The notes below the pieces were generated by a model. It saw only the letters and a program-made list of their open reading frames with translations. It was not told the origin of the DNA and ran no database searches. Position numbers and translations under genes: made by a program. From positions 62,001-126,000 of the forward strand of contig NZ_RYYS01000043.1 in assembly GCF_004138215.1 (NCBI RefSeq): a stretch of 64,000 bases of DNA, read 5' to 3'. Origin of the DNA: Anaerophilus nitritigenes. GTDB lineage: Bacteria; Bacillota; Clostridia; Peptostreptococcales; Thermotaleaceae. Shown piece after piece: positions 1 to 64,000 of this stretch. Position 1 is the first letter of the stretch. Each line of letters starts with the position of its first letter.

Positions 1-97
1 ATTGTATCTTTTTTAATGATCATTGTAAATATATCCTTACAACTTAATAAATATTTAAGGATTTCTTTTATAATCATGTTCCTATAAAAACTACTAA

Positions 98-135
98 AAG
101 ATGCTACTCCTTACTTTTTTCAGGAGTAGCATCTT
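98..135 (-). terminator. Hairpin terminator of the 180-1935 unit
   Basis: A 13-bp perfect stem (AAGATGCTACTCC / GGAGTAGCATCTT) with a 10-12 base loop is followed on the minus strand by a short T run. It lies about 45 bases beyond the stop of the helical protein gene. The first 97 bases of the window show no gene. Confidence 0.8.
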
Positions 136-179
136 ATATATATGATATAAAATAATTAAATTTCAAAAGATATACATTT

Positions 180-1229
180 TTAAGCAAATGCAGTGATATG
201 CTCTACATTTATTTTTTTGTTGTTTTGTAATTCATTCAGCTTATTGATACCCTCTTCATAAGTATTTACTATATCTTTAGACCCTTGGTCTACTACTTTT
301 TTAATCTCTGATGCCGAATTTTTTAAAGTATCCATAACATTTGTGCTTGTCTCTTTAATCTCAACTGCTACATTTTTAGCTGTATTTATTACTTCTTTCC
401 CTACAGATACAATTGATTGTTGAATTGTTTGTATTTCAGATGATGAATTTTTAATTGTATCTACTATTTTATCATAATTCTTTTTTATATCTGTATATCC
501 TGTAGAAAGGGTATTCGGTATTTTACTAATGGGTTCTTTTAAATCATCTATTCCATTTTTGATAGCATATATAGTGTTTGCTCCCTTTCCTATTACTCCC
601 ATAGTAGGATCATTTAATCCACTTTTTATTTGATTGACTGTACGTCCAATAATAAATGCTGATGTTGTAATATCCTTGCCTACTGAAACTGCTGTCTGAA
701 CAGTTGTTTTAACAATAGATTCAGCACAATTTTTCATCTCCAATGCTGCTTCCTTTAAATCTGATGCTGTAGTGGTCACTTGTTTTACTGTACTTGCTAT
801 AGAAGATGCTGTGTGTGTAATCTTATTTTTTACAGATTCAGAAGTAGCTTTCATACTCTCACTTACTGAATGCATCGTATCCTTAGCAATATCTACTACT
901 GAAGTTACTATACTTTTAACACTTTCTCCTATAGATATGGCTGTGTTCCCAACAGTTTTTACTTTGTCTAATGTAAATGAGAGGGATTCATATGCTGATT
1001 TTATAGAATCTCTTATAGAACTTTTTGTAGCTCTATTGTCTTTTTTTTCAATATTTTGTAATTCATTCTTATTTCTAACATCTACAGCTTTAACATCCTT
1101 TTCAATTTCTTTTATCGTTTTATTTTCTACCTTCTTTTTATATTCACGCCCCTCTACATCCTTCATTTTAGTCATTTTACTAGGCTGAATAGCTGTCAAA
1201 TGATTTATTGCACTATAATTTTTTATCAT
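180..1229 (-). CDS. Long amphipathic helical protein, unknown function
   Basis: I do not recognise a named family. The 349-residue protein lacks a signal peptide and membrane segments. It is almost entirely predicted helix, rich in Lys, Ser, Thr, Val and Ile, with loosely repeated blocks such as 'DTLKNSASEIKK' and 'DTIKNSSSEIQ'. This pattern resembles LEA-like, phasin-like or tape-measure-like amphipathic helices that lie on a surface or form coiled coils. The start is taken as ATG at 1229, not the in-frame GTG at 1238, because the AAGGAG site sits 9 bases before the ATG and runs straight into the GTG. It is the second gene of a unit with the glycogen-binding-domain protein, whose stop lies about 20 bases upstream. 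A role on a polyglucan granule is inference from that neighbour only. Confidence 0.8.
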   Translation of the reverse strand: MIKNYSAINHLTAIQPSKMTKMKDVEGREYKKKVENKTIKEIEKDVKAVDVRNKNELQNIEKKDNRATKSSIRDSIKSAYESLSFTLDKVKTVGNTAISIGESVKSIVTSVVDIAKDTMHSVSESMKATSESVKNKITHTASSIASTVKQVTTTASDLKEAALEMKNCAESIVKTTVQTAVSVGKDITTSAFIIGRTVNQIKSGLNDPTMGVIGKGANTIYAIKNGIDDLKEPISKIPNTLSTGYTDIKKNYDKIVDTIKNSSSEIQTIQQSIVSVGKEVINTAKNVAVEIKETSTNVMDTLKNSASEIKKVVDQGSKDIVNTYEEGINKLNELQNNKKINVEHITAFA

Positions 1230-1248
1230 ACTCCTCACTCCTTCTTTA

Positions 1249-1935
1249 TTAATATATCATTTCACCTTTTGATGAATATGAACTTGTAGTTGATACATTA
1301 AATTTATCTTCTAGTATAAACGCTCCATCTATAAATAATTTAACTGCCCATATCCCATAAGGAATTTCTCTTGTCTTATTTTCTAAATCCATCCAAAACC
1401 ACATCATAATGGGTTGATCATCTTTTGATGAATTAAATAAATTGTTTTCTGTAGTTTGAAATAATTTTCCTGTAGGAGTATACCATGCAGTTGTTACTGT
1501 ATGTACTCCTGTTACATTACTAAATTCAAACCTCGTTACAACTTTTTTGTCTAATAAAATATTAAAATTTTTTTTATTAGATATTATATTTTCCTCACTG
1601 ACCATAGATGTTATATGATAGGCTTTAATATGAGTAGTATATTGAGTATTATTATAAAGTCTTTGGTCTTGTTCATTGATTAAAATCATAGACCACAACT
1701 CTTCATGTTCATCTGGTACATAAATATTAGCTGTTGGATCATTAAGCTTTAATTCTCCATTTATTAAAAATTTATATTTATATTCTCCAGAAGAAAGATT
1801 GCAATTAAAATACCATCTATTATTTTTTTTTATCATTTTTCCTTTGTTCGTATCATAATTGTTAAAATCTCCTATAATAGATATGGAATGAATGGGAAAA
1901 TATTCATTTTCTTCATATTCAAAATTTACTTTCAT
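1249..1935 (-). CDS. Glycogen-binding (CBM48/AMPK-beta-like) domain protein
   Basis: Residues 1-88 have the isoamylase-N / AMPK glycogen-binding fold signature: 'ISIIGDFNNYD', an aromatic 'RWYFNCNL', then 'GEYKYKFLINGE' and 'NDPTA'. In this family the conserved Trp/Tyr residues bind alpha-glucan. Residues 105-228 are a beta-rich, Ig-like region ending in 'YGIWAVKLFIDGAFILEDKF', which I cannot assign. No catalytic domain, signal peptide or membrane segment is visible, so this is probably a cytoplasmic glucan-binding or scaffolding protein. It is the first gene of a two-gene minus-strand unit with the amphipathic helical protein. A CTTTCATTC... leader (AAAGGAGT on the minus strand) precedes the ATG. 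Confidence 0.75.
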   Translation of the reverse strand: MKVNFEYEENEYFPIHSISIIGDFNNYDTNKGKMIKKNNRWYFNCNLSSGEYKYKFLINGELKLNDPTANIYVPDEHEELWSMILINEQDQRLYNNTQYTTHIKAYHITSMVSEENIISNKKNFNILLDKKVVTRFEFSNVTGVHTVTTAWYTPTGKLFQTTENNLFNSSKDDQPIMMWFWMDLENKTREIPYGIWAVKLFIDGAFILEDKFNVSTTSSYSSKGEMIY

Positions 1936-2465
1936 ACGATACTCCTTTCATTCATCATAAATTTCTATATCTAAATATTATTATTCTATTATTATGTTAT
2001 CGGCATCTTAATTGGATTGTTTATACATATATAGGAAATCATTGAATACTTTTATTTTTGTATCACTATTCGTAATAGTTTAAATTTGAAATTTCAAAAG
2101 CAACATCATGGTTTTTGCTTAATATTTTTTATTTACTAAATTTTTTAAATATTAAGTAATATTAATTTTTGTTAACACAGGTAAACCTTTTCCTTTTTAT
2201 TTTTTCTATTATTTCATGAAAATGTTATAATTTCAACCCCTACAGCCTATTGATTTATAATATTTATTGTTTTATTATAAATATTTTGAATTTTTACATC
2301 TGTTCAAAATATGTTATACTATAATCATTAACAGTTTATTGCTACATGCCATTCATTTATACATCCATATCAGAAAGGAGGCCTCGCAATATTCGTTAAA
2401 ATCTAAAAACTTTGTAATTGCATTCTTTGAAAAGTAAAAAACTTTAAAGAGGAGGACTTTTAACA
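1936..2465. other. Divergent intergenic region, no gene seen
   Basis: This 530-base AT-rich stretch separates the minus-strand glucan-binding unit from the plus-strand NhaC gene. I see a probable plus-strand promoter near 2293-2320 and a leader of about 140 bases with two Shine-Dalgarno-like purine runs (2375-2382 and 2449-2456). The first has no usable start codon after it. No riboswitch signature is recognised. Confidence 0.6.
2293..2320 (+). promoter_or_regulatory. Candidate sigma-A promoter of the NhaC gene
   Basis: TTTACA is followed after 16 bases by TATACT, with an overlapping TATAAT one step downstream. The position fits a start site about 140 bases ahead of the antiporter ATG. Confidence 0.45.
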
Positions 2466-3941
2466 ATGATAGGATTTTTAAAATTATCCCCTGTTTTCTT
2501 AATGGCGGGACTTATGATGTCAGAAATGGATGCTTTATTAGCAGCTCCATTGTCTACTGTGTATGCAGCAATTATTGCTATTCTTACTGAAAAATTTAGT
2601 TTCCAAGACATAGTTGATTCTGCAGTGGAAAACGTTAAAGAGATGCAACTTGTATTCTTTATTTTAATGGCAGCTTATGCTATGGCAGAAGCCTTTATGT
2701 CTACTGGTGTAGGTGCAGCTATTATAAATATAGCTTTAAGCTTAGGTATGACTGCAAAAACAGTTGCTGTTACTGGATTTATTGTTACTTCTATTCTTTC
2801 TGTAGCAACTGGTACTTCTTGGGGAACATTTGCAGCTTGTGCACCCATCTTTTTATGGTTAAATCATATTGTTGGTGGAGATCTATTGCTAACTACTGCA
2901 TCTATTGCAGGTGGTGCTTGCTTTGGAGATAATATAGGACTTATTTCAGATACTACAGTAGTAAGCTCAGGAATTCAAAAAGTAGAAGTAATTCATAGAA
3001 TTAGGCACCAAGGAGTTTGGTCTGTTTTATGTCTTGTTGTAGCAGCTGTTTTAATCTTTGGTATTGGTATAACATTGGGACTTCCAAATACAGCTGGGAA
3101 TGCTGCTGAAGCTATTAGTCAAATTCCACAACAAGTATGGGATAATTTAAATGAAGCTAGACCTGCTGCTGTTTCGCTTTTAAATCAAGTACAAGAAGGT
3201 GTTCCTACTTATATGGTTATTCCTTTATTAATTGTATTAGTTGTAGCTATTAAAGGACTTCCTACTCTTGCTTGTCTTGGTCTTGGAATTATAGCTTCTT
3301 TGATATTAGGTCTTGTTGCAGGAACTGTTGAAAATGTAAGTAGTTTCTTAGATCTTGTATATTCAGGTTTCGAAGGTGCTGGATCTTGGGTTATTGTTAT
3401 GATGATGTGGGTAGGAGCTTTTGGTGGTATCATGGGTAAAATGAGAGCATTTACTCCAATCTCTAACTTAATTTCTAATATTGCTGGAAGTGTTAGACAA
3501 CTTATGTTCTATAATGGTATACTTTCTATTGTAGGTAATGCTGCACTTTCAGATGAAATGGCTCAAATCGTTACGATTGGACCTATTATTAAATCTTTAA
3601 CAGATGAAAACGTAGAGGCTAGTGAAGAAGATATGTACAAACTTCGTTTAAGAAATGCCACTTTTGGAGATGCTTTAGGAGTGTTTGGTTCTCAGCTTAT
3701 TCCATGGCATGTATACATTGGATTCTATGTAGGTATCGCATCTGCTGTATATCCACTCCATGAGTTTGCTGCTTTTGATATTATAAGATACAATGTTATG
3801 GCTATGGTAGCTGTAGCTTCTATATTAATTCTTACTTTAACTGGTCTTGATAGATTGATTCCTATGTTTGGATTACCAGCTGAACCACAAGTAAGATTAA
3901 GAACAAAAGAAGAAAAAGAAAAGTTAAGAAAAACTGCTTAA
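2466..3941 (+). CDS. NhaC-family Na+/H+ antiporter
   Basis: This is a polytopic membrane protein of 491 residues with about 12 hydrophobic segments. It carries the NhaC-family hallmark 'GDNIGLISDTTV' (about residues 157-168) and the matching late segment 'GNAALSDEMA'. NhaC proteins exchange sodium for protons, or a substrate such as malate, lactate or methionine coupled to sodium. The exact substrate cannot be read from sequence. A strong AGAGGAGG site precedes the ATG, and it is transcribed alone between its own promoter and a terminator. The second NhaC-family protein in the window (41720-40401) is linked to methionine by its riboswitch. This one has no such clue. Confidence 0.85.
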   Translation: MIGFLKLSPVFLMAGLMMSEMDALLAAPLSTVYAAIIAILTEKFSFQDIVDSAVENVKEMQLVFFILMAAYAMAEAFMSTGVGAAIINIALSLGMTAKTVAVTGFIVTSILSVATGTSWGTFAACAPIFLWLNHIVGGDLLLTTASIAGGACFGDNIGLISDTTVVSSGIQKVEVIHRIRHQGVWSVLCLVVAAVLIFGIGITLGLPNTAGNAAEAISQIPQQVWDNLNEARPAAVSLLNQVQEGVPTYMVIPLLIVLVVAIKGLPTLACLGLGIIASLILGLVAGTVENVSSFLDLVYSGFEGAGSWVIVMMMWVGAFGGIMGKMRAFTPISNLISNIAGSVRQLMFYNGILSIVGNAALSDEMAQIVTIGPIIKSLTDENVEASEEDMYKLRLRNATFGDALGVFGSQLIPWHVYIGFYVGIASAVYPLHEFAAFDIIRYNVMAMVAVASILILTLTGLDRLIPMFGLPAEPQVRLRTKEEKEKLRKTA

Positions 3942-3945
3942 GTCT

Positions 3946-3972
3946 AAAGCACCCATTTATGGGTGCTTTTTT
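3946..3972 (+). terminator. Terminator of the NhaC gene
   Basis: The stem AAGCACCC / GGGTGCTT with a 6-base loop is followed by a T run, directly after the stop codon. Confidence 0.85.
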
Positions 3973-4153
3973 AGCAAATCAAAGCAATCGATAGATATCT
4001 TGTATGCATCTCATTAAAACTTCTCTTATGATATCTAAGCCTTGCCTATACTATATATTACAAATAAATGATCTTTTACTTATATTTTGAAAAGGAATAT
4101 GATATAAGTTAGACGTTTTATTTATATTCTATAAAAAAGTGAGGTGTATATAT

Positions 4154-5326
4154 ATGAATCCATTTATAAGTTTAGGCATTGCTCTTATTGTAGGTATTTT
4201 GTTTGGAAAATTTATGAACAAATTAAAAGTTCCAGCTGTTGCTGGATATATTATTGCAGGATTATTATTAGGTAAGTCAGGCTTTAATTTAGTAAATTAT
4301 ACTATCATTGAACAATTATCTTTTTTAAGTGATTTTGCATTAGGAATAATTGCTTTTAATATTGGTAGTGAACTTGAATTTTCCGTTATGAAAAAACTTG
4401 GAAAATCCATCTTTATTATTGCTTTTTTTGAAGCTTTTGGAGCTTTTTTATTAGTTAGCGGTGTTACTTATCTTTTTACTAAAGATATTTCTACTGCTTT
4501 AATTTTAGGAGCTGTATCTTCTGCTACTGCTCCTGCTGCCACGGTTATGGTTTTAAGAGAATATGGTGCAAAGGGTTGTCTTACAAGTACTTTATTAGGT
4601 GTTGTAGCTGTAGATGATGCTATTTGTCTTATGATTTATTCAGTTGCTTCTTCTATTGCAAAAGTCTTTATCAACCATGAAGCAGTTACCATTCAAAAGA
4701 TATTCATTCATCCTATTATAGAAATTGTTTTATCTATTGTGATAGGAAGTATTTTAGGAATTGTTTTGACTTATCTTATTAAGATATCTAAAAAAGATAC
4801 AGAGTTACTTCCTTTTATTGTAGGCTCCATTATTTTATTAGTAGGTATTGCATTGAAATTTAGTCTTTCTCCGTTGCTTTGTGCCATGTCTTTAGGTATT
4901 ATTGTAGTCAATATATCTAATAATTCTCGGAGAGTATTTTCAAGTATTGAAAGCTTCTCTCCTCCAATTATTACAGCTTTTTTTACATTAGCAGGCTCAA
5001 GACTAGATATATCATTACTTCCTCAAATTGGTGTCTTAGGTATTGCTTATTTAGTATTTAGAATTTTAGGAAAAATATTAGGTGCTTCTTTGGGAGGAAT
5101 TGTTTCTGATGCTCCAATAGTCGTTAAAAAGTATATAGGCTTTGGATTATTATCTCAAGTAGGAGTTGCTGTAGGACTTGCTATAGTAGTAAGTAGAGAA
5201 TTTCCAGGAACACCATTAGGTTCTTTAGTAATTACCATCTTATTATCTACTACTATTGTTACAGAAATAATAGGTCCTTTAGCTACTAAAAATGCTATAA
5301 TAAAAGCTAAAGAAAATCATCTATAA
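4154..5326 (+). CDS. CPA2 (Kef/NapA-type) cation:proton antiporter
   Basis: The 390-residue protein has about 12 membrane segments and the pattern of the monovalent cation:proton antiporter-2 family. This includes 'VPAVAGYIIAGLLLGKSG' near the N terminus and the unwound-helix region 'SSATAPAATVMVLREYGAKG' followed by 'VVAVDDAICLMIY', whose Asp-Asp pair matches the ion-binding DD/ND motif. It probably exchanges Na+ or K+ for H+. There is no TrkA-N regulatory domain. Instead a separate P-II-like protein follows 18 bases downstream, so the pair is likely one unit. The ATG at 4154 is chosen because GAGGTG lies just before it. An upstream in-frame GTG overlaps that site. Confidence 0.85.
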   Translation: MNPFISLGIALIVGILFGKFMNKLKVPAVAGYIIAGLLLGKSGFNLVNYTIIEQLSFLSDFALGIIAFNIGSELEFSVMKKLGKSIFIIAFFEAFGAFLLVSGVTYLFTKDISTALILGAVSSATAPAATVMVLREYGAKGCLTSTLLGVVAVDDAICLMIYSVASSIAKVFINHEAVTIQKIFIHPIIEIVLSIVIGSILGIVLTYLIKISKKDTELLPFIVGSIILLVGIALKFSLSPLLCAMSLGIIVVNISNNSRRVFSSIESFSPPIITAFFTLAGSRLDISLLPQIGVLGIAYLVFRILGKILGASLGGIVSDAPIVVKKYIGFGLLSQVGVAVGLAIVVSREFPGTPLGSLVITILLSTTIVTEIIGPLATKNAIIKAKENHL

Positions 5327-5344
5327 TGAAAGGAGAGTTTTTTT

Positions 5345-5716
5345 ATGTATGCTTTATTTTTAATTTTAAATGACATACACAAGCTTGATGATATCCATAA
5401 TATATTTTATGATATTGGTGTAGGGGCTACCACTATAGACAGTGTAGGAATGGGAAAAGTACTTATTGAACATGATATCGATATTCCTATTTTTTCTAGT
5501 ATTAGAAAACTCGTAGATGGAAATAAACCCTACAATAAATTAATCATTAGTGTCATTCGAGAAGAAGCAAAGTTGAGAAAAGCTGTAGACATGATCAATG
5601 AAGAATTAGATCATATCCACAAACCTGGAGTAGGTTTTATGTTTGTTCTACCCGTACTTGAATGTTATGGTTCTAAACATACTGGAGCTGAAATAAAAGA
5701 ATTCAAAAAAAGATAA
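5345..5716 (+). CDS. P-II-like signalling protein
   Basis: This 123-residue soluble protein has the beta-alpha-beta ferredoxin-like layout of the P-II (GlnB) superfamily. An opening strand and helix leads to 'GVGATTIDSVGMG' (25-37), then a T-loop-like insert at about 38-62, a second strand and helix (65-91), and 'HKPGVGFMFVLPV' (92-104), matching the P-II C-terminal 'GxGxIFVxPV' segment. Members bind nucleotides and control partner transporters or enzymes. The canonical uridylylated Tyr51 context is not visible. It lies directly behind the CPA2 antiporter gene with its own GGAGAG site, so the antiporter is the obvious candidate partner. That pairing is inferred from gene order and known P-II-like/transporter pairs. 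Confidence 0.65.
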   Translation: MYALFLILNDIHKLDDIHNIFYDIGVGATTIDSVGMGKVLIEHDIDIPIFSSIRKLVDGNKPYNKLIISVIREEAKLRKAVDMINEELDHIHKPGVGFMFVLPVLECYGSKHTGAEIKEFKKR

Positions 5717-5744
5717 AAACTGAGGAAATATCCTCAGTTTTTTT
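5716..5744 (+). terminator. Bidirectional terminator
   Basis: The stem AAAACTGAGGA / TCCTCAGTTTT with a 4-base loop has T runs on both sides, so it can end the antiporter unit on the plus strand and the CAP gene on the minus strand. A second inverted repeat (5745-5779, GAAATAC-AGCATG ... CATGCT-GTATTTC) lies between it and the CAP stop codon. Confidence 0.85.
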
Positions 5745-5779
5745 GAAATACAGCATGCACGTGTCATGCTATGTATTTC

Positions 5780-6484
5780 TTATTGTTGTGGTTTCATAAA
5801 CATTTGTGTCCAATAAGCTGTTCCTTTGACATCTTTTGTGTATCCTACACCAATTTCTGTATAATTTACATTTAAAATATTTTTACGATGTCCAGTTGAA
5901 TTCATCCATGCCCTTACTACTTCTTCAGGAGTTCTTTGACCCTTTGCTATGTTTTCTCCTGCATAAGAATATTTTATACCAAAATTTTTCATCATATCAA
6001 ATGGTGAGCCATAAGTTGGTGAAGTATGAGAGAAATAACCTTGATCTTTCATATCATCAGATTTAAATCTAGCTACTCTTGAAAGTTCTTCATTTTCTTT
6101 TAATGGCTTAAGTCCATTTTTCTCTCTTTCAATATTTACAAGTCTTACTACTTCTTTCTCATATGCACGTTGCTGTGTATCTGTTTGAGATGTTTGAGTA
6201 GATGAGTTGTTTTGAGTCGTTTGTGTTGTATTAGATGGGGTTTGAACATTTTGTTGTTCATCAGCTGGCTTACTTTGATTTGTCTCTTGTTTTGGTTGAG
6301 ATGTTACTACCGTATTATTATTGGTTTTATACCAATTAAATTTAGGTTGATATCTTTTCACATATCTCCATGTTGTATTCCTTGATGTAACAGTATAATA
6401 CTGTGTAGCAGCTTCAGCACCTAATGGCATCGCTGTTGCCGATAATATAAGGGCTAGAGCTGCACTGATTAATACTTTCTTCAT
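5780..6484 (-). CDS. Secreted CAP/SCP-domain protein (YkwD-like)
   Basis: The 234-residue protein starts with a Sec signal peptide (Lys-Lys, hydrophobic core, 'GAEA' at about residue 25). A Gln/Thr/Asn-rich low-complexity linker follows to about residue 105, then a CAP domain (about 108-232) containing 'NIEREKNGLKPL', 'YFSHTSPTYGSPF', 'AGENIA' and 'GHRKNIL'. The two His and two Glu positions of the CAP cavity are kept. CAP proteins of this type are exported or wall-associated, often spore- or envelope-related in Firmicutes. Their biochemical role is mostly unknown. It is a close relative of the CAP lipoprotein at 25479. A GGAGGAG site precedes the ATG. Confidence 0.88.
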   Translation of the reverse strand: MKKVLISAALALILSATAMPLGAEAATQYYTVTSRNTTWRYVKRYQPKFNWYKTNNNTVVTSQPKQETNQSKPADEQQNVQTPSNTTQTTQNNSSTQTSQTDTQQRAYEKEVVRLVNIEREKNGLKPLKENEELSRVARFKSDDMKDQGYFSHTSPTYGSPFDMMKNFGIKYSYAGENIAKGQRTPEEVVRAWMNSTGHRKNILNVNYTEIGVGYTKDVKGTAYWTQMFMKPQQ

Positions 6485-6623
6485 TGTATCACTCCTCCTT
6501 TGTTATAGTATATCGGATTTTGTCAAAAATATAAAACATCAATATATTCAATTAATTAAATATATTTCCAATTTAATTTTTCATATTATTTCTCATTAAT
6601 CATAATCCTTTTATAATTTGTAC

Positions 6624-6653
6624 TTGATTCTTTCGTCTCTTTTATGTTAGAAT
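6624..6653 (+). promoter_or_regulatory. Candidate promoter of the glycine riboswitch unit
   Basis: TTGATT and TAGAAT are separated by 18 bases and end about 17 bases before the riboswitch begins. Confidence 0.45.
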
Positions 6654-6670
6654 ATTTAACATAATTAAAT

Positions 6671-6794
6671 AGGATCGGATGAAAGTAGTGGAAGATCATC
6701 GACCGCTACTGGACGAACCTCTGGAGAGACTCTTATGAGCACCGAAGGGGAAAACCATATAATGGTGAATCTCTCAGGTAAAAGGACAGAGGAT
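6671..6794 (+). ncRNA. Glycine riboswitch, one intact aptamer with a degenerate 5' partner
   Basis: The intact aptamer (about 6718-6792) has the conserved blocks 'CTGGAGAGAC', 'GAGCACCGAAGGGG', 'GGTGAATCTCTCAGG' and 'AAAAGGACAGAGG', with P1 formed by CCTCTG (6718) and CAGAGG (6787). Upstream, where a tandem riboswitch would carry its first aptamer, only a short hairpin remains (AGTAGTGG at 6684 / CCGCTACT at 6703). It is flanked by 'GGATGAAA' and 'GGACGAAC', as expected for the leader-linker kink-turn of a 'ghost' aptamer. The unit it controls is the ACT protein and UPF0210 protein. Confidence 0.9.
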
Positions 6795-6854
6795 TTTTAT
6801 AAATGAAACTGACTTTCTTAAAATGTTACCTTTTCATTTACAAAAACTCTTCAG

Positions 6855-6879
6855 AGACTATATTTATATAGTCTTTTTT
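6855..6879 (+). terminator. Terminator of the glycine riboswitch expression platform
   Basis: AGACTATA / TATAGTCT with a 4-base loop is followed by six T. It lies between the aptamer and the ACT gene. CAGAG at 6852-6856 overlaps the terminator's 5' arm and could instead pair with CTCTG of the aptamer's P1. That would make glycine binding favour termination, but this switch direction is inference. TAAATGAAA (6800) and TTTCATTTA (6832) can form another stem between aptamer and terminator. Confidence 0.75.
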
Positions 6880-6912
6880 GTTTATATTAAATTCCATAAG
6901 GAGATGATTTTT

Positions 6913-7188
6913 ATGAAAGCAGTAGTTACAGTAATTGGGAAAGATAAGATTGGAATTATTTCTAAAGTTACAAATACTTTGGCTAAACATCAAATCAATA
7001 TATTAGATATTAGTCAAACTATTTTACAAGACTACTTTACAATGATTATGATTGTAGATCTTCAAAAGATCACTTGTAGTTTTGAATTTATTCAAAAAGA
7101 ATTAAGCACCATAGGTGAGGATTTAGGCGTTTCTATTAAGATTCAACATGAAGAAATTTTTAATGCTATGCACAAAATTTCACAATAG
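6913..7188 (+). CDS. ACT-domain protein (UPF0237 type)
   Basis: This 91-residue protein consists of a single ACT domain with the opening 'VVTVIGKDKIGIISKVTNTLAKHQINILDISQ'-type pattern seen in UPF0237 and in GcvR-like regulators. In ACT folds the Gly after the first strand and the start of the helix line the amino-acid binding site. The start at 6913 has AAGGAG 9 bases upstream. Longer readings would run through the riboswitch terminator. It lies 12 bases before the UPF0210 gene, and these two families are commonly adjacent or co-occur. A glycine riboswitch controls both, which suggests the ACT domain senses glycine or a related amino acid. That ligand is inference. Confidence 0.85.
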   Translation: MKAVVTVIGKDKIGIISKVTNTLAKHQINILDISQTILQDYFTMIMIVDLQKITCSFEFIQKELSTIGEDLGVSIKIQHEEIFNAMHKISQ

Positions 7189-7200
7189 GAGATGAAAAAT

Positions 7201-8556
7201 ATGAATTCTAATCACATTCTAGAAACTATCCACATGATTGAAAAAGAAAAATTAGATATCAGAACAATTACTATGGGAATTTCTTTATTAGATTGTTGTG
7301 ATACAGATGGTAAAAGATCAAGAATGAAAATATATGATAAAATTACAAATTATGCACAAAATCTAGTAAAAGTAGGCGAAGAAATAGAAAAAGAATATGG
7401 AGTTCCTATTATTCATAAAAGAATTTCTGTAACACCTATTTCTCTTGTTGCACAAACAAGTAATGATACTGATTATGTAGCTTTTGCAAAAATATTAGAT
7501 GATGCAGCAAAAGCTGTAGGTATAAATTTTATAGGAGGCTTCTCTGCTTTAGTTCATAAAGGCTATTCTAAAGGAGATAAAATTCTTATAAATTCCATTC
7601 CAGAAGCCTTATCTTCTACTGATGTAGTTTGCTCATCTGTAAATATTGGCACTACTAAAGCTGGAATCAATATGGATGCGGTAAAAGATATGGGACAAAT
7701 TATTAAAAAAACTGCTTTTCTTACAAAAGATCAGGATAGCATCGGTTGTGCAAAACTTGTAGTATTTGCCAATGCAGTAGACGACAATCCTTTTATGGCT
7801 GGTGCTTTTCATGGTGTAGGAGAAGCAGAATCTATTATCAATATTGGTGTAAGTGGTCCTGGCGTAGTAAAATCAGCCTTAGAAAAAGTAAGAGGTAAAA
7901 GCTTTGATGAAGTTTGTGAAACGATTAAACAAACTGCTTTTAAAATTACTAGAATGGGACAATTAGTAGGAAATGAAGCATCTAAAAGGTTAAACGTTCC
8001 ATTTGGGATTATAGATTTATCCCTTGCTCCAACTCCTGCTATAGGTGATAGTGTAGGTAGAATTTTAGAAGAGATAGGTATTGAAAGTTGTGGTGCTCCA
8101 GGAACTACTGCTGCCCTTGCTCTACTAAATGATGCAGTAAAAAAAGGAGGAGTTATGGCATCATCACGTGTAGGTGGATTAAGTGGTGCATTTATTCCTG
8201 TCAGCGAGGATGAGGGTATGATTCATGCAGTAAAAGCTGGTTCATTAAATTTAGAAAAATTAGAAGCTATGACTTGCGTATGCTCTGTAGGTCTAGACAT
8301 GATTGCTATCCCTGGAGATACTCCTTGGGAAACCATCTCTGGTATTATTGCTGATGAAGCAGCTATAGGTGTAATCAATCAAAAAACAACTGCTGTACGA
8401 CTTATTCCTGTACACGGAAAAAAAATAGGTGACGAAGTTAATTTTGGAGGTCTTTTAGGTAGTTCTCCTATCATGCCTGTAAGTCAATTTTCTAGTTCTC
8501 AATTTGTAAATCGTGGTGGAAGAATTCCTGCACCTATACATAGTTTTAAAAATTAA
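7201..8556 (+). CDS. UPF0210 / DUF711 (PFL-like) family protein
   Basis: At 451 residues this matches the usual full length of the family. It starts with '[25 protein letters not shown]' and contains the family's glycine-rich blocks '[15 protein letters not shown]' and '[20 protein letters not shown]'. The family is structurally related to the pyruvate formate-lyase/ribonucleotide-reductase barrel, but no catalytic activity is firmly established. The start at 7201 is preferred to 7192 because AGGAG ends 9 bases before it and overlaps the earlier ATG. It is transcribed with the ACT gene under a glycine riboswitch, linking it to glycine metabolism. Confidence 0.88.
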
Positions 8557-8581
8557 AGAACAGGTTTTCCTGTTCTTTTTT
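8555..8581 (+). terminator. Terminator of the ACT-UPF0210 unit
   Basis: AAGAACAGG / CCTGTTCTT with a 4-base T loop is followed by a T run, beginning at the stop codon. Confidence 0.85.
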
Positions 8582-8696
8582 ATTTATAATTTTTTGTAAT
8601 ATGAAAAATATTTGTAATTTTAAAAAAGTATCGTATACTATAGATAAGTGCTTTTATACATAAACCTTAACATAAACTTTAAGATTGGGTGATTTT

Positions 8697-9329
8697 ATGG
8701 ATATAGACAATATAAAACAACGAATAAGTAAAAGAAAAGCTCATCCTGAAGGAAACTATAATATTTTTTCTGTTTTGGTACCTATTGTAAAAGTTAAAGA
8801 TGAACTTGAACTTTTATTTGAAGTTCGCTCTGAAAATTTAAATATACAACCAAGAGAAATATGTTTTCCTGGAGGAAAATTGGAACAAGATGAGTCTCCA
8901 AAAGAATGTGCCATTCGAGAAACTTGTGAAGAATTAAATATTTCATCTACAAATATCAATATTTTAGGAGATTTAGACTTTTTAGTGCTTCCTTACAATA
9001 TTATTCTCTATCCTTTTTTAGGAACTCTTAAAAATATACATACAGCACAAATTCATTTTAATAAAGATGAAGTATCTAAAATTTTTACAGTTCCTTTAAA
9101 CTTTTTTATAAAAAATAAACCTATTCTTCACTATGTAGATCTCCATGCTCAAATGCCCACTGATTTTCCTTTCCATATGATTCCTAGTGGAAAAGATTAT
9201 AAGTGGCGTACTGGTAAATATCCAGTTTTATTTTATCAATACAAAGACTATATAATATGGGGAATGACGGCTCGGATCATTAAAAATCTTATAAATATTC
9301 TTCAAAGGAATGATTCCTTTATTGAGTAG
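8697..9329 (+). CDS. Nudix hydrolase, probable coenzyme A pyrophosphatase
   Basis: The 210-residue protein carries a complete Nudix box: GG, then E, then 'RETCEEL' (about residues 61-84, GX5EX7REUXEEXGU). An upstream 'ICFPGGKLEQDE' matches the UPF0035/CoA-pyrophosphatase subfamily (NudL, YeaB), which cleaves CoA to phosphopantetheine and 3',5'-ADP. The late 'PSGKDYKWRTGKYPVLFYQY...IIWGMTARII' tail is also typical of that subfamily. The ATG at 8697 is chosen over an in-frame TTG at 8685 because GGGTGA lies between them. It stands alone, with the flavodiiron gene 66 bases downstream. Confidence 0.85.
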   Translation: MDIDNIKQRISKRKAHPEGNYNIFSVLVPIVKVKDELELLFEVRSENLNIQPREICFPGGKLEQDESPKECAIRETCEELNISSTNINILGDLDFLVLPYNIILYPFLGTLKNIHTAQIHFNKDEVSKIFTVPLNFFIKNKPILHYVDLHAQMPTDFPFHMIPSGKDYKWRTGKYPVLFYQYKDYIIWGMTARIIKNLINILQRNDSFIE

Positions 9330-9395
9330 AAGATATTTTCTTATCATAAGGTATATACTAGTATATAAATATAAAAAACAAGGAGGAAACTTTTT

Positions 9396-10577
9396 ATGGG
9401 TACTTTTGAAATCGAAAATAAAATTTATTGGACAGGTGTTTTAGATCCTAATTTAGAAGTTTTTGATATTATCATGCGTACTCCTTATGGTTCTACTTAT
9501 AATTCTTATTTTATTGACGATGAAAAAAAGGTTTTAATTGATACAGCTAAATCTAACTTTAAAAACAAATTTTTAGAAAATATTACTCAATTGGTAGCTA
9601 TTGAATCTATTGATTATGTAATTATCAATCATACAGAACCTGATCATGCAGGAAGCTTAAAATACATATTAGAATTAAATCCTCATGTAGAAGTTTTTTG
9701 TACAAAAGCTGCAAGTATCTTTTTAAAAGAACAAATCAATCAAGAATTTAAAATACATATCATCACTGATAGAGAAGTTTTAGATATTGGTAGTCGAAAG
9801 CTTACCTTTATCACTGCCCCTTTTCTACATTGGTCTGATACTATGTTTGTCTATAGTGAAATAGATCAAATATTATTTAGTTGTGATTGCTTTGGATCTC
9901 ATTACTGTAGTATAGATCCTTTAGATATTTATAAAAAAGAATATGAAGATGCATCTAAACATTATTACAATTGTATTATGAAACCATTTGCTCAACATTA
10001 TTTAAAAGCTCATGAAAAAATTAAAAATCTTCCTATAAAAACGATATTAACTTCTCACGGTCCTATCCTATCAGAAAAACCCGATGAAAATATACAAAAC
10101 TATTTTAAATGGTCCCAAGAAGAGATGTCTACTAGAAATCAAAAACAAGTCGCTATAATTTATCTGTCTGCTTATAAAAATACACAAATTATGGCCCTAA
10201 AAATAAAAGAAGGCTTAGAAAATTCTGGTGTAACAGTAAAATTTGTAGATGCAGAAAAAGAAGATCTTCAAACTCTTCATGAAATTATAAATACCTCTAA
10301 AGGCATTTTGATTGGTTCTCCTACTATCAATAAAACAATGGTAAAACCTATATGGGATCTTTTATCTATTATTGATCCTATGGCAAATATGGGTAAAATT
10401 GCAGGGGTCTTTGGTTCCTATGGATGGAGTGGAGAAGGAATCAAAATGGCACATCACATTTTAAAACAAATGGCTTTTAAAATGCCTTTTGAACCCTTAG
10501 ATAAGAAATTTACACCTTCTGAAGAAACTTTAAAGAAATGCGTTGACCTTGGAAAAAATTTTGCAGAATATATTTAA
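9396..10577 (+). CDS. fprA: Flavodiiron protein (FprA-type O2/NO reductase)
   Basis: The 393-residue protein has the two-domain A-type flavoprotein layout. The metallo-beta-lactamase-like diiron domain spans about 1-245 with ligands His79, Glu81, Asp83 (and His84) in 'HTEPDHAG', His145, Asp164 and a later His in 'LTSHGP'. The C-terminal flavodoxin domain (about 250-393) has the FMN loop 'YLSAYKNTQ'. These enzymes reduce O2 to water or NO to N2O and protect strict anaerobes, taking electrons from rubredoxin or F420. A separate rubredoxin gene lies at 32163. AAGGAGG precedes the ATG. Confidence 0.93.
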   Translation: MGTFEIENKIYWTGVLDPNLEVFDIIMRTPYGSTYNSYFIDDEKKVLIDTAKSNFKNKFLENITQLVAIESIDYVIINHTEPDHAGSLKYILELNPHVEVFCTKAASIFLKEQINQEFKIHIITDREVLDIGSRKLTFITAPFLHWSDTMFVYSEIDQILFSCDCFGSHYCSIDPLDIYKKEYEDASKHYYNCIMKPFAQHYLKAHEKIKNLPIKTILTSHGPILSEKPDENIQNYFKWSQEEMSTRNQKQVAIIYLSAYKNTQIMALKIKEGLENSGVTVKFVDAEKEDLQTLHEIINTSKGILIGSPTINKTMVKPIWDLLSIIDPMANMGKIAGVFGSYGWSGEGIKMAHHILKQMAFKMPFEPLDKKFTPSEETLKKCVDLGKNFAEYI

Positions 10578-10604
10578 CCACAAACATTATGTTTGTGGTT
10601 TTTT
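10576..10604 (+). terminator. Terminator of fprA
   Basis: AACCACAAAC / GTTTGTGGTT with a 5-base loop is followed by a T run. Confidence 0.85.
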
Positions 10605-10607
10605 AAA

Positions 10608-11447
10608 TTATAAATTTTTTGTGGAAAAGTTTTTTGTAATTGCTTTTGTAGGACATATTTGTGCACAATCTCCACATCTTATACATTCCATACTATTAGG
10701 ATTTTTATAAACTTCTATATTCATCTTGCATTTTTTTGAGCAAGAATTGCACATAGTACATTGATTTTTGTCTACTTTAAATTGATAAAAGCTTATAGGA
10801 TTAAATAAAGAATAAAATGCTCCCAAAGGACAAATATATCTACAGAAAGGTCTGTATATCAGTATAGAAAATATAATAGTAATGATCAAAAGAGTTATTT
10901 TCCAAGCAAATAAAAATCCAATTGTATCTCTTAATGATTCATTCATCAAAACTAAAGGTATTCCCCCTTCTAGTGTTCCAGCTGGACAAATATACTTGCA
11001 AAAATAAGGATCACTCATTCCTACATCATTCACTAAAAACATAGGAAGCAATATGACAAATACAAGCAAAATAACATATTTTAGATATTTTAAATAATTA
11101 TTTGCTTTTTTATTTACCTTTATTTTAGGCAATGGTATTTTATAAAGTAAATCTTGAATAAATCCAAAAGGACATATCCATCCACAAATCAGTCTTCCAA
11201 ATAAAATACCCATCAAAGACATAAATCCAATTATATAAAATGAGAAATTATATTTTATACTTCCTATCACTGCTTGAAGAGAACCTATTGGACAAGATCC
11301 TAAAGCTCCAGGACAAGAATAACAATTTAATCCTGGAACACATAGTTTTTTAGAATTCCCTTTAAATATACTTCCTTCAAAAAAACCTTTTATATTTCCA
11401 TTCATAGCTATAGTTGCAATGATCTGAGTTAAAATTCTTTTATCCAA
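10608..11447 (-). CDS. NapH/CcoG-like membrane polyferredoxin
   Basis: This 279-residue protein has about five membrane helices with cysteine motifs at their ends ('CYSCPGALGSCPIG', 'CGWICPFG', 'CKYICPAG', 'CRYICPLG') and two C-terminal [4Fe-4S] motifs ('CTMCNSCSKKC', 'CIRCGDCAQICP'). Such proteins pass electrons across or along the membrane (NapH, NosR, RnfB-like chemistry). The start codon is TTG at 11447, overlapping the last 8 bases of the upstream 46-residue CXXC gene, which indicates translational coupling. It is the last of three genes (TlpA-like lipoprotein, CXXC protein, polyferredoxin) and may supply reducing power to the extracytoplasmic thioredoxin. That route is inferred. Confidence 0.88.
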   Translation of the reverse strand: MDKRILTQIIATIAMNGNIKGFFEGSIFKGNSKKLCVPGLNCYSCPGALGSCPIGSLQAVIGSIKYNFSFYIIGFMSLMGILFGRLICGWICPFGFIQDLLYKIPLPKIKVNKKANNYLKYLKYVILLVFVILLPMFLVNDVGMSDPYFCKYICPAGTLEGGIPLVLMNESLRDTIGFLFAWKITLLIITIIFSILIYRPFCRYICPLGAFYSLFNPISFYQFKVDKNQCTMCNSCSKKCKMNIEVYKNPNSMECIRCGDCAQICPTKAITKNFSTKNL

Positions 11448-11580
11448 TTCCTATACACTCCAAACATAAATTGACTGCTTTTTTTAAAACTATATTCACT
11501 TCATTTCTATATATTCCAGCTCCTATTAAACATATGCTCCCTAGTAAAACTCCATAAGTTAATGTTTTACCTTTGACCAT
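11440..11580 (-). CDS. Small CXXC membrane protein (CD1871A-like)
   Basis: This 46-residue ORF was found by reading the minus strand between the lipoprotein and polyferredoxin genes. It starts 'MVKGKTLTYGVLLGSICLIG', with one membrane helix at about 8-24, and ends 'AVNLCLECIGIG', with a CXXC pair at Cys39 and Cys42. A perfect AAAGGAGG lies 9-10 bases before its ATG, and its stop overlaps the TTG start of the polyferredoxin. The C-terminal 'CLECIGIG' pattern matches what I recall of the CD1871A family of clostridial CXXC proteins, which sit in the same gene order. A likely role is thiol or electron relay between the polyferredoxin and the TlpA-like lipoprotein (inference). It is shorter than usual gene-calling cut-offs. 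Confidence 0.85.
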   Translation of the reverse strand: MVKGKTLTYGVLLGSICLIGAGIYRNEVNIVLKKAVNLCLECIGIG

Positions 11581-11635
11581 ATATAGTGTCCTCCTTTAAA
11601 GGATTTTTTGTAAAAAATTCAATAGCAAAATATAA

Positions 11636-12751
11636 TTATTTTGTATGTTTTCCTAAATCTAATGCTTGCTTCTTTATTCTTTCCATATCTGCACCAATAA
11701 TTGGATTTCCAACTATATTGCCATCTCTATCTACAAAAATAAAAGTAGGAGTTCCTGTGATACTTTTTAATATACCATTTTTTAAAGTTTCATCTGGTAC
11801 TAAGTCTGTATATTTTACTCCTTTTTTATCTACAATTTGCTTTGCAATCTCAATCGTTTCATCATCAACAGCATCCGCCACAATCCCTAGTACATTTATT
11901 TGATCTTTTTTTAATTCTTCTTGTAACTTTTGAAGCTCAGGCATCGCTTGTACACAAGGTCCACAAGTAGTTGCCCAAATATCTACTATAGTTAATTTGT
12001 ATTCTTTAAAAATACTTTTATCTACCGCTTTCCCATGAATATCTTTTGTTTTGATTTCACCAATATTTCCTACTCCACTGTTTTTAATTTTTTCTTCTTC
12101 TGTTACTGGAGTAGAAATTTTTATTGATTTCTTAAATTCATCTATTCCATCCACTATTTCTTTAAACTCTTTCTTGGAGCTATCACTTAATCCTGTATCA
12201 TCATATTTGTCATTATATAAGAAATAAAATTGATAATTACCTTTTTCCCCTAATTTTTCATGATCTGTAAATTCAGCAATTATATTATTTTTTGTTTCAT
12301 CTGTTACTTTGTCTTTATTAAAAATTACTATATTTAATAATCTTTTAGACTTGCTTTGAAAATCTATTATTACTTTCATCTGCTCTTCCTCAGTTTTTGC
12401 ATTTTCCATTTGATCTTGTAATTTGTTAATATCCTCTTTCGATACAAATGTAAATCCAAATTCACCAAATATCTCTCTTTCTTTATCTTCCTCTAATCCT
12501 CCACATGGTTCTGGACTAAGTGTATTTTCTTTAAAGGCTTTTGCCCAAGAATCAGATAGTGTATACTCTAACCCAAAACTTTCAAATTTTTGTATTTTTT
12601 CAATATCATCAATTTTTTGATCTGTTTCTTGAACGTTAGTTTTATTATCTTCTGTTTTATTTTCTTTCATTTTGCTACATCCTGCTATAGAAACTGATAC
12701 TGCTAAAATCATAAGTATAGCTGTTGATATAAATTTTCTTTTCATATTCAT
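11636..12751 (-). CDS. TlpA-like thioredoxin-fold lipoprotein
   Basis: The 371-residue protein has a lipoprotein signal with lipobox 'SIAGC' (about residue 25) and an unassigned middle domain (about 45-215). The C-terminal TlpA/ResA thioredoxin domain (about 230-371) has the redox pair in 'TTCGPCVQAMPEL' and the cis-Pro 'GTPTFIFVD'. Such proteins reduce or oxidise thiols outside the membrane, for example in cytochrome maturation or envelope repair. The ATG at 12751 is chosen because AAGGAG ends 5 bases before it. An in-frame GTG lies inside the site. It is first in a unit with the CXXC membrane protein (55 bases downstream) and the polyferredoxin. A large N-terminal domain ahead of the TlpA fold is unusual for a plain ResA-like protein. 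Confidence 0.87.
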   Translation of the reverse strand: MNMKRKFISTAILMILAVSVSIAGCSKMKENKTEDNKTNVQETDQKIDDIEKIQKFESFGLEYTLSDSWAKAFKENTLSPEPCGGLEEDKEREIFGEFGFTFVSKEDINKLQDQMENAKTEEEQMKVIIDFQSKSKRLLNIVIFNKDKVTDETKNNIIAEFTDHEKLGEKGNYQFYFLYNDKYDDTGLSDSSKKEFKEIVDGIDEFKKSIKISTPVTEEEKIKNSGVGNIGEIKTKDIHGKAVDKSIFKEYKLTIVDIWATTCGPCVQAMPELQKLQEELKKDQINVLGIVADAVDDETIEIAKQIVDKKGVKYTDLVPDETLKNGILKSITGTPTFIFVDRDGNIVGNPIIGADMERIKKQALDLGKHTK

Positions 12752-12895
12752 TACCACTCCTTAAATGATCTGATATATCACTATTATTTTCATATACTAA
12801 TTTTATACAAACTAAACATCTTCTTAGGTTCTACTCTGAATCATAAAGATTCTACTAAAAATATTTTGACTTATTTTTGTGAATTCCTTGATAGA

Positions 12896-13225
12896 CTATA
12901 AATTTTTTCGTGCAAAATTTCCTGTAATAGGATATGAATAATCTACATTATCACATATTTTCATCATTGCAATAATAGGAAAAATTAATCCTCCTAAAGA
13001 AAGTAATGCTAAGAAAGGTAATCCAATAAGTATAATGCTTAAAATTCCAAAAATAAATGTAAAAATAACCATTCCTATTTGAAATGCCAATGCTTCTTTT
13101 GCTTGATTTTTTACAAAATAATCATCAGATACAAGCATAATAATAAGAGGTGCTAAAATAGGAACCCCCAACATCCATCCTAAGTGGGCTACTCCACACC
13201 ATAATTTTTGCTCTGTTGTTAGCAC
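12896..13225 (-). CDS. DUF4870 membrane protein
   Basis: The 109-residue protein matches the DUF4870 (Tic20-like) pattern: an N-terminal 'LWCGVAHLGWMLGVPILAPLIIML' helix, the cytoplasmic 'DDYFVKNQAKEALAFQ' segment, then two more membrane helices and 'YSYPITGNF'. The function of the family is not established. The start codon is GTG with GGAGG 7 bases upstream. It lies alone, 140 bases upstream of the lipoprotein operon on the same strand. Confidence 0.85.
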   Translation of the reverse strand: MLTTEQKLWCGVAHLGWMLGVPILAPLIIMLVSDDYFVKNQAKEALAFQIGMVIFTFIFGILSIILIGLPFLALLSLGGLIFPIIAMMKICDNVDYSYPITGNFARKNL

Positions 13226-13590
13226 ATGTATTCCTCCTTTTTTATTTTAAATACCTTCATCATTCATATATTAATCATTATAATATATAAAACTTAAATT
13301 ATTATCATCTTAACCTTAAATAAACCTTAAACTTTTACAATATATGTAGTTTATACATTTTAATCTAAGTAAAAATCCTCCTATCCTATGTTATATTTGT
13401 AATTTGATTTTTGAACTATCACTTTATGATAATATCATATTTATAAGTTAAAATTTACTTCAAAATTATTGTTAATATCATCCATAAGTGCTATTATCAA
13501 AGATAAAAATATAGTATACAATATAATATATTATATTATATTACCATACATATACATTATATTTATTTAAATATACTGGAGGGGGAAAAT
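13226..13590. other. Divergent intergenic region, no gene seen
   Basis: This 365-base, strongly AT-rich stretch lies between the divergent DUF4870 and HAD phosphatase genes. It includes a simple TA-rich run (about 13510-13545). No RNA element or small ORF with a ribosome site was recognised. Confidence 0.5.
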
Positions 13591-14313
13591 ATGGGAATTT
13601 CAGCTTTTTTTGACATTGATGGAACTTTATACAGAAACTCTTTAATGGTAGAACATTTTAAAAAACTTTTAAAATATGAAGTATTAGATCCTGCCCTTTG
13701 GCACAATCATGTAAAAAGTACTTATAATAATTGGGATCAAAGACAAGGAAATTATGATGATTACCTTCTTGAAATTGCAAATCTTTATATTGATTCTATG
13801 AAAGGACTTAATAAAGCTCAAATAGATTTTATTGCAAATCAAGTCATTCACTTAAAAGGAGATCGAGTTTATCGATATACTCGTGAAAAAATTATATGGC
13901 ATCAACAGCAAGGTCATAAAGTTATTTTTATTTCGGGAAGCCCTACTCATCTTGTAGAAAAAATGGCCAATAAATATGGAGTTCATGATTTTAAAGGAAC
14001 TGAATATTTAATAGATGACACTGGCAATTTTACAGGTGAAATTAAACAAATGTGGGACTCTGAGAATAAAAAAGAAGCTATGCTTTTCTTTAAAGAAAAA
14101 TATAATATTCATATGGATAAAAGTTATGCTTATGGAGATACAAATGGAGATTTTTCTATGTTTGAAATGGTAAAATATCCAATTGCTATCAACCCTACCA
14201 AAGAACTCATTCAAAATATACAAAAAAATGAAGAGATGAAAAAGAAAATTCAAATCATTGTAGAAAGAAAAGACGTCATTTATCAATTGTCAGGAGATGT
14301 TAATTTTTTTTAA
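13591..14313 (+). CDS. HAD-IB family phosphatase (SerB-like)
   Basis: The 240-residue protein has the haloacid dehalogenase motifs in order. Motif I 'FFDIDGTLY' (7-15) holds the nucleophile and acid Asp, motif II is 'VIFISGSP', and motif IV is 'AYGDTNGDFSMFE'. An all-helical C1 cap lies between I and II. The HAD-IB subfamily includes phosphoserine phosphatases and related phosphomonoesterases of the cytoplasm. The substrate cannot be fixed from sequence. The ATG follows GGAGGGGG. It stands alone, convergent with the sigma-54 activator gene. Confidence 0.85.
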   Translation: MGISAFFDIDGTLYRNSLMVEHFKKLLKYEVLDPALWHNHVKSTYNNWDQRQGNYDDYLLEIANLYIDSMKGLNKAQIDFIANQVIHLKGDRVYRYTREKIIWHQQQGHKVIFISGSPTHLVEKMANKYGVHDFKGTEYLIDDTGNFTGEIKQMWDSENKKEAMLFFKEKYNIHMDKSYAYGDTNGDFSMFEMVKYPIAINPTKELIQNIQKNEEMKKKIQIIVERKDVIYQLSGDVNFF

Positions 14314-14324
14314 AATTTATATAC

Positions 14325-14353
14325 AAAAAAATTTGGGCACCTATAGGTGCCCA
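14325..14353 (-). terminator. Terminator of the sigma-54 activator gene
   Basis: TGGGCACC / GGTGCCCA with a 4-base loop is followed on the minus strand by a T run. The plus strand lacks one, so it mainly serves the minus-strand gene. Confidence 0.75.
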
Positions 14354-14444
14354 CTTCTGTAGCATATCCAAATCTAAAAAGAAAGTTGATATAGGTACTT
14401 ATTCGATAAGACTTTTATGATTCCTTCTTTTTATAAAATAATAT

Positions 14445-16211
14445 CTATTCAATTCCATATTTCCAAAGCTTTTCATATAAACTTGATCTACTAATATTTA
14501 AATTTTTAGCAGCTTTTGTTCTATTTCCATTGACCTTATTTAAGCAATCTAATATTACTTCTTTCTCTACTTCATCTAATATCTGTTTTAGATCTTTATC
14601 TCCTCTTGTTTTTGTAGTTACTTGTATTTTTCGAATATTCATAGGAAGATGCTCTATTTCTATTTGTTTTCCATAATCCACCAAATTTATAGCTCTTTCT
14701 AAAACATTTTCAAGTTCTCTTACATTACCTGGCCATGAATGATTTTTCAAATGATTCATAGCATCTTGTGAAATTTTTGTTACATAATTTCCTACTTGTT
14801 CCGATATTTTTTGGAGTAAATAATAAATAAGAGGTTCCAAATCGTCTATTCTTTCAGAAAGAGAAGGTATATAAATACTCATTACATTTAATCTATAATA
14901 CAAATCCTCTCTGAACTCTCCATTTTTAACCATTTTTTCAAGATTTCTATTAGTAGCTGCAATAATTCTTACATCCAAAGGAATATTTTTCATTCCACCT
15001 ATTCTTTCTACTTCTTTTTCTTGAAGAACTCTCAAAAGTTTTGATTGCATACTATGAGGCATATCCCCAATTTCATCTAAAAAAATACTTCCCCCATTTG
15101 CCATTTCAAACTTTCCTATTTTTCCGCCTTTTTTTGCACCCGTAAAAGCCCCTTCTTCATATCCAAATAATTCAGACTCTAAGAGTTCTGCTGGAATGGC
15201 TGCACAATTTACTTTAACAAAGGGACCCATAACTCGATTACTTGCTGCATGGATGGCATGTGCAAAAAGCTCTTTTCCTGTACCACTATCTCCTCTAATG
15301 AGTACATTAGAATTAGTATGTGTAGCTTTTTCAGCTACAAATTTTGTTTCTTTTAATTGATCACTTACTCCAATAATATTTTCAAAGCTATATTTCACAC
15401 CACTTACTTCTTTAAGTGCATTTTTATAATATTTTAGTTCATTCTCCATTTGATTCACGCGAGATGCTAATACATTTACTTCTTGTATATCTTTAAACAT
15501 TATTTTCCCAATAGCTCCTACTACTTTTCCTTCTTTGTAAATAGGAACCCTCATAACTACAATATTTTTTCCTCTTACCTTTTGAACTTCTCCCAATTCT
15601 TCTTTCCCAGTTTTTACTACTATATGAAGTCTTGTCGTATCAATAATTTCTGTGGCATGTTTTCCTATAATGTCTTCTTTGTTTCTTTCCAAAAATTCTG
15701 CATAAGGTGTATTGATCATAGTAATATATCCATTTTCATCAACTACTATAATTCCTTCATATGCTTTGTCTATAATAGTTTTTAATATTTCTGTAGCATT
15801 TCTTTCATTTTCTAATGCTTGAGTAATGATCTTTAAATTTGTATATTGTTGGTTATGAAAATAATCTTTTATAATTTTATCTTTCTGAATAAACCCTTTA
15901 AAGCATTTATTGTGATCGACTACTATAATATTTTGATCTATAATTGGAAGTATTTTCTCTATATGATCATTTTCTTCTACCATTACAAATTTCTCTTGAA
16001 TGAGTTCATCCATGCTATCAAATGGAAGACTTTGGTCTAATATAAGTTCATATATACTATTTCTAGATACAATATTTTGAACATGATGTTGTTGATCTAC
16101 AATAGGTATAAAATCCAATAAATTATTTTCAAATAATGCTTTAACATGATCCAAACTTTTATTCTCTGCAATAGACAATGGACTATAGATGGTATAATCC
16201 TTTACTTTCAT
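14445..16211 (-). CDS. CBS-PAS sigma-54-dependent transcription activator
   Basis: The 588-residue protein has a pair of CBS domains (about 1-120), a PAS domain (about 135-245), an AAA+ sigma-54 interaction domain (about 275-505) and a C-terminal Fis-type helix-turn-helix (about 545-588). The AAA+ domain has Walker A 'GDSGTGKE', the sigma-54 contact loop 'GAFTGA' and the arginine-finger region. CBS pairs usually bind adenine nucleotides, and PAS domains sense a small molecule or redox state. The target operon is not evident: I see no clear -24/-12 promoter nearby. Its start has GAGGAGG upstream. Confidence 0.93.
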
Positions 16212-16476
16212 AGGCCATGCCTCCTCACTTATAAAATGCTAATACCCCTATTATAACACAATTTTTATTTAATTTCTTTATATACACCTACACTTCATCA
16301 TTTGAGCTAATTTAGAAAAATCTTTAACACAATCATGGTTCTTAAAAATATTTTCTTTCGAATATTTATTCTAAATTATATAATCGTTATATGTATGAAC
16401 TATATATTGTAAGTTTCAAATGTTGCAATTTTTATTTATTTTTAAAAGATAAACATTTTTCAAAATACAACATTAA

Positions 16477-16508
16477 ATATTGACAATCATTCTCATCCAT
16501 TGTATTCT
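16477..16508 (+). promoter_or_regulatory. feoAB promoter with overlapping Fur box
   Basis: TTGACA (16480) and TATTCT (16503) are 17 bases apart. 'TGACAATCATTCTCA' across the -35 and spacer matches the core of the Fur consensus (TGATAATCATTATCA) at 12 of 15 positions. The site would block RNA polymerase when iron-loaded Fur binds. Confidence 0.75.
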
Positions 16509-16585
16509 TATGATATCGACTTAAAGTTACATATATTTTTCTTTTGATAATATTTTTCATTTTGTATTTTAAAGGAGGTTATTTT

Positions 16586-16807
16586 ATGACATTAGATACA
16601 ATTTGCAAAGGTCAAAAATTAGAAATTATTCATATTCCTGATGCTACAATTCGTGCCCAAGCTATTCGTCTTGGAATCTATGAAGGTGCAAAATTAATTT
16701 GTTCCGAAAAACTACCTGCAGGTCCTATTATCCTTCAAAATAGAATGCAGGAAATAGCCATTGGAAGAAATTTAGCAAAAAAAATAGCTATTCAATCTAT
16801 ATCATAG
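16586..16807 (+). CDS. feoA: Ferrous iron transport protein A
   Basis: This 73-residue protein is a single SH3-like FeoA domain with 'IPDATIRAQAIRLGIYEGA' and the closing 'LQNRMQEIAIGRNLAKKI'. FeoA is a small cytoplasmic partner needed for FeoB-driven Fe2+ uptake. The ATG at 16586 is preceded by a perfect AAAGGAGG. A longer in-frame reading upstream crosses that site. feoB begins 21 bases downstream and a Fur-type operator lies upstream. Confidence 0.92.
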   Translation: MTLDTICKGQKLEIIHIPDATIRAQAIRLGIYEGAKLICSEKLPAGPIILQNRMQEIAIGRNLAKKIAIQSIS

Positions 16808-16828
16808 TGTTTATTAAGGAGGTTTTTT

Positions 16829-18688
16829 ATGAATTGTCACAATCCAGTCTGCAATATGACAATCCCAAATGGGTCAAAAAAGATTGTTTTAGCAGGCAAT
16901 CCAAATGTAGGAAAATCAGTTTTTTTCAATGCTTTAACTGGTCTTTATGTAGATGTTTCAAATTTTCCAGGTACAACTGTAGATATCAGTATGGGACAAT
17001 ATAAAGATAATGTTGTCATGGATACTCCTGGAGTATACGGTGTCTCCTCTTTCAATGATGAAGAAAGAGTTGCAAGAGATGTGATTTTATTTGCAGATGT
17101 AATCTTAAATGTAGTAGATGCAGTTCATCTTGAACGAGATCTTTTTTTAACTCAACAAATTATAGATATGGGTATTCCTGTTGTAGTAGCATTAAATATG
17201 ATGGATGAAGTACAAAGAAATGGTCTTAAAATTAACATAGACAAGCTTTCTAAAGAATTAGGTGTTGAAGTCATTCCTACTACTGCAACAAAAAAAGAAG
17301 GAATAGATCAAATACTAGAAGCTTTAGAAAGAGCAAAAGTAGGAAATAGAATTCCTAAAGTAAAGCAACTAATGGATCAAGTTATTGATAAAGTAGATGT
17401 AGAAGCTGAAGCACTTTTAGTAGTAGAAGAAGATGAAAATGTACTCACTCGTCATCATTTAGACAATCAGCATGGTCAAAGAGAAGAAATTTATAATTTA
17501 AGAAGATCTAAAATTGATAATGTTGTTGAAGAAGTTGTATCACAAACCAACCAAGGTGCATCCTTTAGAACAAAGCTTGGAAGATGGATGCTTAAGCCTC
17601 TTACTGGTATTCCTATTTTATTTTTTATTTTATTTTTAACTTATGAGCTCATTGGAGTATTTGTAGCTCAAACTGTAGTAGAGATAACAGAAGAAATTAT
17701 TATGGGTCAATATTATTATGATTTTATTATGAATTTATCTACCCATTTTATTCATCAAGAAAGCTTTATTGGACAATTATTGATAGGAGAATTTGGAATC
17801 CTTACAATGGCACCTATTTATTTATTTGGTTTACTGCTTCCCTTAGTAGTTGGTTTTTACTTTGTACTTTCTATTATGGAAGACTCTGGATATCTTCCTA
17901 GAATTGCTGCATTAGTAGATAGACTTCTTACCTTTTTAGGTTTAAACGGAAGAGCTATTATCCCTATTATTTTAGGCTTTGGTTGTGTAACTATGGCAAC
18001 AATCACTACACGTCTTTTAGGATCTAAAAGAGAAAGATTTATTGCAACTATGCTTTTAGGTCTCGCCATTCCATGTTCTGCACAGCTTGGTGTCATAGTA
18101 GGACTTATTGCTCCACTTGGTGGAAAAATGCTTTTATTATATGTAACCACAATATTTATTGTCTTTACACTCACTGGAACTATTTTAAACAAAATTATGC
18201 CTGGAGAATCTACAGATTTATTGATTGATCTGCCTCCTATTCGAATTCCTATTTTAAAAAATGTTATAAAGAAAACATATCTAAAATCTAAAATGTTTAT
18301 TGAAGAAGCAGGACCATTATTTGTTTTAGGAGCTATAATCATTACAATTCTTCAATATACTTATGCACTTGATGCAATATCTGATGCTTTAGCCCCTGTT
18401 ACAGTAGGTTTTTTAAAACTGCCTAAAGAAACAGCTCAAACCTTTATCATGGGTATTATTAGAAGAGATTTTGGAGCTGCAGGTCTTACGGGACTAGCTT
18501 CTAAGGGGCTTTTAAGTCCTATACAAGTAGTCATTTCTTTAGTTGCTATTACTTTATTTGTACCTTGTATTGCAGCAATTATGGTAATCTTTAAAGAAAG
18601 AAGCTGGCAAGAATCAGCTCTTATATGGATCGGAAGCTTTATCATATCTTTTTTAACAGCTGGAATATTAGCACAAATCATGTTATAA
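16829..18688 (+). CDS. feoB: Ferrous iron transporter FeoB
   Basis: The 619-residue protein has an N-terminal G domain: G1 'GNPNVGKS' (23-30), Thr49/Thr50 as G2, 'DTPG' (65-68) as G3, and NxxD in 'NMMDE' as G4. A helical GDI-like region with an acidic insert (about 170-235) follows, then about eight membrane helices with the two Gate regions ('GFGCVTMATITTRLL' and 'GIIRRDFGAAGLTGL'). It imports Fe2+ under anoxic conditions. The N terminus has an extra Cys-containing stretch (Cys3, Cys8). AAGGAGG precedes the ATG and the gene forms an operon with feoA. Confidence 0.95.
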   Translation: MNCHNPVCNMTIPNGSKKIVLAGNPNVGKSVFFNALTGLYVDVSNFPGTTVDISMGQYKDNVVMDTPGVYGVSSFNDEERVARDVILFADVILNVVDAVHLERDLFLTQQIIDMGIPVVVALNMMDEVQRNGLKINIDKLSKELGVEVIPTTATKKEGIDQILEALERAKVGNRIPKVKQLMDQVIDKVDVEAEALLVVEEDENVLTRHHLDNQHGQREEIYNLRRSKIDNVVEEVVSQTNQGASFRTKLGRWMLKPLTGIPILFFILFLTYELIGVFVAQTVVEITEEIIMGQYYYDFIMNLSTHFIHQESFIGQLLIGEFGILTMAPIYLFGLLLPLVVGFYFVLSIMEDSGYLPRIAALVDRLLTFLGLNGRAIIPIILGFGCVTMATITTRLLGSKRERFIATMLLGLAIPCSAQLGVIVGLIAPLGGKMLLLYVTTIFIVFTLTGTILNKIMPGESTDLLIDLPPIRIPILKNVIKKTYLKSKMFIEEAGPLFVLGAIIITILQYTYALDAISDALAPVTVGFLKLPKETAQTFIMGIIRRDFGAAGLTGLASKGLLSPIQVVISLVAITLFVPCIAAIMVIFKERSWQESALIWIGSFIISFLTAGILAQIML

Positions 18689-18690
18689 AT

Positions 18691-18724
18691 AAAACAGACA
18701 AAGAAATTTCTTTGTCTGTTTTAT
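18691..18724 (+). terminator. Bidirectional terminator between feoB and 18721 gene
   Basis: AAACAGACAAAGAAA / TTTCTTTGTCTGTTT is a 15-bp stem with essentially no unpaired loop in the full pairing. T-rich sequence follows it on the plus strand, and an A-rich side serves the minus-strand gene. Confidence 0.8.
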
Positions 18725-19959
18725 TTTTTCTCTTTTTTAATATTCCAAAATACGACTAATAACAATATAGAGATTCCAGTATTGAAAAATAAAAAACCTT
18801 GAAATGAAAATTTTTCTTTATTTTTTGTTACTGATTTTTTTTCTAAAGTTTCTAAACCATGCTTTTGTTTTAATTTATCTGGAAGATTATTAATTTCTTT
18901 CTGTGCCCATATTCTTATTCCATCTTCTTTTCCTTCTTCATATACAATCTTTTTTAAAAGCGTCATGTATTCATCTATATTTCCATAAGTATGATAAACA
19001 TCCAAAAGATCATAAAGATTTCTATTATAAAGAATTCCACTACTTTTAAAATAATAAATAGCATCTTTTTGATTTCCTTGTATTTTATAGATACATCCTC
19101 TATAATAATCTAAAAAATTTGTCATTTTCAAAGCATACTCAGAAACTTCTTTGTCCTTATTTTTTTGATACACACGGGTATCTTCCATATAAGAAATAGC
19201 TTTTTCATATTCTTCTTTCATATAAGCATCATATGCTCTTTGTCCTAAGTCTTTTATTTCCTCTATTTCTTTTTTAGTTCTTTTTTCTTGATCCAATAAT
19301 TTTTCTTTTTCTATTTTTCTATCATTTTTATAATATAATTCAATATTAAAATCATCCGTATAATCATAAAAAGTAAAAATGATTTGATTCTCTTTAGGAA
19401 TCATTTCTATATTCACTGTTTCTTTATCCTCATATTTATCATATTCTTTTATTTTTATGTCTTGTGGGTCTAATCCTTCATCAAACATAAAAGTTACTTT
19501 TCCATAATGAATATGATTTTTAGGTATAGAATACCTAATTTTTTCGCCTTCTGAAGAATCTAGTTTATTTTCTTTATAATAAGAGATCTTTAAATTTACT
19601 TGTTCTTTAGTATTTGGTATCTCCCAAACATACCAGTTTTGATTTTTTTGTCCTTTTTTTATAGAAGTAGATATTTCTTTTCCTTCTAATAAAATTTTCA
19701 AATCAGATACATGATTAGATGCCATACCCATTGTCATCTTTTCTTTTTTATGATTTTTTAAAATCAAATCATTTTCAATATAACATTTTTGATTTTTTAT
19801 ATGTATTTGGCTATTTGTAGAAATTATTTCTATAGAAGTATTTTCATATGGTTTCATATTATTTTTATCTAATATTACTGAATCTGCATAAGCTTTTGTT
19901 TGAAAAATAAATAAAATCATAAAAAGTGCAATCCATTTACTACTATTTTTATTTCCCAT
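18721..19959 (-). CDS. Surface-anchored protein with TPR-like repeats, unknown function
   Basis: I do not recognise a named family for this 412-residue protein. It has a signal peptide (hydrophobic core 10-24, 'AYADS'), a beta-rich extracytoplasmic domain (about 30-215), and a charged helical stretch. TPR-like helical pairs follow (about 240-350, 'AYDAYMKEEYEKAISYME', 'NQKDAIYYFKSS'), then a C-terminal membrane helix (about 388-405) ending in Lys/Glu. This layout points to an outward-facing, C-terminally anchored protein. AGAGGTGG precedes the ATG. It stands apart from its neighbours, convergent with feoB and about 75 bases downstream of the 20051 gene's terminator on the same strand. Confidence 0.75.
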   Translation of the reverse strand: MGNKNSSKWIALFMILFIFQTKAYADSVILDKNNMKPYENTSIEIISTNSQIHIKNQKCYIENDLILKNHKKEKMTMGMASNHVSDLKILLEGKEISTSIKKGQKNQNWYVWEIPNTKEQVNLKISYYKENKLDSSEGEKIRYSIPKNHIHYGKVTFMFDEGLDPQDIKIKEYDKYEDKETVNIEMIPKENQIIFTFYDYTDDFNIELYYKNDRKIEKEKLLDQEKRTKKEIEEIKDLGQRAYDAYMKEEYEKAISYMEDTRVYQKNKDKEVSEYALKMTNFLDYYRGCIYKIQGNQKDAIYYFKSSGILYNRNLYDLLDVYHTYGNIDEYMTLLKKIVYEEGKEDGIRIWAQKEINNLPDKLKQKHGLETLEKKSVTKNKEKFSFQGFLFFNTGISILLLVVFWNIKKEKK

Positions 19960-20023
19960 TATTCCACCTCTATTTTTTCTTTATATCTACATAGTGTATC
20001 ATAATCTTCTTTATTTTTCATTT

Positions 20024-20052
20024 AAAAAAAGATGAAGAAAAATCTTCATCTT
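20024..20052 (-). terminator. Terminator after the fhs unit
   Basis: AAGATGAAGA / TCTTCATCTT with a 4-base loop is followed by a T run on the minus strand. Confidence 0.85.
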
Positions 20053-20476
20053 AATCCCCTACTACAGTAATCATTCTATTTCCTATATCTTTAAGCTTTC
20101 TTTCTCCAAGTTCTTCAAAAGCTACTACTAAAATACTTTTAATAATTTCTTGATCTTCATCATATTCATAAGCATAATAATAAGCTAGCAAATCCTCAGG
20201 TAAACTTTCTTCTATTTCTACAGCATATTCATCTGCTTTATTCATAAGCTCTGATATATACTCTTCTTCATTTTCTTCTATAGAAATGTCTGTCTCCTCT
20301 TTTAATTCATTTTTTAAAGACTCTGTATCACACTGCAATATAAAGGCTAATACATCTTCTCTCTTTGTCCTATCTGAAATATCTTTTACAATATCAAATT
20401 CTGTTGTGTCATGAATAATTTTTGAAATGTCTTCCCATTCATATACTTTATTTTCTTCGTTTACAATAATGGACAT
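20051..20476 (-). CDS. Acidic hypothetical protein downstream of fhs
   Basis: This 141-residue protein has no family I recognise. It is highly acidic (many Glu and Asp), mostly helical, with no signal or membrane segment and a single Cys. It follows fhs by 15 bases with its own GGGGTG site and shares its terminator, so it is co-transcribed with formate-tetrahydrofolate ligase. A function in one-carbon metabolism is only guilt by association. Confidence 0.75.
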   Translation of the reverse strand: MSIIVNEENKVYEWEDISKIIHDTTEFDIVKDISDRTKREDVLAFILQCDTESLKNELKEETDISIEENEEEYISELMNKADEYAVEIEESLPEDLLAYYYAYEYDEDQEIIKSILVVAFEELGERKLKDIGNRMITVVGD

Positions 20477-20491
20477 TTATTCACCCCTATT

Positions 20492-22162
20492 CTAGAATAG
20501 TCCTACAATGGTTCCATCTTCTAATAGATCAATATGATTGGCAGCAGGTATTTTTGGAAATCCTGGCATCGTCATAATATCTCCTGTTAAAACTAATAAA
20601 AATCCAGCTCCTGCTGAAACTTTTATATCTCTTACAGTAATGGTAAATCCTTTTGGTCTTGCTAAAAGCTTTGGATTATCTGATAAAGAATACTGAGTTT
20701 TGGCTATACATATAGGCATTTTATCTAGCCCTAATTTTTCGTACTTTTGAATTTCCTTTTGTGCTTTAGGTGTAAACTCGACACCATCTGCTCCATAGAT
20801 TTCCTTGGAAATAATACAGACTTTTTCTTTAATAGAAAGATTGCTGTCATAAAGAGGTTTAAAATTTGATGAATTGTTTTCGCACAAATCTACAATTTTT
20901 TTAGCAAGAGATATACCTCCCTCTCCTCCTTTAGCCCATACATCTGATAATACTACATCTACTTCTAAATTTGCACACGCTTTTTCTATAAACTTTAGTT
21001 CAGCTTCTGTATCAGTAGGAAATTTATTTATGGCTACTACTGTAGGAACTCCATATTTTTTAATATTTTCTATTTGTTTTTCTAAATTTCCAAATCCTTT
21101 TTCAAGAGCTTCTAAATTTTCTTCATTTAAATCATTTTTCAAAACTCCTCCATGATTTTTAAGTGCTCTTGCTGTAGCTACAATGACTGTGGCATCAGGC
21201 TTTAATCCTGCAAATCTACATTTGATATCAAAGAATTTTTCTGCTCCTAAATCTGCACCAAATCCTGCTTCTGTCACTACATAATGACAAAGCTTTAAAG
21301 CCATTTTTGTAGCAATTACACTATTACATCCATGAGCAATGTTAGCAAAAGGTCCTCCATGTAAAATAGCTGGTGTATTTTCTAATGTTTGTACTAAATT
21401 AGGCTTAATTGCATCCTTTAAAAGAAGAGCTAAAGATCCAGTAGCATTTAAATCATTTGCTGTAACAGGCTCATCATCATATGTGTATCCTACAATCATT
21501 TTTCCTAATCTATTTTTAAGATCTTCAATATCATCACAAAGGCATAATATAGCCATAATTTCTGATGCTACAGAAATATCAAATCCATCTTCTCTAGGAA
21601 CTCCATTCATTTTTCCTCCAAGGCCAATTATAATATTTCGAAGGGCTCTATCATTCATATCTAAGCATCTTTTCCATGTGATTTTTCTTGGATCTATATT
21701 AAGCATATTTCCTTGATGTATATGATTATCTAATAAAGCTGCTAATAAATTATTTGTAGTTGTAATAGCATGAATATCTCCTGTAAAATGAAGATTAATA
21801 TCATCCATAGGAACTACTTGAGCATAACCACCTCCAGCAGCTCCTCCTTTTACTCCAAAAGATGGTCCTAAAGATGGTTCTCTTAAAGTCGTAATTGTCT
21901 TTTTACCTATTTTATTTAGTCCCATACTAAGTCCTACATTGGTAGTAGTTTTTCCTTCTCCAGCTGCAGTAGGATTAATAGCAGTAACTAAAATTAGTTT
22001 CCCATCAGGTTTATTTTTTCTTTTTTTATATACATCTAATGAAATTTTTGCCTTATACTTTCCATAAAACTCTAAATCATCCTCTTCTAGTCCCATTTGT
22101 TTTCCTATTTCTTTTATAGGTAGCATTTTGGCTTCTTGTGCAATTTGAATATCTGTTTTCAT
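20492..22162 (-). CDS. fhs: Formate--tetrahydrofolate ligase
   Basis: The 556-residue protein is a full-length member of the formyl-THF synthetase family. It has the ATP-binding loop '[10 protein letters not shown]' (about 65-74), '[19 protein letters not shown]' and '[11 protein letters not shown]'-like late motifs. It joins formate to tetrahydrofolate with ATP, the entry step of the methyl branch of the Wood-Ljungdahl pathway, and also feeds purine and serine/glycine metabolism. The start has GGAGG 8 bases upstream. The other Wood-Ljungdahl genes are not in this window. The glycine riboswitch and serine dehydratase also point to active one-carbon and amino-acid flux. Confidence 0.97.
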
Positions 22163-22228
22163 ATAAGTCCTCCATTCCTTCGAATTTTAGTAAATTGTAC
22201 CATATTCTAAACTCTTGGGCAATGGAGC

Positions 22229-23257
22229 TTATGTAAAATACTCAATTTTTGCATTTTTAAAATATTTCATAATCAAATCAGATAAGTAATTTTTTATTTC
22301 TTCTGCTTCTTCCTTTGGATAAACATATTTCATCCTGCCGTATTTTCCATACTTCAATTTTCTTTTTTCTTCATCCATATCTAATTTCGTATTTGGATAA
22401 CGATTCAAAATAATTTCTTTTGCATTTTTGGTAAATCTATGCTGTATGAGTTCAAAAGTAATAGAATCATTCTCTACAAAATGTATATGTTCATAAAGAC
22501 TTTGTATTAATTTTTCATATTCTTCTTTCCAATTGGTATAAATCATAATAGGTGCAATAATAAATCCTAGTGGATATCTAGCTTTTCCTACTTTTTCTGC
22601 AGCCTTTAATCGATCTTGTAAAGAATCTGTATTATGCTCAAAATTATGACTTACATAATCTGAATTAATAGAAAAGCGAAATCTAGTATTTCCATTATGC
22701 TTTGCATCAAGAATAGAATCTACATTTGAAAATTTGGTCACTACTCTTAATTTTCCATGTGCGTTTTTTCCAAAATATTCAATTGTTTCTCTTAAGCTTC
22801 CTGTAATATGCTCTACAGCTAAAGGATCTCCCGTACTAGCTACCTCAAACACTGTTGTATTTGGAGCTTTTTCGTTGATGTATTTTTCAATGGTATTAAA
22901 AATTTCATCTGTATTTACATATACTCTTACATAGGGCTTTTTCCCTTGAGTTGTATAAAGATAACAATACTCACAATTTCCTGGACAATTGGTCATAAGG
23001 GAGAACTGATAATCTGCTGAAGGCTTACACACCTCTAGTTTTAAGCTTTTTTTTGTTCCTACAACTAATGTTTTTTTTGCATTGGCAAACTTCTCTTTTG
23101 CTGTTTTTCCTGGAATATCTCTTACTTGATTGTGAGAAGTAGTTTGTAAAATAGGAATATTATGTTCTTTACAAAATGACAATATTCTTTTGCCGATAGA
23201 AAATTCCATGGCAACAGGTTCAAAATATACTCGATCTGGAATCCAAAGGTTTGTCAT
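22229..23257 (-). CDS. splB: Spore photoproduct lyase homologue with Ser at position 141
   Basis: The 342-residue protein has exactly the Bacillus subtilis length and numbering. The radical-SAM motif is Cys91-x3-Cys95-x2-Cys98 within 'CPGNCEYCYL', Tyr97 and Tyr99 are kept, and so are 'RFRFSINSDYV', 'FELIQHRFTK' and the terminal 'AKIEYFT'. SplB directly reverses the thymine dimer formed in UV-exposed spores. At the position of the B. subtilis hydrogen-donor Cys141 ('EASCTSD' there, from memory) this protein reads 'EVASTGD', that is Ser141. The start at 23257 is supported by GAAGGA upstream. The extra 13 codons of the longer reading have no site. Confidence 0.9.
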   Translation of the reverse strand: MTNLWIPDRVYFEPVAMEFSIGKRILSFCKEHNIPILQTTSHNQVRDIPGKTAKEKFANAKKTLVVGTKKSLKLEVCKPSADYQFSLMTNCPGNCEYCYLYTTQGKKPYVRVYVNTDEIFNTIEKYINEKAPNTTVFEVASTGDPLAVEHITGSLRETIEYFGKNAHGKLRVVTKFSNVDSILDAKHNGNTRFRFSINSDYVSHNFEHNTDSLQDRLKAAEKVGKARYPLGFIIAPIMIYTNWKEEYEKLIQSLYEHIHFVENDSITFELIQHRFTKNAKEIILNRYPNTKLDMDEEKRKLKYGKYGRMKYVYPKEEAEEIKNYLSDLIMKYFKNAKIEYFT

Positions 23258-23294
23258 ATTATTCCTTCTTTCAATAAAAATTTTTTCGTTGCAC

Positions 23295-23328
23295 AAGAAA
23301 AGGGTAACTTAATAGCTACCCTTTTCTT
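23295..23328 (-). promoter_or_regulatory. 12-bp hairpin in the splB leader
   Basis: AAGAAAAGGGTA / TACCCTTTTCTT is a perfect stem with a 10-base loop, 38 bases before the splB ATG. No T run follows on either strand, so it does not look like a terminator. Confidence 0.6.
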
Positions 23329-23356
23329 ATGATGAGTTGTGGGTGGGAATAAGGTG

Positions 23357-23384
23357 CATTTAAAAGTTCAAAGACTTTTAAATG
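23357..23384. repeat. 11-bp perfect inverted repeat between splB and the chemoreceptor
   Basis: CATTTAAAAGT / ACTTTTAAATG are separated by six bases and lie between two divergent genes. The spacing suits either an operator or a small hairpin. No T run follows. Confidence 0.6.
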
Positions 23385-23554
23385 GAATGGATTTTCTTAC
23401 ATCTTAATTTTTTCCAACTTTTTGTTTTTTATACATGTTTTAAAAATTTTTCTTTAGGTATACATACTATGTATATGATTGTTTTGTATGCTTATATATA
23501 ATATAATAAAATTATTAATATATGAATCAAATTGAATGTTTAGGAGGAACCGTT

Positions 23555-25369
23555 ATGAAGGGTACTGTAGTATCTACTTGGGTAAACAGTCTAGAAAAAT
23601 TATACGGAAAAGAAATTGTTCAAAAAGCTACACAATCAGTAGGCTGGGACAGTGATAAAGTCATTACTCCTTTAGAAGATATTCCTGATGATGAACCTAT
23701 AAAAGTTATAGAATCTATAGGAAAAATCACTGGAAAAACATCATCTTCTATATGGCATGAATTAGGAAAAAACAATATCGAAACATTTCGTTCTTGGTTT
23801 CCATCTTATTTTGAAAGATATAGCCTAAAAAGCTTTTTGATGATGATGGATCATGTCCATTCACAGCTTACCAAAATGATAAGTGGTGCAAAACCTCCAA
23901 GGCTCATTGCAAAAGAGGTAGGCCCTAAAAAAATTGAAATTTTATATCAATCCAAACGCGGAATGTTTGATTACTTCTTAGGATTATTAGAAGGAAGTGC
24001 TTCTTTTTTTAACGAAAAAATAGAAGTAGAACATCTAGAAAAAGGACAACAAAAAGATGGTACTCAGTATATGAAGGTACATATTACTCTTGAAAAAGAT
24101 AATAAAATGAGCAAAAAATATAAAATCAATCATCTTTTATCTTATGGTTTTATTCAAAGTGTCCCTGTAAAAATTGCTTTATCTATAGCTGTACTTACTT
24201 TTATTTTATTATTGATTCCATTTGGAAATACTTCACTTTTAGGTTCTATTATAAAAACTCTTCTTATAGGAGGTATCTCATTTTTTATAAGTAGTATTGT
24301 TTTATCTCCAATAAAAAATGTTCAAGAAGAACTAACTAAATTGTCTGATTTAGATTTTGAAGGACATGCCCAAATACAAACTGGAGATGAATTTGAGAAT
24401 TATATAGAATCTATTAATCAAATCAAAGAAAATATTCAAAAGGATTTCCTATTTTTAAAAGGGGGAACAGATGATATGCACAATTTCATTGTGAAATTTT
24501 CTACTGTTGCCAATGAAATGAAAGGTGTATCTGATGGAATATCAAGTTTAGTTCAAGAAGTAGCCAACGGAGCTGTTCATCAAGCTGAAGAAACAGAAAG
24601 TTCTGTGCATACTCTCAATGATAATATAGAAACACTCAATCATTTAGCAGAACAAGAAGCAACTAGTAAAATTCAACTTGAAAAAGCAGTAGAAGATATT
24701 CGTAAGTCTTATGGAGAAGTACAAAATGTAGCTAATAGTTTATTACAAATGAAAAATGAATTTTCTATTGTGAATCAACAAGGAGAAGATTTATCGAATC
24801 GAGTTCAAAATATTATCGATATTGTCACTACTGTAGAACAAATATCTGATCAAACTAACCTTTTAGCTTTAAATGCAGCCATAGAAGCTGCTCGTGCTGG
24901 AGAAATGGGAAGAGGATTTACAGTAGTAGCGGAAGAAATTAGAAATCTTGCAGAGGATTCTAAAAATGCAGTAAAAACCATCAACCAAAACCTTCAAGTA
25001 TTTACAAATGATGTAAAACAGATGATTGAACAAGTAACTCATCAATTTTATAATCTTGAACATAATAATAAAATTTTAGATACAGTAGCAATAGATAATG
25101 AGAAGGCAACCAATGAAATTACTATTGTATCCAATCAAATTGTTTCTTTAGTAGAAGCTCTATCATCTGAAACTCAAAAGATTTCAAGTGTATTCCAAAA
25201 TATACATTCATTAGCAGCTATTGCAGAAGAAAATTCTGCAGCAACACAAGAAATGAGTGCCAATGTTATAGAATATTCTAGTAAAATCAAAGATCTGATG
25301 GATTATATTGCTCAACTTGAAATATTAGCAAATAGCTTAAGAGGAGAATTAAAAAAATATAAAATATAA
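23555..25369 (+). CDS. H-NOX-domain methyl-accepting chemotaxis protein (O2/NO sensor)
   Basis: The 604-residue protein has an N-terminal H-NOX haem domain (1-185), two membrane helices (about 215-258) with a short loop, a HAMP-like stretch, and a cytoplasmic MCP signalling domain (about 325-600, hairpin tip '[19 protein letters not shown]'). The H-NOX part follows the numbering of the Thermoanaerobacter tengcongensis protein. Proximal haem ligand His102, the propionate-binding Tyr131-Ser133-Arg135, Pro115, and the distal O2-stabilising set Trp9, Asn74 and Tyr140 are all present. By family knowledge this distal set gives stable O2 binding, so it is likely an oxygen (or O2/NO) chemoreceptor. 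The start at 23555 follows AGGAGG. An earlier in-frame ATG crosses that site. Confidence 0.95.
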
Positions 25370-25478
25370 AATATAATATTTAGAATTCCATATTTTATTT
25401 GTTTATACAATAATTTACACATTAATGTGTAAATTATTTTTTTTTGAAAGGTAATACTATCATCGAGGTGATAAAAAT

Positions 25479-26276
25479 ATGAAAAAAATATTGATCTTTT
25501 TCATTCTTTCAATTTTTGTATTAACAAGCTGTACAACTCCACAACAAAAGCCTAAACCAAAGCCCTTAACTTCATCAATTTTCGAAAAAGGACAAGTCAA
25601 ACAAATTGAAGTTACAAAAGACAATGCAACTTGTAGGTCAGGACAAGACAAAAACTCTCCTATTGTAAAAAATCTCTCAAAGGGAGAAATTTATGATGTC
25701 ATAGGAGAAATGGGAAATTCTTATATTATTGAAACAGAAGATAAAAAAGTAGGAACTGTATCTTCAGACGACGCAAAACCTCATCTACAGCCTACAAGAG
25801 CTACACAAGAACAAACACCCACAAGAACTACACAAGAACAAACACCCACAAGAGCTACACAAGAACAAACACCTACAGACACGGTAGGACAACTTACTTC
25901 CAATGAAGATGAAATACTTCGTCTTTTAAATGGAGAACGGACAAAACAAGGTCTAAAACCACTTCAATTAGACTTGCAGGTTACCAAAGTAGCTCGACTA
26001 AAATCACAGGATATGATTGACAATAATTACTTTAGCCATAACTCTCCAACCTATGGTAGTCCTTTTGATATGTTAAAACAATTTGGTGTTGAATATGCAT
26101 ATGCTGGTGAAAATATCGCTGGAAATCCATCTGTTCAAGATGCTCATACTGCATGGATGAATTCTAAAGGACATAGAGAAAATATTTTAAATCCTAATTT
26201 TACTCATGTAGGTATTGGTGTAAAGAATGGTGGTAAGTACGGCAAAATGTATACACAAATGTTTATAGGGAAATAA
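25479..26276 (+). CDS. CAP-domain lipoprotein
   Basis: The 265-residue protein has a lipoprotein signal with lipobox 'LTSC' (Cys18). A small SH3-like region follows (about 38-100, 'VTKDNATCRSGQDKNSPIV'), then three copies of the nonapeptide TRATQEQTP, and a CAP domain (about 140-265) with 'YFSHNSPTYGSPFDML', 'AGENIA' and 'GHRENIL'. It is anchored to the outer face of the membrane with the CAP domain held off by the repeats. It resembles the secreted CAP protein at 5780 closely across the CAP domain. GAGGTG precedes the ATG. Its 3' end converges with the orphan cobalamin riboswitch transcript. Confidence 0.9.
   Translation: MKKILIFFILSIFVLTSCTTPQQKPKPKPLTSSIFEKGQVKQIEVTKDNATCRSGQDKNSPIVKNLSKGEIYDVIGEMGNSYIIETEDKKVGTVSSDDAKPHLQPTRATQEQTPTRTTQEQTPTRATQEQTPTDTVGQLTSNEDEILRLLNGERTKQGLKPLQLDLQVTKVARLKSQDMIDNNYFSHNSPTYGSPFDMLKQFGVEYAYAGENIAGNPSVQDAHTAWMNSKGHRENILNPNFTHVGIGVKNGGKYGKMYTQMFIGK
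25794..25874 (+). repeat. Three tandem 27-base repeats inside the CAP lipoprotein gene
   Basis: Units at 25794, 25821 and 25848 each encode TRATQEQTP with one variant residue (Thr for Ala) in the middle copy. They form the linker between the SH3-like and CAP domains, a typical site for copy-number change. Confidence 0.85.
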
Positions 26277-26277
26277 A

Positions 26278-26309
26278 AAAAAATCTCTCCATACATGAGA
26301 GATTTAAAA
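26278..26309 (-). terminator. Downstream terminator facing the cobalamin riboswitch
   Basis: On the minus strand AAATCTCTC / GAGAGATTT with a 7-base loop is followed by a run of nine T just before the CAP lipoprotein stop codon. It would stop any read-through from the riboswitch. On the plus strand it has no T run. Confidence 0.8.
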
Positions 26310-26349
26310 AGAGGAAAAATTTCTGAAAAACTAGACCATTTTTCATAAT

Positions 26350-26381
26350 ATTAAATAAAACCCTGCTTTTAGGCAGGGTTT
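26350..26381 (-). terminator. Cobalamin riboswitch-proximal terminator
   Basis: AAACCCTGC / GCAGGGTTT with a 6-base loop lies about 20 bases after the riboswitch. On the minus strand the stem is followed by TATTTAATATT, a weak to moderate T tract. It is probably the expression-platform terminator. Confidence 0.65.
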
Positions 26382-26400
26382 CACTTACGTATAGTTATAA

Positions 26401-26597
26401 AACATTACGCATTACCTCCCCACCGAAGGTAGCAATATTGACAATAGGCAGGTCTCCTGACTCATGAATCATTCTACTCCCTTTACCTTCCCGTTTTCAC
26501 AGTGGTTTCAAAGGTTTCGTCATCATTTACAGTAGCGGGGGCTGTGTCGGTGTTTCACCGAACTTCCCTATTAAACTTAAGTAGTACCTAATGTACA
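26401..26597 (-). ncRNA. Cobalamin riboswitch with no downstream gene
   Basis: Read on the minus strand the element shows 'GGTGAAACACC', 'ACAGCCCCCGCTACTGT', 'GGGAAGG' and the B12 box 'AGTCAGGAGACCTGCC' in the canonical order. A candidate P13 hairpin (CCTTC / GGAGG with a GGTGG loop) and a P1 of ACATTA / TAATGT follow. The next gene on this strand is splB, more than 3 kb away past oppositely oriented genes, so nothing is evidently controlled. Only very short reading frames follow the GGGGAGG purine run (5-6 codons). Confidence 0.92.
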
Positions 26598-26616
26598 AAA
26601 TTTTCAATTTGTTATT

Positions 26617-26645
26617 ATTATACTATAATTTCTAATACTTGTCAA
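26617..26645 (-). promoter_or_regulatory. Consensus sigma-A promoter of the orphan riboswitch
   Basis: TTGACA (26640-26645) and TATAAT (26617-26622) match the consensus exactly with a 17-base spacer. The expected start is about 10 bases before the aptamer. It lies directly after the topB stop codon, so the RNA is made independently of topB. Confidence 0.85.
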
Positions 26646-26663
26646 ATTTTTTGAAATACATTC

Positions 26664-28964
26664 TCATTTCTCTATTCTTGTTACGTTTTTAAATTGTAAA
26701 TCTCCACTTTTATCTTCTTTAAATTGAAGAGTTGCTCTACATTTTTCTTTTGTTTGAGGTAAAACCATATGAAAATTATGGATTTGTCCGTCTTTAATAA
26801 TAGTTTCTATCATTTCGCTTGTTACCTTTTGACCATATAGTTCTAAACTATTTTTCCATACAGTAAATTTACAATTTTTCTTCCAATAGCTACAATAAAA
26901 AGCTTTTCTATTTTCTAAAATATCTCCTTCTCTACAAGCTATACATTTTCCTAATGAATTTTTATTTTTTCTGTTTTCTTTATACTTTGTCGTTGGATAT
27001 GAATTCATAGAATTTCTTCCCTTACTAAATTCTAATACTTTTTGTGTATTTTTCATAATATAAGCTTCTAATTTTTTCATATACTCATCAGACTTTATCT
27101 CTCCGTCTGCAATCATTCCAAGCCCCTTTTCCCAACTTGCAGTAAGTTCTGGTTTCAACAAAGAAGGAATAGACTTGCAAACTACATCATAGATCATCTC
27201 TCCCATTTGAGTAGGCGTAAGGATTTGTGTTTTTTTATTTAATTTTACATATTGAATTTTTTGTAATTTATTTAATATTTCAGCCCTTGTAGCACTCGTT
27301 CCTATTCCACTTCCTTTGATTTGTTCTCTTAATTCATCATCTTCAATAAGTTTTCCTGCATTCTCCATAGCCAAAATCATAGAACCAGAATTATATCTTT
27401 TGGGTGGAGTTGTTTCAGATTCCTTTATAGATATATCTTTAAATTTTATCTTTTGTCCTTTTTTTAACTTTTCTAGAGTTTCTATTTGATCTGCTTTTGA
27501 TCCTTCACTTTTTTTATTTTCTCCTAATACTTCTAAATATCCTTCTTGTATACACACTTTAGAAGTAGTAAAAAAACGTTCTTCCTTTATTCGAGTCGTA
27601 ATGGCTAATTGACTAAATACAGCCTGTGGATAAAATATTGCTAAAAATCTTCTTACTACAATCAAAAATATTTCTTTTTCTGTTTCTGCTAATTTATTAA
27701 AATTTCCTATTCCCTGTCCTGTTGGAATAATAGCATAGTGATCTGTAATAGCTTTATCATTTACATATTTTGTTTTTTCTAGTCCTTTATATAACTCTTC
27801 ACCTACTATTTTTTGTACAAATTCGTTAATTTTTTCATCTTTTTTATCTAAATTACATGATTTTTTGATATTTAAAAGACCTTTTATATTTTTATGGATT
27901 TCTTTTGCTACAGCCTTTGACAAAACTCTAGCATCAGTCCTAGGATAAGTAAGCATTTTTCTTTCATATAGCTTTTGAACAACTTTAAGTGTTTCATCAG
28001 GACTTAATTTAAATTTCTTAGAACATTCATTTTGTAGTTCTGCTAAATTGTAAAGAAGAGGAGGATTTTTCTTTTCTTTTTTTCTTTTCACATCTTCGAT
28101 GATCGCCATACATTCTTCATTATCTTTTTTTAGTTCTTGTATAAACTCTTTTGCATCCTCTTTTTCTTTAAATCCAATATCCTTAAATAATAAATTAGAC
28201 ATATAATATTTCGATCCTTCTAAAGACTTCCATTCTCCTTCATATTCTAATATTTCTTCAAATAAAAAGCTTGATAAAATCTTATAATAAGGAGTTTTTA
28301 CAAAATCACGAATTTCTCTCTCCCTTTGAACAATCATTCCAAGTACACACGTCATAACTCTTCCTACAGCAATTACTACATATTTTTTCCCTAATTCCTT
28401 GCTCAATTGATTTCCATAGCAAAGAGTAAGTAACCTTGAAAAATTAATTCCCATCAAATAATCTTCTTTAGCTCTTAGATAAGCTGCGTCTGATAAATGG
28501 TCATATTCAGCTAATGGTTTTGCATTTTTTACACCTTTTTTTATTTCTTCCTCTGTCTGAGAATCAATCCAAACTCTTTTTTTTATTTTATTTACTTTTA
28601 CCATATCATCTACTAATCTATATATATATTCTCCCTCACGCCCTGAATCCGTACACACATATATGGTAGATATATCTTTTCTCTTCATTTGAGTCTTTAC
28701 AATATTAAATTGTTTTTGAACATTTTTTATGATTTCATATTTATATTCTTTTGGTAAAAATGGAAGATCTTCCAAATTCCATTTTTTATATTTCGGATCA
28801 TACTTTTCTGGATAACTCATATTTACCAAATGTCCTACACACCAAGAAATAACTGCTTCATTTGACTCAATATAACCATCTTTTTTACTTCCTTTAATAT
28901 TTAAAACTTTTGCAAATTCTAATGCCACACTAGGTTTTTCTGTAATATATAAAGCCTTGTTCAT
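26664..28964 (-). CDS. topB: DNA topoisomerase III (TopB-type)
   Basis: The 766-residue type IA topoisomerase opens with a TOPRIM domain ('ALYITEKPSVALEFAKVL', later 'VCTDSGREGEYIYR'). The catalytic Tyr lies in 'KMLTYPRTDARVL' (about residue 342). A 'GIGTSATRAEI' block follows, and the C-terminal part has a Cys-containing zinc-ribbon-like segment ('GKCIACREGDILE...FYCSYWKKNC'). It relaxes and decatenates DNA, passing single strands. The start at 28964 has GGAG 8 bases upstream. Longer reading adds eight codons without a site. Its full length and extra zinc segment suggest a chromosomal gene. Mobile elements carry similar TopB copies, but no other mobile genes are present. Confidence 0.92.
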   Translation of the reverse strand: MNKALYITEKPSVALEFAKVLNIKGSKKDGYIESNEAVISWCVGHLVNMSYPEKYDPKYKKWNLEDLPFLPKEYKYEIIKNVQKQFNIVKTQMKRKDISTIYVCTDSGREGEYIYRLVDDMVKVNKIKKRVWIDSQTEEEIKKGVKNAKPLAEYDHLSDAAYLRAKEDYLMGINFSRLLTLCYGNQLSKELGKKYVVIAVGRVMTCVLGMIVQREREIRDFVKTPYYKILSSFLFEEILEYEGEWKSLEGSKYYMSNLLFKDIGFKEKEDAKEFIQELKKDNEECMAIIEDVKRKKEKKNPPLLYNLAELQNECSKKFKLSPDETLKVVQKLYERKMLTYPRTDARVLSKAVAKEIHKNIKGLLNIKKSCNLDKKDEKINEFVQKIVGEELYKGLEKTKYVNDKAITDHYAIIPTGQGIGNFNKLAETEKEIFLIVVRRFLAIFYPQAVFSQLAITTRIKEERFFTTSKVCIQEGYLEVLGENKKSEGSKADQIETLEKLKKGQKIKFKDISIKESETTPPKRYNSGSMILAMENAGKLIEDDELREQIKGSGIGTSATRAEILNKLQKIQYVKLNKKTQILTPTQMGEMIYDVVCKSIPSLLKPELTASWEKGLGMIADGEIKSDEYMKKLEAYIMKNTQKVLEFSKGRNSMNSYPTTKYKENRKNKNSLGKCIACREGDILENRKAFYCSYWKKNCKFTVWKNSLELYGQKVTSEMIETIIKDGQIHNFHMVLPQTKEKCRATLQFKEDKSGDLQFKNVTRIEK

Positions 28965-29020
28965 GTAAACACTCCACTTTCTATGCAATTAATAACTCAT
29001 TCATCTATATGTTACAATAA

Positions 29021-29053
29021 AATATCGAGCATATGATATGCTCGATATTTTTA
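29021..29053 (-). terminator. Bidirectional terminator after GIY-YIG gene
   Basis: AATATCGAGCATA / TATGCTCGATATT is a 13-bp stem with a 3-base loop and T-rich flanks on both strands. Confidence 0.8.
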
Positions 29054-29096
29054 TTTTTCATAGTCTTTCTTACATTATAACATAATTGTTATTGTT

Positions 29097-29354
29097 TTAT
29101 TCTAACCCAAATTCTTTTACTAGTTCTTCCTTTTGTATTTTAGTAAGTTTTTTAAATTCATATTCTCTTTTCATAGCTTCTCTTTTAGTCTGAAATTGTT
29201 CATAATATACTAATTTTACTGGTAATCTCGCTCTAGTGTATTTACTACCTATTCCATTATTATGTACATCTACTCTTTTCATAGGAGTGATCCCTTTTGT
29301 ATATCCACTATATAAAGAAGTATCACTACATCGTACCATATAAGCAAAATACAT
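29097..29354 (-). CDS. GIY-YIG nuclease-fold protein (UPF0213 type)
   Basis: The 85-residue protein is a stand-alone GIY-YIG domain. The paired strands 'YFAYMVRC...LYSGYT' replace GIY/YIG, then come 'RVDVHNNGIGSKYTRARLPV', 'YYEQFQTKREAMKREYEFK', a catalytic-type Arg and Glu, and a C-terminal lysine-rich helix. Members of this short family resemble UvrC and SLX1 nuclease cores, but the cellular role is not settled. AGGTGG precedes the ATG. It stands alone 56 bases downstream of the GH18 gene. Confidence 0.9.
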   Translation of the reverse strand: MYFAYMVRCSDTSLYSGYTKGITPMKRVDVHNNGIGSKYTRARLPVKLVYYEQFQTKREAMKREYEFKKLTKIQKEELVKEFGLE

Positions 29355-29388
29355 CGTACCACCTCTTATTTATTATACTAAATTATTA

Positions 29389-29414
29389 AGGAGAAAGCTA
29401 AGCTTTCTCCTTAA
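29389..29414 (-). terminator. Hairpin at the end of the GH18 gene
   Basis: AAGGAGAAAGCT / AGCTTTCTCCTT is a near-perfect palindromic stem just after the GH18 stop codon. The trailing T tract is short (TTAATAATTT). Confidence 0.6.
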
Positions 29415-30826
29415 TATCCTAATTGAGCATAAGTTTTTTGATCTTTAGTCATTTTCTGTAAAACCATCCAAACTTCCTCTGCTTCAAATCCTCTTCTCCA
29501 CGAACCCGTTCCAGCAAGATCATATTTTTTTATAAGACTTACTTTTAAAGCAATAGATCTTGGATCTTCAAGCCATATTTTATAGACCATATGATCTTCT
29601 TCATATTGAGCATAATATTGTCCTACTTCTTCATTCCAACTCACTAATGCATTTTTTTCTTCTATGATTTGTTTTGCATAATTCATGGAAATAGCCTTTG
29701 ATTCTACTTTACCATCAAACTCTTTCCAAATCCTTGTATAAAAAGGCAATCCTAAAAGAATTTTTTCATTTGGAATAGATTCTAGACTATTTTGTATTCC
29801 CTTCTCTACCCATCCAATAGATGCCACTGATCCACTTACAGGACTACTAGCCCAATGTTCATCGTATGCCATTACTGCTACATAATCTACTATTTCACTT
29901 AAAGCCTTTCGATCATATACCTTAGACCATTGTTCACTACTAGATGGAACTGTTACATCAATAGATAAAACAATATTTTTCTCTTTTGTATATTGACTTA
30001 ACTCTTTCATGAAATCTACCAAAGCTTTTTGATCTTTGTAATATATATTTTCAAAGTCAATATTGATTCCATCTAATTCATATAGATCTGCATAGATGAG
30101 TATCTGATCTATTACTTTGTTTCTTACATTTATATCATTTAATATAGTAGATGTCAGTTTAGGATCAAAGCTATTGTCTACAAGTCCCCATACCTTGTAT
30201 CCCTTTTTATGAGCATTCATTACATATGCTTTGTCCCCTTTATTCTTAACCGTCCCCTGATCATCTATTATACTAAACCATGTAGGTACTAATACATCTA
30301 ATGAATGAATCTTATCTTCTTGTGAAATATCCTTAGACTCTTCATGAATATATTCCCACGCAATATTTATATTTTTCCCATTTTTTGAAAAAGCCTTTCT
30401 TTCTACAGATATATTTTCTTTTACATTTTCCATATTCACAAAAGATTTATCTATAGATACAATATCTTCTTTATTGTGTTCTATAGATAATCCTAAAACC
30501 TTTTCTAATAATTTGATTGGAACATAATTATGATCATCTATTTTTTTTATAGGTATGTTGATATTCAGCTCATCGCCAAGATGAATATACACTCTTTTTT
30601 GCTCTGCATTTAATAATATATCTTGGTAAAGATGATCTTTTATAACTTCAAAGGACAAATAAATTTCCTTATTTTCTACAATTGGAGAAGAATACCCTTT
30701 TATTTCCTCATTATGAATCATAAGTTTCATTTCTTTATTTGTTCCCCATTTCATTATACCAATAAGACTTCCTACTATTACACTGGTAGCAAATATAAGA
30801 ATGAAAATTTTCTTTGAGTATTTCAT
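29411..30826 (-). CDS. GH18 family glycosidase with SH3/Cu-amine-oxidase-like N domain
   Basis: The 471-residue protein has an N-terminal hydrophobic segment (signal anchor, about 7-25) and a copper-amine-oxidase-N/stalk-type domain (about 30-125, 'IYLSFEVIKDHL', 'YVPIKLLEKVLGL'). The GH18 barrel (about 150-465) has the catalytic motif DGxxxDxE as 'LDGINIDFENI'. Relatives include YaaH/SleL-like enzymes that act on spore cortex peptidoglycan, and stalk-bearing GH18 proteins of clostridia. An export-linked role in cortex or wall turnover fits. It lies 15 bases downstream of a chromate-transporter gene pair on the same strand. Whether that linkage means anything is unclear. Confidence 0.88.
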   Translation of the reverse strand: MKYSKKIFILIFATSVIVGSLIGIMKWGTNKEMKLMIHNEEIKGYSSPIVENKEIYLSFEVIKDHLYQDILLNAEQKRVYIHLGDELNINIPIKKIDDHNYVPIKLLEKVLGLSIEHNKEDIVSIDKSFVNMENVKENISVERKAFSKNGKNINIAWEYIHEESKDISQEDKIHSLDVLVPTWFSIIDDQGTVKNKGDKAYVMNAHKKGYKVWGLVDNSFDPKLTSTILNDINVRNKVIDQILIYADLYELDGINIDFENIYYKDQKALVDFMKELSQYTKEKNIVLSIDVTVPSSSEQWSKVYDRKALSEIVDYVAVMAYDEHWASSPVSGSVASIGWVEKGIQNSLESIPNEKILLGLPFYTRIWKEFDGKVESKAISMNYAKQIIEEKNALVSWNEEVGQYYAQYEEDHMVYKIWLEDPRSIALKVSLIKKYDLAGTGSWRRGFEAEEVWMVLQKMTKDQKTYAQLGY

Positions 30827-30841
30827 TTTCTACCCCCTTTT

Positions 30842-31363
30842 CTAATATAAAATCGCCCCCATAATTCCAGCAACTACAATTGCCAATATGGGATGTAGAT
30901 TAACTTTTTTGAGTAAAAATAAAACAATAAGTGCAATCAATACACTTTTCATATCCAATAAAGCAGTTTTTCCAACAGATATTGCAGCACTTAAAATAAG
31001 TCCTAGCACAGCTGGTCTTATTCCCTTAAAAACAGCTTTAGTAGCTTTATTGTCTTTCATATTTGTAAAATATTTTGCTAAAATAATAATTAGAATAAAA
31101 GATGGAATCACAATTCCTATACTTCCAACCATAGCCCCTATAATTCCTTGCACTTTATATCCTACAAATGTAGATGAATTGATAGCAATAGGGCCTGGTG
31201 TCATTTGTGCAATGGCAATAATATCGACAAATTCTTCCGAGGTAATCCACTGATGATTGTATACAATTTCTTTTTCTATAAATGGAAGCATAGCAAGTCC
31301 TCCACCAAAACTAAATGCCCCAATTTTTATAAAAGTAAAAAATATTTTAACAATCACTTCCAT
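30842..31363 (-). CDS. Chromate transporter family protein, second half
   Basis: This 173-residue protein has five or six membrane segments and the CHR-domain pattern 'FTFIKIGAFSFGGGLAMLPFIEKE', 'IAIAQMTPGPIAINSSTFVGYK' and 'FKGIRPAVLGLILSAA'. Short CHR proteins work as pairs equal to one long ChrA. The family exports chromate or related anions, though many members have unknown substrates. Its start overlaps the end of the first CHR gene by 17 bases, so the two are translationally coupled. Confidence 0.9.
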   Translation of the reverse strand: MEVIVKIFFTFIKIGAFSFGGGLAMLPFIEKEIVYNHQWITSEEFVDIIAIAQMTPGPIAINSSTFVGYKVQGIIGAMVGSIGIVIPSFILIIILAKYFTNMKDNKATKAVFKGIRPAVLGLILSAAISVGKTALLDMKSVLIALIVLFLLKKVNLHPILAIVVAGIMGAILY

Positions 31364-31898
31364 GATCTTTATCTCCTTTGAACAATTTGTATCCTAAAAT
31401 TCCTGAAAATATGATAATCAAAATAGGATGTATATGAAATACACTAATTCCAATAACACTAGTTAAAATCCATAGAATATAAAGCCTATTTGTAGGAATA
31501 GATTTAGATAGTTTTATCACTGCTACTAAAATTAAGGCTACTACAGCTGGTCTTATTCCTTTAAAAATTGCTTGAATCAAGGAAATTTTTTGAAATTGAG
31601 TAAAAAAAGTAGCTACTATTAAAATAATAATTACAGAAGGAAGCATAGTTCCTAAACACCCTATAATGCCTCCCCATATTCCAAAAAGCCTATAGCCTAT
31701 ATAAGTGGAAGCATTAATAGCCAAAGCTCCTGGAACAGTTTGAGATAAAGCAATAATATCTATAAACTCTTCTTCTTCTATCCACTTATTTTTTTCTACA
31801 ACTTCCTTTTGGATCAGTGGAATCATAGCATATCCTCCACCTAATGTGAAAGTACCTATTTTTGCAAAAATAAGAAACATCTTTATCAATGGATTCAT
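31347..31898 (-). CDS. Chromate transporter family protein, first half
   Basis: The 183-residue protein is the partner of the CHR protein at 30842 and has the same pattern: 'LIFAKIGTFTLGGGYAMIPLIQKE', 'IALSQTVPGALAINASTYIGYR' and 'FKGIRPAVVALILVAV'. The two are about as similar as expected for the two halves of a heterodimeric ChrA. GAGAGGAAA precedes the ATG and it is first in the unit with the second CHR gene and probably the GH18 gene. Confidence 0.9.
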   Translation of the reverse strand: MNPLIKMFLIFAKIGTFTLGGGYAMIPLIQKEVVEKNKWIEEEEFIDIIALSQTVPGALAINASTYIGYRLFGIWGGIIGCLGTMLPSVIIILIVATFFTQFQKISLIQAIFKGIRPAVVALILVAVIKLSKSIPTNRLYILWILTSVIGISVFHIHPILIIIFSGILGYKLFKGDKDHGSDC

Positions 31899-32162
31899 AT
31901 ATTTTCCTCTCTTTTTCTTTTTTATAATACATAAGAAACTATGGTTTATTCATAATTTCTATAATGTATCAAAGCAAAATTTACTTAATCAATCTTTTGA
32001 TAAAATACTTTCTTCCTAAAATTGTATATGAGAACTATTTTTCTGTCAATTTTGTAGATATACAATTATTTATTTTTGTTTAGGACAGTAAATAGTTGGG
32101 TAAAATTAGTTTAGAATAAATTTTTTTATAATACATAAGTAAATTTGAAAGGAGAGCATTTT

Positions 32163-32324
32163 ATGAAAAAATATGAATGTACACCCTGTGGATATATTTA
32201 TGATCCTAAAGTAGGCGATCCAGATAGCGGTATTGCTCCTGGTACGGCATTTGAAGATATTCCAGATGACTGGTTATGCCCTGTATGTGGCGTTTCTAAA
32301 GATATGTTTGAAATTGTAGAATAG
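32163..32324 (+). CDS. rub: Rubredoxin
   Basis: This 53-residue protein was read directly from the sequence. It starts '[15 protein letters not shown]' and includes '[11 protein letters not shown]', giving the four iron-binding cysteines Cys6, Cys9, Cys39 and Cys42. Length and spacing are those of a classic one-iron rubredoxin. It carries single electrons in the cytoplasm and is the usual donor to flavodiiron proteins such as the one at 9396, and to rubrerythrin. AAAGGAGAG precedes the ATG. It is transcribed alone and ends in its own terminator. Confidence 0.97.
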
Positions 32325-32329
32325 TTTCT

Positions 32330-32363
32330 AAAGAGCTTCCATAAATATATATGGAAGCTCTTT
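32330..32363 (+). terminator. Terminator of the rubredoxin gene
   Basis: AAAGAGCTTCCATA / TATGGAAGCTCTTT with a 6-base loop follows the stop codon. Confidence 0.8.
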
Positions 32364-32471
32364 ACATTATATATTTTATACATAAGTATATGCGACAATA
32401 TAATGTAATTTTTTTATATTTATGATAGAATATTTGTTGGAATATTAGTATACCATAAGGAGGAGCATTAT

Positions 32472-33359
32472 ATGAAGATGAAATATAAAGCAGATTTGGC
32501 ATTATTTGTAGTAACACTGACTTGGGGAATATCATTTATTCTTACGAAAAATTCTTTAGATGCCATGTCTACTTTTAATTTTTTAGCTGTTCGATTTTTT
32601 ATTGCTGCTGCTAGCTCAGCAATTGTTTTTTATAAACGAATGTTAAATTTAGATAAAGCTACAATAAAATATGCAATATTCATTGGTATCATCATGTTTT
32701 TAGGATATGCATTACAAACCTTTGGGCTTAATTATACTACAGCTTCTAAATCAGCTTTTATCAGCTGTTTATCTGTAGTGTTTGTTCCTGTTTTTTCTGC
32801 TCTTTTATTAAAAAAGCTTCCTAATCTTCCTTGTATCATAGGAATTATTATTGCTACTTTTGGACTCGCTCTTTTAACCCTAGATGGAGAACTTTCTTTA
32901 AATATAGGAGATTTTTACACCTTTTTATGTACGTTTTGTTTTGCTTTTCAAATTTTAGCTATTTCAAAATATGCAGTAAAAGTCGATCCTATTAATCTTG
33001 CTATCTTACAAATTGCAGTCGTAAGTATATTAAGTGCCATTGTAAGCTTAATATTTGAAAATCCTATTATTCCTACAGGTACAAAAGTATGGACAGATGT
33101 TTTATTTTTAAGCTTTATATGTACTTCTGGTGCCTTTATTATTCAAAATGCTGTACAAAGATATACTACAGCTACCCATACAGCTCTTATTTTTACAGGC
33201 GAACCTGTCTTTGCCAGTATATTTGGATATTTTTTATTAGGAGAAATTTTAAGCTCTAAAGGAATGTTTGGAGGATTTTTGATTATTTTTGCTATGCTTT
33301 TAGCTGAACTAGGAGGAGAACTTACTTTATTTAAAAAAAGAAAAGATCCACTTCTTTAA
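32472..33359 (+). CDS. EamA-family (DMT) transporter
   Basis: The 295-residue protein has ten membrane helices in two repeated EamA halves. The first opens 'LALFVVTLTWGISFILTK' and the second 'GDFYTFLCTFCFAFQILAIS'. The family exports or imports amino acids, nucleotides or metabolites. The substrate cannot be read from the sequence. AAGGAGGAG precedes the ATG. It is a single gene between two terminators. Confidence 0.9.
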   Translation: MKMKYKADLALFVVTLTWGISFILTKNSLDAMSTFNFLAVRFFIAAASSAIVFYKRMLNLDKATIKYAIFIGIIMFLGYALQTFGLNYTTASKSAFISCLSVVFVPVFSALLLKKLPNLPCIIGIIIATFGLALLTLDGELSLNIGDFYTFLCTFCFAFQILAISKYAVKVDPINLAILQIAVVSILSAIVSLIFENPIIPTGTKVWTDVLFLSFICTSGAFIIQNAVQRYTTATHTALIFTGEPVFASIFGYFLLGEILSSKGMFGGFLIIFAMLLAELGGELTLFKKRKDPLL

Positions 33360-33381
33360 GATATATATAAATTTCTTATAT

Positions 33382-33419
33382 AAAAACAATCACTATAAAA
33401 ATTTATAGTGATTGTTTTT
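33382..33419 (+). terminator. Bidirectional terminator between EamA gene and engB
   Basis: AAAACAATCACTATAAA / TTTATAGTGATTGTTTT is a 17-bp stem with a 2-base loop. The engB stop codon lies inside its right arm. Confidence 0.85.
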
Positions 33420-34023
33420 GTTCAAATTGAAAACCATTAACTTCAAAAATTTCAGTAATAATTTTCCATATTTCTTCTTTTCCTTCTCTACTTGCTGCTG
33501 ACACAGGAATTAAAATATCATCTGAAGTCATATTTAATTCTTTTTTAATCATTTGAATATGTTTTTGTCTTTGTCCTCTTTTAATTTTATCAAGCTTAGT
33601 TGCAATGACAATTCCATTAAAGCCTACAGATTTGATCCACTCATACATTTGTTTGTCTTGAATAGTTGGTGTGTGCCTAATGTCTACAAGTTGAAAAACT
33701 TCTAATAAATTTTCTCTATGATTTAAATAGGTTTCCATCATTTTTCCCCATTGCTCTTTATGAGCTTTAGACACCTTTGCATATCCGTATCCAGGTAAAT
33801 CTACAAATCGAAATTCTTCATTAATACCATAAAAATTAATAGTTTGAGTTTTACCTGGACTTGAACTCGTTCTTGCAAGCTTTTTTCTATTTAATAAAAG
33901 ATTGATTAGTGATGATTTTCCTACATTTGATCTGCCTGCAAAAGCAACTTCTGGAACCTCTATGCTTGGATATTGTTCTTTTTTTACTGCACTAATAATA
34001 ATTTCTGCACTTTTAATCTTCAT
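33403..34023 (-). CDS. engB: Ribosome biogenesis GTPase EngB (YsxC)
   Basis: The 206-residue protein is a full-length EngB. G1 'GRSNVGKSS', G2 '[14 protein letters not shown]', G3 '[10 protein letters not shown]', G4 'TKLDK' and G5 'VSAAS' are all present. It is an essential GTPase for 50S ribosome assembly. The ATG at 34023 is chosen as it begins the family's usual 'MKIKSAEII'. It overlaps lon by 11 bases and has AAGGAAG upstream inside lon. The lon-engB order is conserved across Firmicutes. Confidence 0.95.
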
Positions 34024-36367
34024 TTTTTTCTTCCTTCCGAACCAATGCATGCTCTAATACTTGATCCATATTTTCAATGAGTATAAATTCTATTTTTTTT
34101 CTTACTGGTTCTGGTATTTCTTCTATGTCCTTTTGATTGTCTATAGGAAGAAGTATTTTAGTAATACCTGCACGATTTGCTGCCAATACCTTTTCTTTAA
34201 TTCCTCCTACTGGAAGAACTCTTCCCCTTAATGTAATTTCTCCTGTCATAGCTACATTTTTATCTACAGGTATTTTTGTAAGCTCTGAGATCACTGCTGT
34301 TGCCATAGTGACCCCTGCTGATGGTCCATCTTTTGGAATGGCTCCTTCTGGAATATGAAGATGCATATCTAACTTTTGATAAAAATCTTCTGGAATATGA
34401 AGATCATCAATTTTAGAACGAATATAACTAATTCCTGCTTGTGCAGATTCCTTCATCACATCTCCAAGTTGTCCTGTAAGAACTAGTTTTCCATTTCCTT
34501 TCATCGTTGTCACTTCAATAGATAAAGTTTCTCCACCCACTCTTGTCCAAGCTAAGCCTGTAGCAATACCTATTTCATGATTTTCTTTAATTTTTTCATA
34601 TCTATATTTTTTACTTCCAAGATAATTAACTAAAGTTTTAGTGTTGATTCGAACAATTTTTACTTTTTCCTCAACAACTCTTTTTGCTGTTTTTCTGCAA
34701 AGAGTTGCTATTTTTCTTTCTAAATTTCTTACTCCTGATTCTCTTGTATAGTAATTAATCACATCTCTTATAGTTTGTTCTGATATTTGCAAATCATTTT
34801 CTTTCAGTCCATGCTCTTTCTTTTGCTTTGGTAGCAAATATCTTTGTGAAATTTTTAATTTTTCTTCTTCTGTGTATCCTGATACCTCTATAACTTCCAT
34901 ACGATCAAGAAGTGGTCTTGGGATAGTTCCTAAACTATTTGCAGTAGTAATAAACATGACTTTTGAAAGATCAAAATGAACTTCTAGATAGTGGTCTGTA
35001 AATTCTTTGTTTTGTTCTGGATCTAGTACTTCTAAAAGAGCTGAAGCTGGATCTCCTCTAAAATCACTACTTAATTTATCTATTTCATCAAATAAAAATA
35101 CTGGATTTTTAGATTCTGCTTCTTTCATAGCAGACATAATTCTTCCTGGGATTGCTCCTACATAAGTTCTTCTATGTCCACGAATCTCTGCTTCATCTCT
35201 TACTCCTCCTAAAGACATCCTGACAAATTTTCTATTTAAGGATCTGGCAATAGATTTTGCAATAGAAGTTTTTCCTACTCCTGGAGGTCCTACCAAACAA
35301 AGAATAGGTCCTTTCATTTCCTTTGCCAATTGTCTTATAGCAAGATATTCTAGTATTCTTTCTTTTACGTCTTTTAGTCCATAATGATCTTCATCTAATA
35401 TATTTTTTGCTTTTTTTATATTAATAGTATCTTTCGTTTGTTTTGCCCATGGAAGATCTAGTATCCAATCTACATAAGTTCTAATGACTCCTCCTTCTGC
35501 TGAATTTGGAGACAATTTAAAAAGCCTGTCCAATTCTTTATTTACTTTTTTTTCCACATCAGAAGGAAGTTTTGCTTTTTTTATTTTTTCTTTATATTCA
35601 TCTACTTCTTCGTATAAACCTCCTTCTTCTCCTAATTCTTCTTGAATGGCCTTTAATTGTTCTTTTAAGTAATACTCTTTTTGTACTTTATTAATTTGTT
35701 TTTTCACTCTGCTATTAATATCTTTTTCAATTTCTAATACTTCGATCTCTCTTAATAATATTTTGTATAAAACTTCTAATCTATCTTTAGGATCAAATGC
35801 ATCTAATATTTCTTGTTTTTGCTCAATCTTTAAAACCAGGTGAGAAGCAATTACATCTGCAAGTCTTCCAGGCTCTTCTATCTCTGTGATATTCATAAAT
35901 GCTTCAGGAGAAGTACGATTGCTAAGACTTACATAATCTTCAAAAGAATTAATGACAGTCCTCATAAATGCTTCTAATTCTTTGCCTATTTCTATTTCTT
36001 CTTCATAAATTTGTTCTTCTACTTCACATTTGAAATATGGCTCTTCTGATACAATTTCTATAATTTTTGCTCGGCTTACACCTTCTACCAATACTCTAAT
36101 AGCATCTCCAGGAAGCTTTAACATTTGTTTAATCTTAGATATAGTTCCTACTTGATAAAAATCTTCTTGTGTTGGATTATCCTTTTCCGCTTCTTTTTGG
36201 GTAGTTAAAAACACCATTTGATCATTGATCATTGCTTCTTCTAAAGCACTAATGGATTTTTCTCTCCCTACATCAAAATGTAATACCATATATGGAAAAA
36301 CTGAAAGTCCTCTTAAAGGAATCAGGGGCAATTCATGTTTTTTCATTTTTTTGTCTACCAAAATCAT
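34013..36367 (-). CDS. lon: ATP-dependent protease Lon (LonA)
   Basis: The protein has an N-terminal substrate domain ('[23 protein letters not shown]'-type start), an AAA+ module with Walker A 'GPPGVGKT' and 'FLFDEIDK', and a C-terminal protease domain with the catalytic Ser in 'KDGPSAG' and Lys in '[10 protein letters not shown]'. It degrades damaged and regulatory proteins. The annotated frame is open to a TTG at 36415, but a promoter ending at 36429 leaves no leader for it. ATG at 36367 (GAGGAG just before it) gives 784 residues, and ATG at 36346 gives 777, nearer the usual length. The exact start is therefore uncertain. engB overlaps the 3' end. Confidence 0.93.
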
Positions 36368-36428
36368 CAACTCCTCATTATGTACACTGATATCGCTTAT
36401 TTTTTGTAATTTCAAAAAATTTATTCTC

Positions 36429-36457
36429 TTATATGTATCCTATGTACTTATTTTCAA
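36429..36457 (-). promoter_or_regulatory. Candidate sigma-A promoter of lon
   Basis: TTGAAA and ATATAA are separated by 17 bases on the minus strand. No CIRCE or CtsR heat-shock operator is visible next to it. Confidence 0.5.
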
Positions 36458-36596
36458 ACTCTTTCTTATAGTACATTATTATATAGAAAGAGGGTTTTTT
36501 TTTCAACGTTTTTCCATAATGATAAAATTTTTTAAAAATAAAATGGACAAAGCTTCATGATCATACATATAATTTTACAAAAGAGGAGGTGTATAG

Positions 36597-36842
36597 ATGC
36601 ATTGTTATCCATCTAATTATGATTTATTCTTAAGATACCAAAGATGTCTTTATCATGTCCTACAGCTTCAATATATTAATTATCAACAATATCAACAATT
36701 AAAACAATATCCCCCTTTTGCTACTCTTTCTGAACAAGAATTAGAAAAAATAAAACAATTAGAAAAAGATTTAAACAATAAATATTATTTGATTGCATTT
36801 GAACGAACAGTTAAAAACCTTATGAATAAACTTTATATGTAA
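36597..36842 (+). CDS. Small Tyr/Gln-rich hypothetical protein
   Basis: This 81-residue protein has no family I recognise. It is rich in Tyr, Gln and Leu ('INYQQYQQLKQYPPF' in the middle), with no signal peptide or membrane helix. A helical C-terminal half ends in 'KNLMNKLYM'. The ATG follows AGAGGAGGTG, so it is very likely expressed. Tyr/Gln-rich small proteins occur in spore coats of this group, but there is no direct evidence for that here. Confidence 0.7.
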   Translation: MHCYPSNYDLFLRYQRCLYHVLQLQYINYQQYQQLKQYPPFATLSEQELEKIKQLEKDLNNKYYLIAFERTVKNLMNKLYM

Positions 36843-36844
36843 AC

Positions 36845-36868
36845 AAAGCCACCCAAACGGGTGGTTTC
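36845..36868 (+). terminator. Hairpin between convergent genes at 36842/36877
   Basis: AGCCACCC / GGGTGGTTT with a 4-base loop lies between the two stop codons. T runs are weak on both strands. Confidence 0.6.
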
Positions 36869-36876
36869 ATCATTTT

Positions 36877-37218
36877 TTATTTCTTTTTATATAAAGTAAG
36901 TTCTATTTTATCTTGTGTAAAATTCACTTCCCCTTTATCAATCATCATCCCTATCAAAGTAAGTTCTGTATCCATATCACAAGCTCCTGCAAGCTCCCAA
37001 TAATATTCTTCCATCTCTTCTTGTTTTGGAGCTTCTAAATATCGAATCAACTCTTCTATTCTATTTTCTTGTCCTTTTGTATAATTACTTTTTAGAAAAA
37101 TCTTATAAAACTCCTCTTCATCTTTTAAATGAACTTCAATATCTGTAGCACCTATTAAGAAAAAATAATTTAACATCTCGTCTACAATCTTACTGATCCT
37201 TTGTTTAGTGTGTTTCAT
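36877..37218 (-). CDS. Hypothetical protein coupled to DUF1576 gene
   Basis: This 113-residue protein is of no family I recognise. It is soluble, with a first helix 'HTKQRISKIVDEMLNYFFLIGATDIEV', an alternating strand-helix pattern and an acidic middle. The layout suggests a small alpha/beta fold. It overlaps the end of the DUF1576 membrane protein gene by 14 bases, so the two are translationally coupled and may act together. The ATG at 37218 has GAAGGG 10 bases upstream. A TTG six bases earlier is an alternative. Confidence 0.75.
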   Translation of the reverse strand: MKHTKQRISKIVDEMLNYFFLIGATDIEVHLKDEEEFYKIFLKSNYTKGQENRIEELIRYLEAPKQEEMEEYYWELAGACDMDTELTLIGMMIDKGEVNFTQDKIELTLYKKK

Positions 37219-38509
37219 GATCAATCATCCCTTCTTGTCTAAAAGCTTGAATGACAGGTAGTAATACTGCTGCTACAATACCTGCGGCAAAACCATTATT
37301 ATAAAGATTTAATCCTCCATGCAAAATACCTACATTTAATACTACTGATGAATGAATAAAACCTGCTAAAACACCATATTTCCATCCAAATTCTCCTGCA
37401 ATAGGAGCTAGTGACGTTCCAAATAAAGCTGCAAGCAAAATAGAAGCATCATTTATACTCCACATTTTTGTAAGAGCTCCAATATAAACACCTATCCATA
37501 TAGGAATAATATTTTTAGAGTGTTTTCCAAATGCTCCAAATCCTGATACTGTCAAAATTCCTCCAATAGTAGGTCCATTTAAATCTCCTCCTACTAAAAG
37601 AATATATATAGTTGATAATAAACCATTTATACCCATATTTATTAAGGTAGGAGCAAATCCCTCTAACAATATAAAGTCTGTAATCAATCTTCCTTCATAT
37701 TTCATAATATCTTTTACTCTTTTAAAAGATTTATCATTAAAGTAAAATCCAATACAAATCATAGATGAAAACATAAAAAATAAAAATACAGATAAAATTT
37801 TATTATTTCCTGTAGTCCATATAAATTGCATATGTGGTTCAAATCCATATGACTTAAATACAGAAACAAATATAGTTCCAATCATTCCTGCTGTAAAACC
37901 TATATTATATAAGTCAAATCCTTGATGAACCTTCATCATATAAGCAGATAACGGTGGTAAAATAAACCCTATACTGACTCCAACTATACTTCCAATCACT
38001 ATTCTTCCATAAATAGAAAAATGAGTATAAAAAAACATTTCTGTAACTATAGGTGCCATAGCTGTTCCAAATAAAGCTACATAGATATATTTTAAAAATT
38101 TATCCTTTTGTACTTTTGCATATAAATAGACACCCACTACAATAAACCATACATTAAATAAATTTTTACCAAAAAAACTAAAACCTAGTATTAAAAATAA
38201 AGAAGCCATAGTAGCTCCACTAAAATAAATTTTAAAATGATATAACATCCATACAAATATAAGTGTTAATAGTCCTGAATTAACAAAAGCAGCTCCCATA
38301 CCTCCTACTCCAATATAGTCTGTAATTAAAGTATCTGGTTGTAGAATAATTTTATAAATTCCATTTAATATGTTTTGAGGAGAATCTACCAATAATCCAA
38401 ATACTATTAAATACATACAGTATCCTGCTGTAATTAAATATCTATTTTGATTGCTTACCTTATATTTTTTTATAATAGATTCTGTTTTATCAAATTTCAT
38501 ACGATACAC
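37205..38509 (-). CDS. DUF1576 membrane protein with internal duplication
   Basis: The 434-residue polytopic protein matches the DUF1576 family, whose function is unknown. Its two halves repeat each other. 'LFGTAMAPIVTEM' (first half) matches 'LFGTSLAPIAGEF' (second), 'HQGFDLYNIGFTAGMIG' matches 'HGGLNLYNNGFAAGIVA', and 'FFGKNLFNVWFIVVGVYLYA' matches 'AFGKHSKNIIPIWIGVYIGA'. Duplicated membrane halves are typical of transporters and channels. The likely start is GTG at 38509 with AGGAG 4 bases upstream. An ATG three codons later is possible. The downstream small protein overlaps its end. Confidence 0.85.
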   Translation of the reverse strand: MYRMKFDKTESIIKKYKVSNQNRYLITAGYCMYLIVFGLLVDSPQNILNGIYKIILQPDTLITDYIGVGGMGAAFVNSGLLTLIFVWMLYHFKIYFSGATMASLFLILGFSFFGKNLFNVWFIVVGVYLYAKVQKDKFLKYIYVALFGTAMAPIVTEMFFYTHFSIYGRIVIGSIVGVSIGFILPPLSAYMMKVHQGFDLYNIGFTAGMIGTIFVSVFKSYGFEPHMQFIWTTGNNKILSVFLFFMFSSMICIGFYFNDKSFKRVKDIMKYEGRLITDFILLEGFAPTLINMGINGLLSTIYILLVGGDLNGPTIGGILTVSGFGAFGKHSKNIIPIWIGVYIGALTKMWSINDASILLAALFGTSLAPIAGEFGWKYGVLAGFIHSSVVLNVGILHGGLNLYNNGFAAGIVAAVLLPVIQAFRQEGMIDHETH

Positions 38510-38660
38510 ATCTCTCCTTTTTATAGATTTTTTATTGTATATCTCTATTTTCTTTGATTTAATCTATATACTTTGATATTAACAGATTTTATTCATTTTT
38601 TAAAGTTTTTCTTCTATTATTATATATAATTTCGTTTTTTCTTTATATTTTCAATTTATT

Positions 38661-40328
38661 TTAAAGTTGTTTTTTTATTTCTTCTATTATATTTTTGATA
38701 CAATCTTCTTCAAAAGGAGATTGTATTTTCCCTATATTTACAAGTTCTAAAAATGATTTGCTACCTCCTACTTTACATATATTTATGTAATTTTTCCATG
38801 CACTTTGAAAATCTTTTTTAGATTGAATAAAAAACTGTAATGCACAAATTCCTGCTAATACATAATCAATATAATAAAATGGATTTTTAAAAATATGTCC
38901 TTGTTGATGCCAATAAGCTCCGTGTTTTAAATACTCATTTTCTCCATAGTTTCTATAAGGAATGTATTCATTTTCTAATTTCATCCACAAATATTTTCTC
39001 TCTTTCATAGAAATATTTGGATTTTCATAAATATAGTGTTGAAATTCATCTACTAATGCTCCATAAGGAATAAAATGTAAAAATTCTCTTAAATGAACTT
39101 GTCTATATTCATCTGCATTTACAAAAAAATTATCCATATAAGGATATGTAAAAAATTCCATACTCATCCCATGAATTTCACATGCATCCAATGTTGGAAA
39201 ATTATATTCAGAAATGAAATAATCTCGACTTAAATACATTTGAAGAGCATGACCTGCTTCATGGGTAAGTACATCTATATCATCTGCTGTTCCATTAAAA
39301 TTTGCAAAAATGAAAGGTGTTTGATAGTTTTTTATATAAGTACAAAATCCAGCAGGAGATTTTCCTGTTTTACTTAATACATCTAATAAATTATTTTTGA
39401 TCATATGTTCAAAAAAGCATTTTGTTTCCTTCGATAAATCCTCATACATTTTTAGTCCTTTATGTAAAATTTCATCTGCATCTAACTTTAATTTTACGTT
39501 TCCTTCTTTAAAATAAATAAGTTCATCATAATAATATAACTTATTTAACCCTAATCTTTCTCTTTGTTCTTCTCTTAATTTATTACTCAAAGGAACAATA
39601 TATTTTTTAATTTTATGTCTTAAATTTTCAATCATCTCTTGATTATAATCTACTCTCAGCATTCTGTCATAACCTAATTGTACAAAATTTTTATATCCCA
39701 TACTTTGAGCCATTTGATTTCTTATTTTTACCAATTTATCATACATTTCATCAAAACATTTTTCATGTTTCATAAAAAAATTATATTTTTGATCTACACC
39801 TTTCTTTCTTGTATTTCTATCTATATCCATTTGAAATGATCTCATTTGAGGTAGAGTTTGATATTCTCCTTTAAAATATATTTTTGCTGAGGATAATAGT
39901 TTTGTATACTCACTCATCAACTGATTTTCCATCTTAAGATCTTTTAAAATTTTAAAAGATACTATATTTTTTTTCATATGAGCAATTTTAAAAAGTTGAC
40001 TTCCCCATTTCTTTTCTAAGTCATTTTTATATTTTGCTCTTGTTAACGCCTTATAATATTTTGAAACTAAATTTTCATAAATAGGAGTATATTCATCAAA
40101 AAAATTTTGTTCTTCTTTATAAAAACAATCTTTTGTATCTATACAATGACGAATATACACAATAGTTTTCATACTTTCAAATTCATTTCTTAATTGATTG
40201 ATCTTTTGTAAAAATCTATCTTCTTCCTCAAAACTTTGTGCATCATGAAATTTTTGAAGTAAATCATTAAATTTTTCTTCATACTTTTTTATATTTGGCC
40301 TTTTATAAATATATGCACTAAATTTCAT
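38661..40328 (-). CDS. M3-family oligoendopeptidase
   Basis: The 555-residue protein is a zinc metallopeptidase of the M3/PepF group. The zinc motif is in 'LTHEAGHALQMYLSRDY' (HExxH) with the downstream Glu in 'DACEIHGMSMEFF', and the late Tyr/His substrate-binding block is in 'QQGHIFKNPFYYIDY'. It probably degrades short peptides in the cytoplasm. GGTGAGG precedes the ATG. It is a single gene; the neighbour upstream on this strand is the MetT-like transporter, whose terminator lies between them. Confidence 0.92.
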   Translation of the reverse strand: MKFSAYIYKRPNIKKYEEKFNDLLQKFHDAQSFEEEDRFLQKINQLRNEFESMKTIVYIRHCIDTKDCFYKEEQNFFDEYTPIYENLVSKYYKALTRAKYKNDLEKKWGSQLFKIAHMKKNIVSFKILKDLKMENQLMSEYTKLLSSAKIYFKGEYQTLPQMRSFQMDIDRNTRKKGVDQKYNFFMKHEKCFDEMYDKLVKIRNQMAQSMGYKNFVQLGYDRMLRVDYNQEMIENLRHKIKKYIVPLSNKLREEQRERLGLNKLYYYDELIYFKEGNVKLKLDADEILHKGLKMYEDLSKETKCFFEHMIKNNLLDVLSKTGKSPAGFCTYIKNYQTPFIFANFNGTADDIDVLTHEAGHALQMYLSRDYFISEYNFPTLDACEIHGMSMEFFTYPYMDNFFVNADEYRQVHLREFLHFIPYGALVDEFQHYIYENPNISMKERKYLWMKLENEYIPYRNYGENEYLKHGAYWHQQGHIFKNPFYYIDYVLAGICALQFFIQSKKDFQSAWKNYINICKVGGSKSFLELVNIGKIQSPFEEDCIKNIIEEIKKQL

Positions 40329-40374
40329 TTCCTCACCATCCTAAATTTATTCATTTATATAATTTACTAAAGAA

Positions 40375-40401
40375 TAAAAAGCCCCAATCTTAAATTGGGG
40401 T
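40375..40401 (-). terminator. Terminator of the MetT-like gene
   Basis: CCCCAAT / ATTGGGG with a 5-base loop is followed by CTTTTTATT on the minus strand, directly after the stop. Confidence 0.8.
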
Positions 40402-41720
40402 TATTTTTCAAATTTTAGATCTTTTATAGAATTCTCTTTAATTCTTGGGATTCCAAATACAATTGCAAGTATTACACAAATACCCATTAAATAAGGATAA
40501 TATAAATATCTCATAATAGACAAAGATGATATTTCAGCTACACTAGCTGCAACTAAAAGTTGGGCTCCATAAGGGATAATCCCTTGACAAAAACATGAAA
40601 AAGTATCTAGCAAACTTGCTGATCTCTTAGGATCAATATCATATTTATCTGCAATATCTTTTGCAATAGGCCCTGCCATTACAATAGCAATAGTATTATT
40701 AGCAGTGCAAATATCTACAATTCCTACCAAAAGAGCAATTCCAAGTTCTGCCCCTTTTTTACTTTTAATCCTTCTTGTAATAAATTCAAGTAAAAAATCT
40801 ATTCCACCATTATACTTAATAACTTCTACCATACCTCCTATTAAAATAGATATGATAATAATTTCAGACATACCCATAATTCCTTTTCCTACAGCTTGGA
40901 CAAAACCCCATATATCAAAAGCATGAGTATACATACCAACTACTCCTGCAAATAAAGTTCCTCCTACTAAAACAATCATTACATTAACTCCTAATAAGGC
41001 TCCTATTAAAACTGCTAAATACGTACATACCTTCAATAAACTATATTCATAGTTTCCATCTAGAACCATATTTCCTACATTTTTAGATGCAAATAAAATT
41101 GCGGTCATAATTGCAGCTGGCATAACAATAAAAAAATTCATCTTAAACTTATCTCTCATTTGACATCCTTGTGTTCTTGAGGCAGCGATTGTTGTATCAG
41201 AAATCATTGAAAGATTATCTCCAAACATAGCTCCACTTACAACTGCTCCTAATGCAAGTCCCATAGGAATTCCAGTTTTTTGTGCAATTCCAACTGCCAT
41301 AGGAGCAAGTGCTACAATAGTTCCTACAGAAGTACCTACAGATAGAGAAATAAAACATCCTATTATAAAAACTCCTGCAATCAGTATATTTCCTGGCAAT
41401 ATACTAAGACCTAAATTTACAGTTGAATCTACTGCTCCCATCTCTCTTGCTACTTGAGCAAAACCTCCTGCTAAAATAAAAATAATACACATTAAAATAA
41501 TATTTGGATTTCCTGCTCCTTTGCAAAACACTTCTACTTTCTCATGAATGCTGGTATTTCTATTCATGCCAATGGCTACAATACTAGCTACTAAAAAAGC
41601 TACACTTACAGGCATTTTATAAAAATCCCCTATAACAATAGATGTTGCTAGATACATTATTAGAAATACCCCTAGCGGAATCAATGCCCATATATTTCCT
41701 TTTTTTTGATTTCTATTCAT
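40401..41720 (-). CDS. NhaC-family transporter, probable methionine uptake (MetT-like)
   Basis: The 439-residue protein has about 11-12 membrane segments and the NhaC hallmark 'GDNLSMISDTTIAASRTQGC' (about 169-188). The second half carries 'DICTANNTIAIVMAGPIA'. A SAM-I riboswitch lies directly upstream on the same strand. In Firmicutes such SAM-regulated NhaC-family genes have been assigned as methionine transporters (MetT), so the role here is likely Na+-linked methionine uptake. AGGAGGTAG precedes the ATG. The functional call rests mainly on the riboswitch. Confidence 0.85.
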   Translation of the reverse strand: MNRNQKKGNIWALIPLGVFLIMYLATSIVIGDFYKMPVSVAFLVASIVAIGMNRNTSIHEKVEVFCKGAGNPNIILMCIIFILAGGFAQVAREMGAVDSTVNLGLSILPGNILIAGVFIIGCFISLSVGTSVGTIVALAPMAVGIAQKTGIPMGLALGAVVSGAMFGDNLSMISDTTIAASRTQGCQMRDKFKMNFFIVMPAAIMTAILFASKNVGNMVLDGNYEYSLLKVCTYLAVLIGALLGVNVMIVLVGGTLFAGVVGMYTHAFDIWGFVQAVGKGIMGMSEIIIISILIGGMVEVIKYNGGIDFLLEFITRRIKSKKGAELGIALLVGIVDICTANNTIAIVMAGPIAKDIADKYDIDPKRSASLLDTFSCFCQGIIPYGAQLLVAASVAEISSLSIMRYLYYPYLMGICVILAIVFGIPRIKENSIKDLKFEK

Positions 41721-41754
41721 TATTCTACCTCCTAACTTTTAATAAAAATTCGCA

Positions 41755-41786
41755 CTAAAAAACTCCTTGCAGATAATGCAAGAAGT
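41755..41786 (-). terminator. SAM riboswitch terminator
   Basis: ACTTCTTGCA / TGCAAGGAGT with a 5-base loop is followed by six T on the minus strand, between aptamer and gene. Confidence 0.85.
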
Positions 41787-41795
41787 CATCTTCCA

Positions 41796-41898
41796 TTCTT
41801 ATCTGTCAGGTAATACCTGATGGAATTAGCACCACAGAATTAAATTCTAGGTTGCTGGGTTTCATAGGGCCAGTCCCTCCACCTCTCTGGATAAGATA
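41796..41898 (-). ncRNA. SAM-I riboswitch (S-box)
   Basis: On the minus strand the conserved blocks appear in order: 'CTTATCCAGAGAGGTGGAGG', 'GACTGGCCCTATGAAACCC', 'GCAACC', 'GGTGCTAATTCC' and a closing 'GATAAGA'. P1 is formed by ATCTTAT and ATAAGAA. When SAM is bound the downstream terminator should form and transporter expression fall. Confidence 0.97.
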
Positions 41899-41922
41899 CT
41901 ATTTAATTTTTTCACTGTTGAT

Positions 41923-41951
41923 ATTATATGAAAGTTTTAAAATAAAGTCAA
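41923..41951 (-). promoter_or_regulatory. Promoter of the SAM riboswitch-MetT unit
   Basis: TTGACT and TATAAT are separated by 17 bases and lie about 25 bases before the aptamer. Confidence 0.75.
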
Positions 41952-41957
41952 TAGAAT

Positions 41958-42608
41958 TTACAAGTTGTTATTATTTACTATTTTTCCTTCACATCTATAT
42001 ATTTTAAGCCCTTGATTCATAAATTTATCCTCATATTCTGTTGTAACATTTTCAGTATCACTTTCTTTTAAATCTAATGATATATTTTTTAAATACATAC
42101 ATTCATTACTAAACTCATTTAATGAAAACTCAAATAATTTTTCATTATCCGTTTTAAAATGAATTTCACCTGTTTCTTCTAATATATTTTTATACATCTT
42201 TAAAAAATTATGGTGAGTCAATCTTCTTTTGGCCCATCTCTTTTTAGGCCAAGGATCACAAAAATTAATAAATATCTTTTGTACTTCATTTTTTTCAAAA
42301 TACTCCTGTAGTTCTTTTGCATCTCCCCATATAAAAAGTATATTCTCAAGACTCAATTCATATGCTTTTTCAACAGCTTTTAATAAAACCTCTTCTTTCA
42401 TTTCCATTCCTATAAAATTTACATTTGGATACATTTGAGCCAGAGTTGTTAAAAACTTTCCTCTTCCCATACCTAATTCTAAATAAATAGGATTTTCATT
42501 TTTAAATTTTTTTTTCCATTTTCCTTTATATAAAAAAGGATCTTGCATCACATAAGTACTATAACTAAGTAGTTTTTCATCTGCTCCTTTTTTCTTTCTT
42601 CTTCTCAT
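41958..42608 (-). CDS. trmB: tRNA (guanine-N7-)-methyltransferase
   Basis: The 216-residue protein is a complete TrmB. The SAM-binding 'YLELGMGRGKFL' comes first, then 'FIGMEMKEEVLLKA', 'FINFCDPWPKKRWAKRRL' and a late 'TEYEDKFMNQGLKIYRCEGK'. It makes m7G46 in tRNA variable loops using SAM. AAGGAGAAT precedes the ATG. It is a single gene with a promoter presumably inside the 360-base region upstream. Confidence 0.95.
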   Translation of the reverse strand: MRRRKKKGADEKLLSYSTYVMQDPFLYKGKWKKKFKNENPIYLELGMGRGKFLTTLAQMYPNVNFIGMEMKEEVLLKAVEKAYELSLENILFIWGDAKELQEYFEKNEVQKIFINFCDPWPKKRWAKRRLTHHNFLKMYKNILEETGEIHFKTDNEKLFEFSLNEFSNECMYLKNISLDLKESDTENVTTEYEDKFMNQGLKIYRCEGKIVNNNNL

Positions 42609-42969
42609 ATTATTCTCCTTCTTTTATTGATCAATCTATATTCATCATTATTCGTGCAAGCTCTTATAAACTTATATGACTATTTTATCATACTTGAAAA
42701 ATATTTTTCATTAAATCTATAGGTGAAATGATATTTTTTATTTCTTCTTGGCTTTATTTCATATTATTTTGTAATGTATACATAATTGAAAATAATATAC
42801 AAAAAATACGAGTATGCTATAATGAAATTAAGTATAATTTCGTTGCCATATTATGAAACAGTGTATCTATTTGTATATTATTTACATATAACTCAAATTT
42901 AACTTTTAATAAATTTTCAAAATTTTTATTAAGATTTTATTCTTATACTCATAATAAGGAGGGATACCA
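42609..42969. other. Divergent region between trmB and sdaAB
   Basis: This 361-base AT-rich stretch holds no gene. A -10 like TATAAT near 42818 with an upstream TATACA (16-base spacer) could drive sdaAB and would give a leader of about 145 bases. The leader has a small stem (GAAATTA / TAATTTC) but no riboswitch I recognise. Confidence 0.45.
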
Positions 42970-43650
42970 ATGAAAAATTACAGTATCTTTGATATTATGG
43001 GACCTATTATGGTTGGACCATCTAGTTCTCATACAGCTGGTGCTGCAAGGCTAGCAAAAACTGCTCGAATTATTTCTGGAGGAAATATTGAAAAGGTAAA
43101 ATTTTTACTTCATGGATCTTTTGCAAAAACATATAAAGGACATGGAACTGATAAAGCACTAGTAGCTGGTATATTACTACTAGATCCATGGGATGAAAGA
43201 CTGAAAAATTCCTTTGAATTAGCAAAAGAAGAGGGTATTTCTTTTGAATTCATAGAAACAGATTTAGGCAATGTCCATCCCAATACAGTAAAATTTATGA
43301 TTATCAAAAAAGATGGTTCTACTTCAGAAATTACAGGCTCTTCTATTGGAGGAGGAAACATTCTTATTTTTGATATTAATGGTACTTCTGTAGAATTTAC
43401 AGGAAATAATCCTACTATTATTACTAAGCATAAAGATGTTCCAGGAGTTATATGGCAGATTACAAAAGTATTATTTGAAAAAAACATTAATATTGCCAAT
43501 ATGAAAGTTTATCAAAAGAAAAAAGGTATAGAAGCTACTATGGTCATCGAAACAGATGCTCCCTTATCTAATGAAGTGATACAAGCAATAAAATCCATAT
43601 CTTTGATTGATGATGTAAAAATTATCAACCCTATGACGGAAGGAGAATAA
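42970..43650 (+). CDS. sdaAB: L-serine dehydratase, beta subunit
   Basis: The 226-residue protein opens with the SDH-beta pattern 'FDIMGPIMVGPSSSHTAGAARLA' and has 'SSIGGGNI'. It ends in an ACT domain (about 150-222, 'VPGVIWQITKVLFEKNINIANM'). With the alpha subunit it forms the oxygen-sensitive [4Fe-4S] enzyme that turns L-serine into pyruvate and ammonia. AAGGAGGG precedes the ATG. sdaAA begins 2 bases after its stop. Confidence 0.96.
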   Translation: MKNYSIFDIMGPIMVGPSSSHTAGAARLAKTARIISGGNIEKVKFLLHGSFAKTYKGHGTDKALVAGILLLDPWDERLKNSFELAKEEGISFEFIETDLGNVHPNTVKFMIIKKDGSTSEITGSSIGGGNILIFDINGTSVEFTGNNPTIITKHKDVPGVIWQITKVLFEKNINIANMKVYQKKKGIEATMVIETDAPLSNEVIQAIKSISLIDDVKIINPMTEGE

Positions 43651-43652
43651 AT

Positions 43653-44528
43653 ATGTTTGTAAATTCTGGGAAAGAATTGATAAATATCTGTAAAGAAAAA
43701 AAAATAACGATTTGGCAATATACTTTACAATCAGAATCAAAAGATAGTGGTTTAAATGAAAAAGATGTTTTTGAAAGAATGAGAAATTCTTTTAAGGTAA
43801 TGGAAGCTTCTGCTGAAGAAGCTTTACATAAAGAAGTAAAATCTTATAGCGGACTCATTGGAGGAAATGCTTTTAAACTCAATAAATATGTCCAAAATAA
43901 AAAAACTCTTACAGGAGAATTTATGGTAAAAGCAATGGCTAGAGCTCTTTCTTGTTCAGAAGTAAATGCTGCTATGGGTAGAATTGTCGCCGCTCCTACA
44001 GCTGGATCTTGCGGAATTGTTCCTGCAACGATTATTTCTGCTGGTGAGAAATTAAATTTATCTGAAGATGATATGGTCAAAGGTCTTTTAACGGCTACAG
44101 GAATAGGTATGATTATTGCTAAAAATGCTACTGTATCAGGTGCTGAGGGAGGTTGCCAAGCAGAATGTGGATCAGCTGCTGCTATGGCATCAGCTGCTGT
44201 AGTAGAGATGATGGGAGGATGTGTATCACAGGCTTTAGATGCAGCTGCTATTGTAATTAAAAATATTTTAGGACTCGTTTGTGATCCTGTAGCAGGACTA
44301 GTTGAAATTCCTTGTGCAAAGAGAAATGCATCTGGAACTGTTTCTGCTCTTACTACTGCGGATATGGTCTTAAGTGGAGTACATAGCTACATTCCTTTTG
44401 ATGATGTAGTATCTGCTATGTATGAAGTAGGAAAAAGTCTCCCATGCTCATTACGAGAAACTGCTCTTGGAGGAGTGGCTGCTACTCCTACAGGAGCAGC
44501 ACTACAAAAACAAGTGTTTGGAGAATGA
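43653..44528 (+). CDS. sdaAA: L-serine dehydratase, alpha subunit
   Basis: The 291-residue protein has the family's catalytic core 'AAPTAGSCGIVPATI' and the cysteines for the [4Fe-4S] cluster in 'EMMGGCVSQAL', 'LGLVCDPVAGLVEIPCAKRN'. Serine binds to the cluster's free iron. Its own GGAGAAT site lies at the end of sdaAB, so the two are co-translated. Together they feed pyruvate from serine, in keeping with an amino-acid-fermenting anaerobe. Confidence 0.97.
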   Translation: MFVNSGKELINICKEKKITIWQYTLQSESKDSGLNEKDVFERMRNSFKVMEASAEEALHKEVKSYSGLIGGNAFKLNKYVQNKKTLTGEFMVKAMARALSCSEVNAAMGRIVAAPTAGSCGIVPATIISAGEKLNLSEDDMVKGLLTATGIGMIIAKNATVSGAEGGCQAECGSAAAMASAAVVEMMGGCVSQALDAAAIVIKNILGLVCDPVAGLVEIPCAKRNASGTVSALTTADMVLSGVHSYIPFDDVVSAMYEVGKSLPCSLRETALGGVAATPTGAALQKQVFGE

Positions 44529-44539
44529 TTCAATCTTCT

Positions 44540-44575
44540 AACAGATAGAGTATATCCTATTCTATCTGTTTTATT
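44540..44575 (+). terminator. Terminator of sdaAB-sdaAA
   Basis: AACAGATAGA / TCTATCTGTT with an 11-base interior is followed by TTTATTATT. Confidence 0.75.
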
Positions 44576-44607
44576 ATTTATACACCAATTTTTCTTTTTC
44601 TACACAT

Positions 44608-44640
44608 TTTTAGTTTATTCATCTACTGAATAAACTAAAA
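44608..44640. repeat. 14-bp perfect inverted repeat
   Basis: TTTTAGTTTATTCA / TGAATAAACTAAAA are separated by 5 bases. They lie between the sda terminator and the pyrophosphatase gene. It may be a second terminator, an operator or a leader hairpin. No copy elsewhere in the window was noticed. Confidence 0.7.
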
Positions 44641-44750
44641 ATGTTGAAACCTAACGAGTACAATGATAAAATATATAAATATTTTAATAAATGTAATCAA
44701 ATCATAAAACTATTTATATCATTTTTAAAAGAACTAGAAAGAGGTGTATT

Positions 44751-46376
44751 ATGAAAACGCTTATATTTGGTCATCAAAATCCTGATACGGATTCAGTATG
44801 TTCATCCATTGCTTACTCTTATTTTAAAAATCAAATGGGTGAATCCACTGTTCCACAAGTTTTAGGAAAAATACAAAAAGAGTCTATATATGTACTAGAT
44901 AAATTCGAAATTTCTCATCCCAACTACCTTGAAAATGTAAAAATACAAGTAAGGGATTTAAAATATACGAAAGTATCTCCTATCAAAAAAGATCATTCTA
45001 TTCTTCATGCTTATCATCATATGGAATCTAACCAAATCAAAACCATTCCCGTTGTAGATGAACATGGATTTTTAGAAGGATTACTTACCATGAAAGATAT
45101 TGCTATGGAAATGATCAATGGAGATTTTTATCATATCAAAACTTCTTTATCTAATATTATGAATGATCTTGGTGGAATTCCGCTTTATATCCCTGATAAA
45201 CATAATCTTGTAGAAGGTAGCGTATCTGTTATGGCTTATTACTATAAATCTATCGAGGGTTTACTAGGTCCAAATGACATTATTATTGTAGGAGATCGAT
45301 ATGATATCATTGAAATGGCTATTATAAATAAAGTTCAACTCTTAATTATTACCGGAGAATCTGAGATTCCTCATAAATACATTGAACTTGCAAAAAAACA
45401 TTTGGTTCCTATCATTAAAATACCAAAGGATACTTATACAGTTAGTAAACTTTTTCAACAATGTAATTTTGTCTCTAAAATCATGAAAACATCTTCATTG
45501 ATGAAATTTTCCTTAGATGATTATATAGACGACATAAAAGATGATATTATCACTACTAATTTTAGAAACTATCCTATTCTAGATAGTAATAGAAAATTCA
45601 TAGGGTTTATAGGACGAAAACATCTTTTAAATCCTGGAAAAAAGCAAGTTATATTGGTAGATCATAATGAATTTTCTCAAAGTGCTGAAGGCATCGAAGA
45701 AGCTCAAATACTAGAAATTATTGATCATCATAAAATAGGAGGCGTTTCTACAAATTTACCTATCAATTTTATAAATATGCCTATTGGCTCTACTTGTACT
45801 ATTATTTATGAATTATATAAGTCTAACCATATTCCTATTCCTTATTCTATGGCTGGCCTTATGTTAAGTGGCATTATTTCTGATACACTTTATTTTAAAT
45901 CTCCTACCTGTACACAAAGAGATATCCAAGCCGTCAAAGATTTAAATAAAATTACTCAATTAGATCTAGATCAATATGCCATGGCGATGTTTAAAGCTGG
46001 AACAGCTCTAGAAGGATATTCAGAAGAGGAAATATTTTTTAGAGATTTTAAGGATTTTTCAATTCATAATATGAAAATAGGCATATCTCAAATATTTACT
46101 TTGGATATAGAAGAAGTAACGAAGAAACAATCTATATTAATAGAATTTATGAATCAACTCAGAGATCAACAACAATATGATATTCTTATTTTAACTGTTA
46201 CAGATATTATTCATGAAGGGTCTTATTTCTTTTATAGTTTATCTAATGAAAACTTAGTATCATATGCTTTTCATATAGATCATAAGCAAGGAGCTTTTGC
46301 AAAAAATATTGTTTCTAGAAAAAAACAAATCATACCAATGCTCACAGCTGCAATAGAGTTATTAGACTATAGATAG
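44751..46376 (+). CDS. CBS-domain manganese-dependent inorganic pyrophosphatase
   Basis: The 541-residue protein is a family II pyrophosphatase with a regulatory insert. DHH motifs 'FGHQNPDTDS' (6-15), 'GEFMVD'-type 'LVDHNEFSQ' and 'EIIDHHKIG' supply the metal ligands, and the DHHA2 half ends the protein. The insert (about 70-250) holds two CBS domains with a DRTGG-like domain between them. This architecture is typical of clostridial enzymes that are inhibited by AMP/ADP and activated by diadenosine polyphosphates. It hydrolyses pyrophosphate in the cytoplasm. AGAGGTG precedes the ATG. Confidence 0.93.
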   Translation: MKTLIFGHQNPDTDSVCSSIAYSYFKNQMGESTVPQVLGKIQKESIYVLDKFEISHPNYLENVKIQVRDLKYTKVSPIKKDHSILHAYHHMESNQIKTIPVVDEHGFLEGLLTMKDIAMEMINGDFYHIKTSLSNIMNDLGGIPLYIPDKHNLVEGSVSVMAYYYKSIEGLLGPNDIIIVGDRYDIIEMAIINKVQLLIITGESEIPHKYIELAKKHLVPIIKIPKDTYTVSKLFQQCNFVSKIMKTSSLMKFSLDDYIDDIKDDIITTNFRNYPILDSNRKFIGFIGRKHLLNPGKKQVILVDHNEFSQSAEGIEEAQILEIIDHHKIGGVSTNLPINFINMPIGSTCTIIYELYKSNHIPIPYSMAGLMLSGIISDTLYFKSPTCTQRDIQAVKDLNKITQLDLDQYAMAMFKAGTALEGYSEEEIFFRDFKDFSIHNMKIGISQIFTLDIEEVTKKQSILIEFMNQLRDQQQYDILILTVTDIIHEGSYFFYSLSNENLVSYAFHIDHKQGAFAKNIVSRKKQIIPMLTAAIELLDYR

Positions 46377-46389
46377 ATCTTTTAATCTA

Positions 46390-46424
46390 AAAAAACCGTC
46401 AATCAATGATTGACGGTTTTTTTA
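46390..46424 (+). terminator. Bidirectional terminator between pyrophosphatase and clpX
   Basis: AAAAAACCGTCAAT / ATTGACGGTTTTTT with a short loop has A/T tracts on both sides, so it can serve both convergent genes. Confidence 0.85.
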
Positions 46425-47693
46425 TGATGCAGTCTCTTCTGTTTTTTTCTTTTTTCTTTTTTTATTTTCAGAAAGAACTAAAGTAGGTTCTGTTCCATTT
46501 TCAACACTATCTTTTGTAATAATACATTTTGTAATATCATCTCTAGATGGAATATCATACATGATATTCATCATAATTCCTTCCATAATACCTCTTAAAC
46601 CTCTAGCACCTGTTTTTCTTTCGATAGCTTTTTGAGCAATAGATCTTAGTGCTTCTTCATCTACTTCTAATTCAACACTATCCATTTCAAACAATTTTTT
46701 ATATTGTTTTACTAAAGCATTTTTAGGTTCATTGAGTATTTGGATTAAAGCTTCTTCATCTAATTGTTTTAAAGTTACTACTACTGGAAGTCTTCCAACA
46801 AATTCTGGAATCAATCCATAATGAAGTAAATCTTCTGGTTGAATTTGATCTAATAGAGCGCCTATATCTTTTTCTTCCTTTTTTTGTATATTAGCACCAA
46901 ATCCCATAGCTTTATGACCTGTTCTTTTTTGAATAATCTTTTCTATTCCATCAAATGCTCCTCCACAAATGAATAAAACATTTGTAGTATCAATTTGAAT
47001 AAATTCTTGATGAGGGTGTTTTCTTCCTCCTTGTGGAGGTACACTTGCTACTGTTCCTTCTAATATTTTTAAAAGTGCTTGTTGAACTCCTTCTCCACTT
47101 ACATCTCTAGTAATAGATGGATTGTCTGATTTTCTTGCTATTTTATCTATTTCATCAATATAGATAATTCCTTTTTCTGCTCTTTCAACATCATAATCAG
47201 CAGCCTGAATCAGTTTTAAAAGGATATTCTCAACATCTTCTCCTACATATCCTGCTTCTGTTAAAGAAGTAGCATCTGCGATAGCAAACGGAACATTTAA
47301 TATTTTTGCTAAAGTTTGAGCAAGTAATGTCTTTCCAGATCCTGTAGGTCCAAGCATAAGTATATTACTCTTTTGAAGTTCTACATCATCATTATTCCCT
47401 TGATGATTAATTCTTTTATAATGATTATATACAGCTACTGCTAAAGCTTTTTTTGCTTTGTCTTGTCCTACAACATATTGCTCAAGAATCTTCCGAATTT
47501 CTTGTGGATTTGGAAGATCTGTAAGATCTAATTCAATACTTTCATCAAACTCTTCTTGAATAATTTCTTGACAAAGTTCAATACATTCATCACAAATGTA
47601 TACACTAGGACCCGCAATAAGTCTTTTTACTTGATCTTGGGATTTTCCACAAAATGAACATTTCAATTGTTTTTTTTCGTCAAATCTTGACAT
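46422..47693 (-). CDS. clpX: ATP-dependent Clp protease ATP-binding subunit ClpX
   Basis: The 423-residue protein has the N-terminal C4 zinc domain (Cys12, Cys15, Cys34, Cys37), Walker A 'GPTGSGKT' (115-122), Walker B 'IIYIDEIDK', the pore-loop region and the ClpP-contact IGF-type loop region. It unfolds tagged substrates and feeds them to ClpP. AGAGGTG precedes the ATG. clpP lies 20 bases upstream in the conserved tig-clpP-clpX order. Confidence 0.97.
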
Positions 47694-47713
47694 TTTCTCA
47701 CCTCTCTTTCCTA

Positions 47714-48295
47714 TTATCTAGAAGTGATCACCTTGTCTATTAAACCATACTCGACAGCTTCTTTTGCCTCCATAAAATTATCTCTATCTGTATCTTTTGA
47801 AATTTTATCAAGAGGCTGACCAGTTCTCTCACTTAAGATTTTATTGATTGTCTCTCTCATTTTAATAATTCTTTCAGCATGAATTCTAATATCTTCAGCT
47901 TGACCGCGCGTTCCACCTAAAGGCTGATGAATCATAATCTCTGCATTAGGAAGAGCAAATCTTTTTCCTTTTGCTCCAGCCGCTAGTAAAAATGCACCCA
48001 TACTTGCAGCCATTCCTATACAAATCGTTGATACATCCGGTTTGATGTATTGCATTGTATCAAAAATTGCCATTCCAGCTGTAATAGATCCTCCAGGACT
48101 ATTAATATATATCATTATATCCTTATCTGGATCTTCTGCTTCTAAAAATAACAATTGAGCTACAATCAAACTTGCAGTATGATCATTCACTTCATCTCCT
48201 AAAAATATTATTCTATCCTTTAATAATCTAGAATATATATCGTAGGATCTTTCACCTCTATTAGTCTGCTCTACTACCATTGGAATTAAAGCCAT
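47714..48295 (-). CDS. clpP: ATP-dependent Clp protease proteolytic subunit
   Basis: The 193-residue protein carries the catalytic triad Ser98 ('GMAASMGAF'), His123 ('MIHQPLGG') and Asp172, and the N-terminal 'LIPMVVEQT'. It forms the tetradecameric barrel fed by ClpX. GGAGGG precedes the ATG. It lies between tig and clpX. Confidence 0.98.
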
Positions 48296-48324
48296 AATCT
48301 CAATCCCTCCTAGCCGTAAAATTT

Positions 48325-49608
48325 TTAAGCAATCTTAGCATTTTCTACTAAGAAATCTACTGTTTTTCTTACCTTAATACCCTCTTTAATATTTTCATAA
48401 TCAGAAGGTCTTAAAGTTTTTTTGAATTTTTCTAACTCCATTTTATATTGTACCGCATAATTTTCAATTTCTTTTTCTACATCTGCATCAGCTACTTCTA
48501 CATTTTCAACATTTCCAATTGATTCAAGAGTTAATTGAGTTTTTACTCTATTGTATGCTTCTTCTTTCATTTGTTGTCTCATATCTTCCATTTTTGTTCC
48601 CGTATATTGTAGATATGTATCTAAATTTAATCCTTGGTATTGAAGTTGATAATTAAATTCATTGATCATATCATCAATTGCATGCTCTACCATAATTTCT
48701 GGAATGTCTATTTGTGCATTTTGTGCTACTTTTTCTATTACTGCATTTCTAAGATCTTGTTCTTCTCTTTTCTTTTCAGCTTCTTGTTGTTTCTTTTTTA
48801 TATCTTCTTTGAGTGCTTCTAATGTATCATGTTCACTGACATCTTTTGCAAATTCATCATCTAATTCTGGAAGTTCTTTTTCTTTTACTTCATGTATGGT
48901 TACTTTAAATATAGCTTCTTTTCCTGCTAAGTCTGGTGCATGATACTCTTGTGGAAAGGTTACTTTCACATCTACTTGAGATCCTTTTTCTACTCCAACT
49001 AATTGTTCTTCAAATCCTGGTATAAATTGTCCTGATCCAATAACCAATGTTTGATTTTGAGCAGTACCACCTTCAAATTGTTCTTCTCCTACAAAACCTG
49101 CATAATCCATAATTACAGTATCTTTTTCTTTTACAGGTCTTTCTACAGAGATAAGTCTTGAATTTCTTTCTCTTAAACTTTCAATTTCCTTTTCTATATC
49201 CTCATCAGTAACATTATACTCTTTTTTCTCTACTTCTATACCTTTGTACTCTCCAAGAGTTACTTCAGGTTTTATTGTAACAGTAACAGTAAATTCTACA
49301 TCTTTACCTTTTTCAATATCTTCTACATCTAAAGATGGTCGATCTACTGGTTCTAATTTATGCTCTGTGATTGCATCTTCATATTCTTTAGGAAATACAT
49401 GATTAATTGCTTCTTCATAAAATACTTCTACTCCATATTGAAGCTCTATAATTTTTCTAGGTGCTTTACCTTTTCTAAACCCTGGAATATTAAAGTTTTT
49501 TCTCATTTTCATATATGCACTTTGTATTCCTTCCTCGAAATCTTTAGCACTTACTTGAATTTTTAAAGTTATTTCATTATTTTCTTTTTTTACAACAGTT
49601 GAACTCAT
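48325..49608 (-). CDS. tig: Trigger factor
   Basis: The 427-residue protein has the ribosome-binding N-terminal domain with '[20 protein letters not shown]' (signature near residue 40). The FKBP-type PPIase domain follows (about 155-245, '[17 protein letters not shown]', '[11 protein letters not shown]'), then the helical C-terminal chaperone arms. It binds nascent chains at the ribosome exit. GAGGAGGAAA precedes the ATG. It is the first gene of tig-clpP-clpX. Confidence 0.97.
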
Positions 49609-49669
49609 TCCTTTTTTCCTCCTCTATCAATCATTATTCTTTCGATATTCTCTATCCTTTATAACCCTT

Positions 49670-49697
49670 ATATTATAACATAAAATTCATGTGTCAA
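49670..49697 (-). promoter_or_regulatory. Candidate promoter of tig-clpP-clpX
   Basis: TTGACA (49692-49697) is followed after 16 bases by TAATAT. A better TATAAT overlaps at 14-base spacing. Confidence 0.55.
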
Positions 49698-49776
49698 CTA
49701 TTTTTTTTAAGTGGTCACCTACTTCTATGTTATTGAATAATTATTTCCTCAATATTGGGAATATATTCACATTGGA

Positions 49777-49802
49777 AAGACCAATGGGTCTCCATTGGTC
49801 TT
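49777..49802. repeat. 11-bp perfect inverted repeat upstream of the FtsH-like gene
   Basis: AAGACCAATGG / CCATTGGTCTT with a 4-base loop lies between tig and the FtsH-like protease gene. It has no clean T run and could be an operator for either gene. Confidence 0.7.
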
Positions 49803-49971
49803 AAATTTATATTTATTATATCATTCTCTTTTAAAATGTAAACCTTCTCCAATAATTTTATATATTTTTTAAAATAAAATTTAGATTTAAGGAGGTATTA
49901 TATATAATTTCATAGAATATCTTTTAAGTAAACGAGCTGTTTTAAAACTGGTTCATAAAGGAGGAGCCTCT

Positions 49972-51540
<1,569 letters not shown>

Positions 51541-51565
51541 AACAAAAGTAGCCATAGCTTTTAAG

Positions 51566-52807
51566 TTACAAGCTATGGTTATTTGCAAAAACTATTGAAC
51601 TATTATGTCCTCCAAAACCAAATGAATTACTAAGAATACAATTAAGTCTTTCAGGACGTCCTTTCCCTAACAAATAATCTAAAACAGAGTCTGGATCTAT
51701 TGTTTGTGTACCTATAGTAGGGTGTAAATATTGATTTTTCAGTTCTAAAATACATCCAATAGCTTCAACAGCTCCACTAGCACCTTGAAGATGTCCTATC
51801 ATAGATTTAGTAGAATTTACAGGAAGATGAATTGCATGTTCTTTAAACAAGCTCATAATTGCATGAACCTCATTTTTGTCATTAATCAATGTGGAAGTCC
51901 CATGAGTATTAATTGAATCAATTTGACTGATTTTAAGATTGGCATCATCAATAGCATTAGCCATAGACTTTATTGCTCCTGCTCCACCAGGCGTTGAAGA
52001 TGTTAAATGATAAGCATCACAAGACTGCCCATATCCTAAAATCTCCCCTAAAATATTTGCTTTCCTTTCAAGAGCATGTTCTAAAGTTTCTAAAACTAGC
52101 ATTCCTGCTCCCTCTCCAAGAACAAATCCACTTCTATTTACATCAAAGGGCATAGAAGCTTTTTTAGGGTTCGTACTTTGAGTCAAAGCATTCATATTTG
52201 TAAACCCTGCAATCATCAAAGGATTAATACAAGACTCTGCTCCTCCTGCAATCATTACCTTAGCTTCCCCATATTTTAATAGTTTATAGGCAATTCCAAT
52301 AGCATCTGTTCCAGCCGCACAAGCTGTTGTTGGTGAATAAGAAGGACCCATTGCTCCAAATTCAATGGCAATATTTCCTGTTAAAATATTAGGTAGAAAT
52401 TTTGGTATAAATAAGGCATTTACATAATTCAGTCCATTTTTCATAAGTTTTTTAGTTTCTTTTAATAAAGTACCTATACCTCCTACCCCAGTTCCAGTAC
52501 TTACGCCTACATAATTTAAATCAATCTCTTTAAGATTTAGCCTAGATTCCTTTACTGCTTCTCTAGCAGCAACTATTCCCAATTGTACAAAACGATCCAT
52601 GCGACCTATTTGTTTGCGACTAAAATAATCTTGAGGATCAAAATCTAATATTTCTGCTGCTAACTTAACTTTCTCATTTGTAGCATCATAGGCTTTGATA
52701 AAATCTATCCCACACTTTCCAGCCATCATTGCTTTTTCAAAGGAGTCTAACCCAATTCCAATAGGAGAAACAACCCCTAACCCTGTTATAACTACTCTGT
52801 TATTCAT
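51566..52807 (-). CDS. FabF-like beta-ketoacyl-ACP synthase of the biotin locus
   Basis: The 413-residue protein is a full KAS II-type condensing enzyme. The active-site Cys is in 'PTTACAAGTDAIG', with the two His in 'NTHGTST' and 'MIGHLQGASGAVEA'. It extends an acyl chain on ACP by two carbons from malonyl-ACP. It follows a private acyl carrier protein gene by one base and has no other fatty-acid genes around it. Instead it diverges from BioF-BioH and BioC with a BirA-type operator between. A role in building the pimeloyl chain from malonyl-ACP methyl ester is inferred from that context. Confidence 0.9.
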   Translation of the reverse strand: MNNRVVITGLGVVSPIGIGLDSFEKAMMAGKCGIDFIKAYDATNEKVKLAAEILDFDPQDYFSRKQIGRMDRFVQLGIVAAREAVKESRLNLKEIDLNYVGVSTGTGVGGIGTLLKETKKLMKNGLNYVNALFIPKFLPNILTGNIAIEFGAMGPSYSPTTACAAGTDAIGIAYKLLKYGEAKVMIAGGAESCINPLMIAGFTNMNALTQSTNPKKASMPFDVNRSGFVLGEGAGMLVLETLEHALERKANILGEILGYGQSCDAYHLTSSTPGGAGAIKSMANAIDDANLKISQIDSINTHGTSTLINDKNEVHAIMSLFKEHAIHLPVNSTKSMIGHLQGASGAVEAIGCILELKNQYLHPTIGTQTIDPDSVLDYLLGKGRPERLNCILSNSFGFGGHNSSIVFANNHSL

Positions 52808-52808
52808 T

Positions 52809-53054
52809 TTAATATTCCTTATCCTTTAATTTTTCTTCCACTACTTTAACTAAATCTTCAACTGTTTCGATATGATCTAACTCTTCATCAGGAAGGTCAA
52901 TTTTATATTGATTTTCTAAAGCTAGTAATATTTGGGACATATCTAATGAATCAACATCAAGCTCATCATAAAGATGCGTAGAAAGTTGAATTTCCTCTGG
53001 AGAAAGCCCCATAACATCCATTATTTCTTTGATAACATTTTTTAAAATATTCAT
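52809..53054 (-). CDS. Acyl carrier protein of the biotin locus
   Basis: The 81-residue acidic four-helix protein has the phosphopantetheine attachment Ser in 'ELDVDSLDMSQ' and the typical 'YKIDLPDEELDHIETVEDLVKVVEEKL' second half. It is shorter on identity to common AcpP than I would expect of the housekeeping copy and is located away from fab genes, so it is probably dedicated to the adjacent synthase. The ATG at 53054 follows AAGGAG at 10 bases. An upstream in-frame GTG is too close to that site. Confidence 0.9.
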   Translation of the reverse strand: MNILKNVIKEIMDVMGLSPEEIQLSTHLYDELDVDSLDMSQILLALENQYKIDLPDEELDHIETVEDLVKVVEEKLKDKEY

Positions 53055-53118
53055 TTTATGCACTCTCCTTAATAATATCTATTATTTAACATTAGTATTT
53101 TACCTTATAACATTAACT

Positions 53119-53172
53119 TTGTTAACCTGTTTTTTAAAATTAGTTGACAAATAAATTAAAATTATATATTTT
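53119..53172 (+). promoter_or_regulatory. Probable BirA operator overlapping the bioF promoter
   Basis: TTGTTAACC (53119) and AGTTGACAA (53142) form an imperfect inverted repeat with a 14-base spacer. This closely matches the BirA consensus TTGTTAACC...GGTTAACAA. The right half contains TTGACA (53144-53149), which with TATTTT 17 bases downstream forms the promoter for the fusion gene. BirA loaded with biotinyl-AMP would therefore block it and probably the divergent ACP-synthase promoter too. Confidence 0.75.
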
Positions 53173-53242
53173 AATAACATAAGAGTAAAAAACAAACTCA
53201 TCTTTTTCAACAATACTTTTTAATAATAAAAAAGGAGTAAAT

Positions 53243-55096
53243 ATGTTTTCTCAAAAAATAGAAAATTTAAAGAAAAAATCCTTATATCGTGATGAATTAC
53301 AAATTTTAGAAAATTCTCAAGGTGCTAAAGTAAATATAAATGGCAGTCAATGGTTATTATTTGGATCAAACAGTTATCTTAATTTAAGTTCTCATCCTTT
53401 ATTAATAAAAAAAGCTCAAGAAGCTCTAAAAGATTATGGAGTAGGTGCTGGTGGCTCAAGATTAACCACAGGAACATATGTAATTCATAAAGAATTAGAA
53501 AAAGCCTTAGCCAAATTTAAACAAACTGAAGATGCCCTTGTTTTCAATACAGGTTATATGGCAAATATAGGCATTATTTCAGGAATTTGTAGTAAAGAAT
53601 GGTTAATTTTTTCTGATAAACTAAACCACGCTAGCATTGTGGATGGTATTATTTTAAGTGGTGCTAAAATGATTAGATATCGTCATAACGACATAAAAGA
53701 TTTAGAAAAAAAAATGATTCTATCTAATAAAAATTATCCTAATTATAAAAAATTAATTGTAACAGATTCTATATTCAGTATGGACGGAGATTTGGCCCGT
53801 CTTCCTGATATAGTTAAAATTGCTAAAAAATATAGCTGTCTAACTATGGTAGATGATTCCCATGGATTTGGAATTTTAGGTCCTAAAGGTAGAGGAGCTG
53901 TAGCTTATTTTAAACTAGAAAAAGAGATAGATATACAAATGGGTACCTTTAGTAAAGCTGTTGGAGTAATTGGAGGGTATGCTTGCGGTTCTAAGGATTT
54001 GATTAATTATTTAAGAAATTCAGCTAGAAGTTATATTTTTGCAACAGCTCCTCCACCAAGTATGATGGCAGCAGCTTTAATGGGACTCCAGTTAATAAAA
54101 GATTCTGATTGTAAAAGAGAGCAACTTAAAAAATTAGCTAAAAGATTATCAAAGGGTCTAAACAAATTAGGCTTTGAAGTTCCTACTACCCAATCTCCAA
54201 TTATTCCAGTTTTATTAGGAGATGCTAATGAGGCATTAATACTTGGGAATGCTCTTTTAGAAGCTAATATTTATGTTCCTGTAATTAGACCTCCCACTGT
54301 TCCTTATGGTTCATCTAGACTTAGAATATCCATAATGGCGAATCATAGTGAGAATGATATTGATAAGTTACTTCAAGTTTTAGAAAAAAATATTCCCACT
54401 CAATTATCTAAGTCCTTAAAGAAATCTTTGATTCCTATCCTTATTTTTAATGGTTGGGGAGCTAATAAAAAAATATGGGAACCTTTTATAAATAATTTGA
54501 GTAATTTAACAGATGCTCCAATCCATTTTATTGATTGGGACAAAGGAAAAACAGTAGAAGATTTTGAGTATATTGCTAGAAAAAGTGTTGAAAAATTTAA
54601 AAATCAAGAATTTGATTTAATTGGTTGGTCCATGGGAAGTCTTTTAGCTCTACAATTAGAAATTAAACCTAGAAAAGCTATTTTATTTAGTGGAATGAGT
54701 CGATTCACTGATACTTGGTCCATAGAAGTTTTAGAACAAATGATTCAACAAATTAAAACTACTTCTAAAAAGACATTATCCAAGTTTGGAAAACTAGCTA
54801 AAATTGAAAATTTCGAGAATTCATACTGGACAGAAGAAGCCTTGACAAGTGGATTAGAATATCTAGCAATAGTAGATTGCCATGATAAAATTAAAAATTG
54901 GAAGATCCCTACTTTACTAATTAATAGTCAAAATGACAAAGTTGTTAAGAGTACTTATAGTAAAAGGTTAGCTAAAACGATTTTACAAAGTAAATGTATT
55001 ACAATCTCTTCTCAATGTCATGGACCTTTTATAGCAAAACCAGAGTTTTGTGCCCAAAAAGCAATCAATTTTTTTACAGATATTACCCATATATAG
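53243..55096 (+). CDS. BioF-BioH fusion: 8-amino-7-oxononanoate synthase + pimeloyl-ACP ester esterase
   Basis: One uninterrupted 617-residue frame joins two enzymes. Residues 1-387 are a PLP alpha-oxoamine synthase of the BioF type, with 'DDSHGFG' (204-210), the PLP Lys238 in 'GTFSKAVG' and 'SYIFATAPPPSMMAA'. Residues 393-617 are an alpha/beta hydrolase resembling BioH, with 'NGWGANKKIW', nucleophile Ser463 in 'GWSMGS', Asp565 and His593 in 'CHGPFIAKPEFC' (E. coli BioH has 'HAPFISHPAEFC', from memory). BioH removes the methyl ester from pimeloyl-ACP and BioF condenses the product with alanine, so the fusion joins two consecutive steps. AAAGGAG precedes the ATG and bioC follows. Confidence 0.93.
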   Translation: MFSQKIENLKKKSLYRDELQILENSQGAKVNINGSQWLLFGSNSYLNLSSHPLLIKKAQEALKDYGVGAGGSRLTTGTYVIHKELEKALAKFKQTEDALVFNTGYMANIGIISGICSKEWLIFSDKLNHASIVDGIILSGAKMIRYRHNDIKDLEKKMILSNKNYPNYKKLIVTDSIFSMDGDLARLPDIVKIAKKYSCLTMVDDSHGFGILGPKGRGAVAYFKLEKEIDIQMGTFSKAVGVIGGYACGSKDLINYLRNSARSYIFATAPPPSMMAAALMGLQLIKDSDCKREQLKKLAKRLSKGLNKLGFEVPTTQSPIIPVLLGDANEALILGNALLEANIYVPVIRPPTVPYGSSRLRISIMANHSENDIDKLLQVLEKNIPTQLSKSLKKSLIPILIFNGWGANKKIWEPFINNLSNLTDAPIHFIDWDKGKTVEDFEYIARKSVEKFKNQEFDLIGWSMGSLLALQLEIKPRKAILFSGMSRFTDTWSIEVLEQMIQQIKTTSKKTLSKFGKLAKIENFENSYWTEEALTSGLEYLAIVDCHDKIKNWKIPTLLINSQNDKVVKSTYSKRLAKTILQSKCITISSQCHGPFIAKPEFCAQKAINFFTDITHI

Positions 55097-55146
55097 ATAA
55101 GTAGGTTCATTTACAATTTTAAAATTATAAGAGAAAAGGATTAATT

Positions 55147-55983
55147 ATGATTAATAAAGAAAAGTTAAAAAGACGGTTTTCAAGAAATGCTAAGCAGTAT
55201 GAACAATATGCTATAATTCAAAAAAATATGGTAAAAAGATTACTTTCTATTTTAAATAAAGATTTTAATAGAAAGCAAGAAATTAATGAATCTAAAAAAG
55301 AACAAAATAATTTTAAAATATTAGAAATCGGTTCTGGAACAGGCTATTTGACCAGTCATTTAGTAAGTTATTTTCCTATGGCATCCATTACTGCTGTTGA
55401 TTTAGCTCAAGGTATGATTGATTATGCCTCTACTGCATTAAACAAAGAAAATATTCATTGGATTTGTGCAGATGTAGAAGTACTACAATTAACAGATACA
55501 TATGATTTGATTATCTCAAACGCTACTTTTCAATGGTTTAATAATTTTGGTGAAACTTTAGAGAAATTATTAAACATTCTTAAACCAAATGGGACATTAC
55601 TTTTTTCTACCTTTGGCTCTAACACCTTTATAGAACTTAAAACAGCATATCTAAGTGTGGCTAAAGAAATGGGTTTAGAAAAAGAAATCAGTCCACCTAG
55701 TCAAAGTTTTTTAGAAAAAACTGAAATTCGAAATTTGATAGATAAAAAATATAATATAGAAATTTTAGTTGAAAAGGAATATGAATATTTTGATTCATGT
55801 CTTAACTTTTTTAATGCAATAAAAAAAATTGGGGCTAATGATAGTAAACATGGAAAAAAAATATTACCTCCAGAATTTATACAAAATGTACTAGCTCATT
55901 ATGATCAATTTTATATGACACCTAATGGAATTGAAGTTACTTATGAACCTTTATATGTAAAAATTTTAAATTCCTCAAAATAA
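55147..55983 (+). CDS. bioC: Malonyl-ACP O-methyltransferase
   Basis: The 278-residue protein opens with the BioC signature 'RRFSRNAKQYEQYAIIQ'. SAM-binding motif 'ILEIGSGTGYLTSHL' and 'ISNATFQWFNN' (the BioC 'SNxAxQW' block) follow. It methylates malonyl-ACP with SAM so that the fatty-acid machinery can extend it to pimeloyl-ACP methyl ester, the first step of biotin synthesis. It follows the BioF-BioH fusion by 50 bases with AAAGGA upstream and ends in a terminator. bioA, bioD and bioB are not in this window. Confidence 0.93.
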   Translation: MINKEKLKRRFSRNAKQYEQYAIIQKNMVKRLLSILNKDFNRKQEINESKKEQNNFKILEIGSGTGYLTSHLVSYFPMASITAVDLAQGMIDYASTALNKENIHWICADVEVLQLTDTYDLIISNATFQWFNNFGETLEKLLNILKPNGTLLFSTFGSNTFIELKTAYLSVAKEMGLEKEISPPSQSFLEKTEIRNLIDKKYNIEILVEKEYEYFDSCLNFFNAIKKIGANDSKHGKKILPPEFIQNVLAHYDQFYMTPNGIEVTYEPLYVKILNSSK

Positions 55984-56001
55984 TTCAAAGTGTTAAAAAG
56001 C

Positions 56002-56034
56002 AAGCTAAGAATCATGTAGATTCTTAGCTTATAT
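56002..56034 (+). terminator. Bidirectional terminator after bioC
   Basis: AAGCTAAGAATC / GATTCTTAGCTT with a 5-base loop has T-rich flanks on both strands. It lies between bioC and the 41-codon minus-strand ORF. Confidence 0.8.
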
Positions 56035-56160
56035 TTAATGTAAATAAATATCTTCTGAATTGTTTTCTTTACTATTCCATTCTACCTCATCTCCAACATT
56101 TTGAAGGAGTTTAAGAATTTTTTCTAATATTTCAATTGTTCTTTTATCTAATTTTTCCAT
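56035..56160 (-). CDS. Small acidic ORF, 41 residues
   Basis: A 41-residue frame reads 'MEKLDKRTIEILEKILKLL', then 'QNVGDEVEWNSKENNSEDIY' and ends LH. AGGAGG lies 8 bases before the ATG, and a shared hairpin terminator follows the stop. The first half is a predicted amphipathic helix. I know no family for it. It is probably translated because of its ribosome site and position, but no function can be given. It lies downstream of the glutamate-cyclase-like gene on the same strand. Confidence 0.55.
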   Translation of the reverse strand: MEKLDKRTIEILEKILKLLQNVGDEVEWNSKENNSEDIYLH

Positions 56161-56216
56161 CCTCCATCCCTCCTCATATATTTAATTCGACACCGATTCT
56201 TAAATTCCTACATAAA

Positions 56217-57116
56217 TCATTCGACAAACGCAAATTTTTTATTTTTTTCAAAAGCTAATTGTATGATTTTTCTTAATTCATTTATAATATCTGTATTCTC
56301 TTTTAAACTTAATCCATCTACTGTTAATGTGTTTTTCTTACTACATCCATCTATTCCACCAACTTTGATTATACTTTGTAATATATTTTTTTCCATATCT
56401 TCATCATACAAAAGATTTTCTCCTGATAATATAGCTAAAGCTGATACAAGACCATGTGCTCCCCAATTCGACACTCCAGCTGTAATAAGATAATCTGCTT
56501 GAAAAGCTGCACAAATCAATTCTCCTTTTGGAACATATTGTTTAACCAAGTCATAAACTTTTCCCATTCCTATCTCATTTCCTCCATCTCCTATACATAT
56601 AGTAGTTATATTATTTTTCTTAGCATTTTCAAAAATAATATCCCCATTGGGAATTTCATCCGTCAGATCTTCTCCTCTCATAGAGTAATATTTTCCATTC
56701 TTTGATTTTCCTGGTCTTTCAATTCCAACAATATGAGAAGGATTATACCATTTCAATAAATCATTACAAAATAATTCTTCTTCTCCATAGGAAATAATTT
56801 CAACACCAACATCAATACCTCTTGCTTTACAAGCTGCATAAATCAATGGTTCTGAATATATATCTGTTACAATTAACACATCTTTTCTCAATTCTTTGAG
56901 TGCTGCTGCTAAAGATACTGCCCCAATAGGACCATCTGTTTCTCCCTTTTTTGTCCCTTTTATTAAAAATCCTGTTATGATTAAAACCCTATCACTTGAA
57001 AAAAGTTCCCTTGCACTTTTTTCAAGTTCTCCAAATAAAGTTATTTTTTCCATATGTCTTTTTTCTAGGTTCTTCTTTATTATATTTTCTATCTCATAAA
57101 AATATTCTTGATACAT
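56217..57116 (-). CDS. D-glutamate cyclase-like (DUF4392) protein
   Basis: The 299-residue protein resembles the DUF4392 / D-glutamate cyclase C-terminal family. It has 'VLIITGFLIKG...ETDGPIGAVSLAAAL', 'PSHIVGIERPGKSKNGKYYSMRG' and 'ICIGDGGNEIGMG'. In vertebrates and bacteria related proteins turn D-glutamate into 5-oxo-D-proline. Bacterial substrates are mostly untested. The usual partner proteins are not adjacent, and the gene is alone with its own site (AAGGGGA, ATG 57116). An in-frame upstream start adds nine codons without a better site. Confidence 0.8.
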   Translation of the reverse strand: MYQEYFYEIENIIKKNLEKRHMEKITLFGELEKSARELFSSDRVLIITGFLIKGTKKGETDGPIGAVSLAAALKELRKDVLIVTDIYSEPLIYAACKARGIDVGVEIISYGEEELFCNDLLKWYNPSHIVGIERPGKSKNGKYYSMRGEDLTDEIPNGDIIFENAKKNNITTICIGDGGNEIGMGKVYDLVKQYVPKGELICAAFQADYLITAGVSNWGAHGLVSALAILSGENLLYDEDMEKNILQSIIKVGGIDGCSKKNTLTVDGLSLKENTDIINELRKIIQLAFEKNKKFAFVE

Positions 57117-57143
57117 ATTAATATTCCCCTTTCTCATAAACAC

Positions 57144-57172
57144 AAAAACCTAGTACATATTTATACTAGGTC
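57144..57172 (-). terminator. Terminator of cheV
   Basis: ACCTAGTATA / TACTAGGT with a short loop is followed by TTTTTG on the minus strand. Confidence 0.8.
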
Positions 57173-57192
57173 TTATGCTGTATTGTAATGAT

Positions 57193-58128
57193 TTATTGTT
57201 TATTCCAAGTATATTTGTCAATTACGTTTACTAGACTGTCTATATCTGGTTTACTCATTTGTGCATCTGCTCCTACAGACTCCCCCTTATGATAAAGATC
57301 TTGTGTAATTAAAGAAGAAAATATAATAACAGGCAATTCATTTAATATATAATCTTCCTTTATTTTTCTTGTCAAAGTATGTCCATCCATTTGAGGCATT
57401 TCAATATCAGTAATTACAGCATCTACATATTTTAAAAACTCTTTTCCATGGTTTTGAGCTACAATTTTTAAATGCTCTAATACTTGCTCTCCATCATTAA
57501 AAAAAGTAAGATTCGTATATCCTGCCTTAGTAAGTACATCTTGTAACATAGATCGAATCATAGTAGAATCGTCTGCTAATATTAGTCTTGCTTTAGCTCT
57601 TTTTTCATTTGGAGTAATATTTTGAATAGATTTTTCATAATTTCCATACGAGGATCTCATATCTATAATAATTTTTTCAAAGTCTAATAACATCAATATC
57701 TTATCATTCATTACAATATTGCCTATAACTAATGAATTATCTACAATATCATCTGGTTTTTCAAGTTTATTCCAGCCTATACGATGAATTCCTAATACTT
57801 TATCTACTAAAAAAGCAACTTGATTTTGATTAAACTCACATAATAAAGCTATTTTATTCGTCTGTTCTTCTATTTTATTCGTCTGTTCTTCTATTTTCTT
57901 CTTTTCTAATACATATCTTAAATCTACTAATGTAATGGTCTTTCCTCTCACTAATGTAACTCCAGAAATTGAAGGATTTGCATTTGGAATATTAGTAATA
58001 TTTTTCACTTCAAAAATTTCTTTTGTTTTTATTACATTAATTGCATAATGTTTATTTTCTACTACAAACTCCAATACCTCTACTTCTCCAGTTCCACTCT
58101 CTAATAAAATTCCTTTATTTTCTTTCAT
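57193..58128 (-). CDS. cheV: Chemotaxis coupling protein CheV
   Basis: The 311-residue protein joins a CheW-like domain (about 15-165) to a response-regulator receiver domain (about 180-308). The receiver keeps the acidic pair in 'ILADDSTMIRS', the phospho-acceptor Asp in 'AVITDIEMPQMDG', Ser/Thr in 'IIFSSLIT' and Lys in 'MSKPD'. CheV couples receptors to CheA and tunes adaptation. A 7-residue unit is duplicated in the CheW part. GGGAGGAAA precedes the ATG. No other che genes are near except the H-NOX receptor 33 kb away. Confidence 0.94.
   Translation of the reverse strand: MKENKGILLESGTGEVEVLEFVVENKHYAINVIKTKEIFEVKNITNIPNANPSISGVTLVRGKTITLVDLRYVLEKKKIEEQTNKIEEQTNKIALLCEFNQNQVAFLVDKVLGIHRIGWNKLEKPDDIVDNSLVIGNIVMNDKILMLLDFEKIIIDMRSSYGNYEKSIQNITPNEKRAKARLILADDSTMIRSMLQDVLTKAGYTNLTFFNDGEQVLEHLKIVAQNHGKEFLKYVDAVITDIEMPQMDGHTLTRKIKEDYILNELPVIIFSSLITQDLYHKGESVGADAQMSKPDIDSLVNVIDKYTWNKQ
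57851..57892 (-). repeat. Tandem 21-base duplication inside cheV
   Basis: Two exact 21-base copies (57851-57871 and 57872-57892) give the duplicated heptad IEEQTNK in the CheW-like domain. The insertion keeps the frame. Confidence 0.9.
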
Positions 58129-58392
58129 TGTTTTCCTCCCTCGGCAAGAGCTATATCTCTATATACACAAACAGACAAAATACTTTCTTTTTATTATAAT
58201 TACCCATCTTTTTTTTATATAATCGTATCACTTTTCTGATAAAAAAAATAGTAAAAATATCATAATTTTATACTTTTTTAAAAGTTTTTTTATATTCTAT
58301 CATGAAAATAATTATGTTTTCAGATAAATTACTTTTTTAATAATATGTATAAAATCATACCAATAGCCATTTCAAAGTTGTATTTTAAAAAT
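58129..58392. other. Intergenic region upstream of cheV, no gene seen
   Basis: This stretch is very AT-rich. It lies between cheV and the terminator of the small-ORF pair, and must contain the cheV promoter on the minus strand, but no confident -35/-10 pair was chosen. Confidence 0.4.
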
Positions 58393-58439
58393 AAAAGTAA
58401 AAACCTTCTTTGTTTCAAACAAAGAAGGTTTTTACTTTT
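58393..58439 (-). terminator. Strong terminator after the small-ORF pair
   Basis: TAAAAGTAAAAACCTTCTTTG pairs perfectly with its complement across a 7-base loop (about 20 bp). The stop codon of the 56-residue ORF lies at its right edge, so the two small genes form a defined transcription unit. Confidence 0.85.
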
Positions 58440-58608
58440 ATTTCATTAGCTCTTTTAATAGAATTCTTTGAAGTTGAGATTTATTTCTTGCACATTTATC
58501 TATAAATATATCTTTATAAATTTCATCTGCTTTTCTATTTCCTGTAATTACACTAAAATTTTCTCCTGGATTTAATAAATTTAAAAATGGGAATTTTTTT
58601 GTTATCAT
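58438..58608 (-). CDS. Small ORF, 56 residues (second of pair)
   Basis: The frame reads 'MITKKFPFLNLLNPGENFS', a middle 'VITGNRKADEIYKDIF' and a basic helical end 'NKSQLQRILLKELMK', with one Cys. AAGGAGGAG lies just before the ATG. It follows the 38-residue ORF by 48 bases and ends at a strong terminator. I do not recognise the family. The first dozen residues of both ORFs are loosely alike (M, then KKF and hydrophobic or aromatic residues), a pattern also seen in leader regions of small secreted or modified peptides. No modification or export genes are adjacent. Confidence 0.6.
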   Translation of the reverse strand: MITKKFPFLNLLNPGENFSVITGNRKADEIYKDIFIDKCARNKSQLQRILLKELMK

Positions 58609-58656
58609 TTTTTACTCCTCCTTAAAATTAAAATTCTTTTTTATACAATAAGAAAT

Positions 58657-58773
58657 TTAATTTTTGACCGGAGGCTCTGGAAAGTGGCCATTGGATACAA
58701 ATTTTTTGAGTCTAATAGAATTATCATTAAATATGTGATCCAGTGGAAAAAATATAAATTTTTTATTTCGCAT
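58657..58773 (-). CDS. Small ORF, 38 residues (first of pair)
   Basis: The frame reads 'MRNKKFIFFPLDHIFNDN', then 'SIRLKKFVSNGHFPEPPVKN'. A perfect AAAGGAGGT lies 8 bases before the ATG. The peptide is basic and aromatic with a proline-rich tail, and has no Cys. It is the first of a two-ORF unit with the 56-residue ORF. I know no family for it. It may be a signalling or antimicrobial-type peptide precursor, or a regulatory microprotein. All three are guesses. Confidence 0.6.
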   Translation of the reverse strand: MRNKKFIFFPLDHIFNDNSIRLKKFVSNGHFPEPPVKN

Positions 58774-59002
58774 CTTAATGACCTCCTTTCATAAATTCTT
58801 TAATCTTTACAATAAATTTCCTAACCACAATATTATTATAGCACTTTTAAAATTTTTTTCAAGGATTTTAAGCCATATTTTTTTATATTTTTTCATTACT
58901 GAAGAATAAAAAGCTTTTCCTGTTTAATACTTTCATTTACTCTAGAATTATACCATATGCTCTGCTTGTCCAGGAAAACATTTTACTCTTGTAAAAATAC
59001 AC

Positions 59003-59040
59003 AAAAAAAGAATGCCATTATTTTCATTAGCATTCCTTTT
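59003..59040 (-). terminator. Terminator of ndk
   Basis: GGAATGC / GCATTC(T) with a 14-base interior is followed by seven T on the minus strand. Between here and 58774 I see no gene. Confidence 0.7.
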
Positions 59041-59045
59041 TATCC

Positions 59046-59444
59046 CTATAAAAACCATATAAACATTTCTCTTTCTGAAGATTCTTTAGAATCAGAAGCA
59101 TGAACAATATTTTGTGTAGTACTATTTGCAAAATCTCCTCTTATTGTTCCTAACTCTGCATCTAACGGATTGGTTTTTCCATGTATTTTTCTTACTATTT
59201 GTATAGCATTCTCCCCTTCTAAGATCATGACTACAATTTTTCCACTCATCATGTAAGTAATTAATTCTTCATAAAAATCTTTTCCTTTATGCTCTTCATA
59301 ATGCTTTTGAAGTATTTCTCTATCTGCTTGAACCATTTTGGAATCTATTATTTTAAGTCCTTTTCTCTCATATCTTTTAATAATTTCTCCCATCAAACCC
59401 CTTTTCACTCCATCCGGTTTTATAATTACTAAAGTCTTCTCCAT
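59046..59444 (-). CDS. ndk: Nucleoside diphosphate kinase
   Basis: The 132-residue protein has the family's start 'KTLVIIKPDGVKRGLMGEI', 'GTIRGDF' and the phospho-accepting His in 'NIVHASDSKESSEREM'. It balances NTP pools by moving the gamma phosphate. It is a little shorter than the common 135-150 residues at the C terminus. AGGAGGG precedes the ATG. Confidence 0.96.
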   Translation of the reverse strand: MEKTLVIIKPDGVKRGLMGEIIKRYERKGLKIIDSKMVQADREILQKHYEEHKGKDFYEELITYMMSGKIVVMILEGENAIQIVRKIHGKTNPLDAELGTIRGDFANSTTQNIVHASDSKESSEREMFIWFL

Positions 59445-59878
59445 TTGATCCCTCCTAGTGTTTTAAATATTTAAAGTATATCTAAATTTTTTATTATAAT
59501 ACCCATTTTTTACAAAAAAGAACTATGAAAAGTTCTTTTCTCTGGTAAACAAGATATTTTTTAACTCTTCTAACCCTGCACCCTGTTTTAATACTTTTAC
59601 GTCTTATATTTTTTTAATATATTTATAATTTAAAATTTTTATAAATTCATGTTGAATATATAACTTTATTTTCACTAAAAATATAACTAAACTCAGGAAA
59701 AATCTTTTATATTATCAAAATAATTTGTTATAATAACCTATAACAAAGTCTTTTTTTTAAAAGATTTATTAAGTAGACTTTGATCTAATACATTACAAAA
59801 ATTATGAAAATAAAATTTATGAATAAACCATAATTTCTTATGTATTATAAAACAAATTCATATTTTAGGAGAGATCTT
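59445..59878. other. Divergent region between ndk and rRNA methyltransferase
   Basis: This 434-base stretch holds no gene. It contains a hairpin with a T-rich tail (AAGAACT / AGTTCTT, 59518-59540), a TATAAT-like -10 near 59730 and an imperfect stem (AAAGTC / GACTTT, 59745-59782) in the probable leader of the methyltransferase gene. None of these matches a known RNA element. Confidence 0.45.
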
Positions 59879-61012
59879 ATGAAGCAAATCGAACTCATCG
59901 CAACCTCCACCTTTGGACTTGAAGCTGTAGTCAAAAGAGAAATTTTAAATTTAGGATTTGAAGACATTCAAGTAGAAGATGCCAAAATTACTTTCAAAGG
60001 AGATTTATCTAGTATTCCAAAAGCAAATTTATGGCTAAGAAGTGCAGATCGTGTGCTTCTTAAATTAGGAGATTTTAAAGCATTATCTTTTGAAGAATTA
60101 TTTGAAAAAACAAAAGCTCTACCTTGGGATGAGTGGATTCCTCAAAATGGAAAATTCACAGTAACAGGAAAATCTGTAAAATCAAAATTATTTAGTGTTC
60201 CTGATTGTCAGTCCATAGTAAAAAAAGCAGTAGTAGAAAAATTAAAATCTAAGTATCATATAGATTGGTTTGAAGAAACTGGTCCAGAATATACTATACA
60301 AGTATCTATCTTAAAAGATATTGCAACACTAACTATAGATACTAGTGGAAGTGCTCTACATAAAAGGGGATATAGAGTAGAGACTGTAAAAGCTCCTATC
60401 AAAGAAACACTAGCTGCTGCTATGATTATGCTAAGCTTTTGGAACAAAGATAGAATTTTGGTAGATCCATTTTGTGGTTCTGGAACTATCCCTATAGAAG
60501 CTGCTATGATTGGAAAAAATATTGCTCCAGGACTCAATAGAAGCTTTGTATCAGAAGAGTGGCCTATTTTGGGTAAAGATTTATGGAAACAAGAAAGAGT
60601 AAAGGCTTTAAAATCCATTGATCAAAATGTGAAACTTAAAATATATGCATCAGATATTAATGAAAAAGCAATTGATGCTGCAAAAGAAAATGCTTTTGAA
60701 GCAGGAGTAGACGATTGTATTTATTTTGAAACAAAAGATTTTGTAAGATTTCATAGTCCAAAAGAATACGGAGTCATTTTATGTAATCCTCCATATGGAG
60801 AACGACTCAATGAAATCCCTGAAGTAGAACAAATGTATAAAGAAATGGGTAGAGTTTTTAATAAGGTTCCAACTTGGTCAAAATATATCCTTACTTCTTA
60901 TGAAGATTTTGAAAAACTATATGGTAAAAAAGCTGATAAAAAAAGAAAACTATATAACGGAAGAATCAAAGTAGACTATTATCAATATTATGGTCCTAGA
61001 CCAAGCCTATAG
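59879..61012 (+). CDS. THUMP-domain rRNA N2-guanine methyltransferase (RlmL-like)
   Basis: The 377-residue protein has an N-terminal THUMP RNA-binding domain (about 1-155, 'IELIATSTFGLEAVVKREI'). A class I SAM-dependent methyltransferase domain follows with 'LVDPFCGSGTIPIEAAMI' and the N-methylating motif 'NPPYGERL'. Its relatives are YpsC and the N-terminal half of E. coli RlmKL, which makes m2G2445 in 23S rRNA. The ATG at 59879 is chosen because AGGAGA lies 9 bases upstream. The longer reading adds 13 codons ahead of that site. Confidence 0.92.
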   Translation: MKQIELIATSTFGLEAVVKREILNLGFEDIQVEDAKITFKGDLSSIPKANLWLRSADRVLLKLGDFKALSFEELFEKTKALPWDEWIPQNGKFTVTGKSVKSKLFSVPDCQSIVKKAVVEKLKSKYHIDWFEETGPEYTIQVSILKDIATLTIDTSGSALHKRGYRVETVKAPIKETLAAAMIMLSFWNKDRILVDPFCGSGTIPIEAAMIGKNIAPGLNRSFVSEEWPILGKDLWKQERVKALKSIDQNVKLKIYASDINEKAIDAAKENAFEAGVDDCIYFETKDFVRFHSPKEYGVILCNPPYGERLNEIPEVEQMYKEMGRVFNKVPTWSKYILTSYEDFEKLYGKKADKKRKLYNGRIKVDYYQYYGPRPSL

Positions 61013-61033
61013 GGAATTTCCTATAGGCTTTAA
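61004..61033 (+). terminator. Hairpin after the rRNA methyltransferase gene
   Basis: AAGCCTATAGG / CCTATAGGCTT with a 6-base loop overlaps the end of the gene. The following T tract is short. Confidence 0.65.
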
Positions 61034-61175
61034 TGTTTTTCGACAATCTTCTTGAATTTATTTTATGTATATAATAGAATAAAATTTAAAGCTTATCTAT
61101 ATTTCCATTATATAAGAAAGGAGGATTTAAAAAAATTTAATAACTAATAATTTAAAAAGGTATGAGGTGATCCAA

Positions 61176-62483
61176 ATGAATATTGAAGAAATAAAAAAAT
61201 GTGTTTGTGATGCTATTGATGAATATAAAAATGATATTATCAATTTTGCCAAACAACTTGAAACTTGCCCAGAACTGGGATACAAAGAATTTGAAACTTC
61301 AGAAAATACCAAAAAAATATTTGAAACCTTAAATCTTTCCTACGAATCTAATTTAGGAATAACAGGTATAAAAGCAAAATTAAAAGATTCATGGGATGGT
61401 CCAAATGTCGCTATCCTAGGAGAATTAGATGCTGTATTTTGTCCTGAAAGCAAAATGGTAAATTCCTTAACCAATGCAGCTCATGCTTGTGGTCATAACC
61501 TTCAAATGGCTGCCATGATTGGAAGTGCCTTTGGTTTAAAAAAATCAGGAATCAGCGAAAAGCTTCATGGTAATGTAACTTTTATGGCGGTCCCTGCAGA
61601 AGAATTTATTGATCTTGCTTATCGTGAAAAGCTTCGTCAAGAAAATAAAATACACTTCTTTGGAGGCAAACAAGAGCTTATTTATAATGGTGCCTTTGAT
61701 GATATAGATATAGCTATGATGATGCATTCAGATAAGAACTCTCCAGAAGCTAAAATTTCTATAGGAAATACTAGTAATGGATTTGTTGCAAAATCTATTC
61801 AATACCTTGGAAAAACGGCTCATGCTGCTGAAGCTCCTCATGATGGTATCAATGCTTTAAATGCAGCTATGATCGGTCTTACAAGTATTCATGCTCTTCG
61901 TGAAACCTTTATAGATACGGATCATGTTCGTGTTCATCCTATCATCACAAAGGGTGGAGACTCTGTCAATAGTGTTCCAGCTGATGTAAGAATGGAAACT
62001 TATGTAAGAGCTAAAAGCATGAAGGCTATAGAAAATGCAAATACAAAGGTAGACAATGCCTTAAAAGCTGGAGGATTAGCTACTGGTGCCCAAACAATTA
62101 TAAAAACAGTGGGTGCTTATTTACCTCTTAATTGCTCTGAAAAATTAAATCAAATATTTGCTAAAAATGCAGAAGTACTACTTTCAAAGGATCAAATCCA
62201 TGATGCTGGACATTTTGGAGCATCTACAGATATGGGAGATCTATCTCATCTTATGCCAACTATTCATCCTTTTGTAGGAGGAGTAGATGGTGCATTACAT
62301 ACAGAATATTTTCACACAATAGATTATGATGCTGCTTGCATTGTGCCTGCTAAAATATTTGCAATGACTGTAATAGATCTTCTTTTTGATAAAGGAGAAT
62401 GTGCAAAAGAAATTATAAACAATTTTAATCCTATTCTTACAAAAGAAGAATATATTCAAATGATGGAAAACTATCTAAAATAA
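61176..62483 (+). CDS. M20-family amidohydrolase
   Basis: The 435-residue protein is an M20 peptidase-like amidohydrolase. The metal site is built by 'ACGHNLQ' (His and adjacent acidic residues), 'VPAEEFID' (Glu pair) and a late 'HTEYFH'. The dimerisation domain contains 'GKTAHAAEAPHDGINALNA'. The closest described relatives cleave N-acyl or aminobenzoyl amino acids (AbgB-type). The ATG at 61176 is preceded by GAGGTGATC. Downstream, two membrane proteins follow with little spacing, suggesting uptake and hydrolysis of one substrate. The substrate is not known. Confidence 0.9.
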   Translation: MNIEEIKKCVCDAIDEYKNDIINFAKQLETCPELGYKEFETSENTKKIFETLNLSYESNLGITGIKAKLKDSWDGPNVAILGELDAVFCPESKMVNSLTNAAHACGHNLQMAAMIGSAFGLKKSGISEKLHGNVTFMAVPAEEFIDLAYREKLRQENKIHFFGGKQELIYNGAFDDIDIAMMMHSDKNSPEAKISIGNTSNGFVAKSIQYLGKTAHAAEAPHDGINALNAAMIGLTSIHALRETFIDTDHVRVHPIITKGGDSVNSVPADVRMETYVRAKSMKAIENANTKVDNALKAGGLATGAQTIIKTVGAYLPLNCSEKLNQIFAKNAEVLLSKDQIHDAGHFGASTDMGDLSHLMPTIHPFVGGVDGALHTEYFHTIDYDAACIVPAKIFAMTVIDLLFDKGECAKEIINNFNPILTKEEYIQMMENYLK

Positions 62484-62499
62484 AGTGGAGGCAATGTCT

Positions 62500-63291
62500 A
62501 TGAAAAATTGGAAAGTTCATATTATAGCTCTTGTTCTTGTAGTCGTATCTGAAATGATTGGAATATTTAAATTTTCATTCGGTCCTGGAACTATTGTATT
62601 ACTACCTATGCTTTATGCTCTTATCATAGGAATTTTTACAGGCCCTAAATTCTTAAAAATCGTAAATGAAAAAGATATGAAAGATGCAGGTAGTTTGATT
62701 ACTGTTACTTTATTATTACTTATGGCTCGATATGGTACTTTAATTGGTCCTAGTTTACCAAAAATCATTTCTGCAGGGCCTGCTTTAATCCTTCAAGAGT
62801 TTGGAAATGTAGGAACTGTTTTACTTGGTATTCCTTTAGCTGTATTATTAGGATTAAAAAGAGAATCTATTGGAGCAGCTCATTCTATCGCACGAGAACC
62901 AAATGTAGCATTAATTTCAGATGTATATGGAATGGATGGCCCAGAAGGTCAAGGAGTTATGGGTGTATATATTAGTGGTACTGTCTTTGGTACAGTATTT
63001 TTTGGTGTACTAGCAAGCTTTTGTGCTGCATATCTACCTTTTCATCCCTATGCACTAGCCATGGCATCTGGCGTAGGAAGTGCTAGTATGATGACAGCAG
63101 GTGTAGGATCTTTATCTACTATGTACCCTGATATGCAAGAAACCTTAGCAGCTTTTGGTGCAGCAAGTAATATGCTATCAGGTCTTGATGGATTGTATAT
63201 GTCTTTATGGCTAGCCCTACCTATTTCTGAACGTCTATATTCACTTTGCTATAAATTAAAATATGGTAAAAATACTGAGGAGGCAAAATAA
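62500..63291 (+). CDS. DUF3100 membrane protein (putative transporter subunit)
   Basis: This 263-residue protein has about seven membrane helices and the DUF3100 pattern 'IGIFKFSFGPGTIVLLPMLYAL' plus 'GAAHSIAREPNVALISDVYG' and 'ASGVGSASMMTAGVGSL'. The family has no tested function. Its location behind the M20 amidohydrolase and in front of a second membrane protein suggests a substrate importer. ATG 62500 is chosen because GGAGG lies 8 bases before it. Two earlier in-frame starts are too close or inside the site. Confidence 0.85.
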   Translation: MKNWKVHIIALVLVVVSEMIGIFKFSFGPGTIVLLPMLYALIIGIFTGPKFLKIVNEKDMKDAGSLITVTLLLLMARYGTLIGPSLPKIISAGPALILQEFGNVGTVLLGIPLAVLLGLKRESIGAAHSIAREPNVALISDVYGMDGPEGQGVMGVYISGTVFGTVFFGVLASFCAAYLPFHPYALAMASGVGSASMMTAGVGSLSTMYPDMQETLAAFGAASNMLSGLDGLYMSLWLALPISERLYSLCYKLKYGKNTEEAK

Positions 63292-63737
63292 TGAATTTTA
63301 AAAATACTTTATTTGTACTAATTATTATCAGTATACTTTCTCTAGTAAGTAATTTTATTGGCTATCATACAAGTATTATAGAATCTATCCCGGGTATGAT
63401 AATTCTAGTAATAATTTGTTTAGCTGGTGTAGCTTTATCTAAAATTATTCCTTTAAAAATTCCTAGTGTTGCATATATTGTATTAATCGGTTGTATGGTA
63501 ACTTTTCCCTATTTTTCATTTGCTTCAACTATATCAACCATGGTAGAAAAAGTAAATTTTCTATCTTTGACAACTGCAATACTTGCTTATACAGGAATCT
63601 CAATCGGAAAAGATTTAGATGCTTTTGCAAAATCAAGTTGGAAAATTATATTTTTATCATGTTTTATTTTTATAGGAACATATATTTCTTCAGCAATCAT
63701 CTCTCAAATTATTTTAAAACTTACAAATCAAATTTAA
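63291..63737 (+). CDS. Membrane protein partner of DUF3100 protein
   Basis: The 148-residue protein has four or five membrane helices ('FVLIIISILSLVSNFIGYH', 'MIILVIICLAGVALSKIIP', a late 'IFLSCFIFIGTYISSAII') and a conserved-looking 'GISIGKDLDAFAKSSWK' loop. Its ATG overlaps the stop of the DUF3100 gene by one base (TAATG), so the two are made together, probably as two halves of one transporter. I do not know a named function. Confidence 0.8.
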   Translation: MNFKNTLFVLIIISILSLVSNFIGYHTSIIESIPGMIILVIICLAGVALSKIIPLKIPSVAYIVLIGCMVTFPYFSFASTISTMVEKVNFLSLTTAILAYTGISIGKDLDAFAKSSWKIIFLSCFIFIGTYISSAIISQIILKLTNQI

Positions 63738-63752
63738 TTATATGTATTACAA

Positions 63753-63782
63753 AAGCCTATAAAGAAATTCTTTATAGGCTTA
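63753..63782 (+). terminator. Bidirectional terminator at the DUF3100 operon end
   Basis: AAGCCTATAAAGAA / TTCTTTATAGGCTT with a 2-base loop is followed by T-rich sequence. The minus-strand germination-type gene ends in its right arm. Confidence 0.75.
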
Positions 63783-64000
63783 CCTTATTTTTGATTTCAG
63801 CTACAATCCACACTATAATAGGTAAAACAACTTGAATAGGAAAGAAGTAGTATGGCCATATTTCTTTATTAAAAGAAAAATAATGTATCGCACCATCGTA
63901 TTGAAAATAAGATAAATTTATAATCAGTAAAACAATAGGTGTTACTAAAAACCTATAATCTTTAAACTTAAATATCTTCATCATTCCTTTAGATGTGCAT
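63772..64000 (-). CDS. Partial GerAB-type germinant-receptor subunit (C-terminal end)
   Basis: Only the last 70-76 codons lie in the window. The frame stays open through the window edge (no stop before the edge), and the internal ATG at 63984 lacks a proper ribosome site. The two terminal membrane segments 'FLVTPIVLLIINLSYFQ' and 'WPYYFFPIQVVLPIIVWIVAE', ending in a short Lys-rich tail, fit the last two helices of GerAB/ArcD/ProY spore-germination transporters. Such proteins form the membrane part of germinant receptors with GerAA and GerAC. The assignment rests on about 70 residues only, so it is moderate. Confidence 0.6.
   Translation of the reverse strand, partial: CTSKGMMKIFKFKDYRFLVTPIVLLIINLSYFQYDGAIHYFSFNKEIWPYYFFPIQVVLPIIVWIVAEIKNKVSL

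Follow-up and report, generated by a model that had tools for sequence, protein, structure and literature searches.

A conserved gene-less cobalamin riboswitch RNA with a probable antisense payload against AdoCbl-dependent mutase mRNAs

Introduction

Riboswitches are usually read as cis-acting leaders, and those without a gene behind them are easily dismissed as relics. Small RNAs, for their part, can ration what a cell lacks: RyhB, a metal-sparing small RNA (sRNA) under the control of a protein repressor, responds to a scarcity signal by switching off dispensable users of the cofactor in short supply.

Three further described systems offer close comparisons. EutX of Enterococcus faecalis and Rli55 of Listeria are free-standing RNAs with their own constitutive promoter and an AdoCbl aptamer; they act in trans and, as outlined in PMC5821096, AdoCbl yields a short form that lacks the effector. 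That effector is a dual hairpin that binds EutV and so sequesters a protein. The eut-linked switches are placed in class IIb, and cobalamin switches are OFF switches in most of the cases described, according to the account in PMC11477304. In AspocR of Listeria, a 1,400-nt cis-encoded antisense RNA of pocR, a B12 aptamer terminates a longer regulatory RNA, for which action in trans, probably by base pairing, has been reported (as outlined in PMC8079631). The same source describes the SAM riboswitches SreA and SreB of Listeria, from which a riboswitch-derived RNA pairs in trans with an mRNA and hinders its translation; there the active form is the terminated, ligand-bound one, which still serves the downstream operon.

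Here we analyse a cobalamin riboswitch in a 64,000-nt stretch of the Anaerophilus nitritigenes genome, hereafter the window. Its parts follow the order known from EutX and Rli55, but in place of a protein-sequestering hairpin pair it carries complementarity to mutase mRNAs. As in AspocR, a B12 aptamer would stop an otherwise longer regulatory RNA; here, however, that RNA measures about 330 nt, lacks a cis target and has several predicted distant targets. In contrast to SreA and SreB, the ligand-free read-through form would be the active one. The sparing logic would be that of RyhB, except that sensing would fall to an aptamer within the RNA itself. EutX/Rli55 and AspocR are nearest in gating and SreA nearest in trans pairing, and the proposed output, multi-target pairing with mutase mRNAs, differs from that of both EutX/Rli55 and AspocR. 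In the accounts cited, none of these systems is a B12-gated RNA that pairs with more than one mRNA of B12-dependent enzymes. Among the papers listed by searches of the open-licence part of PMC, none has a title or abstract beginning that describes a B12-gated base-pairing sRNA acting on mutase mRNAs.

Results

Anatomy of the locus

The element lies on the minus strand and consists of a promoter, the aptamer, a terminator (T1), an effector stretch and a second terminator (T2) (Table 1). An earlier note made from the letters of the window had described a complete cobalamin aptamer with its B12 box, a perfect promoter, two terminators and no gene behind them, and all of these features were borne out. 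The distance from the start of the aptamer is 250 nt to the end of T1 and 332 nt to T2, and the gap between the terminators is about 50 nt. The next gene is on the opposite strand and encodes a CAP-domain lipoprotein; read-through, as the same note had proposed, would end at its 3' end, the end of T2 coinciding with the CAP stop codon, tail to tail. An overlap with the opposite gene of the AspocR type is therefore not seen. The sole same-strand neighbour is a topoisomerase III-like gene located upstream, whose PRK07726 and topB scores are both slightly below the curated cut-offs. A hairpin that follows the B12 box in similar sequence in all members described below probably has a role in gating. 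When the tail was compared with known sRNA families of Rfam, matches below the gathering scores only were obtained. The genome encodes ten cobalamin riboswitches in all.

Table 1 Features of the riboswitch RNA and its neighbours (window positions)
Feature	Position	Strand	Basis or remark
Promoter TTGACA-17-TATAAT	26617..26645	-	12/12 consensus bases
Promoter boxes	TTGACA 26640-26645; spacer 17 nt; TATAAT 26617-26622	-	promoter scan
Cobalamin riboswitch aptamer	26430..26606 (26606->26430)	-	RF00174, 113.6 bits (gathering score 31.5); model positions 1-189, full length
B12 box GAGACCTGCC, within aptamer	26447-26456	-	position in sequence
Conserved post-aptamer hairpin CTACCTTCGGTGGGGAGG, expression-platform part	26415..26432	-	similar sequence after B12 box, 12 members
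Terminator T1, presumed B12-controlled stop	26357..26380	-	9-bp stem and covariation
Effector hairpin, block 1; loop GGUCUA (26332-26337)	26324..26345	-	fold of post-T1 stretch
Seed AAATTTTTCCTC, block 2; complement of GAGGAAAAATTT	26311..26322	-	member comparison
Terminator T2, end of long RNA	26275..26305	-	hairpin, then U
YkwD-type CAP-domain lipoprotein gene, convergent	25479..26276	+	TIGR02909; neighbour, outside the mechanism
Topoisomerase III-like gene, upstream; stop at 26664	26664..28988	-	best NCBIfam matches PRK07726, topB; neighbour only

Conservation across the family

To see whether the same gene-less element and its flanking genes recur in relatives, as the earlier note had recommended, 135 of the 136 RF00174 sites in 16 genomes of the family were surveyed, one site of G004 being left out. 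Most of these sites precede a same-strand gene. The unit of aptamer, T1, effector and T2 is found as a single copy per genome in 12 of the 16 genomes, representing eight genera, the member in G007 having been recognised by eye in the post-aptamer sequence and not by pattern search. Three different neighbourhoods were encountered. Eight members face a convergent CAP gene tail to tail (G000, the genome of the window, its sister species G001, and G006, G008, G012, G013, G014 and G015), two face an HD-domain gene in the same manner (G007, G011), and in two a same-strand TetR gene follows T2 (G003, G010). A gene for B12 transport or synthesis lies directly downstream in none of the 12, and the unit is kept, which speaks against the suggestion that it is the relic of a deleted transporter gene. 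The unit was not found in G009 and G005, each 98% complete, nor in G002 (68%) and G004 (76%).

A covariance model of the T1-T2 region, built from 11 of the 12 members, recovered each of the 12 once, including the left-out member of G013 at the expected place (E 5.5e-4). When the model was run against 297 genomes of the order, with 11 candidates per genome scored under strict filters, the only other matches were in G079 and G005 (E about 0.009), which we take as chance; this search yielded no convincing unit outside the family, which falls short of proving absence.

In the sister species, the unit is 92% identical over 429 of the 431 bases searched. From the post-aptamer sequence through T2, 149 of 154 alignment columns are identical between the two species, and within columns 396-502, comprising the post-aptamer tail, T1 and the inter-terminator stretch, identity extends to 106 of 107. 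The corresponding values are 168 of 180 for the aptamer, 108 of 128 for the topB end and 78 of 94 for the CAP end, so the tail is more conserved than the ends of both flanking genes. The 9-bp stem of T1 is paired in 96.0% of the cells of an 11-sequence comparison, with three pairs changed on both sides, and its covariation score was reached by none of 500 shuffles. T2 varies in hairpin sequence between genera and keeps its hairpin and U run. In 11 of the 12 members, a sequence that matches the promoter consensus at 10-12 of 12 positions lies 9-19 nt ahead of the aptamer, the lower scores being best-of-scan values that may be partly due to chance; no good promoter was seen at the usual position in G007. 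Our results establish that this family possesses a conserved, B12-aptamer-led RNA element without a gene.

In Anaerosolibacter, about 5.5 kb separate a CAP homologue from the sRNA (L044; G010:C1:85621-85951), a spacing that suggests that the CAP neighbourhood is ancestral.

Effector blocks and RNA folds

Between T1 and T2 there is a conserved payload that the earlier note had not seen, composed of two blocks, GGUCUAG and the pyrimidine seed UUUUUCCUC. The blocks were read from unaligned sequences, since several motif columns are misaligned in the alignments. Block 1 varies to GUCUAG in G013, to GGUCUA in G003 and, in G011 and G007, to GGGUCUC with CUAG or UAG standing apart. The seed has the form UUUCCUY in G003, G007, G010 and G011, and G013 carries it twice (AAGTTTTTCCTC in two copies).

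In the fold of the released part of the window's RNA, GGUCUA occupies the loop of a hairpin and the seed remains unpaired. When the whole long RNA is folded, several members have the seed largely or partly in base pairs (mean unpaired 0.06-0.68), which counts against easy action. The folds in which the conserved blocks are displayed mostly differ from genus to genus. When the folds were inspected by eye, an antiterminator was not seen, and every minimum-energy fold read retains T1. The arrangement of aptamer, hairpin and T1 also precedes a small conserved protein at six other loci of the family, and for this reason T1 looks like an ordinary expression platform in which an RNA has replaced the gene. 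A hexaloop with A1 and G4 is a feature of ANTAR-type sites; no such loop occurs in the 12 effectors or in the post-aptamer stretch of the window. The comparison with Rli55 and EutX drawn in the earlier note suits the proposed gating and does not extend to these hexaloops.

Predicted targets: glmS, mcmB and kamD

A search of the RNA outside the aptamer for pairing motifs, also proposed beforehand, showed that the two effector blocks are together complementary to the translation starts (Shine-Dalgarno sequence and early codons) of AdoCbl-dependent mutase mRNAs. The predicted targets are the large (mcmA) and small (mcmB) subunits of methylmalonyl-CoA mutase and the alpha subunit of lysine 5,6-aminomutase (kamD), joined in the genus of the window by methylaspartate mutase S (glmS).

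Six sites in the genome of the window match the seed complement GAGGAAAAATTT exactly, one being the sRNA itself and another extending from the Shine-Dalgarno sequence to the start codon of glmS (TIGR01501), which pairs with the sRNA over about 30 nt. With one mismatch allowed, 146 matches were obtained in the same genome against 138 for the reversed control, hence no enrichment. The gene glmE has the seed and pairs weakly (-16.2), and CCUC is complementary to any Shine-Dalgarno sequence.

The mcmB start AAGGAGGAAAAATTTATGGATAGACC is complementary to both blocks. As a control, 300 dinucleotide-shuffled effectors were generated for each of 12 genomes, and the mcmB pairing was reached by none of the 300 in G000, G001 and G014, by 7 in G008, by 8 each in G003 and G010, and by 9 in G015. 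In the other five genomes the pairing falls within the shuffles (G012 21, G006 48, G007 105, G013 108 and G011 200 of 300). Among starts of the form GAGGAAAAAT-N1-4-ATG, the best hybrid is formed by glmS in G000 (10 starts), by glmS and then mcmB in G001 (15 starts), and by mcmB in G008 (of 5), G014 (of 13) and G015 (8 of 15 examined); in G006, mcmB is third of 10. Starts with GAGGAAAAAT and no TAGACC block are also found at aroC in G001, G008, G006 and G015 (L394, L404, L409, L437), which we take to encode chorismate synthase.

A two-block pattern (GAGGAAA, a gap and TAGACC) searched for in the 16 family genomes gave 103 matches, as compared with 119 for its reversed version as a control, and thus no overall enrichment. 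In 31 of the 103, the first block is followed by an ATG at a distance that equals or approaches Shine-Dalgarno spacing, and 19 of these start-like matches are B12 enzymes: 12 mcmB, 6 kamD (identified by NF052384, checked in G001 and G000) and one B12-binding radical SAM gene. The other 12 comprise one VOC-family gene, two non-starts (four-residue frames in G007 and G011) and nine others. An identification of the VOC-family gene of G015 (L432), which has both blocks, as methylmalonyl-CoA epimerase was not supported by NCBIfam. The radical SAM gene (TIGR03960; G000:C40:83446, L482) has both blocks at its start and is a possible further target.

An order-wide search for GGTCTAN{3,33}TTTTCCTC remained at chance level, with matches in 162 of 297 genomes and similar reversed controls. 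G002 and G005, two genomes in which the sRNA was not found, have the same mcmB start; since the codons of mcmB and kamD are moreover constrained by their proteins, it must have been the sRNA that evolved to fit. G009, where the sRNA was likewise not found, yielded no separate mcmB-like gene, which is in keeping with the proposed pairing.

Predicted targets: mcmA

In a less selected comparison, the hybrid energy of each genome's own effector was ranked over 28 to 95 available gene starts per genome, 689 in all, a non-random set drawn from riboswitch loci, seed-pattern matches and the window. This ranking brought up mcmA without its having been sought: it ranked 2nd of 97 in G000, 1st of 84 in G001, 1st of 55 in G006, 1st of 44 in G008, 1st of 70 in G011 and 3rd of 79 in G014, these being the six of the 12 sRNA genomes whose sequences examined include its start. 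The gene was identified by TIGR00641 in G000 and elsewhere by sequence and by an mcmB located 37-95 nt behind it. The effector block CUAGUUUUU pairs with the mcmA codons ...AAAAACUAG, and the seed pairs with the Shine-Dalgarno sequence.

Shuffled effectors reached the mcmA energy in 1, 1, 0, 0, 8 and 13 of 500 cases in G000, G001, G006, G008, G011 and G014, respectively, and placed mcmA at least as high as the true effector did in 8, 5, 0, 2, 0 and 20 of 60. Part of the effect is thus due to sticky mcmA starts. An own-pair effect was absent, the own mcmA being the best of the six for its sRNA in G011 only.

Discussion

A B12-controlled small RNA, one of the possibilities raised in the earlier note, is the reading that conservation, anatomy and predicted targets favour. 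From the architecture and the complementarity, which are both present in the DNA, we infer transcription, ligand gating at T1, duplex formation and repression as follows. The RNA would be transcribed constitutively and act in trans as a B12-gated antisense sRNA. With AdoCbl bound, transcription would stop at T1 and only the switch would be made; with the cofactor scarce, the polymerase would pass T1 and continue to T2, so that the effector is added. GGUCUAG and the seed would then pair, in order, with the early codons and the Shine-Dalgarno sequence of the mcmA, mcmB, kamD and, in the genus of the window, glmS mRNAs. Ribosomes would be blocked, the apo-enzymes would not be made and the remaining B12 would be spared. 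Silencing in the absence of B12 is logical for a cofactor user, because apo-mutases are useless without it. Judged from sequence, we consider such silencing of AdoCbl-dependent mutases for B12 sparing to be likely, and the case for mutase mRNAs as targets is good but computational. Against the mechanism stand the five mcmB pairings that fall within the shuffles, the failure to see an antiterminator in the folds, the poor seed accessibility predicted in some genomes, and G005, which has mcmB with the same start and no convincing sRNA. On balance, we also lean, with somewhat less assurance, towards the more general idea of a single RNA as sensor and regulator, in which an aptamer gates a multi-target antisense payload against enzymes that use the sensed cofactor.

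The reading that takes the RNA as a genuine B12-gated sRNA with other true targets, and the mutase pairing mainly as the chance fit of a U/C-rich seed to A/G-rich starts, draws on the sticky mcmA starts, the non-significant mcmB pairings, the aroC starts, which have no B12 link, and the fact that the comparison covered a fraction of each genome's gene starts. We consider it unlikely, given that the match of GGUCUAG to early codons of mcmA, mcmB and kamD has the expected order and that B12 enzymes account for most of the start-like two-block matches. An RNA that, like EutX and Rli55, binds and ties up an RNA-binding protein, for instance an ANTAR antiterminator, and does not pair with mRNA would share the order of constitutive promoter, B12 aptamer, stop and effector outlined in PMC5821096, and the conserved GGUCUA loop could be a protein site. 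However, none of the effectors has the A1/G4 hexaloop, the blocks are largely held in different folds in different genera, and the complementarity to mutase starts would be left unexplained, all of which makes sequestration distinctly improbable.

The absence of a following gene could also point to the degenerate leader of a B12 gene since lost or to the leader of a small peptide, and a six-codon frame with a Shine-Dalgarno sequence (MFYNYT) is common to both species of the window's genus. Among the peptides compared, however, none is common beyond the genus, and single copies conserved across eight genera argue against the relic of a lost gene; the probability of a leader of either kind is very small. 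Least credible of all is a device that controls the convergent CAP gene by antisense action or transcription interference. It would suit the tail-to-tail arrangement of eight members, but the RNA extends no further than the CAP stop codon, and the four members that face an HD-domain gene or precede a TetR gene carry the same effector; the antisense role considered in the earlier note can thus hardly be the conserved one if CAP is meant.

If the mutase-silencing mechanism is true, the RNA would be an RNA-only counterpart of iron sparing by RyhB, with a B12-sparing regulon under one RNA, and it would show how cells ration a costly cofactor. A gene-less switch in control of an antisense payload that acts on users of its own ligand would unite two main kinds of bacterial RNA control. 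It would also suggest a rule for other gene-less riboswitches, namely to check the inter-terminator stretch for complementarity to the mRNAs of ligand-using enzymes.

Other observations

Within the window, a SAM riboswitch (94.1 bits) is located at 41796-41897 on the minus strand and a glycine riboswitch (68.1 bits) at 6711-6799 on the plus strand. The closest named relatives of the CAP protein are from Marinisporobacter, Thermotalea, Anaerosolibacter and Geosporobacter. In G011, the sRNA riboswitch (L128:5465-5674, minus strand) stands back to back with a divergent cobalamin riboswitch (5780-5958, plus strand) that leads a lipoprotein gene, and the sRNA of G013 has a Clostridiales-2 sRNA (RF02937) about 2.5 kb away, at L127:7514-7597 on the minus strand. 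The small protein that follows an aptamer and T1 has about 45-50 residues and the C-terminal sequence FVSYGHFPEPP; it is encoded within 600 nt of the aptamer at 6 of the 135 riboswitch loci, L132, L133, L134, L136, L137 and L138, in G009, G008, G015, G014, G012 and G006, respectively.
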